43,169 nt of DNA from Alloascoidea africana (lineage: Eukaryota; Ascomycota; Alloascoideomycetes; Alloascoideales; Alloascoideaceae), in the NCBI GenBank assembly GCA_030581615.1, contig JAKTTT010000102.1, positions 1-43,169 on the forward strand. Reading direction: 5' to 3'. A program made the translations under genes and the position numbers. Below, piece by piece: positions 1 to 43,169 of the stretch; position 1 is the first letter of the stretch, and every line of letters begins with the position of its first letter. The notes under the pieces are model-generated. The model was not told the DNA's origin, did not search any database, and saw only the letters and a list, made by a program, of their open reading frames with translations.

Positions 1-237
1 TAAAAGTAACCTATTTCCTATTATTATGCTCTTAAACTTCATAGAGCATCATTCAAGAAGCCCCTATCTTCTTGAATAATCATCATGTATAATCTATCGT
101 TAGCACAAGTAGAATTACTTAAATAGTGCATTCATTCCTTAGATAGAAAGAACAAGAAATCGTATCTACATTTTTCTCCTTGATAAACCTTTCCCATTGA
201 CTGATGTTCACTATCAATACTCTAGTCACACGCTACA
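1..237 (-). mobile_element. LTR copy, left arm (truncated by window edge)
   Basis: This is the same LTR family as at 1037-1320 and 37571-37854, in the opposite orientation. It ends at the conserved terminus CTACA, reverse complement of the TGTAG start. About 47 bp lie outside the window. The LTR's last base is the A of the ATG that starts the adjoining secreted-protein fragment. Near identity with the right-arm copy suggests recent duplication or gene conversion. The LTR superfamily cannot be set from this short sequence. Confidence 0.8.
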
Positions 238-601
238 TGGGGGCCAAGCTTAAGCTTAAGGTCATTTGTGCCTTCCTCCTGTTCTCCTTATTTTCTCCAG
301 CAACCTGCATCGACCCCGTGCCTGGCACCGAAGTCGAAATGCAAGCTTTGGCAACGACACTTGCACTTTTTAAGGACCTGTTCAATCAGCTCCTCCCGCA
401 AGATGTCACTTCCTCAATTCGTTTCTTGGGAACCGCCGCACTTACCGCCGGTATCCCTATGTTGAGCTCCCTCGCCAACAACTCCAAGTCAGCCGCTACC
501 TATGTCTCTGCAAAACTGAATCTTCTGCACGATCATGCAACAACTGCGACAGTGGCCGCCACCTTGAACGAATGGGTATCTGCCAAAGCATGGGCATACG
601 C
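238..601 (+). pseudogene. Fragment of a small secreted-protein gene, left copy
   Basis: An open frame starts with MGAKLKLK at the LTR junction (ATG at 237-239) and continues across the arm into the spacer. The first about 24 residues look like a signal peptide: a basic start, a hydrophobic core rich in L and F, then a small-residue cleavage site after SPATC. The rest is Ala/Leu/Thr-rich with amphipathic helices and no family I recognise. The reading frame extends upstream into the LTR for 11 residues, but those are LTR-encoded. The frame leaves the repeat at 601 and ends soon after in non-homologous sequence, so I treat it as an incomplete relic. Function is unknown. Confidence 0.6.
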
Positions 602-672
602 TGATGGTTGGTCCAGTGAGGATGGGGCTGGATAATATTGCGATTCCAATTTTCCAGGTCATACGGAGGAAA

Positions 673-1038
673 GCGTATGCCCAAGCTTTGGCGGATACCC
701 ATTCGTTCACGGTAGCGGCTACTGTCGTAGTTGTTGCATGATCATGCAGAAGACTCAGTTTTGCAGAGACATAGGTAGCGGCTGATTTTGAGTTGTCGGC
801 GAGGGAGCTCAACATAGGGATACCGGCGGTAAGTACGGCAGTTCCCAAGAAACGGATCGAAGAGGTCACATCTTGCGGAAGAAGCTGATTAAACAGTTGT
901 TTGAACAGCGCAAGTGTGGTTTCCAAGGCTTGCATTTCGACTTCGGTGCCAGGCACGGGGTCGATGCAGGTTGCTGGAGAAAATAAGGAGAACAGGAGGA
1001 AGGCACAAATGACCTTAAGCTTAAGCTTGGCCCCCATG
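673..1038 (-). pseudogene. Fragment of a small secreted-protein gene, right copy
   Basis: This is a paralogue of the left-arm copy, facing it tail to tail across the 71-bp spacer. It has the same signal-peptide-like start and the same junction, with the ATG formed where the gene meets the LTR. The two copies differ mostly at synonymous sites, which implies they diverged as coding sequences before or apart from the homogenised LTRs. The frame runs out of the arm into non-homologous sequence. Product unknown, probably not functional. Confidence 0.6.
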
Positions 1039-1320
1039 TAGCGTGTGACTAGAGTATTGATAGTGAACATCAGTCAATGGGAAAGGTTTATCAAGGAGAA
1101 AAATGTAGATACGATTTCTTGTTCTTTCTATCTAAGGAATGAATGCACTATTTAAGTAATTCTACTTGTGCTAACGATAGATTATACATGATGATTATTC
1201 AAGAAGATAGGGGCTTCTTGAATGATGCTCTATGAAGTTTAAGAGCATAATAATAGGAAATAGGTTACTTTTAGGTGAATAAAAGTAAATAGGATGTGAC
1301 CATGTCTGTCGCATATTACA
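1037..1320 (+). mobile_element. LTR copy, right arm, 284 bp
   Basis: The ends TGTAG...TTACA follow the TG...CA rule, and the length equals that of the solo copy at 37571-37854 (284 bp). Inside it are an AT-rich TATA-like stretch (CTATTTAAG, about 1150) and a GAATAAAAG polyadenylation-like motif near the 3' end. Flanking 5-mers (cccca and tcggt) do not match, so there is no target-site duplication. It is therefore not a simple solo insertion: it either bounds a larger unit or was moved by rearrangement. Confidence 0.8.
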
Positions 1321-2119
1321 TCGGTCACATATTACAATAGTCTTGATAGAATGAATTTGCTGCAAATAGTAAAAAAGAGCACAAGCACGGGTCGTCAAGA
1401 AGTAAGAGGGAATTTGTTTAGAATATTATGGCTTTTTAGGATCGCTCGGCGCTTAATTAGATATCCCCAGGCTCAATCACAAGATGACACAAAAGGCTCA
1501 ATTTTTCCTGTTTGCTTGTGATTGGCATGGGTGCATACGAGCGGCGCGGTTTAACTTTAAAACTATAAAAACTAGAAGGGTGTTGGAAGGACTATGATTA
1601 ACGATGGCCGCACACTTTGCAAGTTTCAACAGGCTAGGCAAATATTTATCGCTAGTATAGTACATTATGTAGTTTATATTTGAATGCCCTAATGATGCTC
1701 AGTTGCGCAAGAATTGAGCTTTGGATTATAACAAAGCACACATTCAAAGTTGCAGCTGCTTCTTTTGTCTGTAGGAAAGCAACAGAAGCGTAAGCTAACC
1801 ATATCTAACCATACTCTTCAATATTGAAGTTACTGTCAGTTTACTGTTAACTAGTAGGCCATGCTTAACTTTTCTGTGCGGCTGAGCACACCTTGGAGGG
1901 ATTAGCTTTGATTGTATGGGAGCAGGGTTGCATACGTGATGATTTTCAGAACCCTAAGACTCAATTTCGCTGAAAGAAATGGCCAACAAGTTTATAATTT
2001 AGTATTGATTTTTGGATTTAATCGGCACAAAATAAACTCCCAAACTTTTGCTAATTTGGTTTCTCTGAGATTGGGATACAGGAAAGAAAAGGACTCGATT
2101 ATCAGGTAATTTTCTTCTC
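1321..2119. other. Intergenic, no gene recognised
   Basis: AT-rich sequence between the palindrome and the RPN13 relic. Only short random frames occur on both strands and I see no tRNA or repeat. An imperfect duplicate of the LTR end (cacatattaca at about 1325-1335) directly follows the LTR. Confidence 0.5.
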
Positions 2120-2169
2120 CACGTGACATATATATACATCTTACCTTTCCAGATAACAATTTTGCCACC
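2120..2169 (+). promoter_or_regulatory. Relic promoter: CACGTG, TATA box and PACE site
   Basis: CACGTG lies at 2120-2125, TATATATA at 2129-2136, and TTTGCCACC at 2161-2169. The last is the exact reverse complement of GGTGGCAAA, the proteasome-associated control element bound by Rpn4 in yeasts. The block sits 27-76 bp upstream of the ATG of the decayed RPN13 copy, which fits a proteasome-gene promoter. Confidence 0.7.
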
Positions 2170-2195
2170 CATCGAGAAGACTGTCATTTGGAAAG

Positions 2196-2736
2196 ATGGC
2201 TAGTTCTTTTTCATCTAGAAACACACAGGAATCAATTCTACAATTTAAAGAAGGTCGGTGTTATCATTGTATCATTAATGAGGTGGTGATACCTGCCCCA
2301 CGGCGTGGACAAATCACGATAACTAAGGGTGAAGAAGGTCGTATTCCATTAGGATTATCGCCTTCAAGACAACATCCCAATTGAAATGAATACTACATCT
2401 ACTGAAGGCGATCTTTCTTTATAGTTTGAAGAATAGGAATGGGGTTTCGATCTTTTGCTGTTTTCTGGCGATGCTACATGGAAACACATACCTGAATGTA
2501 CGACAGGGCGCATCTTCGCTTTGAAATTCCAAAGTTCTGGCGAGCAAAAATTTCTCTGATTACAATATTTAGGGAAGAATGGCAATGATATGAGACCATC
2601 CCAACCGAGAGTTGAAGACAAAAGATTGCAGAGACTATGAATAAGCTCTCTTGGAGAAGAAGACGAAGAAGAGGAATCTGGCGCGAATACAAATACGGAT
2701 GGAGACATTGTTACGGGTGGTAATACAGGAAACTGA
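2196..2736 (+). pseudogene. RPN13: Decayed RPN13 (proteasome ubiquitin receptor)
   Basis: Rpn13 binds Rpn2 in the 19S particle and captures ubiquitin through its N-terminal Pru domain. From the ATG at 2196 the frame gives a Pru-like start (LQFKEGR, then PAPRRGQITITKGEEG). After a frame change at about 2335-2355, the downstream frame gives FDLLLFSGDATWKHIPECT and then TGRIFALKFQSSGEQKFL, matching the second half of the Pru fold. It then continues into an acidic linker (about 2644-2690). In-frame stops lie at 2422, 2434, 2557 and 2638. The stop at 2557 replaces the conserved Trp of the FFWLQ motif. I found no splice sites that would remove them, so this is a pseudogene rather than an intron-rich gene. 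A working copy should exist elsewhere in the genome. Confidence 0.75.
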
Positions 2737-3915
2737 GAATAATTTAATTGCCATCTGGCAATTTCGAAATAATGGTGGATGGGAACCAATGCCCTTTCCA
2801 AATTTGCTTTCGGTTTGTCCTGTACTATACACTATAATGATACACCATTTTGGGCTGTTAGGCGTTAGATTGCTTTTGAAAAAACCAGACAAGAGAGCGA
2901 ATCAGCATATAATGATCTGAAGCTGTTATCTCTCGTAGATTTGGTTAAATTATTTCCCACAAGTGCAAGCATTGAATCACAGATTGCGTTATGCTTTGTT
3001 AAGGTTTCATAACATTGGGAGAAAAGGGCTTGAATAATGATTGTTTTGAAGCAATTTGTAAAATGAAATATGTTCTGCTATGTCTTGTCTTGTTTATTTC
3101 ACTGGATCTGATCAGAAAGCATGCTACTGCGTATTCCAGTGAGAAGCATTATGTTGGAGCAAAACACACATAGGCCGTAACAGACAAAGAGTATTCGAGA
3201 GTTTTTGCACGATGCGCCAATGCTGATGGCCAATCAATTTGAGCCCTTTCAAAAATGCATGCCTAGGAAAGAAGCTTTTTGCGGAAATTCAAGAAACTCC
3301 GTTGCTGACGGCTGGTTTAAGATCCCCAGATCTATCTCGAAAACATTGCCCCAGTTGCAAAACGTAAACTTTTTTATGGACTTTTCGATTACAATAAAAG
3401 TCTGCATACAAAAAACGCACTCAAATTTGAGATCGAGAATCCTTTAAAATTGCAATATAAAGAGATATATTGGCGATGAAAGAAACGATTAAGGCAATTC
3501 AACATACGAGGAAAAGGTATTTCTGTTAATGTAGCCCTGGTGCATCAAATTTGATTCTTAGAATAACAAATGCTACCTTCAACTTTCATACAAAGGATGC
3601 CTTGAAACTTGATAATCAGGTTGCACAACAGACAATGACCTCCTAAGAATAGAGGTATTCTAAAAACTCTTTAAATACACGGCTCTGTCTGACTTAGCCT
3701 CTAGTTAGGCCTCTATTGCTTGCATTCTGAGGTGAATTCTTTTCGTCATTCACAATAGTATTTGATGCACTTTTAAGCCAAACCTTCAACCCTATCAATT
3801 GATTTCTCTGAGGTGCTAAAGCAAGGTGTGGGGATTATTTATTGAATATACGGAGATTTGAAAAGTAGCAACAGATAATACTCTAGAAGCGAGCTTTTTT
3901 ATATCCAATTTAGGT
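2737..3915. other. Intergenic; weak coding-like remnant, then NUM1 upstream region
   Basis: From 2740 to about 3012 the same frame as the RPN13 relic remains partly open, interrupted by stops. It includes a plausible helical stretch at about 2888-3009, possibly the rest of the relic's C-terminus or another decayed gene; I cannot identify it. From 3013 to 3915 I see no gene. This part probably holds the NUM1 promoter, but no convincing regulatory motif was recognised. Confidence 0.35.
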
Positions 3916-6900
3916 ATGTCTTCCACAGACGTTAAGGAGGATGAAAAGGTACCACCGTCATCAACTCGGGAAAGGTTCTTCTCTCATCTTCCCGATATCC
4001 AGAGATTCTTTTCAGAGACAAAAGAAAAAGAGTCTGGAGATGTAGTGGATTCCTTGTCAACACTTACAGGCTCTCGAGAAACACTACCTGGCTCTAAGAA
4101 CGCTTTGGATGGTGAAACTGCCCATGAACTTCCTCAGCATGTACCTGAGTCAATCCATGATCAATTGACTTCTCTTGAAGTAAGTTCAAATTACAGTTGC
4201 GTTCCAAAAAACGAATAATATACTAAAATGAGAATGTTTTAGGGAAGCAAGGCTTCTGGTAAGCAATCATTGTCTTCCAAAAATTCAAAAGGGAAAGAAG
4301 TGCAATTTCAAAGCAGCAAGTTGTCCGCATCTACTACATCCGTTTTAAGACTTCAAACAATCTCTGTCTCCAAAGAGAGCGATGTGAAGTATTTGGTGGA
4401 CCTGAGCGAAAACCTTCTTGCAGAATGCAGAAAATTGAGTTTCCTTGTCATGGAAAAGGAAAAGACTATCAGTTCTTACAAAGCCGAGGAGGTACGGTCA
4501 GTGCAAAGCATTCTTGCATTAGAGGAAAAGCTAAAGGAGTTGCAAATTGCAGAGGGTAAGTTTTGTTTTCCAGTAAATTGAACCCAGGTCTCTAACCACA
4601 AGCATAGATCAGTTTCGTATTGCAAATGTACAACTGGAGACTAAAATCCAAGCGATTAGAGCCGAATCCCTTGAACTAAAATCTAAGTTGAAGCAAACGG
4701 AAGATGATCCCGGAGGCTCAGGAAAAATCACGCTTGAAAGCCTACAGCTGAAAGAATCCGAGATAGTTGTAGAAACAGAATCCCTTGTTTCGCAACAATT
4801 GGAACTTCAAAAGCTCCAAAAACAGTTTGATGAGCTGTTTGAAGAAAATTCCTCGTTATACAGAAAACTCGAAGAGTTGCGGCAATTGGCTCTGGAACAA
4901 GAATCATTGATCCAGAGTGGAGCTTACGTTAACAATTTCCCAGATCATTCCAGTAAGTCCCAATTACAAGGAGATGGAGCTTTTCCCGAATTTCCAGACG
5001 ATTCAGCAAGAGACTATTCTCAAAATGTAGAGCCGAGCCCAGAGACTGCTTCAAGTCAAGAAAATGAGATTTCGAAACTTCGAAACGCACTCAGCAAAGA
5101 AAAGGAACAAAGGATGGAGCTTGAGAATTACGTATCCCAATTGGAGGAAGCATTCAATCCTGATGTTTATTCTATTCATTCCACTGTTCAGTTTACAAGA
5201 CCAGAATCGTTGAAAAAAGAGAGAGAACAACCTGAAAAGCCTCATCGTGATATGGATGAACTTATCAGTCCTTTCAGGACTTCTGAGGATCCTACAGATA
5301 TCAGACCTGAATCTCTGAACAAATTACCAAGCACTCCCAAGGAATTTAAACCGGTTGAAATGCCAGAGGAAAGTTCGCTGTTGCAAAGCTCAAAACGTAG
5401 GCTTTCATCTCTATTCTTTAGAGTTGCTGTTCCGACGTATTCAACCTCCACCAGTCCTGAAAGCCAAACTAAGAGCCCTTTGTTTTCTGTTTCTGAAGAT
5501 CCGCGATCACCACAAACCCCAGACTCCGATGTCGAATATTTTAGAAAGGCATCTCCTAGTTCTCCAGACCTATTAGAGTGTGGGGAATCTCCCAATCGTA
5601 TAACAACTGCTGAATTTGAGGAATTCGCCGCTTCAAACAATTATTTGACCTTGAAATACAATTCATGGCAAGATGCGGCTAAAATTATCAAAGTGGCAAA
5701 TGATCTTGGAATCCAAACACCAACAGAAGAACCACAAAGGTCGACTTCAGGAATTGAGAATCCGACAGAGAAACCAACACTGGAAGAATTGGAACAGAAA
5801 GCAGCTGGCATGGGATTTACTCTTGTTCCCACAGAAGATGCTAAGCACCTTTTGGGATCGCCTGTAGATGAATCGTTTAGTGATGCCGCAAGTTCGCTTG
5901 GACAGAGTGCAATACCCGCCAAGGACTCTGAACTCAGCTTGGAGGAACTAAAGTCACAGGCATCTATGCATGGTCAAACAGTTGTTCCAGTAGACGAATA
6001 TAACAGGTTGTCGCAAACTATTGAATCTCCAAGTATTAATTATCTTATCTCAAAAGGCGAAGAAATGGGTTATAAAATTATTCCTTGCTCTTCGTTTAAT
6101 CGTCTTGTTCAAGAAGCTTCTGTTCCTGACAAGAACTTCATCACAATGAAAGCCAAGGAAAGGAACTTGAGAGTGCTGGAGGAAGACGAGTACGCGGAAC
6201 TAACAACAAATGCCAACAATCCAGATATTGAAAGACTCAAGCAATTGGCCAACTCAAAAGGCTTTGTGATCCTGGAACAACAGGACCATGACCAGTTGCT
6301 GATGGACTTGAATGAACCAAACATTGATTCTCTTTCTTCCAAGGCCAAAACCCTCGGGTTCAGTGTAGTAGATTCTGCGCAATACTCTACATTGAAACAC
6401 AGCGTTGAGTCTCCAGACCTTAATTTTGTGATCCAGATTGCTTCTACAATAGGCCTTTCAGTCCTAGCCTCTACTAGACTGAAAGAACTTGAGGAAAAGG
6501 CGTCATCTCCAGATCCACAGTTTTTGTCAGAGAAAGCGGGCAAGCACGGCCTTTCAGTTCTGCCGCAATCAGAGCTGGACGGATTAAGGTCAATTGCTGA
6601 TTCCCCTGACACAGACTTTATCATTTCCAAGGCCAAAGATGTTGGCATGGTTGCCCTTGATAAGGATTCCCATCAGAAGTTAGTACAAAGAGCCAACGAG
6701 CCTTCAATCGATCAAATCCAAGAGAGTGCACGAAAGCTTGATTGGGTTGCAATACCGGATGGAGAATACCGCTCGATGGTTGCCAAAATTGAACATCCAG
6801 ATATCGAATATCTTGCTTCAAGTGCGGAAACTCTTGGATTGAAGACGATTGAGAAGGACAAGCACAACAAGCTGGTTGAGAATTTTGAAAAGCCTTCAAT

Positions 6901-9900
6901 AGAGTTTATTAAGGAAAAAGCGGATAGCATTGGCTATACTGTTCTTCCGAATGAAGAATACAGATCTCTCAATGATTCGGCTCATAAACCTAGCTTTTCA
7001 CATCTTGCTAAAAAGAGTGCAGACATAGGCGCTATTACTATTCCTAAGGAAGATTATGATAACCTAAAAGATAGTCTTGATAGCCCAAGCATTGAGTACA
7101 TCTTAGAAAAGGCCAAGTCCTATAGCTTTGTGGCTGTGCCAAAGGATGAATATGACACTCTGAACCAAAACCTAGCAGACCCTGGGCCCGAGTTTGTTTC
7201 TGAGAAAGCGAAAGACTATGGGCTTGTGGCTATTGATCAGAATGAGTACCACATCTTGCTTACCAAAACCAATACTCCTGATGCAGACCATATTGAAAAA
7301 GTTTCATCCAAACTTGGCTTGGTAGTAATGGAAAAACAAATACATGATAGGCTTTTGAGTCAACTTGAAGCTCCTACCGTCAATTACATCATGGAAAAGG
7401 CTAAACTAATGGGGTACAAATTGACTCCGCAGGAATTGCATGAGACAATGTCAAAGAAAGTGAACAATCCTGATATTCAATTTCTCGGAACCAAAGCTAA
7501 AGAATTGGGTTATGTAATTATTCCTGAAGAGTCTTATGAAGAACTTGAGAGGAAGGCCAACTCTCCAGGTGCTGAGCACCTTGAACAAAAGGCTGCTGCT
7601 GTGGGATTGGTTGTTCTCGAGAAAGATGTTCATGACTTGCTTGTCCAGAAAGCAGCGAATCCTACCCTGAATGATTTAATTCCGCTGGCGGAGAAAATCG
7701 GGTTTAATCTCATACCCAAAGATGAACATCAATACCTTATCACTTTGAGTGAAAATCCCAATAGAAATTTCTTAAGCGAAAAAGCAATTGACTTGGGCTT
7801 AAGAGTAATCCCCAATGACGAATATGATAATTTGCTTAAAGATGCCAATCATCCCGACACTGGCAAGCTTATTGGAAATGCTAGAAATGCAGGTTTTGCG
7901 CTAATTCCTCTTGAAAAACACAAGGACTACGTCAAAGTGTTTGAAAACTTGGATATTGATTTTATATCAAACAAAATTTCCACTCTGGGCTTGGTAATTG
8001 TAAAGAGAAGTGACCATGAAAGCTTGTTGTTGAGTTTTGAGAAACCCTCCATCGATTTTGTTAAGGATAAAGCCAGTCTGCTCGGATATGAGACTATTTC
8101 CAACGAGGACTATAAAACCATATTTATTCCAGCCTCTGAGCCAGATCCCGAATTTGTTTCTGAAAAAGCAACTGAACTTGGTCTAGTCACTTTGCCTAAA
8201 GAAGATTATCAAAGCCTACTGAAGAAAGCTACTGATCCTGATAAGGAGCATGTTACCAAAAAAGCGAGAGCTTTAGGTCTTGTTACCATGAATATGGATT
8301 CTGCGGAGTCTCTTGAGAAGAAAGCACACGACCCTGATCTTGATCATGTATTTGAGAAATCCAGAGGCCTAGGATACGAGCCAGTTGAAAAAGAGGTGTA
8401 CGAGAGCTTGGTCTCTAAAGCTTCCAATCCAGATGAAAAGTATCTAGCAGAAAAAGCATCAGAGTTGGGCTTGTCACTCCTACCCACAACGGTAAAAGAT
8501 TCGCTCTACCGAAGTGTTAATGAGCCATCGTTTGACGAACTCAATGACAAAGCAGGTCGAATTGGATTTGTAGTTATTTCAAAAGCTTCTCACGACGAAT
8601 TGGTGTATAAATTTGAACATCCAAGCATGGAGTACATATCCAAAGCTGCATCCGACAATGGGTTTATTACAATTTTGTTGTCTGAGTATGAAAATTTGCT
8701 AAAACAGGCCAACGAACCAAGTTTTGAGCATTTGAGTGTAAAAGCGACTGACAAAGGCTACCATCTTCTCACAGAGGATGAAAAAAATAGTCTGCTCAAT
8801 CCTAGCCTAGATTTTTTGAAAGCAAACGCAAAAAACTTGGGACATACAATACTACCCACAGATGTACACGACCATATAATCACGACAATTGCCAATCCGA
8901 ATGTCGAATTCCTATCTCAAAAAGCTGATTCTATCGGCCATATATTGGTTATCAAAGATGTTTATGAGGAGTTAAAGAATAAAGCAACATCTCCAAGCAT
9001 TGAATATTTAGCTGAAAAGGCTTCAGAACTTGGTTTAGCTTCCATTCCGAAGGATGATTACAACAGTCTTTCTTCTACATTCCATGATCCCTCAGAGGAG
9101 TTTCTGTTGGATAGGTGCAGGGCCAAAGGCAATACTGTTTTGCCACAAACTGAATATGACCGGCTGAAGGGAATTGAAAAGGATCCAAGCAATGCCTTCC
9201 TAAAGAGAAATGCCGAACATCATGGGTATCAGCTTGTTCCCCAAGAGGATTATCATAACCTTATTTCTTTATCCCAGAATCCCTCAGAACAATTCATCAA
9301 GGAAAATGCCGAAAAGCATGGTCAGCTTCTTATTACAAAAGATGAATACAACGATATTCTCAAAAAGGCTAATGAGCCTGAATTAGAGCATATTTCCTCG
9401 AAAGCTGCAAGCCTTGGGTTTGTTACTATCGCCAAGGAGGTTCACAATATATTAGTGAAGAAAGCAGAACAGCCGGATGCTGCGCATCTTGCGGAAAAGG
9501 CTAGAGATATTGGGTATGCATCCATACCTCGGGAAAAATACGACGACTTGGTTCGAAACTCTGAAGCTCCCGATTATGATTTTCTTTCTGCAAAAGCTGA
9601 TTCTCTGGGATTTGTGGTTGTGCTCAAAACTGACTATCAGAAGGTGAAGGACTTAGTTGATAATCCTTCAATCGAGTATCTCGTAGACAAGTCAAATCAT
9701 TTGGGCCATACTGTACTTCCGAAAGAGGACTACAACAAACTTTTGAAGAAGATAGAAAAACCGGAAATTCCTTTTGCGATCCAGATTGCACACCTTGTTG
9801 GATATGAGGCTCTGCCAAAGGAAGACTACCTTGCCCTAACAGAGCCTTCCTTGGAATTCCTATCCGAAAAGGCTAGCAGGTATAATCATGTTGTGGTGCC

Positions 9901-12900
9901 TAAAGAAGAGCATGACCAAAATTTAAGACTAATCACGGAACCTGATTCAAACTACATCACCGAGAAAGCAAAGGCGATCGGGCTTTTTTCGATGCCTAAA
10001 GACGAGTACGATTTACTAGTTAAAAAAGAACGTGAACCCACTCCCGATGATCTGATTGAAAGATCACGGACAATCGGTTACCATGCGCTTCCCAAGTCAA
10101 CCTATGATACGATTGTTGGAAAATTAGAGAACCCGCCTGCAAGCTATATTCATGAAAAAGCAGCCGAATTAGATCTAGTTGTTAATCCCAAAGAGGAATA
10201 CGAAAAGCTATCTGAGATGGTCAATAATCCTACTGAAGATTATATTGTTGAGAAAGCCTTGAACCTGGATTTGGTTCCTGTTTCTCGGGCAACCTACAAC
10301 GAGCTTTTACAAAAGGCTCATGAGCCAAACCTAAATGACATTGAAAAAGCTGCTGATTCTAGGGGCCACAAAGTTTTGAATAAAGAGGATTATGAAGAAC
10401 TTGAGAGGAAAGCAAACAATCCAAACTTGGAGGATCTAACCAATGCCTCTAATTCTTTAGGTTATGTTTTGGTAACCAGGCCTGAGTTTGAAAAACTGGT
10501 TGAGAACTCCCATGGTTTATCTGTGGATGACTTGAAAGAGAAAGCTACACGCCTAGGCTATGTCTTGCTTCTTAAAGAAGAGTTGGATAAGCCAAGCATC
10601 AATTATCTTGTTGAGAAAGCCAGATTATTAGACTATGTTCTAACTCCTCAGTCTCAGTATGATCAGTTGACTTCCAACTATTCGGGACCAAGCGATGAAT
10701 TTATTGATAGACACGCTAGAAAACGAGGTAGCATTGTCATTCCCAATTCAGAGTATGACCAACTTGTTAAGCGTTTTGAAAGTCCTGAAGACTTCATAAA
10801 GGAAAATGCAAAAGCTCACGGGTTTATTGTTGTTCCTGAAACAGAATATGAACAGCTGAAAAAGATGTCGGAAAATCCTACGAATGACTTGATGAAACAA
10901 GTAGCAGAATCTCGTGGATTTTGCATTGTGCTTAAGCGAGATTTTGAGGAACTGGTGAAGCTTTCGGAATCTCCAAGTAAAGAGTTTATAGCTCTGCATG
11001 CTGGACCTTGCGGTCTTGTTGCTGTTCAAGAAGAGGAATACCAGAGACTTCTAAGTGATGTTGAAAACCCTACTGAGAGTTTTATTAGGGAAAAGGCAAA
11101 CTTGCTTGGTCTCGTTGTCATCCTCAAGGCAGATCATAGTGATTTACTGAAACAAATAAATGACCCCAGCATAGAATATTTATCGGAAAAAGCCACTAAC
11201 AAAGGTTTCGTTTCTCTTAGTCAAGAAGAATATGATAACCTACAGACAAAGGCATCAAATCCTAATATTGAGGTCATCGCCGAAAAAGCCAAGTCACTCG
11301 GCTATGAAACTGTCCCCAAAGACAAATACAACGAATTGAGCAAAAATCGTTTCGTACCAAGTGAAGATCTAATAATCAGCTCTGCTCCTGAGTTTGGATT
11401 GATAGCAATACCAAAAGATTCCTACAACCAGCTATTAAAAGATGCCAGTGAGCCTGATCTTGGACGTATTGCTGAGCGAGCAGCCATACTAGGGTTTGTA
11501 ATGTCTTCAAAAGATCAGTATGATGAATTATTGATGAAGGCGAATGACCCTGATTTGGAATATCTTGCTAGTAAAGCGAGACAATTAGGCTTTGAGCTTT
11601 CTCCTGCTCAAGATAGTGACGTTGCTACCAAATCTTCGGAAGTGAACTTGGAGCAGATTTCACAGAATGCCTCCTCGTTAGGATATCTCGTGGTGCCACA
11701 AGCAGAACAAAACATGCTTTTGAGACAGGCCAATGAACCCTCATTTGAATATATTCAAGAGAAAGCTTCTTCTCTAGGATTTATTCTTGTATCAAATGGG
11801 ACTCGAGATCTTGCAACAGACGAGTTTGATATTGTAAAGCAAGCCAACATTCTTGGGTATGTGGCTTTGCCAAGGGAAGGTCATGATATGTTGAAAAAGC
11901 AAGCTATAGAACCGGATCTTCATCATATTGCTGATAGAGCAACCACCCTAGGATATGAATTGTTGCCAAAGCCCAAGTTTGAAGAATTGATAAGAAATTC
12001 TTCGAATCCAAGCGTCCTATTTATCAAAGAAAAGGCACAGGAAATGGGCTTCATTGTTATTCCTGTAGCAGAGTACGATACCTTGGTAAAGGAGTCCAAT
12101 CCAAATAAAGAAAATCTGCAAACTAAAGCTAAAGAGCTGGGGTCCATTATTCTAACGGAAAATGAATATAGAGAATTGGTCTCAATATGTGAAAGCCCAA
12201 CTCTTGATTTTGTTTGTGAAAAAGCCAAACTCTTTGAGCACATTACAATCCCATGCTCGGTTTACAATGAACTAGTATCAGCCTCAAAAGGACCTTCCAA
12301 AGAGCAGGAAGATCCCAGGCCTAGAGAAAAGCTACCTACCCCACGAGAGACTGTTGATGAAATGGTTTCCATTCCTAAAACTGAATTTGATTCTCTTCAC
12401 CAGAAGATAATTGATCCTAGTCTTGATGCGATTAAAGAGTTTGCAGAAAGAAAGGGATTGCATCTATTACCCCAAGATGAATACAATAAAGCCATTTTGA
12501 CTTTAAATAATGTTGAGAAGGAAGAATACATCACTGAAAAGGCAAGATCTTTTGGACTTGTGGTTCTTCCTTGCAGTCAATTTGAGAAGTTGACAAAATC
12601 AGCAAAATCGCCCACCTTTGATCCAATGCTTGAAACTGTCAAACCTTCTGAAGGATTGTTTGCATCCGATGTGGATGAAAAACCTTCCAACAGAAGACCG
12701 TCAACCCCGTTCATTGCCGGAAATGATCCGGATTGCTCTGATAGCATTACTATATCAAGGGATCGTTACCAAGAGCTGATTAGCAAAGCTGATCCTTCTC
12801 GGTACAAAGCACCTACTGAAAAAGAGTCACCTTTAGAGCAAGAGAAGCTACCAACAAAAGGTTCAGCCACTTCGGAAACCAATTCTATCGACCAAGAGAA

Positions 12901-15709
12901 AACACTTGGAAAGCAAAAGGAAGGCAAGACAGTACCAAGAGATATTCAAGCGGAACCTAAAATTGAAAACCCTTCAGATAGCGAAAGCATACGTCTACCG
13001 ATTTCCGAATACAACGAGCTTTGCAGACTTGCATATGAACCGAGTATTAATGAGCTAAAGGCCAGATTAGACGGCTTCGCCTTGCAAGTTATTTCAACTG
13101 AAACGATTGAAGACTTGAACCGACGTCTTCAAAATCCAACAGAATCAGAATTAACAAAATTGAATGCGAAATTAGGCCTTGTCACAATTCCAATAGCAGA
13201 TCATGAACAAATGATAAAGTCCTTGAAGGAACCAGATATAGGAATTTTGGAAAAGAGAGCTAGGGATTTGGGGCTTGTTTTGCTAACAATCGCCCGTCTT
13301 GAAGAATTGAATGAAGCAGTATCTCGGAGACCTAAGGAGGAAGCCGAATCTTGCGAAAATTGTAGAGAAACAGAAAACCGACCAATTACAAAGGCTGAAG
13401 TTTATGTTGGCGCAAAAGAGTTTGATCTGATTATTCTCACTAAAGAAGAATACCGAAGTCTAGTTGCCAAAACATTTGTTGAGCCTGGTAGCCTTTCTAG
13501 AGGCAGTGATGTACTCAAGAAACCTGAGGCCGGAAATGTGTCTGAGGCTGATAATGCATCCCTCAAAGATAAAAATTTGGGATACAAGAGCGGTAATACT
13601 GTTTTTCCTTTTTCTGCTCCACCAGAAGAAGCCGGTGACCCTCAAGCCAAAGAGCCGACTACGAGAGATGGCTTAGCTCAAACTACTTACTCTTTTGATA
13701 ATAACAGCCCTACTAGTGCTTCAAGCGCTCCCATATCTTCATCCCTGGAAACAGATCAGACCAAGAACCCGAGAACACCCGAAAAGATTAATATTAGGAT
13801 TTCGGAGGAAGCTATTACTAGGGATCCTTCTGGCGTATTGGAATTATGCTTGACGAAGGTGCAGATAATTGAATGTGTCACCATTCTTGGAATGAATGTG
13901 ACTTCTTCTAATGACTTTTCCAAAGTTTCGTTAGAGGATTTGTCTCGGGTAGCTTCAAACCATGGCTTGGTAGTTTGCTCTACCGAAGAGCTAGAGAGAT
14001 TAAAAAAATTGTCTTCAAGTGGTGGCATTTCAAGAGACAAGCAATCATCAGATTGCGCTTCAAAACCTGGCTTGTCTCTACTAGATGGTGATATCACTGA
14101 TCTCATAAGCTCCTCAAACACAGATGACAATGTTATAGAGCGGATTGTTAAAGAATTTACTCTTCAGAATAGCTTGATGATTGTGCCTTTGGATTATCAA
14201 CCTGATTTAACAGAACCAGAGTTGGCGAAACAAGCTGAAAAGTTTAGTAAGGCACTGATATCACTTGATGAATTAGGTAGGCTCCAAGCAGCAGGAACAA
14301 CATCAAGCGATTCTATGGCAAATCCTAGACAACCCTCTCGACAGTTTTCGGTTACCCGTGAGGAGTTAATAGAGTATGCCTCAGCTTTTGGTCTTGTTGT
14401 AAACTCTATGGACGGTGCTGGACTCCAAAATATTGAAGAAAGCACATTAATACATCACGACAAGTCCACCGGCACGGTTTTAATTTCTAATACCTCCCCT
14501 GAATACCTGGCTAACAAAGACCCTGTACCAAGGACAAAAGAAGATTTAATTAGTCTTGCCCAGAAGTTTGATATGATTGTAATCACAAAACAAGAGTATC
14601 AGAGACTAATTGATACTGCAAAAGTTATTGTCCACAAAGCCGACAACGAGATCTCCACCGACACTAGCGTTCTTAACGAAGAATTTATCCTGAAGGCCCC
14701 AACCTTTGGGCTAGTTGCAGTACCAAAGAATGAATTTGAAAAGTTGTTGAACGATTCCCGCGAATCTGATTCGAATGCTGCGCAGGCCCCTTTGAATACT
14801 TTAACAGAAGTTCCAGACAAGACCGTGTCAACAGATGCCAGTTCCAAAAGACCTTCTACAAGAGAAATGTTGCATGATCAGGAACAAAATGTTCCAACCT
14901 TAGAACCCCAAATTAATTACGACTACAGCAATACCAGTTACTGTGCTTCCTTTGTAAGTACTGTTTCTCATGTCAATGCACCCTCAAATATTGGGTCGGT
15001 GAATCCACATGGAAATGAAGGAAGCAGCGCTATTCAACCTACATCTTCAAATATCAGTGTGAATACCAATGCGTCTTTCTCAGACCAGAGCATTATCCAA
15101 GCAGTAACACAAACCGTTATTGGTGAGTATCTCTATAAATCTTATAGAAAGGTTAATGGGATGGCTGAGAACCGTCACAAACGATACTTTTGGATTCATC
15201 CTTATACGATGACGCTCTACTGGTCAGAAGCAAACCTCTCCCCGGGCTTGCCTTCTGGAGAAAAGACCAGAGCAGCTACAATTTTAGGTGTTTCTACAAT
15301 CCCAAATCCTTCCCCGTCTCCTGGATTGTGGAGTAAAAGCATTATTGTAAAAACTCAAGGCAAAGACATCAAGATAACTTGCCCAACAAGGCAGAGACAT
15401 AACATTTGGAACAACACCTTCAAGTTTTTATTACAGAGAAAAGCAGAAGGGACCAATTTGTCTGATTTGATGTCGCCTATCAATAACAGCTTGGGAGAAT
15501 TAGCAGAAACTTCTGGTTCAAGGCTTGATGCTACTCGCTCACGACTATCTTCAGAATCGTTCGCTTCTAATAGAATATCTACGGTCAGAAACAGCTTCAG
15601 TTCTACGAGCCGAGAGAATGCTGTTAATCGTGTTGAAAGGTCCATGAGAAGAGCCTCCTTGCGTCGAATTTCTACAATTTGGAAAGACGACAAAAAGTCC
15701 TTGCAGTAA
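3916..15709 (+). CDS. NUM1: Num1-like cortical anchor protein (giant, three exons)
   Basis: Num1 tethers dynein and mitochondria to the plasma membrane for spindle positioning and organelle inheritance. Exons are 3916-4179, 4243-4555 and 4608-15709. The introns are 63 and 52 nt, both with GTAAGT donors and TACTAAA or CTAAC branch sites, and splicing keeps frame. The product is about 3,892 aa. Residues about 100-400 hold the coiled-coil N-terminal region. From about residue 580 to 2860 comes a tandem array with a period near 32 residues, of the type NPSIEYLxEKAxxLGxxVIPKDEYDxLxxKA, followed by spaced, degenerate units to about residue 3570. A PH domain lies at about 3696-3808 (starts IGEYLYKSYRKV, contains KRYFWIHPYTMTLYW), followed by a basic Ser/Arg-rich tail. 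S. cerevisiae Num1 is about 2,750 aa with 64-residue repeats, so this protein is much longer and its unit is about half that size. Confidence 0.93.
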
Positions 15710-16009
15710 CTTCCTTAGAGGTAAACTTTTATATCATGATCTGCTAATGCTTTATTTCCTTTTTTAAATACCAATCAATATATGACCACGCTCGTTTTGC
15801 CATATAAATAGTTAATCTGAATCTTGACTTTATTCTCATTACACATTTCTTCTTTTGATGGTCCTATGTAAAAACCAGAAAACTGCAAGTTGGATAGAAA
15901 AATTAATCCAGATGTGCTTCTTGAAACGGAAACTGATTGCGAACACATGTAGATAGACTAGTTTATCATAAGCAAAACACAAAAGTCGTATGCCCAAACA
16001 AAACATTAA
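15710..16009. other. Convergent 3' intergenic region, NUM1/CNB1
   Basis: The 300-bp AT-rich space between two convergent gene ends contains only likely polyadenylation sequence. No gene or repeat seen. Confidence 0.5.
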
Positions 16010-16606
16010 CTAGAAAGATGTTGAAGCCAAAGTCAAAGTTTGGCTAACTCTAGACTTTGCTGTAGCCTTTACAAATTCCTCGAAATCCAGCTTCCCATCA
16101 CCATCTTGGTCTGCCTCCATGATCGTCTTATCAACAATCTGTTGCAGTTGATCCTCCTCCAAATTCTTGCCAACCATCATCTTCAGAACCAAAAATAGCT
16201 CGCCGTTTGAAATATAGCCGTCCCTGTCAATATCGTAAATTTTGAATGCAAATTGTAGCTTTTCAATCTCAGTACCCTTTGAGCTGAATATCGAAAGAGC
16301 AGAAATAAACTCTTCAAAGTCTACATCACCACCTCCATCTTCATCGAAAATATCAATCAGACGACCACTCAGAGGGTTCATTGCTATGCCAGGGATCGAT
16401 AGAAACTCTTCTTTGTCAATTGTTCCAGAGCCATCCTTGTCTATCTTCATGAACCGCTTGCTGAGACGATCAACTTCATCTCGGTCAACTTCAAAAAGAA
16501 TGATTAGATTCAGGGGAATGCCGATGATGAAAACAAAAGCTTATCAAGACCTACAGTTTGTTCCTTCAACTACCTGATCTATGATTTGAGAAGCACCAGC
16601 ACCCAT
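16010..16606 (-). CDS. CNB1: Calcineurin regulatory subunit B
   Basis: This Ca2+-binding subunit activates the calcineurin phosphatase in stress and ion signalling. Exon 1 is 16555-16606, the intron is 16489-16554 (66 nt, GTAGGT donor, TCTAATC branch), and exon 2 is 16010-16488, giving 176 aa. Splicing joins a myristoylation-type start ([11 protein letters not shown]) to [20 protein letters not shown], exactly as expected for the family. Without the intron the frame would begin at an internal Met (16450) and lack the N-terminus. Four EF-hands are visible, for example [38 protein letters not shown] and [13 protein letters not shown]. Length is normal for calcineurin B. It is divergent from DPH2 and convergent with NUM1. 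Confidence 0.95.
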
Positions 16607-17328
16607 TGCTAAATATAGTCGGACACTAGAAAGAAAGGAGAATGAAGAAGAAAGACTGAACACAAATGGACGACATTTCTACCAGGCGCATGGTTTCTTT
16701 GCCTTCATTATTGAGAAGCACTGAATCACGTGACGTTATTTTCATGTTTTGGGAAAGCATTCTGTCCTGAGTTTTGTACTTTAGTTGAGTTACTTGGCAT
16801 TTACAGTGCTTGAAATTGAAGAAACACAAAAAGGAAGGCAGTAAAAGAGTTTATGCTAGAACGAAAATTACGAAACTACGCCAAAAGTTTTGGATAACGG
16901 TGTTTTTCCATTTTGAGTCAAGGGAAGGAAAGGGAAGAGAAAAGTCTGGTAAATGAAATTAGTTATAGAATCCAGGACTCTATTTTTTACACAGGAGCCT
17001 CAAGGGAACCAATCACGCATACCGTTTACCATCTCTCAGTTTTGCTTCGTCCTTAATACAGAGCAAAATGAATTGAAGATAAAGATGTGGATAGGTTCAG
17101 TACATGTGGCTGATAGACCATCAACAACAATCAGAGTAGAAACTTTTCAGTATCAAATTGATATCGAAAACAATAACATAATAGGCGTTCCAACCAAGAA
17201 TTTAGTATGGCTACTGAACAAAGTAGAAACCTTTTACCTTACTCATCTCTCAAAATCATAACTACCGTTCACCCAACTCTCCATTAATGGGCTCGATGAT
17301 CTAAGAAAAAAAGTGTTCAGTACTTACC
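16607..17328. promoter_or_regulatory. Divergent CNB1-DPH2 promoter region
   Basis: This 722-bp intergenic region serves two divergent genes. A CACGTG E-box (16727-16732, within aatCACGTGacg) lies 121 bp upstream of the CNB1 ATG, a Cbf1-type site. A 102-codon open frame at 16953-17261 shows no recognisable protein and is probably chance. Confidence 0.5.
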
Positions 17329-19176
17329 ATGTCGGCGGTAGCAGCACCAGTGCTTTCCACGCATCAGGAGACAGAAGACTTTTCATATGAACGAGTTCAG
17401 GATGCCCGACACTCGAGACCATATTTAGGCCCGTCGGATCAGGTTGACTCTTTAACAACAGATGAACTTCACGAGAAGCTGCAGCATTTTTATTCCACAA
17501 ACGAACTTCTTGCTTTTTTGAATAAGACATCCTACAAAAGGATTGCTCTTCAATTCCCTGACTGGCTGGTCTGTGACTCTATTCCAATAGCCAATGAAAT
17601 AGTGCAAGGATTAATACCGTTGAAGACAAAAGAGAATCATCATCATGATGACCCAAACCATACATGCAAGAACTCGGACACAGGAACATGTTCAGGAGCT
17701 TGTAAACGTAAAGAAAAAGATAACATGAGACAGGTCTTTATATTAGCCGATACTTCATATGGCTCATGTTGTGCAGATGAAGTGGCAGCGGCTCATTACT
17801 CAGCAGATGTACTCGTTCACTTTGGCGATTCATGTCTTTCAACGTAAGTAAGTAGTTGCCGCTTCTGTGTTTTGCGATACTAATATCTTATCTGGTGTAG
17901 AAACGAGAATATTCCTGTGATATATGTGTTTGGAAGACCATATGTGGATTATGCGCAACTACGACAAGAGTTTGAAAAAAGATTTGAAGACAGAATGGAG
18001 AAGATTGTATTAATGTCCAATACCGTCTACAACTCACAACTTCGCACAGTATATGACCAACTGCTTGACGAATATCCAAACCTGTTGCTTGCCACAATCA
18101 GACTGGCACCAGGAAACAAGTCACATATTATTAATGCCACTGACAAAACATACCATCCTTTTAAGCATACAAATCGAGGATTTAAGATTGATGGTAGATT
18201 TATTTCCGGTATTTCGATAGCAAACGATAACACAACTGAAGATGAATTTGACGAAAATGAGAACTTAAAACAGTATTCCCTATTCCACATTACTATGCCT
18301 TCTTCTGCTCGTTTGCTATACTTATCTACACTATTCAATTCTATTACAGTTTATGAGCCAAGCACAAGCTCAGTTTCAACTGGACCGTTCCCATCCCTGA
18401 TGAGAAGATATAGAAGCATGCTTGTTGCAAGAACAGCAGGCACGATTGGAGTTCTTGTAAATACACTTTCGGTTAAGAATACGAAACTATTGTTGAATAC
18501 AGTGGTTGACTGGATAAAGCAAGCAGGTAAAAAGCATTACGTTTTTGCTGTTGGCAAGCCGAACATCGCCAAGCTTGCTAACTTTGATGTTGTTGATGTT
18601 TGGTGTATTTTGGGCTGTGGTAGTGGCGGCATTATTGTAGATGAACATGGCGACTACTTCAAGCCTATAGTGACTCCATATGAGCTGAAAATGGCATTAA
18701 AGGATGAAATTGTGTGGAGTGGTAAATGGGAAACCGATTTTGACAGAATAATTGGACGGCAGATTGAAATCGATGGAGATGATGAAAACGAAACTCAGAA
18801 TGCTGTTTCTGAGGAACAAGATTCAGATGATGCCCCCGAATTCGATGCTGTAACTGGAAAGTATACATATAACAGTCGACCTCTACGACGAATACGACAC
18901 TTGAACATAGCACAGGAGGAAGAAGCAGAGAAGGAGGGAGACAAGAGTGAGACCAGCAACCAGAACTCTCTTGTCAAGAGGTTCTCCTCAAATCTGGTTC
19001 TCAAAGATACTGTTTCCACGTCTGCCTTATATTTTCAGGAGAAACGGACTTGGAAAGGACTGGGGAGCGATTTTTCTGAAGAAAGTAAGGACGAGGATAA
19101 AATAGGAGCTCTCGTGGAACCAGGGATTACTGGCATAGCTAGAGGCTATTCACATGTTACCACTAGTCATACTTGA
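17329..19176 (+). CDS. DPH2: Diphthamide synthesis protein Dph2
   Basis: Dph2 pairs with Dph1 to form the iron-sulfur radical-SAM-like enzyme that transfers the aminocarboxypropyl group of SAM to histidine on elongation factor 2, the first step of diphthamide formation. Exons are 17329-17843 and 17901-19176. The intron is 57 nt (GTAAGT donor, TACTAAT branch, GTAG end) and splicing in frame gives 596 aa, within the fungal range. The signature TSYGSCCADEVAAAHYSADV followed by LVHFGDSCLS spans the exon end. DVWCILGCGSGG and a proline/glutamate-rich tail follow near the C-terminus. A histidine-rich insert (NHHHDDPNHTC...) sits near residue 105. Its 3' end faces MAG2. Confidence 0.93.
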
Positions 19177-19463
19177 TGTTCCCGGATGTTCTACTTACTC
19201 TCAAGTGTTGAAAATGCATATGTTGTGAATCATTTAAATAGGAATAGCATTTACAAACGTAGTCAAAAATGAGAGCACAGTGTATCCTTCAAATGATTCA
19301 GAAAAAACGACTCTGCTTTTGTGCCCAGCCATATTTTCTGGATTCTTTAAATTATGCAAAAATGGAAGGTTAGATACCGAGAATAATGAATCAATGTTTA
19401 CGTTAAATGCTATTACATTTCCATTCATCAAGTTGTATATGAAAAAAAGTCAATGCTCAAAAT

Positions 19464-21476
19464 TTATAACCTTCTACCGTCGGTAGACATGAGTACCAAC
19501 CTTTTCTTTGACTTGCCCTTTCCTTTCCCCTTCCCGCTTCCATTCATGTTACTGTCTGCCTTCTTTTCCTTAGATTCCTCCAACTTTTTCAACTGATCAA
19601 GTTTCTCTTGAAAAGCAATGTCTTCATCGTTCATATTTTCCTTCAGATCTACTTGATTTTCAGTTGCCAGTATTCTTGTGCCCCAGACTGTTGTTTTATA
19701 CTTGGGCTTTTCAACAACGTCCGAATTATCGGAGGTAGTTTTAGAGTCGGAGTCTCCATTCAACTCGCCTATTGTAGGAAACGAAGAGGGGAGAGGCTCA
19801 AAGGAAACTGGCGTATCCTCCCACGAGCCGCTGTATCCATTGGATTCTTGTCTGAGCATTTCCATGGTTTTGTATTCTTCCTCAAGCTCTGCTCTGTGTT
19901 TTTCCCGATTTTCTCTTCTCAACTTTTCTAGCGTTCTTTTTGACCGTTTCGTTAGTTCGGTTTCAAAGTGCTCGAAAGAGCCATTCGGAAGAACATCTTT
20001 CCAGTTACACTCAACAAAGGCAACGTCACAGCCTGTAGGAAGATTTCCTAAATACTTCATCCTCTTTTTAAGCTCATCAGTCACAACCGATCCATAGACC
20101 ACATTCTCGACCTTGACCATTAAACTAGAAGGGAAATTGGAATAATGGCCATAGGCGTACTTCAGCACTTTGATGTCAAGAGCAGAAAGGAAAAATCTTG
20201 TCGAAGAGTTGAAACCAGTTTGATAAAAATAGAAAGAATCAGTGTCCTGCTCCACCTCAGTCACTTGTTCAGAATAGACATGCTCATGATGTTTTTCATC
20301 ACTGGCCTCGGTAGGATTGTCGCCCTCGAGAGCCTCAATAATGGCTTTAATGGATGAGATGGCCATTTTGGGATAAACACCATCCTCTCCAAACATCAGA
20401 TTGTCTTCTTCCCAAGTTTTTTTGATTTCCGATATTTCTGCTTTATACTTTTCCAAGGCATACCCTAAAGAAGCCTTCATTAATCGTGGGTAAGGAGCGA
20501 TATCTGCATTAAAGAAAGGAATGTTGATATTCTTATTTTTCAAAGACTTCCACGTAGAAATGGGTAGAGCCAAAATGCTCTTGTGCAGACGTTTCATCAG
20601 CCGGAAGACGGCATCTTGGCCCGGTTTTGGAACTTCAAACCTGTCATCAGAGTCCACAAGCAATACAGGAATAGTTTCTGAAGTGCTCACCTTTTCGGTA
20701 CAAAGAGGACAATCCTTGACTCTCTTCCTATATTTTGGTAACATAGTGGAAGGATTGGGGTCTTTGTTAGGAGTTTCTGAATCTAGATATCTCAGCAGAC
20801 ATGCCAGGCAGAATAAATGGCCACACTTAGCCATCCTGGGTGCAACAGGCTCATCAGTAAGGCAAATAGGACATAGCTTCCCTTGAGGCACAATAACTCG
20901 GAGAATCAGTTTCGGATCGACCATGGTGTCTGGGTCTGAAATAGCTTGTCGATAGTCCCCTGCCTTGTCAAGAACAAAGCGGTAGTTTGCGTTTATGAAA
21001 CTCATTCCATGCAAATTTATGGGATGTCCCTTATCCCATCCTTTTCTTCTATGACTGTCAAAAGATTCTCGAGAAAGTCTTCGGCGGCCTGGATGGTTCT
21101 CAGTATCCTTGGACGGTAAAGAGAAATCTAGTAAATGATTGATAGGAACGTATCCCTTTTTCCCAGACTTTGAGGATCTAAATTCGACAAGTTTTAACTC
21201 TTTTTCAAGCTGATCCACGTCATTTTGCAATGGCTTTGGATTCGTTTTGTTCAGCCGTCTTCTTGGACCTTTCCGTACATTCGGTCTTCTAGCATTGCTG
21301 GTGACGTCGTTTTTGGTGGGAGGTACAGAATGAGAGGACAAGTTATTTAAGGACAAGCTAGAGTTCGACTTCAGTCCTCCAGAAGTAGATGTTGTAGCAC
21401 TCTTGACAGGAGAAACGGGAGTACTAACTTGAACACCAGGCTCAAAAGCCGGCACGTTGGGGTTAAATTTGGTCAT
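19464..21476 (-). CDS. MAG2: RING-finger protein, Mag2/RNF10 family
   Basis: Mag2 is the yeast RNF10 homologue, a cytoplasmic E3 linked to ubiquitination of small-subunit proteins of stalled or non-functional ribosomes. The 670-aa product has no intron. A C3HC4 RING lies at residues 202-259: C202, C205, C218, H220, C223, C226, C256, C259. It is preceded by the family block GMSFINANYRFVLD (about 157-170). The N-terminus is basic and low-complexity (NVRKGPRRRLNK). The C-terminus has a charged coiled-coil (about 520-560) and a Lys/Gly-rich tail (GKGKGKGKSKKR). It shares a 315-bp divergent promoter region with SPC2. Confidence 0.85.
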   Translation of the reverse strand: MTKFNPNVPAFEPGVQVSTPVSPVKSATTSTSGGLKSNSSLSLNNLSSHSVPPTKNDVTSNARRPNVRKGPRRRLNKTNPKPLQNDVDQLEKELKLVEFRSSKSGKKGYVPINHLLDFSLPSKDTENHPGRRRLSRESFDSHRRKGWDKGHPINLHGMSFINANYRFVLDKAGDYRQAISDPDTMVDPKLILRVIVPQGKLCPICLTDEPVAPRMAKCGHLFCLACLLRYLDSETPNKDPNPSTMLPKYRKRVKDCPLCTEKVSTSETIPVLLVDSDDRFEVPKPGQDAVFRLMKRLHKSILALPISTWKSLKNKNINIPFFNADIAPYPRLMKASLGYALEKYKAEISEIKKTWEEDNLMFGEDGVYPKMAISSIKAIIEALEGDNPTEASDEKHHEHVYSEQVTEVEQDTDSFYFYQTGFNSSTRFFLSALDIKVLKYAYGHYSNFPSSLMVKVENVVYGSVVTDELKKRMKYLGNLPTGCDVAFVECNWKDVLPNGSFEHFETELTKRSKRTLEKLRRENREKHRAELEEEYKTMEMLRQESNGYSGSWEDTPVSFEPLPSSFPTIGELNGDSDSKTTSDNSDVVEKPKYKTTVWGTRILATENQVDLKENMNDEDIAFQEKLDQLKKLEESKEKKADSNMNGSGKGKGKGKSKKRLVLMSTDGRRL

Positions 21477-21791
21477 TTTGTTGCGCGTGGTTCCTGGAAA
21501 ATCAACTTGAAGCTAAACAAAATAAAAAGTATCCTGCCAAGGCCCCGGATACTATTCGTGGCAAAGATTTGAACCCTGTGAGAAAGCTCAAGGGCATAGG
21601 TAGATCAGCCAAAATGGTGATGACCAGCCTACAGTACCAGGGCACGATGGTGGGAGCCTTTTTGAAGCGAAGGAGGAGAGAACCGGGCTAGTGTTTACGC
21701 GTACTCGAGATTACAGTAATTTCTGGACCGCCATATTTATGCCAGCTAAGCACAGCTCTGCTAGCAGAAGAGAGCAGTAGAGATCAGAGTT
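21477..21791. promoter_or_regulatory. Divergent MAG2-SPC2 promoter region
   Basis: 315 bp between divergent starts. It contains CGTGGCAAA (21557-21565), one base from the PACE consensus; its role is unproved. A stretch open on the plus strand (about 21490-21690) has no good start and no known homologue, so it is not called as a gene. Confidence 0.4.
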
Positions 21792-22429
21792 ATGTCAAAA
21801 CCAGTCAATTTGAAGTATGAACCCGACCTTTTTGGTGCAAATTGAATCGAATTAACTCTTGCATAGCTCCACGGTTGAGCTTCGTCAGGCATTAGATGAG
21901 GAGCTACCAAATGTATGAATAATTTTGGAGAGGCCCAGTAACAAACACTAATCTTAAGGAAACATCTTCACAGGTGCTGAGGAAAGCTGGATATAAACAG
22001 TCCTTTGTATTAACTGACATACGTTTGGCCCTCGGTTACACGTCAGTTATTATATGTGCGGCTTATGGCCTATACGACTATAAGCATGGCTTCATTGCTT
22101 CATTGCCATATTGTCGCGTAGCAGTATCTGCTTTTTTCATACTGAACGGGTTATTTACCCTATGGACTACGTTTATTGAGAAAAATATACGGTACCAAGG
22201 CATCAAGGACTCAAATAATGAAAAGATTACGATTTTGACAGAAGCGCCAGATTATGAACCTACTTACAAAGTTGAAATCAATATCACAAACAAAACTGGC
22301 CAAAATATTCACAAGACGCAAAAGTCGGAAGGCTTTACGCAATTTTTTGATGAAGCTGGTTATTTGAACAAGAAGAAGTTTGCAAATTGGGTAGAGCAAT
22401 TTTTAATTGAGGGAAAGAAAAAGAAATAG
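21792..22429 (+). CDS. SPC2: Signal peptidase complex subunit Spc2 (SPC25 family)
   Basis: Spc2 is a non-catalytic subunit of ER signal peptidase that aids its contact with the Sec61 translocon. Exons are 21792-21814, 21867-21912 and 21974-22429, with introns of 52 and 61 nt. Both donors are GTATGA; branch sites are TTAAC and ACTAATC; acceptors are GCATAG and TTCACAG. The product is 174 aa. Splicing yields MSKPVNLNSTVELRQALDEE, closely matching the family N-terminus, then LPNVLRKAGYKQSF. Two membrane segments are evident (about residues 40-60 and 70-92), and the charged C-terminus ends in KKKK. The large third exon alone has no proper ATG, which supports the small upstream exons. Confidence 0.92.
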
Positions 22430-22594
22430 ATCAACTATTCAAGCATGACCAGCTTGCTAATGGAAACCATTTGGTTGTCTGAAATTCTTGGCCTGATAGC
22501 AAGTGGAATAAGACATGTTGATATCATTCTTTGACGGAAAGTCGTAGCTTGTTTATGAGTCCTTTAATCAGTTTCCAAATAGCTATTCACCTTA

Positions 22595-23908
22595 CTAAAG
22601 TGTTTGTAAACTGTCAAACAGAACCGATATACTTTCGCCGTGATGATCTCTTCTTATGCATTCAGCAAAAATAGAAGAAACATCAATCACTGTAAGTTTT
22701 TTATGGGTCTCCAAACTTTCAGGAGGAATAGGACAAGTGTTTGTGACCACTATTCTGTCAATGCAAGGTGAAGCATTTAGCACATCGAGACAATTGCCGT
22801 TAAACACTCCGTGACTGGCCACAATATAAACCGAATTGGCTCCGCAGTTTAGACGACAATGCTCAGCAGCAGCGACAAAGCTGTTTGGCATGTCTATCAG
22901 GTCGTCTAGTATGATCACAGGCCTATCTTTCACGTCGCCAACAAGCGTGATTAACCTTTCTTGGTCTATTCCATCTTGCTCTTCATCGTCAGAACCTAAA
23001 TCAGCGCTGCCCCCCTGTGCAAAGTTTCCAGGACTGAGTGGTGTTCCATTCACGTAGTCACTCTTTTGTACTTTAACCGGAGAGCTAAAAACACTTTCTT
23101 GGAGATTTTCATAGTTGTCATCCACCACATGCCCTTGTATCACCCTTGCTGATTTCATTTCTTCTATTATCAAACTCTCGTCTTCGTCATCGCCGTCCAG
23201 AAGGTCTTCCTTTTCTTTGAAACTTGTTCGTCGGTTTCTCTTTACAGCCGTTTGCCTCTTCAATGCCGAAGAGTTAACCATCGATTCTAAGCGATTGTAA
23301 ATATTATCATTCACTCTTCTTCTGTCAGTATGGATCATTGCAAAATCAATAGATAACGCGTCAGCAAGTCCTGTCACTCGCTTTGTGCCACCAGGATTCT
23401 TCGAAACCACTACTGCATTTTGATAATCCGGGACGTTAAGTTTTATCCAACGAGCCAGAGTTGGAATTCCCCTCAGATTGTCCATGGGCTTTTTGAAAAA
23501 GCCTTGTATCTGGGAAGCGTGCAAGTCCATTGAGACTATGTGGTCAGCGCCTGCCATGACTAGCAAGTTGGCCAACATTCGCGCCGATATGGCTCCCCGG
23601 TGTCTTTTCATTTTGGATTGCTTCGAGTACGGGAAATGGGGGAGCACAGCGGTAATTCTTGCAGCTGAACCGCTTCGCAGAGCCGAGATCAAAATTAATA
23701 ATTCCATCATATGGTCGTTCACATTATCTGAGCTTGATTGAACAACGTAAACGTCCTCGTCTCGGATCGACGACCCTATCTGAATGGATGTCTCTCCATT
23801 TGAAAATTTCTTCAGTGTGCATGGGGAAGGCTCAATTCCAAGTCCGTGACAAATCAGCTGCCCTAATTGGGGGTGGGACGAGCCGACGAACACCTTGCAA
23901 CCTCTCAT
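22595..23908 (-). CDS. PRS1: Ribose-phosphate pyrophosphokinase subunit, Prs1-like
   Basis: PRPP synthetase makes phosphoribosyl pyrophosphate for nucleotide, His and Trp synthesis. Yeast Prs1 is a heteromer subunit (with Prs3) also tied to cell-wall integrity. The 437-aa, intronless product starts MRGCKVFVGSSHPQLGQLIC and has the HRGAISARMLANLLVMAGAD and VVVSKNPGGTKRV blocks. The PRPP-binding loop is altered to VIILDDLIDMPNSF, where active enzymes carry a DDxxDTxGT motif. An acidic insertion of about 100 residues (about 205-315) matches the non-homologous region typical of Prs1 rather than the two inserts of Prs5. The C-terminus FAECIRRDHHGESISVLFDS is diagnostic. It is convergent with SPC2. 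Confidence 0.93.
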   Translation of the reverse strand: MRGCKVFVGSSHPQLGQLICHGLGIEPSPCTLKKFSNGETSIQIGSSIRDEDVYVVQSSSDNVNDHMMELLILISALRSGSAARITAVLPHFPYSKQSKMKRHRGAISARMLANLLVMAGADHIVSMDLHASQIQGFFKKPMDNLRGIPTLARWIKLNVPDYQNAVVVSKNPGGTKRVTGLADALSIDFAMIHTDRRRVNDNIYNRLESMVNSSALKRQTAVKRNRRTSFKEKEDLLDGDDEDESLIIEEMKSARVIQGHVVDDNYENLQESVFSSPVKVQKSDYVNGTPLSPGNFAQGGSADLGSDDEEQDGIDQERLITLVGDVKDRPVIILDDLIDMPNSFVAAAEHCRLNCGANSVYIVASHGVFNGNCLDVLNASPCIDRIVVTNTCPIPPESLETHKKLTVIDVSSIFAECIRRDHHGESISVLFDSLQTL

Positions 23909-24709
23909 TCTCGAGTTCTTATTTACTTAGTAAATGAGCACAATAAGTATCACTGTTTGGGAAGGTGTGTAGAGAACGAAATAGAAATCTTATGATTTGT
24001 GATGTGTGGGGACAAAGCTAGCCAGGGAGAAAAAAACCAGGATATCTGCATGGGGTAAAAGAGAGAAAAAGGCAAAACACAAACCGTGGCTAGTTCTTAG
24101 CGACCCTGATTGGTGGGCTGTTCCCACCACTAAAGAAATCAAGAGTAGCAACAATAGCCCAGTTTTGCCTCTTATTTTGTTTCTGAAGATGATAGTTGGC
24201 TAAACATAAAAATTATTGAAATTTACGAGATGTATCGTGAATGCCTTTATCTGCCAAAAATTTACGCCCTGCTTCTCCGCGTATTCGTAATGCAAAGTGT
24301 ACCGGGCGTTCAGTATAGATAAGGTCCGATGAGATGACCCGGGAAATCAACGATATTCCACTTGATAGTCGCCTGCATGTAAAAGAAGAAAATAGAGGAA
24401 TCTGAAGAACAGAGACGGTCCAGCTGGAAGTCACCCATGGTGTAACAGCTCATGGATTAATGCACTAGCCAAAGGGGAAAAAAAGCTCAGCCACATCGCG
24501 AACAGTATACAAACACATCCAAGTAAGTCGCCTCTTTAGAGCAGATCAGTTAGTAATAAAAGGTTGTATAATGTCCAAGGCTTTTGTGGTTTTGCTCCAG
24601 CACGACTTACAGATGGCTAAGTAATATGCGTTAAACAAGAAGGTCAGATAGAAATTACAAATGGCGGTGCAGCGTATAAAGCCTCTATATACAATTTTTC
24701 CCCTCTGCC
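23909..24709. other. Intergenic, PRS1 upstream; intron-like signals
   Basis: 800 bp between the PRS1 start and the MRH4-like stop. Canonical intron signals occur on the minus strand: donor GTAAGT (24605-24610), perfect TACTAAC (24549-24555) and acceptor near 24534, making a 77-nt candidate intron. A TATA-like run (about 24681-24697) lies upstream. Downstream frames on the minus strand (for example 24213-24434) are short and unrecognised. A small spliced gene or a 5'-UTR intron is possible, but I cannot define a protein. Confidence 0.35.
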
Positions 24710-26584
24710 CTAGTCTAATTCCATCTTTGTGAAAGGTAGGGCGCCGGCCTTGATCATTTCAATGAGCAGTGAGGCTTTCTCTCGCTCTGCAAAGTCTGTA
24801 TCTACACATATTATGCTAACCTTGCAATGCTCCTCCTCTTCCGGTTCTGCCTTCCCAGTAGCAAGCTCGGGGACAACAATGCGATATGGATCCTCTGTAG
24901 ACAGGTATTGGATATCCCTCTCTTTCCTTGAGAAAGGCGATTTAGTCCTACATCTTCCAGCGATTTCCACAAACGTTTTGGAATCCGTGTAACTATCTCT
25001 CCCTAAAATGTAGATGTTCTTGAGTCCGGGTATGTCAATTCCTTGTACAGTTGAGGGAGTAGCGAGCAAAACATCTGGTAGCCTTGCATCATCTTTCACT
25101 TTATCATCAGCTTTATGTTCCTGGAAAAATGTTTTGAGATCAAAGGTGACATCAGACTCTGGCGAATAAATTTTTGTTTCTCCATCGACAAAATTCAGTG
25201 TATCAGCTCTGATTCCGTGTCGAATCAGCTCTTGCTTTGCACCAGCAATTGAACAAGAGTTGTTGATTATCAACAAGCTTCTGGGTCTTCTATTTCTCAT
25301 AAACAGTTGTGCAAATGCAGCAAAATAATCACTTCGAACGCTTGAATCATGTACTATCTTTCTGCGTAATTCATTCTTTTTAATGTTCAAGTATAGATCG
25401 CTCTTATGGTCAAAATAGTCTCTACTGAGGCCAGGTTCAGTGTCTTTTATATCAAATGCATTCTTTATGACTTCCAGAGGATGCTCTGAAAAGTTGGTGA
25501 TTTTATTAGTGGCTTTGCTGTACAAAAGACAGCTTACACCGACTGATTCAAATATGCGACTTTTAAAATCTAATGGGCTCAGAGTAGAAACAGGTATCAT
25601 TGGTCGATGAAGTTGCCATCTATTGAGTTTTGCAATTCTGAGAATTGTATTTGGGGAATGGAGAGCTAAAAAGGAGAATTGTAGAGGCGGTAATCTTTTA
25701 TTTTTCCCGGTTTTTGCTTCATTGTTCCTCCAAGAACAAATATGATTTATCAAGAGCGTTGCTGGTTTACTCTCCAATTTTCTCAAGTCTGGTTTCTTGT
25801 TTGTTCCCAAACTCCCGACTTCTAATAAATATTTACACTCGTCAACAATTATATTCGAAACTTTATAAAGAGGCAAGAACGGTCTATACTCGGAGGCCAG
25901 TATATCGAGAATTCTGCTTGGAGTAGCAATAATGATGTTAGGATTTTGGTGCTGTATTAGGGTGTTTAACTGGTCTTCCTCATGCTGTTTACTACTTCGA
26001 AAGAAATGTTGGACAACAGTGTGGATATTCAAACGCGATTCTGAAAGCAGTTTTGAAAAGAACTCATAGTATTGTATTGCCAGCTGTTGGGAAGGTACGA
26101 GTATAAGAGTAGTAGGTGAGTCTGGATTTCGCTTTTTCTGTGATAATGCGAAAAGAGCAGCTGCTGTAGATTTTCCTGATCCACACTCTGAAGCAGAAAC
26201 CATCGACACCTTTGATTGCATAGCACACAGCATGAGCTTTTGAATCCTCGTTGGATGTTGTATCTCTGGGAAATGTTTTCTAAGGGAAGAGGCAACGACC
26301 AGGGGTATTGCTAGATCCTTAAACGATTTGGCTGTTTTTGGATCTATCTTTAATTTTATGGTGTGAAGAGCGCTTGGTGATTCACTTGCAACGAACGAAC
26401 TGGTGGAAAACGTTAGCTCACCCCATATTGTATTTATCCCAAGAGGTATTCGAGTACACGCATGGACTGGTAGTCGACAAGTCCTTCCAAACATGCTACT
26501 TGCAGTGGTTTTGGTCCTGCTGAAATTTAGTTTCCCGTGCGTGAAGGTGTAAAATTTTGAGTGAGCGCGTAAACGTAAGAACAT
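24710..26584 (-). CDS. MRH4: Mitochondrial DEAD-box-type RNA helicase, Mrh4-like
   Basis: Mrh4 helps assemble the large mitochondrial ribosomal subunit. The 624-aa product begins with a basic, Ser/Thr-rich presequence fitting mitochondrial import; a second in-frame Met lies at residue 31. The helicase core shows a Q-motif-like HPTRIQKLMLCAMQSK, Walker A ASECGSGKST, motif Ia-like ILVPSQQLA, motif Ib IATPSRILD, motif II as DECK instead of DEAD, motif V region LLATPSTVQGIDIPGL and a weak motif VI (EIAGRCRTKS). The divergent motifs fit Mrh4 better than Mss116 or Suv3. Its promoter lies in 178 bp after the histone H2A stop, in tandem on the same strand. Confidence 0.7.
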   Translation of the reverse strand: MFLRLRAHSKFYTFTHGKLNFSRTKTTASSMFGRTCRLPVHACTRIPLGINTIWGELTFSTSSFVASESPSALHTIKLKIDPKTAKSFKDLAIPLVVASSLRKHFPEIQHPTRIQKLMLCAMQSKVSMVSASECGSGKSTAAALFALSQKKRNPDSPTTLILVPSQQLAIQYYEFFSKLLSESRLNIHTVVQHFFRSSKQHEEDQLNTLIQHQNPNIIIATPSRILDILASEYRPFLPLYKVSNIIVDECKYLLEVGSLGTNKKPDLRKLESKPATLLINHICSWRNNEAKTGKNKRLPPLQFSFLALHSPNTILRIAKLNRWQLHRPMIPVSTLSPLDFKSRIFESVGVSCLLYSKATNKITNFSEHPLEVIKNAFDIKDTEPGLSRDYFDHKSDLYLNIKKNELRRKIVHDSSVRSDYFAAFAQLFMRNRRPRSLLIINNSCSIAGAKQELIRHGIRADTLNFVDGETKIYSPESDVTFDLKTFFQEHKADDKVKDDARLPDVLLATPSTVQGIDIPGLKNIYILGRDSYTDSKTFVEIAGRCRTKSPFSRKERDIQYLSTEDPYRIVVPELATGKAEPEEEEHCKVSIICVDTDFAEREKASLLIEMIKAGALPFTKMELD

Positions 26585-26762
26585 CGAGAGTAAAGAAGGA
26601 GTATGGAGATTCCTTACATTGGCATTGTTTCTACTTTTTGGAGTATGGAGACACGATTACAAGTGATTGTACAAATGATTATATTAAACCCAAACATAAG
26701 ATAAATATAGTACACAAAACCAAACAGCAAACTTGTGAGATACCCAAATGTGCATAACAGGA

Positions 26763-27158
26763 TTACAATTCCTGGGAAGCCTTGCCCTTTGCGCTCTTCT
26801 TTGGCAACAGGTTTTGGTGAATGTTTGGTAGAACACCACCCTGGGCAATTGTAACATGGCCCAAAAGCTTATTCAGTTCTTCGTCGTTTCTGATGGCCAG
26901 TTGTAAATGTCGGGGAATGATACGTGTTTTCTTATTGTCTCTGGCGGCATTACCGGCCAGCTCCAGAATCTCAGCAGCGAGATACTCCAAGACGGAGGTC
27001 AGATAGACGGGAGCACCAGCACCAACTCTCTGGGCGTAGTTTCCCTTTCTCAAAAGTCTGTGAACACGACCAACTGGGAAAGTAAGACCAGCTTTGGATG
27101 ATCGAGATTGTGTGGCCTTTGCAGCGGCGGCTTTTCCTCCAGATTTTCCTCCAGACAT
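26763..27158 (-). CDS. HTA1: Histone H2A
   Basis: Core nucleosome histone, 131 aa. The start is the ATG at 27158 ([20 protein letters not shown]); the in-frame extension to 27317 is promoter sequence. The histone fold [20 protein letters not shown] is intact, as are the acidic-patch residues, and the C-terminus ends in SQEL, the Mec1/Tel1 phosphorylation site that makes fungal H2A the H2A.X equivalent. It has no intron. It is divergent from H2B across 403 bp. Confidence 0.97.
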
Positions 27159-27561
27159 TACGATAGTATTGTAGTAGTAGTGGTGATAGAGATGTGAGCA
27201 GAGTGTGGTTTGCAGATGAAGATTCGAAAAGTCCAGGAGGGCCTGTCTTTTTATATTTCCGCGAGAACAGGGAACTGTCACAATTGAGGACACAAAAAAC
27301 CCCTCATTAGTCATCAATTTCTGAAACTAGCTGCTCCCAATAGTGACACCCAGGGTTTATGGGTGTACATTCCAAAGTCCACTATTGAGGACACAGTATC
27401 CACCCCATTCTGCCACTAACAGGGGACAACTCCGAGAAAACGAGTCCTCAATAGTGTACATCCATTCTCCTGGAGATCTGGAAAGTGCAATATAAAGTAG
27501 CTGCTTGTTCCCCCTAAATTCCTTATCCAAAGCATTCAACTCCTACTACAGAAATTTAACA
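27159..27561. promoter_or_regulatory. Divergent histone H2A-H2B promoter with repeated motif
   Basis: The motif CACTATTGAGGACAC recurs: CACAATTGAGGACAC at 27279-27293, an exact copy at 27380-27394, and an inverted copy gaGTCCTCAATAGTG at 27442-27456. A half-site CAATAGTG lies at 27338-27345. TATA-like boxes face each gene: TTATATTT (about 27251, for H2A) and AATATAAAG (about 27489, for H2B). The motif differs from the S. cerevisiae Spt10 UAS as I know it. It is probably the element that coordinates the pair. Confidence 0.7.
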
Positions 27562-27966
27562 ATGGCCCCAAAGACTGCTGAAAAGAAACCTGCCTCCAAG
27601 GCTCCCGCCGAGAAGAAGCCTTCTACCGCCGGAAAGAAGACTGCCGCCCCTGTCGCTGACAAGAAGAAGAGAACCAAGACCAGAAAGGAAACCTACTCCT
27701 CCTACATCTACAAGGTCCTCAAGCAGACGCATCCAGACACTGGTATCACCACAAAGGCCATGTCCATCATGAACTCGTTCGTGAACGACATTTTTGAGCG
27801 CATTGCCACTGAAGCCTCCAAGCTTGCCGCCTACAACAAGAAATCTACCATCTCTTCCAGGGAGATCCAGACCGCCGTTCGTCTGATCTTGCCAGGAGAA
27901 TTAGCCAAACACGCTGTTTCTGAAGGAACAAGAGCCGTTACCAAATACACCAACTCTAGCGAGTAA
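27562..27966 (+). CDS. HTB1: Histone H2B
   Basis: Core nucleosome histone, 134 aa. The start is the ATG at 27562 ([20 protein letters not shown]), preceded by AACA; the upstream in-frame extension is 5' UTR. The globular domain [20 protein letters not shown] through [20 protein letters not shown] is near-invariant, with the C-terminal Lys ubiquitination context (AVTKYTNSS). The conserved Leu in RLILPG is coded by CTG, evidence for the standard genetic code. It has no intron. It is convergent with PRE3. Confidence 0.97.
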
Positions 27967-28186
27967 AAATATCTTTGTTAATTGGGTTTGAGCTTTGTTT
28001 TTATGTCTGGTTGTACACTCTGTATCATATATAGTTGAACATGTTAATGATTTTGAAATTGGCTTTGTTTATCTAAAGTGCTTTGCTCCTAAAACGAGTA
28101 AAATGATGATTATCCAAGAATCCCTTTCTCATCTGATTTTGAAGAGTATCAACCTTTAGAAAATTACATTTATGTTACTCTATTCT

Positions 28187-29304
28187 CTAAGCATCCTGAT
28201 ACTCGTCAGGGAAAAACACCAGTCTCTCTATGCCAGATTGGGTCAAAACCACCATTCTAATGACGCCGCCCGAACTGCCATCCCACTTTATAGCCTGCGA
28301 GAGAGCTGTTTAATTGACCGTTAGTACTGGCCACGCTTTCAAAAATTTCATAGGTATTCTATCTTACCAGTTTTCATGAAGCTGATCGTCTGCTCCTTTG
28401 TCATGTTCTCCTTAAAGTTCTTGTTGCAATATCCATAAATGAACTGAACATCTGTTAGCCAAGTATGAACAACCACCATCTTCCAAAGTAATACATACAG
28501 CAGATCCACTTCCTGCAATAGCATAACTTTGCTTATGAACACTTCCACCTAGTGGTATACTGTATACTTCGCCCTTGGTCTTATCATCATAACCAGCAAC
28601 AATAATACCAGCACTAAGGTTATCCTTGTTGGAATAGCACAACTCTTTGAAAATGGAAGCAGCAATTTTGGGGGTTGGTGGGCCATACTGCTGGGTGTAT
28701 AAATTTAAATGATATTGAACAATATCAGCAACTGCTTGGGTATCAGCAGCAGAACCAGAACTAACATCATCTTAGAAGATGTACAAGTAGAAGCAAATTC
28801 AAAGCCAAGAACGTACCGACCTAGATGTTGGTTAGTTTATGCTCGCAGATTCGTACAACAAGAATACTCACAACACCAGATTTTATCGTGAACTTGCGTC
28901 AACTTATCAGTGACACTGTGACAATTGTCAGAAACACAAACAACAAATCCAATTCGTTTTTCGACTTGACCAATTCATACCGATTCGCGATATAGGCTCC
29001 AGTAGTGGTCCGGCTAAAAAATACAGCTGTTAGAATGCCTTTCTTAACACAATGGCATAATTGGCATACCTATCAGCTCCTAATATCACTCCTTCATTGA
29101 ATTTCACCGCCATGCTTTCCATTAAAGAATTAGAGCTGTTCAATTCAATCTCTTGCGATATAAATTGATCTATTGAGAGCATACATTGACGTCCCCAGGC
29201 TTAACAATCATTAGTATAACGCCAATTGAAACAATACTATATTCTCCACCATACCTGACCTCGCCTTTCTTCAAAGCGTTGATGTCTACAGATATGCTTT
29301 CCAT
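28187..29304 (-). CDS. PRE3: 20S proteasome beta1 subunit Pre3 (nine exons)
   Basis: Pre3 is the caspase-like catalytic subunit of the 20S proteasome. The only model that restores the family sequence has nine exons: 29255-29304, 29185-29199, 29070-29114, 28981-29013, 28872-28915, 28817-28820, 28499-28760, 28368-28443 and 28187-28305. The sum is 648 nt, or 215 aa, the length of S. cerevisiae Pre3. All eight introns are 51-70 nt; donors are GTATG/GTAAG/GTGAG/GTACG and branch sites are mostly CTAAC/CTAAT. Exon 2 (15 nt) codes LGTS with catalytic Thr1 (residue 20); exon 6 is a 4-nt microexon completing CCR of the WCCRSGSAADTQ block. Downstream blocks AGIIVAGYDDKTKGEVYSIP and SLSQ-type AIKWDGSSGGVIRMVVL are intact. 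It is convergent with H2B. Confidence 0.9.
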
Positions 29305-29338
29305 GGCTGCGATGGTTGTTGACAAAGTGCTGCTCAAG

Positions 29339-29347
29339 AGTGGCAAA
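29339..29347 (+). promoter_or_regulatory. PACE-like site upstream of PRE3
   Basis: AGTGGCAAA differs by one base from the Rpn4 element GGTGGCAAA and lies 35 bp upstream of the PRE3 ATG, in opposite orientation to the gene. It is close to the start codon, so it may instead lie in the leader. Confidence 0.45.
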
Positions 29348-29529
29348 CACCTTCTTCTGAAAGTTGGTACACCCAAACAGCGCACAACTGTTACCCGACA
29401 TTCACACAACTATATATGTGATGGATAAAAGATGAAAGCATGATCACAAGAATTGTTTGAGATCCTAGAAAAGACATAGCTGGCCTAAAAATACAACCGA
29501 ATCTACTGTACAAATAATACTAATACACT

Positions 29530-32151
29530 TTAAAGGGTGGATGTTTCTTCTGTGTCTGTTCTCATGGACATCTTGGAGCTCTCCGCAGGACTTGTTTCTG
29601 ATCCTGTTATTGGCGTGAGTGTTTTGCTTCTAGGACTTCCAAGTAGTGTAGGCCTAGTTCTGGAGAATGGGGTTACTCCATACGCCTTCAATTTTCTTTG
29701 AAGACTTGGTGTCAGGTTGGATCCAATTTCAGTTTTCTTGTACAAACTGGATCTCAATAGCCTGTTGGTATGCTCTGTATGGCGTTGACTAAATGTAATA
29801 GCGGGCTTCACACTAGTTCTCGGTTGAGTAAACGAGTGAGAATGTATCATTGGTGTCATTAATTGGTGCGCTTCCCTTTTGATTTCTTCTACTTTTTCAA
29901 ATTTCAACCGCCACATATGCCATCGATTTTTGAATTTTAGCATCGTCCATCGGTCAAAAAATTCATTCGCATCTCTCATACGAGATTTTAGTTGGAATAG
30001 CTTCATGGTCCATCGTCGGAATATGCGTCCTTCCATATCCAAACGTTTAACCAATAGCAAACTTTCCAAGTTTCGAGACAGTTCCATAACATTTCTCAAT
30101 TTCACCTCCCATTTGACAAAATATTTATCAGTTAGGTCTATGTTATAACTGATATCAACAGCAGTTGCATTATCGACAAAATTTTTTGTTTTGACGAACC
30201 AGATATCAAAATAGAGAGCCTTGGCCCGCTGACTATCATTGGCAAGAGCAAATTGTTCAGCTAGTTGAGAGCTGGTCATGCAGGTCTCATGTTTCGATTT
30301 CCACGTCCTAAACAATGTCAGTTTTATAGAATACTGTGTCTCCGCAAAATACATTTGGAGTCTCTCTTCAAGCTCTTGCTCTTTGCGATTAGTTAAGCGC
30401 CGCCTCCAACGGTGAAAAGATGTTCTTTTTAACGATTGCGAATAATGAACATCAGCTTCAGCTTGGTGGATTTTTAACTGTTCATATCTTGTTTCCAATG
30501 ATCGTATGGATAGTTGAGCTAGTGACACATCATATATATCGGCAGCAAGCTCTTGGTTTTGCAAAGCGTTCGATGTCTTGTCGATCCACGCACTCATTGC
30601 CATCTTTGTCATTCTGTACCCCCACTTTTTTTCAGCTTCAATAGCAGCTTTTTCTCCCAGTATAGTCCAAAGAGTGGCCTCATTTTTCCAAGTGTTTAGA
30701 ATTTGTTTTGCAAAACAGGCCAAATGGTATCTTCTGAATAGTACAGCTCTCTGTTTTATAAACCAGTAGCGAAAACTATCATACAATAGGACTGCTTCGG
30801 AATATCTGAGAAAGACTTGTTCTCGGTATTCTAGCCGCCATAACTTGAAATGGCGATTAGTTAGAGTATGATGATAAACCTGTCGAGATCTTTGTTTTAG
30901 TGCAGCAGCTTTTCTCCAAAACGAAATCGCACTTCTTGCTTTAGTGTTAGAAGTTCCTATTGATTGCCTTTTCAATGTTCGAGCAAGAGCTGCTGCTGTT
31001 CTCCACCTCTTCATCTTGGAAGCGAGAAATTTGAAATCACTTAGTCTCTTCCATCTTGCCTGTTTTACTCGAACTTGAACAAACAATGATCTCCATTGAA
31101 CATAGTGATTCACCATCAGCCTTCTGGTGTCCACATCCGCAGCTTCATCTTCAAGTCGCATGTGGTCCTCATATTTCAGAATCCACACATCCATTGATTT
31201 CTTTTCGAGCAGTAACTCATACCTCCGCTCCGTTAATCTATCACATATTTTATACACCCAATGTTGAACAGCACTATGAGCAATACGATTATTGGAGTAC
31301 ATTTGAGACTGTTCTTCCATAAGTTGTATGTTGTTGTGTCTCCTTTGCCATTTTTGAAAAAATATCTTGGTTCGAAGTTGATCTGCAAGATTTTTCAGCC
31401 TCTGCTTTTCTTGTAGACAAATTTTCAATCTCTTCAAGGTATTAACCATAGCCGTTTCGTTGTTTATTTCCTCTATTTGTTCATAAACGCCGGCATAGTT
31501 TTCGTATCTACTTCTCCAGCAAAGCAAAGCTGAGGATAAAAGAACTTTGCCGTATTGAACATCGGCTATCTCTCGTAAAATGGAATCGTAATTGAGTCGG
31601 TTCTGGTAAATCTTTACTAATCTTCCAAAAAAGCGAGCCTTTTGAATACGAATTAGGCTTCTCGCCCGTTCCAGTAGTTCTTTTTTCTTTTCCAAATGTA
31701 AGGTATACTCCACATCCAGTGGTAACTCTTTCAATAATGCCTTAAACGCGTCAGACCAAGACAGATTAGGAAAGCGAGACATCATCAGAATCACCTTAAA
31801 GTAAGTCTCATCTTGTGAAGGGTCGAGACCACTTGACCGAAGAACAGATTCGTAGGCCGTGAATATTGTGATAAACTCATGGGGCTCCTCAGAAGATTCA
31901 GCCAGCTTTATGATTCTCTTTATAACCTGAATGTCTGCAAAAGATCAGTAATGATTCGCCCATAACAAATGCTAAACAAGCTGCGTACCTTCTTTCGTCA
32001 AAGGATGTGAAAGCGAATGCCTGATAGTCCCCTCTTGAATGTTGAACCGGGCCAGGTTCTGCTGGAGAGCACGGATCTCCTCCTGTCCAACGTCTGTTTG
32101 TGAGTAATACGAGGGATCATAGCGCTGCTGTCGAGAATTATTGTCATCCAT
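29530..32151 (-). CDS. SFI1: Sfi1-like spindle pole body protein
   Basis: Sfi1 forms the half-bridge filament that binds centrin (Cdc31) along its length and is needed for spindle pole duplication. Exons are 31989-32151 and 29530-31934; the intron is 54 nt (GTACGC donor, TACTGAT-like branch, TTTTGCAG) and splicing keeps frame, giving 855 aa. The central region (about residues 150-720) carries many Trp-containing helical repeats such as FHRWRRRLTN, LFRTWKSKHE, ISFWRKAAAL and FRRWTMKLFQ. The C-terminus is Ser/Thr/Pro-rich (LGSPRSKTLTPITGSETSP) and includes TP/SP sites, as in Sfi1 where Cdk1 acts. Its promoter is shared with OST1 (193 bp). Confidence 0.85.
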
Positions 32152-32344
32152 GCTGCTGAGACAGCATCTGTGCTATTGGGCTTCCGCGCTGTGCTGTGCT
32201 ATATCTCGTTTTTGTTTACTTCGCGAACCTCCCGCGGCTCGAAGTAGTGCCCAACCAGACACAACACCCAAACACCTTTCGCTACGTGTCTTTCTTCATG
32301 CTGGAACTGGACTGGTATTGTTCAACACATTGCGAGCATCAAAC

Positions 32345-33842
32345 ATGAGGCAAACTATGCTGAGTCCTACATATTTTCTTCTTCTGATTCTGGCAATTGT
32401 GTTGGATACTGCTCTAGCTGAGCCGTTTGTGCCCCCCAAAAATTTCTTGCACACGAAAAGCAAAGTTGAGATTGATTTGACACATTCATATGTGAAGGAA
32501 GTTCGCAAGGTGGATATTAAGAATATTGCCAATGAACCTCAGGAGTTTTACTACTTTGCTGTTGATGAAGATCTGATGCCTCATGTCTCGCTCTTTGAGG
32601 CTGTTGTCAACAATATCCCTCTACCAGTAGAAGAAATTCCCGAGAAATCTGAGTAAGTAATCCATCTCACCAGAGGCTGAAAAATTCGCGCGATGTCTAA
32701 CGTATTACAGAGGTATCAACTATTTCAAAGTTCATCTTGGAAATTTGGAACCAGAGGAAGTCGTTAGTGTTGTTCTTGGTATTATCTATATGGAAGTCTT
32801 GGTGCCATACCCAAGTGAGTTGGCAATCGGTGAGCAAGGCAAGTTGTATTATAGCGGCTCGGCCTATCCATTGAGTGCCTATGATCAGGAACACGTTGCC
32901 GTTGGCTTTCAGCTTGGTGGAAAAGCTGAGCAAATCATTATCGATAATGGCAAATCTTCAACCCCATCCACTCTTGGGAAAGAAGCAAGTGGAGCATTGA
33001 TCTATGGCCCATTTGACAAGATCGAAGCTTTCAAATCAGAACCAATCGGTCTTTTATACTCCCATAATAAGCCATTGGCGCATGCCACCAAACTGGAGAG
33101 AGACGTTTGGGCTTCTCATTGGGGTTCTTCGGTCTCAATTGAAGAAAGGTACCAACTTACAAATCATGCAGCAAAGCTGAAAGGCACATTTTCCAGATTG
33201 GATTGGATCGCCCACACGAGAGATTTTTATGCAATTGATAAAAGCACAGTGATCAGCACCGTAGACATACAATTGCCCGATGAAATTAGAGAAGTTTACT
33301 ACACAGATTTGGTTGGAAATGTTTCAACTAGCAGACTTGCCCATGTTGGAAAGCAGAATATTTTGCAGCTAAAACCTCGATTTCCCATCTTTGGAGGATG
33401 GCATTACAATTTCACTGTGGGCTGGAGTGCGCCTCTTGTGAATTATGTGAAACCAACGTTTGCTGGAAGCGATGTTTACGTGATCCGGGTTCCTATTGTT
33501 GAAGGCCCCTCTGATATCACCTATGACGAAGTTTTTCTGTCGTTCTATCTTCCAGAAGGTGCTGAAGTGAAAACTGTATCTACGCTTGTACCGTTTGAAT
33601 CAAGAGAAGATGCTATTGTCCAAAGCTATTTGGATACCACGGGCAGGACAGTTGTTAAGCTGAAATACGAAAGGCTGTTTGACTACCACCGTGCTGCAAC
33701 CGTTTTGGTTAGTTATCAATATTCGAAAGAAGCCCACTTTGGAAAGCCACTTAAACTGGCCGCTATCGTTTTTGGTTTCTTTGTCTCCTTCTTGATATTT
33801 TCAAAAATAGACGTTGGAATCAAAAAGGAAAAAAAGAATTGA
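32345..33842 (+). CDS. OST1: Oligosaccharyltransferase subunit Ost1 (ribophorin I)
   Basis: Ost1 is an essential, type I membrane subunit of the ER complex that N-glycosylates nascent proteins. Exons are 32345-32652 and 32711-33842; the intron is 58 nt (GTAAGT donor, TCTAACG branch, TTACAG), giving 479 aa. A signal peptide follows the start (MLSPTYFLLLILAIVLDTAL; the ATG at 32345 adds four residues). Luminal family blocks include LVPYPSELAIGEQGKLYY, EVYYTDLVGNVSTSRL and FPIFGGWHYNFTVGWSAPL. One membrane helix lies near the C-terminus (AAIVFGFFVSFLIF), followed by a lysine-rich cytosolic tail KKEKKN suited to ER retention. Length matches S. cerevisiae Ost1. Confidence 0.95.
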
Positions 33843-34086
33843 AGAATAAAACCAAGATAGGAATCAATGCATTGTTTAATAGGTTTGCGTGCTTGTCGCA
33901 CCCATGAAACTGCGTTTCAAATCTGCAATTGTCATATTACACATTTTATAAAAACCTATCTGTGTGTGAAGAATCTAGTAAGTTGTATTGTATTCAGTTT
34001 GTTAATAAAATAGGAAAGTCTTTAAGTCACGTGGCAATTTCACCCTTTTAACCGAATCTACTGTGTTCAAAGTAATCCACCATGGA
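33843..34086. promoter_or_regulatory. OST1-ORC3 intergenic region with E-box and two-codon uORF
   Basis: CACGTG at 34028-34033 (agtCACGTGgc) lies 54 bp upstream of the ORC3 start. A two-codon uORF, ATGGAATGA, starts at 34082 in the strong context accATGG. Its stop overlaps the ORC3 start as ATGA. Confidence 0.6.
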
Positions 34087-36380
34087 ATGATTGCATCAAG
34101 AGTTAAGCGGTTAAAGAGATCGCAGAAAAATCAAAGCGACTCGCAGAAGGTGAGATCTGTTTGTTTGAACATGGCGAGAGTTTTAAGCGACTGACACCAC
34201 TTTCTTAGACTGTTTTTTTTCTTGAGCCAGATGAGGAGGACAATAAAGAGAAGGACGAAGCATCAAATGATGAAGATTTCGCACTTGGAGTTGAAGGAGT
34301 AGTCAAAAATGATATAAATGTGCCCATGGTTAGCTTGTATGGGGGAGGAGAGCCGACAGAAAATGTTGAGTTTCGTTGGAACAAATACAACGAAGCATGG
34401 AGGAACCAAGAGAACCGAATAAAACAGTTTCTCAACTCATCATCCCAAAAACTAAACGAAGATATAGAAGCATTTATCAAAACAGAAGCTGAAGAAGAAG
34501 ACAATAGAAATCTCCTAGATGCCGCGTTAGTCTTTCCTGGACCCAACTTTGCGAATCATTTTAGACTTTTTTCCCAAATAGCGTCACAATTGGAAAGCAA
34601 CAAGAGTATTTACACTACTAGGCTCAATTCTAAAGAGTGTGGGACCCTGAAACAAGCACTTAAAAAGATAATTATCGACATTGTTGAGAAACAAGCTGAG
34701 GTTCCAGGTTTCGTCGATGATGATGAAGACGACGAAGATCTAGTTGATGGACACTTTACCGGCCGGTATGATAAAATGCTCCGCTTTGACTACTCTATCC
34801 TGTCGGATTGGTGCAACTCCAAAATTCGAGACAAGCCTGAAAACAAAAGCGACCTCAGAGTCGTTTTGATCATTGAGGATGCCGACACTTTTGACACGTT
34901 TACTTTATCTAGTCTCTTAAGATTAACCCACTCCTATCTATGTGAAATTCCATTCAAATTGGTATTGGGAATCTCCAACTCTTTGGATATGTTTCAGGAA
35001 AAGCTTCCAAAGGCTTGTATAAGGCTTATACAGGGCGTTGAATTTAGACCAAAGACAAGTGAACAACTCATCGCTGAGATTAGCGAGGCCACCATCTTTT
35101 CAAATGACCCAAAGACATTGTACTTGGGTCCTCGACTGGTTGAGTCTATAGGTGTCAGATACCGCACAAGCATAACGAGTTTAGAGGCTTTTGTCTCTTC
35201 GCTAAAATACGCCTACATGACACACTTTTTTTCTAGTCCCCTAAGCATACTTTCTGAGTTCGATTCTGAGGAGGAATTAACGCTGATAATAAATCAGTAC
35301 TTTAAAAAATTCCACTTGTCTGTTTTAAGAATGCAACCGTCATTCAAGAAATATATTGAGAGAAAAGTGCAAGAGAGAGATTTCTCACATCTACAAGATC
35401 TCCTTGAAGACGATGCATACCTGTTGAATGTTTTACCTTCAACAATCAGCGAATTCCATTCATACATGAAACAGATTCTTGGAGCAATTGATGTGATTGA
35501 TGCACTTCAATCATTTAGCCCAGGCATGACTCAAAAGAAATCAAAAATGGAGATCTATTCACTTGCTCTAAATAATAAACTGCTGGGTCATATTTATATG
35601 AAAGAGCTAATGGACTGCTTTGGAAATCTAAATGTTGAAGAGTTTTCCAGTCTTTTAGAGTTTTTCAAAATCTCGGAAGTTAATGAAGTAGCTTTAGATT
35701 TATATTCACGGATAACATCTGGATTCGAAGCAGAACTAGATGAGGCTTTGAAATTGGCCACGACAGCTAACACTGGAAAATCTACTTATAGAGGAACTTT
35801 TCCAAGTGTGCTCCTTCGAATTTGTGGATTAATTAACGGCGTTTTTCAAGAAATATTCAAGCCGTATGAGGGACAATTGTTTCATGAGATGTTTATTTTG
35901 AATAATATTGCCTTGGATCAGGTAACATTTGCTCCCAGATACCGAGCAGTTCTGTTGGATTCATTGGAAAGTCCATCAGACTATCTTGGGCATTCAAAAA
36001 AGGATCTGACAACTTTGACATCTCTGAATCCGATGATTTCTCAAATGTATGCTCTGTATAGAGATGCTGGATCAATTGTAAACCTTTACGACTGGTTAAC
36101 CGCTTTTAAAGATGGACTGCCTATGGACAAAATGATGGCAGATCTGGCAGATGACTTGAAAATGCAATTAGAATCTGAGAATGAAGTAAACCAGGAGGAG
36201 ACCGAAGAGTTGTTGTCACTAGTAGAATCAGACGAAAAAGAGGAAAGGGAAGAGAAATGGGAAAAGATGGTTCTTGCTTGGTTCTTGAAAAGGATTGCAG
36301 AAATGAGGTTTATGGGTTTAATAAAAGATTGTAAAAGGAAATATGAATGTGTTGAAAAAGTTGCTTGGAAAGGACTATGA
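34087..36380 (+). CDS. ORC3: Origin recognition complex subunit 3
   Basis: Orc3 is part of the six-subunit complex that marks replication origins and loads MCM. Exons are 34087-34149 and 34209-36380; the intron is 59 nt (GTGAGA donor, ACTGACA branch, TTCTTAG), giving 744 aa. Exon 1 supplies a basic N-terminus (MIASRVKRLKRSQKNQSDSQ); without it the open frame has no early ATG. An AAA-like core is suggested by RVVLIIEDADTFDTFTLSSL and LVLGISNSLDMF, without a Walker A motif, as expected for Orc3. Acidic linkers occur (DDDEDDEDLVDG). The C-terminal winged-helix region ends in GLIKDCKRKYECVEKVAWKG, matching the conserved Orc3 ending. Confidence 0.93.
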
Positions 36381-36419
36381 CAGCAGTTGCATTAGAGTAG
36401 TCCTAAATTTAATGATGAA

Positions 36420-37199
36420 TAAGTGTTACTAGAAGGTTTCTTAACTTGGCGCCACTACTGGTCTCCGACAAGGACCATCGATTTTTGGGTGCATTCTGGA
36501 AAACCATCCACTAGAAACTAGGAACAAAGCTATCGTTTAGCACTACAAATCATCCCGGCACAGACGGACAAACAGAAATTGTAAATAAAATCCTGAGATA
36601 GACTTTGCGAGCGTTTGTGTAGAATGACTTTAGTAGCTAGGTTTTAAATCTTGGAATGGCGGAGTTTGCTTATAACGCTAGCTTTCAGAAATCTATTGGT
36701 TGTTCTCCTTTTTCGCAGACCTTGGCTACAACCCTGAGCATCCTGGTTCCCATTCAACATGGAGTTTGGAAAATGTGTCAGCTAGAGCTAAAGACTTTGG
36801 TGAGAAGATACAGGCGATCCTGAGATTTGTGCACGATTCGATGGTAAATGCTCAGGGAGAGCAAGAGGAACAACAACAACTAAGAAACATCGTGTTATAA
36901 ACAAGCAACATTTCAAACTCTACAATAAGCAGTTGTCATATCTTAAACAACAATCACGTACAGAGGCAGAAGCAAAATTTAGGATTAACGAAATGTCAGC
37001 TATTCTGGGTACTGACAAAGAAAATGAAAAAAATGATTTATTTATGTTTCTTGGACAGATTGTGATCCTACATTGGTTACACCCGTGCATGTCAGACTAT
37101 TTGCAGAAGCCAATGATGTTTTGTTCAAGAATTTGATGGAGCAATGGAAATCACTTGGTGCTACTGAGAACGAGGAGCCTGAAGCTGGCGAGGGGAGAA
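36420..37199 (+). mobile_element. Fossil Ty3/gypsy retrotransposon, integrase region
   Basis: Translations across this segment resemble the Ty3/gypsy integrase core: a VSDKDHRF-like block, then HPGTDGQTE, then AEFAYN, followed by a weaker C-terminal extension. No reverse transcriptase, protease or Gag remains upstream, because ORC3 ends at 36380. The segment is clearly broken at several points and looks old. A polypurine tract (GGCGAGGGGAGAA, ending about 37199) closes it, as expected just before a 3' LTR. Confidence 0.8.
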
Positions 37200-37565
37200 T
37201 GTAAGTAACATGCTATTTTCGGTAATATTAACCCGAGATGCCTGTTTAGCATAATTTCTTCTTTTGGACATCCTCGCCTATCATGTTCCTATCTTATTAT
37301 CTTTGGTTATACTGAATTTCCTTTTTTCATTCCTTGAGCTAAGCTCATATAGATATTTAGGCTATACAACGAGGATATAAATCCCATTTCCTTAATAATA
37401 ATTAGCTTTCTTCTTCATTTCAAATCCGCCCCAATTGATTCTTTTCACAAGGTGCAAGAGCCCTAACTTAGCCAGATCTTCTGGATGCGATGTTACTTCG
37501 GAATTTGCAATCATGTGGCACGAAGTGTTTGTTTGAAAGAAAACCTGCACCATGATAGCAATTTC
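37200..37565 (+). mobile_element. Probable 3' LTR remnant of the gypsy fossil
   Basis: Sequence starting TGTAAGTAACATG directly follows the purine tract, as a 3' LTR should. A TATA-like GATATAAATCCC lies at about 37373. The far end cannot be fixed, because a different solo LTR lies at 37571. No second copy exists in the window to confirm the boundaries. Confidence 0.45.
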
Positions 37566-37570
37566 AGTAG

Positions 37571-37854
37571 TGTAGCGTGTGGCTAGAGTATTGATAGTGA
37601 ACATCAGTCAATTGGGAAGATTTATCAAGGAGAAAAATGTAGATATGATTTCTTGTTCTTTCTATCTAAGGAATGAATGCACTATTTAAGTAATTCTACA
37701 TGTGCTAACGATAGATTATTCATGATGATCATTCAAGAAGATAGGGGCTTCTTGAATGATGCTCTATGAGGTTTAAGAGCATAATAATAGGAAATAGGTT
37801 ACTTTTAGGTGAATAAAAGTAAATAGGATGTGACCATGTCTGTCACATACTACA
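37571..37854 (+). mobile_element. Solo LTR, 284 bp, with target-site duplication
   Basis: The sequence begins TGTAG and ends CTACA, and both flanks carry AGTAG (37566-37570 and 37855-37859), a perfect 5-bp target-site duplication. It is a close relative of the palindrome LTRs at 1-237 and 1037-1320 and of identical length. The intact duplication shows that it inserted as an element and later lost its internal part by LTR-LTR recombination. It is therefore independent of the gypsy fossil beside it, and it lies 227 bp upstream of a tRNA gene. Confidence 0.9.
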
Positions 37855-38081
37855 AGTAGCAAGATCTTAATGTTCGATAAGAAAAATAGAGATGTTATTT
37901 TAAGTATATTCAGTATAATTTAGAGTTAATTTAAAAATTTAGGAAGCACTACTTAAAGAGCCTGGTCTCTCTAAAGAAAAACGGGACAAGGCAAGACAGA
38001 ATACAGATAGTTAATTAAGAATCCACAAGAAACAGATGAGCACTGCTAGATTGAGCTAGTGTTTTCACAAGAACTAAAGTT

Positions 38082-38165
38082 GGAGGGTTGGCCGAGTGGT
38101 CTAAGGCGGCAGACTTAAGATCTGCTGAACGTAAGTTCGCGCGAGTTCGAACCTCGCATCCTTCA
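38082..38165 (+). tRNA. tRNA-Leu (anticodon UAA)
   Basis: 84 nt with no intron. Acceptor GGAGGGT pairs with ATCCTTC (two G-U), with discriminator A. The A-box is TGGCCGAGTGG. The anticodon stem GCAGA/TCTGC carries loop CTTAAGA, so the anticodon is TAA. A long class II variable arm (GAAC-GTAA-GTTC) is as expected for leucine. T-arm GCGAG-TTCGAAC-CTCGC holds the B-box. A Pol III terminator run of T follows (38169-38173, and again at about 38181). Confidence 0.97.
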
Positions 38166-41100
38166 TTATTTTTGTTGACGTCTTTTTTTCTACTTGGGTT
38201 AATTCAACGAATTATAAGGACATATATCGTAAAGTCAATTAGATTCCCTCAAAATATTGCATTAAGCTACAGAAAGGATTCATTAAATGTTTTATTAGTT
38301 TCCACTTTATCCGAATCGATTTTGTCATTTGCCAGCAATAAAAACCTGGGGAGAAATTATGAATGATCTGTAAGGGCATTTAAGCTTTTGATACAGTTGT
38401 TGCTGGAAGTAAATTTTCTTGTTCTATGTATCTAACTCTCTTTTTCTTCTCACTTGAGTTGAGCGTTACAATTGGGCCCAATAACTACAACTGGACATAG
38501 GCTCTCCTATTGCAATAATAGAACAGCGAGTTAGGACTCGGGTGATATCCACTCCGGATAAGCTCGTTTTATGGCTATATCAGTTGTTAGACCCTACTCT
38601 ATAGCAATTCAGCAGCTATGTGTGTGAATCGCTGACCCCTAGCTTCCTCCAGACCTAACACAGCGGAGACAATGAATTAGCGTTTCCCACAATCATTAAT
38701 GCGATAATTCTGATTTTAGAATCACTTCTGAGTAGAATGCATATTTGATTCCAAGCGAATACACTGAATGGGCTCTACTGCTATTCTCAGTATTCATGAA
38801 CTAGGAATGCACATTTTTATTTGCTATTGTTCATATAATCAAGTCAAAGCTCTGAAGGCAAGATAACAAAAATGCATACACAACACCTGTTCTGTGTAGA
38901 ACTAAGAGCTAAATGGTTTGCCGTTCCAAGAGCAGATTAAGCGCCGCCTTAGATTCCAAAACCTGTAATTGTGCAACAATGAGCGAGTGAGTATGAATCT
39001 TTTAATGCCTCTTAAAACTCGCTTAAGTGATCCAGCTCTTCTTCCTCTATCTCATACAATGAGCTCGAGTAATGGAACGTTTGAATAAAGATTGCAAAAG
39101 CAAAAAAGAGAGTTTATTCAATGATCGATGCCCATTATAGTCTGACACCTAAGAGAATCATGGTGGTCTTTGTGCTAATGGCCCCAGCCAATTATGGCAA
39201 CGGGCTGACGATCGCACACTACTTGTACCCCATTTGAGCAGTTCAATATGTCTTTTGCGACTTTGTTCAGCAAGCGCTGAATACAGTGTCATGATATGCT
39301 CATTTGCTCTCATGCTTCTACTTTTATGTCAACCATTCTTTTCTTGAGATTTCAAGTGGAGCTATGCCCGGAGGTCACATTATGTAAATGCACTTAAGAC
39401 TTCTTATCTAGAGGCCTAAGCTCTTTTTACTATCAGAATAAAATACAACTAGATCTGTCGATTATATTTCCCAAAGTCTGGATTAGTGTGATCTTTCGAC
39501 CCATTAACACATCCCTGCTTTGCTATATCTTGTCGAAGTAATCCACACTGTCCGATTCACATGTTATCACCGTGATTATACACAACACAGACCTCTCGTC
39601 CAGCTCTAGCCAGGAAGAAGTCAAGGAAAATGGCCCAACCTCCATAGCTGAGCTTTATGCCTTACTGTCTAAAAGGTTCTACAAGGTTGATAAACGCAGA
39701 GAAGATGCTGAGAGGAAGGGAAAGTATCAGAGAATACTCCCAAAGGCACCAGCATTATCACATACAGAACACTCTATCACGTTGGACACAAGAAGTGCGG
39801 TATCTTCCGTGTTTTTTGCTAAATGATAGGACGTTCGTGTGAAAGTTACCATTTTTTCTCTCTGGTGGACCTTAATGACTCTTGAATCAATGAACGAGTG
39901 TTTTTGCATTTTTGTGAACTCCGAAAGGAGTGTCAACTACTTGCGCTTGTTGTACAAGGATGAAGAAGAGTATAATCAAATCTAACATTCTGAACTTTTA
40001 CTTGTTTGTTCCCTTTTGGTTCACCGTTATGATTTTGGCTTGTACTGAAAAACAATACTGTATTCATCTTTAGTTGCTATTATCTCGCGAATGGGAGAGT
40101 CAAGATCGTTCATCTGTACCATTTTGCAATTTCAAATGTCATAGCCAAAAGAAAAGCCAAAATCTCTGTTGCTCTTCAAGTCCTTCAAAGTGCATTTAAC
40201 ATGTTTTAGAAATGCTCAAAGGTGATTGCAATGCCTTACGTCGCCTCCAGGACAGTACACCATCTCGAATCCATTGTATTATTGCTTTGCACCCATCATC
40301 TAATCTAAAGCAATCTATTACACTTCAATCCCTTCTGACGCAAAAGTTTCAAAGATTCCTCCGACGGCTACGTGTAGTTGAAAAAATAGCCAATCCATAC
40401 CTTCCTCCCAGTCAGGTAGCATTGGGTCTCATTGCTCTTCGCCAAGAAACGCCCAATGCTTACCATGCGCCATGCGTTTGGTTTCTGAAACAGGACTAAC
40501 AGAGCACCTAGTGAGAAGGACCGGTTGTTTTTATTAACAGTTTATGCGTGAGGTGGACACCTTTGCTAAGAATTGTGTCTAACCGATGATGCCCACATCT
40601 TGGGGGAGCCTTATTTTATGGCGAGCGCGAGTTTGATCTCTTAGGCATACCAAGGCCTGAAAAAGCAGAATCAGTGCATTTCCAAACTTGGGTATGGGTT
40701 ACAGTTATCCAAGCAGGGTGCACCCTATTCTTCCTTCTCTCTCTTTCTGCTCTTCATTCTGCCCAGCTGGCAAGAAAACACAGGTTAGATAATCCAATTT
40801 TCAGCTCCCAGACCACAAGTTTGGATAGACTTTGCAAAACTATGTGAAGGTGGAGATAGGAATTTTGATCTTGTTCTTCGATTGCTTGTCAATTCCTAAA
40901 GTCAAAAAAGAGGAGACACAGCTCTGGAACTGTGTATTTTGCGAAACTCTATTCCCCGAAGGCTAGCTCGGCTAATCACCGTCTGACTTCACGCATCCAC
41001 GCAGATGTCATTGCCGCGTACCCTCTGGGGGGAGCATCGTCTAGGGCTCTGATAGAAAAAGGTTGCAGGTATCACAACGTCAGCCTCTCGTCTCACAAAC

Positions 41101-41813
41101 TCTGGTTCTCATGATTTTGAGTTGAACGGAAAAGCTCGTATGCGTATGCACGCATGCCAATCACAATTGCCTAACCCGGAAAAATGTTTATCAATCAGGC
41201 AGAAATGGATCAACTCGCTAAGAGCAATGGCGATCTAAGCACACGTTTCCAGAGTAGTTCTCATCCTGGGATGGCGGTGTAGCGGTGCGCTTACTGTTTC
41301 TACCAATTGTTTTTATTTGAAAGTGAGATCTAAGATTCAACGGAACAGCATAAAACACAGCCCATTATAGAGTTTTCAGTGCGACTGAGAACAGCTGCCT
41401 GGCAAAGAGGGACATGCAAGCAACAACACTGAAAGTCGACTTGTATGGGCCCGGAACAATACTTGAAGGATGAGACCAATCCATCAGTAAAGAAATGTCA
41501 ATGAAAGAAAACGAAAGAATCTGTATTAGATGATTCCTAGGGTTGACGGGAAACGCTCCCCTACGTATACGTCAGTATTCCATGGATGAGAAACAAAAAG
41601 CAGGTCATAAAAGGCTGAGTAAAGCTAAACCAAAGCAAAAACAGAAAAAAATTAAATGGTGTATTGTGCATTCATTTCTATCACCAACAATTTAAACCAG
41701 TTCTATAAAAATTCAGAACCATTACTCAAAGTATCAAAGCAAGCAAAACGCTAGCAAAAAGACATCAAGCATAAAAAAGAGACCAGGACCTAACAACCCA
41801 AGCATTATAATGG
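38166..41813. other. Gene-poor 3.6-kb region between tRNA-Leu and the mating-type-like gene
   Basis: I see no gene I can defend on either strand. Two open stretches look slightly protein-like. 39572-39826 contains a charged helical segment (LLSKRFYKVDKRREDAERK) without an ATG start. 40212-40499 is ATG-started, 95 codons, Leu/Arg-rich, ending with LPPSQVALGLIALRQ. Either could be a decayed gene. No long repeats, tRNAs or retroelement motifs were recognised. Confidence 0.4.
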
Positions 41814-43016
41814 TCATTGACACAGCATATTATAAACATTCCACTCCATCTTGGAGAATTCTCTGAAACGACTTTTCACCTCTTCCGGCTCTGTGTTCCA
41901 CAGCACGCCAATAACCTTGGACAGGCTTTGGTGACTGATCAGTTGTAGCAGGGAACTGGCGCCCATGAACCCCTTGGACTGCTTCAAAAAGTCGGTGGCC
42001 GTTAATGTGGTATCTCGGTATTGCTGCTGGAGATAATCCGCTTCCTGCAAACTAACAATACCTTTCTCAACCGCGGCAGCCAGAAAGTGGGAGTCTACTA
42101 CCATTGCAAGATACTTTCTGTACAGAAAGAAGCCGTTGAGAGGGTCTTTAAGGCTGTCCCTGGTTTTAGCGCTCTTTTTGGGTTTAGCCCTCTTCTTGGC
42201 TTTAGAATCCTTCTTGGTTTGCTCTCTCCTCCGTTTGATCGCGATGCTATTGTGGACTTCTAGCAAGAACCACGGGTCCAGTCGCTTTTCTGCGAGGGAA
42301 TCAAGCGTAGTGACTGGCTCGGTGGTAAAATAGGCGGAGCAAACTTTGAGCTTGTAAACTCCGTTCTCGAGCTTCACCACGCTCTTTGTGCCATTCCTGC
42401 TACATGCTGTCTCGCAGTGTTGGAGAGACAGTTGGTATAGCGCCGCTTGCAGAAGGTCCTCTGGTATGCTCTTCTGAGCGGCTAAGGCCCGAATATCCCT
42501 TAATCTCGGTTGAGAAATTTCTTGCATCTCAATCCATTCGAAGGATTCTTTGCGCATTCCAAAGGAAAGCGAGATTTGGGGGTCGGTGGAGACACTATAA
42601 TGGGTGCTACTCTGCAAATTGGGGGTTTGGGTAAGAGGCATGTCGAATGCTGTAGGTTGAGGTTGAGGTTGAGGTTGATGTTGAGGTTGAGGTTGATGTT
42701 GAGGTTGAGGTTGATGTTGAAATTGTGGTTGTAATTGTATTTGTGGTTGTAATTGTATTTGTGATTGTAATTGTGTTTGTGGTTGTGGTAGTGGTAGTGG
42801 TAGTGGTAGTTGTAGTGATGGCTCTGAAGGAAGCCAGGGCTCATAGTTTCCAATGTCCCCAAGTTGGATGGAGACTTCGGGACAGTAAACAGCAGGATTT
42901 CCAGTTTGTTCAAAATGGTCGTCTTCCGTCTGGTTCAACTGGAGATAGTCCCAAAAGGTGGGGCCTTGCTCGGCTTCAATGCGAGTTTGGTTCCTGATGA
43001 GTTGCTCGGAATTCAT
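41814..43016 (-). CDS. Mating-type-like transcription factor (alpha-box/HMG-like)
   Basis: 400 aa, intronless. Residues about 65-121 are a Leu/Pro/Gln tract grading into HQPQPQ repeats, encoded by a minisatellite at about 42655-42830. A basic segment follows (about 261-285, KRRREQTKKDSKAKKRAKPK). The C-terminus then reads LNGFFLYRKYLAMVV (about 293-307) and, after about 55 residues, LSKVIGVLWNTEPEEVKSRF and MEWNVYNML. The two halves fit the start and end of a MATalpha1 alpha box (NGFxxFRSYY ... LSxxLxxLWxxDP), and also resemble an HMG box (NAFxLYR), with a long insertion in between. MATalpha1 is my preferred reading; an HMG-box regulator is the alternative. A TATA box is at about 43122-43132 upstream. 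Confidence 0.55.
   Translation of the reverse strand: MNSEQLIRNQTRIEAEQGPTFWDYLQLNQTEDDHFEQTGNPAVYCPEVSIQLGDIGNYEPWLPSEPSLQLPLPLPLPQPQTQLQSQIQLQPQIQLQPQFQHQPQPQHQPQPQHQPQPQPQPTAFDMPLTQTPNLQSSTHYSVSTDPQISLSFGMRKESFEWIEMQEISQPRLRDIRALAAQKSIPEDLLQAALYQLSLQHCETACSRNGTKSVVKLENGVYKLKVCSAYFTTEPVTTLDSLAEKRLDPWFLLEVHNSIAIKRRREQTKKDSKAKKRAKPKKSAKTRDSLKDPLNGFFLYRKYLAMVVDSHFLAAAVEKGIVSLQEADYLQQQYRDTTLTATDFLKQSKGFMGASSLLQLISHQSLSKVIGVLWNTEPEEVKSRFREFSKMEWNVYNMLCQ
42655..42830. repeat. Q/P-coding minisatellite inside the mating-type-like gene
   Basis: On the plus strand, units of GAGGTTGAGGTTGATGTT and GGTTGTAATTGTATTTGT-like repeats grade into GGTAGTGGTAGT repeats. On the coding (minus) strand they give HQPQPQ, QLQPQI and PLPLPL. 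Length polymorphism between strains is likely. The opposite frames are also open because of the 3-bp multiple period, but they are not genes. Confidence 0.85.
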
Positions 43017-43169
43017 GGCTGTAATTAGCCAATGCTTGGCAAAAATGTACTAAGCAGGAAAAACGTCTGAAAAAGTAATAATGATAGTAAAAAGAAAGAT
43101 TACAGGAATGGGCGAGCTCTACCTTTATATTTAGTTGCGGGCCTTCGTTAAGCTGGTCTCTTTGCGAAT
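43017..43169 (-). promoter_or_regulatory. Promoter of the mating-type-like gene (partial)
   Basis: On the minus strand an AAATATAAAGGTAGAG TATA box (about 43122-43132) lies roughly 110 bp upstream of the ATG at 43016. The region runs off the window end, so other sites cannot be judged. Confidence 0.5.

Follow-up and report, generated by a model that had tools for sequence, protein, structure and literature searches.

The window analysed here, the whole 43 kb of one contig in a 23.2-Mb draft assembly of 138 contigs, carries PRE3, the gene of the proteasome β1 subunit, and this gene raises the question of whether a coding exon of only four nucleotides can be part of its mRNA. PRE3 occupies 1118 bp of the minus strand (29304-28187) and was read by spliced translation as nine exons of 50, 15, 45, 33, 44, 4, 262, 76 and 119 nt (exons 1 to 9). 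These make up a coding sequence of 648 nt including the stop codon, i.e. 215 amino acids, which bears out the nine exons in a 1.1-kb gene announced in a preliminary description of this DNA. Exons 1 (29255-29304), 3 (29070-29114), 4 (28981-29013) and 8 (28368-28443) were placed by spliced translation and alignment, and exon 9 (28187-28305), which contains the stop codon, by spliced translation. Exon 5 (28872-28915) was placed by enumeration, translation and alignment and ends with TGG TGT T before GTGAGT; exon 7 (28499-28760), placed by translation and alignment, begins with TTCTGG after TTAG. Between them lie intron 5 (51 nt, 28821-28871, GTGAGT...ATCTAG), exon 6 (GTCG, 28817-28820) and intron 6 (56 nt, 28761-28816, GTACGT...TGTTAG). 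On the coding strand, AACTAACC...ATCTAG leads up to exon 6 and a GTACGT donor comes directly after it; the exon has the coordinates, strand and motifs previously assigned to it. The six remaining introns of the gene measure 55-70 nt each.

The identity of the gene was assessed with phmmer and Pfam. Residues 1-179 gave an ungapped alignment with S. cerevisiae Pre3, and the nine-exon product matched PF00227 with 171.2 bits. The phmmer query already included the 4-nt exon, so that this search is no test of the exon; indeed, S. cerevisiae Pre3 was the best match whether the query carried Arg45 or Asp45. Both β1 hallmarks, LGTSIMAV and WCCRSG, are present in the nine-exon translation, the Arg of the second one (Arg45) being conditional on the use of exon 6. 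The Thr1 motif together with Arg45 would mark the product as proteasome β1, with predicted N-terminal processing. No second copy of PRE3 was found in a search of the genome, where two weaker loci matched PUP1 and PRE2 better, and no relative was found in the bacterial and archaeal genomes searched. A weak match on a viral contig (L048; 46% over 37 residues) appeared unrelated by eye and was rejected.

The need for exon 6 was examined at the level of reading frame and protein sequence. Counting from Thr1, its four bases provide the last two of the codon for Cys44 (T|GT) and the first two of that for Arg45 (CG|T). We enumerated the parses of this region that use GT or GC donors, AG acceptors and at most two introns, each of at least 40 nt. 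Fifteen of the 64 parses were open, seven of these with a single intron (e.g. a 101-nt intron at 28871-28771), and the earlier assertion that an intron with a GTATTC donor is the only in-frame alternative therefore had to be abandoned. Two of the 15 open parses kept the length of the protein, namely the one with the 4-nt exon and the one with the GTATTC intron, and a single parse of the 64, that with the 4-nt exon, restored WCCRSGSAADT. Skipping of exon 6 shifted the frame and led to a stop after 80 codons, with a product ending in WCFLVLLLIPKQLLILFNII, and retention of either intron 5 or intron 6 caused a premature stop in translation.

In the genomic sequence, the end of exon 5 runs on as TGG TGT TGT GAG, and AGT precedes TCT GGT at exon 7. 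Under any splice-site grammar, a single length-preserving intron makes codon 45 AGT, GGT, GAT or GAG (Ser, Gly, Asp or Glu), never a codon for Arg; Arg45 must therefore come from an extra exon or be lost. The preliminary description was thus right in stating that exon 6 is needed both for the frame, which its skipping shifts, and for the Arg of WCCRSGSAADT. As expected of an ultra-short internal microexon, the exon is required for both the frame and a conserved motif, and it has spliceosomal introns with canonical ends on both sides, though their sites score low. In cDNA, the junction of exon 5, GTCG and exon 7 would read TGGTGTTGTCGTTCTGG, and that made from the GTATTC donor TGGTGTTGTGATTCTGG. 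At the protein level, the expected tryptic peptides are IWCCR and SGSAADTQAVADIVQYHLNLYTQQYGPPTPK, cleavage at this position requiring Arg at residue 45.

The β1 subunit has an acidic, caspase-like specificity. Arg45 is described as the mark of the β1 S1 pocket in a passage of PMC11494509, one sentence of which gives the P1 preference of β1 as basic, seemingly swapped with that of β2. Arg45 of the β1 pocket is also named for the Trichomonas proteasome in a passage of PMC11452676, and an excerpt of PMC8700164 reports Arg45Leu in the immunosubunit β1i. The conservation of Arg45 is taken here from such literature passages rather than from a broad β1 alignment.

To evaluate the splice sites, we aligned the 14 proteasome genes of this genome to S. 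cerevisiae proteins, with GT-AG as the sole splice rule; identities ranged from 57 to 89%. The 29 protein-anchored introns were freed of the disputed PRE3 and mis-modelled PRE1 cases, and PRE1 was re-added as GC-AG, giving a set of 28. G was present at donor position +5 in 28/28 of these introns, and a branch site of the type YTRAY was picked 9-27 nt from the 3' end in all 28, with matrices that had been seeded with a YTAAY-like pattern. An enlarged set of 49 contained 21 further introns, selected by hand out of 70 rows for their coding support and branch site, while the donors were visible. All 21 have G+5, so that the resulting 49/49 is biased and 28/28 is the figure to be used. In a donor-blind run, G+5 was found in 11/11, 17/23, 26/41 and 41/68 introns as coding support fell, some of the exceptions being shifted copies of anchored introns (in PUP1, PUP2 and PRE6). 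A passage of PMC10581693, covering more than 200 Saccharomycotina, reports limited variation at donor +5 and A<->U switches at +4.

Measured against these sets, the introns around exon 6 have the expected elements, though not strong ones. G+5 is present in both donors, GTGAGT (1/28 anchored introns, 3/49 in the enlarged set) and GTACGT (0/28 and 1/49), and absent from the rival GTATTC. The branch site claimed for the acceptor of exon 6 was indeed found, as AACTAAC 10 nt before the 3' end of intron 5, with a score at least equal to that of 25 of the 49 introns. The acceptor of intron 5 is poor, two of the 49 introns being equally low, and in a leave-one-out analysis of the 28-intron set this acceptor and both donors ranked under all 28. 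Intron 6 has a weak branch-like TTCTAAG and no YTRAY site; its acceptor is common to the rival intron. As whole introns, introns 5 and 6 scored 7.27 and 7.28, compared with a training minimum of 9.23 in the 49 introns, an in-sample value.

The most serious alternative is that a single intron of 107 nt (28867-28761, minus strand), recovered by alignment, enumeration and splice scoring, is removed from the GTATTC donor, so that β1 carries Asp45 and GTCG is a chance resemblance within the intron. Such an intron would preserve frame and length in one event, and it did well in several of the contests. It was chosen by the aligner working without splice-site context and was narrowly ahead with the 28-intron matrix, by 0.7 nats (71.3 vs 70.6 for the 4-nt exon). 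With matrices from the 22 proteasome introns outside PRE3, one of two runs favoured Asp45 (pseudocount 0.5), the other putting the microexon ahead by 0.31 (pseudocount 1.0). With 43 non-PRE3 introns, a deciding set that includes the 21 hand-picked ones, every one with G+5, the nine-exon path led over the best path devoid of exon 6 at each of three intron costs, by 7.56 nats at 7.0, by 5.16 at 9.4 and by 3.56 at 11.0. Exons of 4 nt are, however, very rare a priori, a penalty that the cost set on introns does not fully contain.

Other observations argue against the 107-nt intron. Its donor is as poor as had been claimed, scoring 0.77 while the training minimum is 3.0, and lacks the G+5 found in 28/28 anchored introns. 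The predicted change from Arg to Asp reverses the charge at the residue that marks the β1 S1 pocket, and the Asp form scored 168.5 bits against PF00227, compared with 171.2 bits for the Arg form. Furthermore, the succession AACTAAC-ATCTAG-GTCG-GTACGT would be left as a coincidence. The likelihood of such a coincidence was estimated from 20,000 dinucleotide shuffles of the interior of the 107-nt interval, in which the first 6 and last 22 nt were fixed, the first donor had to be either that closing exon 5 or the rival one, and exons of 1-30 nt were accepted. Any exon of that size allowed restoration of WCCRSGSAADT in 3/20,000 shuffles; none of the 20,000 did so with G+5 at both donors, and none with a splice score equal to or above the observed one. 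Taken together, these data indicate that PRE3 very probably does contain GTCG (28820-28817) as a genuine internal exon, one carried by its main mRNA, and that the Asp45 form is unlikely.

A narrow splice grammar can create artefactual microexons, and this is why the argument based on residue 45 matters. With GT as the only donor allowed, the aligner produced a 23-nt exon in PRE1 at three intron costs; this exon was false, since admission of GC donors replaced it with a clean GC-AG intron. The latter lies in the β4 gene (L018, G000:C13, ~1387-1495 in the locus), measures 109 nt and reads ACAG|GCAAGT...TTTTAG|TGCAATTT. The PRE1 artefact is a warning that too narrow a splice grammar can yield spurious microexons. 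A 21-nt exon in SCL1 was likewise rejected: it appeared in the GT-only setting at the lowest cost, 4.0, and was gone at 7.0 and 9.4. When GC donors were admitted and this aligner was run at costs of 7.0 and 9.4, internal exons of up to 30 nt were absent from all 13 other proteasome subunits and numbered two in PRE3, whose layout the GC donors left unchanged.

We also considered the possibility that the sequence around GTCG is a nested stwintron, or else a ratchet for recursive splicing in which the exon has zero length, instead of a true 4-nt exon. The GT that directly follows the acceptor (CTAG|GTCGGT) does resemble a ratchet point, and stwintrons occur in fungi, according to a passage of PMC12403724. 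Yet, a zero-length exon would yield the frameshifted product of exon skipping, none of 578 nested two-step parses gave WCCRSGSAADT, and introns 5 and 6 are separate, with complete ends 4 nt apart, as opposed to the interrupted arrangement that defines a stwintron. We therefore hold this reading to be extremely unlikely. Just as improbable is that the PRE3 copy is non-functional or wrongly assembled at this point. In favour of this, there is a single draft assembly, in 138 contigs; against it, no second PRE3 was found, the rest of the exons show open frames and high conservation, and an insert of 56 nt with GT-AG ends, lying between GTCG and TTCTGG, cannot be put down to a simple base error. 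Least credible of all is the single 101-nt intron 28871-28771 (donor GTGAGT, acceptor TAAG, giving WCYDVSSGSAADT), which was the pick of a self-trained gene finder that made no use of protein evidence, but which adds two residues, loses Cys44 and Arg45, has a branch score of -2.01 (under all 49 introns), lowers the Pfam score from 171.2 to 159.2 bits and reaches a total of 63.4, compared with 70.6 and 71.3 for the two parses above.

That ab initio finder, limited to introns of 130 nt or less and with usable, partly contaminated splice matrices, settled on this 101-nt intron (WCYDVSSG) rather than on the 4-nt exon or the GTATTC donor. If the 4-nt exon is confirmed, this outcome is a warning that gene finders will misannotate genes like PRE3.

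With the 4-nt exon taken as the preferred reading, its splicing can be rationalized by intron definition. Since the introns of PRE3 are short (51 and 56 nt around exon 6, 55-70 nt for the others), the natural reading is that each would be recognized as a unit and removed sequentially, which would make recognition across the exon unnecessary. Introns 5 and 6 are unlikely to be processed together; they would rather be removed in succession, the first excision leaving an ordinary intron. We would favour an order in which intron 6 goes first, because an exon junction complex deposited on a fresh junction may hinder a donor located only 4 nt beyond it, and the genome encodes Mago (a homologue at G000:C42:174117-174793, matched in four pieces). 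The core of this complex is thus probably retained. Mago is a core exon junction complex protein kept in some budding yeasts (PMC6351623), and recursive splicing at junctions that have just formed is repressed by the complex (PMC6224609). As to its origin, exon 6 probably arose through the arrival of a second intron at a distance of 4 nt from one already present, within a motif that has little tolerance for change.

Ultra-short exons, though readily overlooked, are already known from other organisms, and the 4-nt exon of PRE3 is an addition to them. According to a passage of PMC12940212, CYP621A of Fusarium has a 1-nt exon covered by RNA reads in two species. The two cases are alike in being fungal, in having been deduced from out-of-phase exons within a conserved motif and in that the exon restores this motif; they differ in that CYP621A has a 1-nt, RNA-confirmed exon in a filamentous fungus, whereas that of PRE3, predicted from the DNA, measures 4 nt and belongs to a yeast-like genome. 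Arabidopsis APC11 has a constitutive exon of 1 nt, for which the authors argue, in a passage of PMC4674806, in favour of intron definition with stepwise removal, citing potato invertase, whose second intron is removed before the first. PRE3 shares with APC11 an ultra-short exon that is not a multiple of three and the proposed sequential, intron-defined removal, though APC11 is a plant gene and was tested experimentally. Human MPC1 also has a microexon of 4 nt, not a multiple of three, and its constitutive inclusion has been shown (passage of PMC9929638), whereas inclusion in PRE3 is deduced from the genomic DNA. Intron definition is the likelier route for PRE3, in contrast with MPC1, because both flanking introns are of about 50 nt. 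The microexon of Xlr2 in Trichoderma virens is, like that of PRE3, found in a fungal coding gene, but its inclusion is regulated by glucose, according to an excerpt of PMC11121469. Finally, introns 5 and 6 resemble spliceosomal twin introns in being two neighbouring intervening sequences of a fungal gene, but in twin introns, as defined in PMC12403724, a splice element of one intron is interrupted by the other, whereas those of PRE3 are separate.

The preliminary description had considered a 4-nt exon to be remarkable in a budding yeast. The second part of this statement holds to the extent that the 57-89% identity of the subunits to those of S. cerevisiae makes a budding yeast the likely source; the first has to be tempered, as exons of 1 and 4 nt have been published for plants, human and Fusarium. 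No 4-nt exon of a budding yeast was mentioned in the accessible text of the matches listed for literature on microexons in yeast, Saccharomycotina or fungal genomes, a search that covered mostly papers outside subscription.

PRE3 is an essential gene in S. cerevisiae. If the exon is confirmed, a yeast-like spliceosome would be able to splice in 4 nt in an essential gene, with a microexon that supplies two of the three codon bases of the residue marking the β1 pocket, and this pair of short introns could offer a simple way to probe the handling of small exons by intron definition.

PRE3 has a second microexon, exon 2 (29185-29199, minus strand; CCTGGGGACGTCAAT), whose bases complete a Ser codon, specify Leu, Gly(-1), Thr1 and Ser2, and begin the codon of Ile3. 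The claim that these 15 nt carry the codon of the catalytic Thr was verified, this codon being ACG. The 5' region could be parsed in 331 ways, 41 of them open and in frame, and a single parse, with the 15-nt exon 2, gave GTSIMAVKF; the exon was used in alignments with splice-site scores as well as in one that did without them. Exon 2 can be skipped in frame, with a loss of Leu-Gly-Thr1-Ser-Ile that includes the catalytic Thr. In intron 2 (29115-29184), an alternative CAG acceptor is present 21 nt upstream and would add seven residues, in frame, after Ile3 of mature β1.

Both microexons encode parts of the active site: skipping of exon 2 drops Gly(-1)-Thr1, and an in-frame bypass of exon 6 through the donor 4 nt downstream turns Arg45 into Asp45. 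This raised the possibility that PRE3 splicing acts as a switch on the proteasome through microexon inclusion, which we regard as very unlikely. If it did, changed inclusion could make β1 catalytically dead or altered in specificity, or could lower its amount through frameshifted transcripts.

PRE3 is also an outlier in intron density, with 8 introns compared with 0-4 in the 13 other proteasome genes of the genome. Elsewhere in the window, a gene at 34087-37204, which we take to be ORC3-like, had its 3' part split by the gene finder into several short exons, one of them of 15 nt, and may be worth checking for microexons. At 3916-15709, the gene finder predicted a protein of more than 3,800 residues with, by eye, many diverged repeats. 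A single-exon protein with a glutamine/proline-rich stretch is encoded at 41814-43016; its HMG-box match is below threshold (21.6 bits for a cut-off of 25.4), and it is possibly a mating-type-like regulator. Adjoining PRE3 and SFI1, a divergent histone pair occupies 26763-27966 and consists of H2A, identified by a Pfam match, and of an H2B-like open reading frame recognized by eye.
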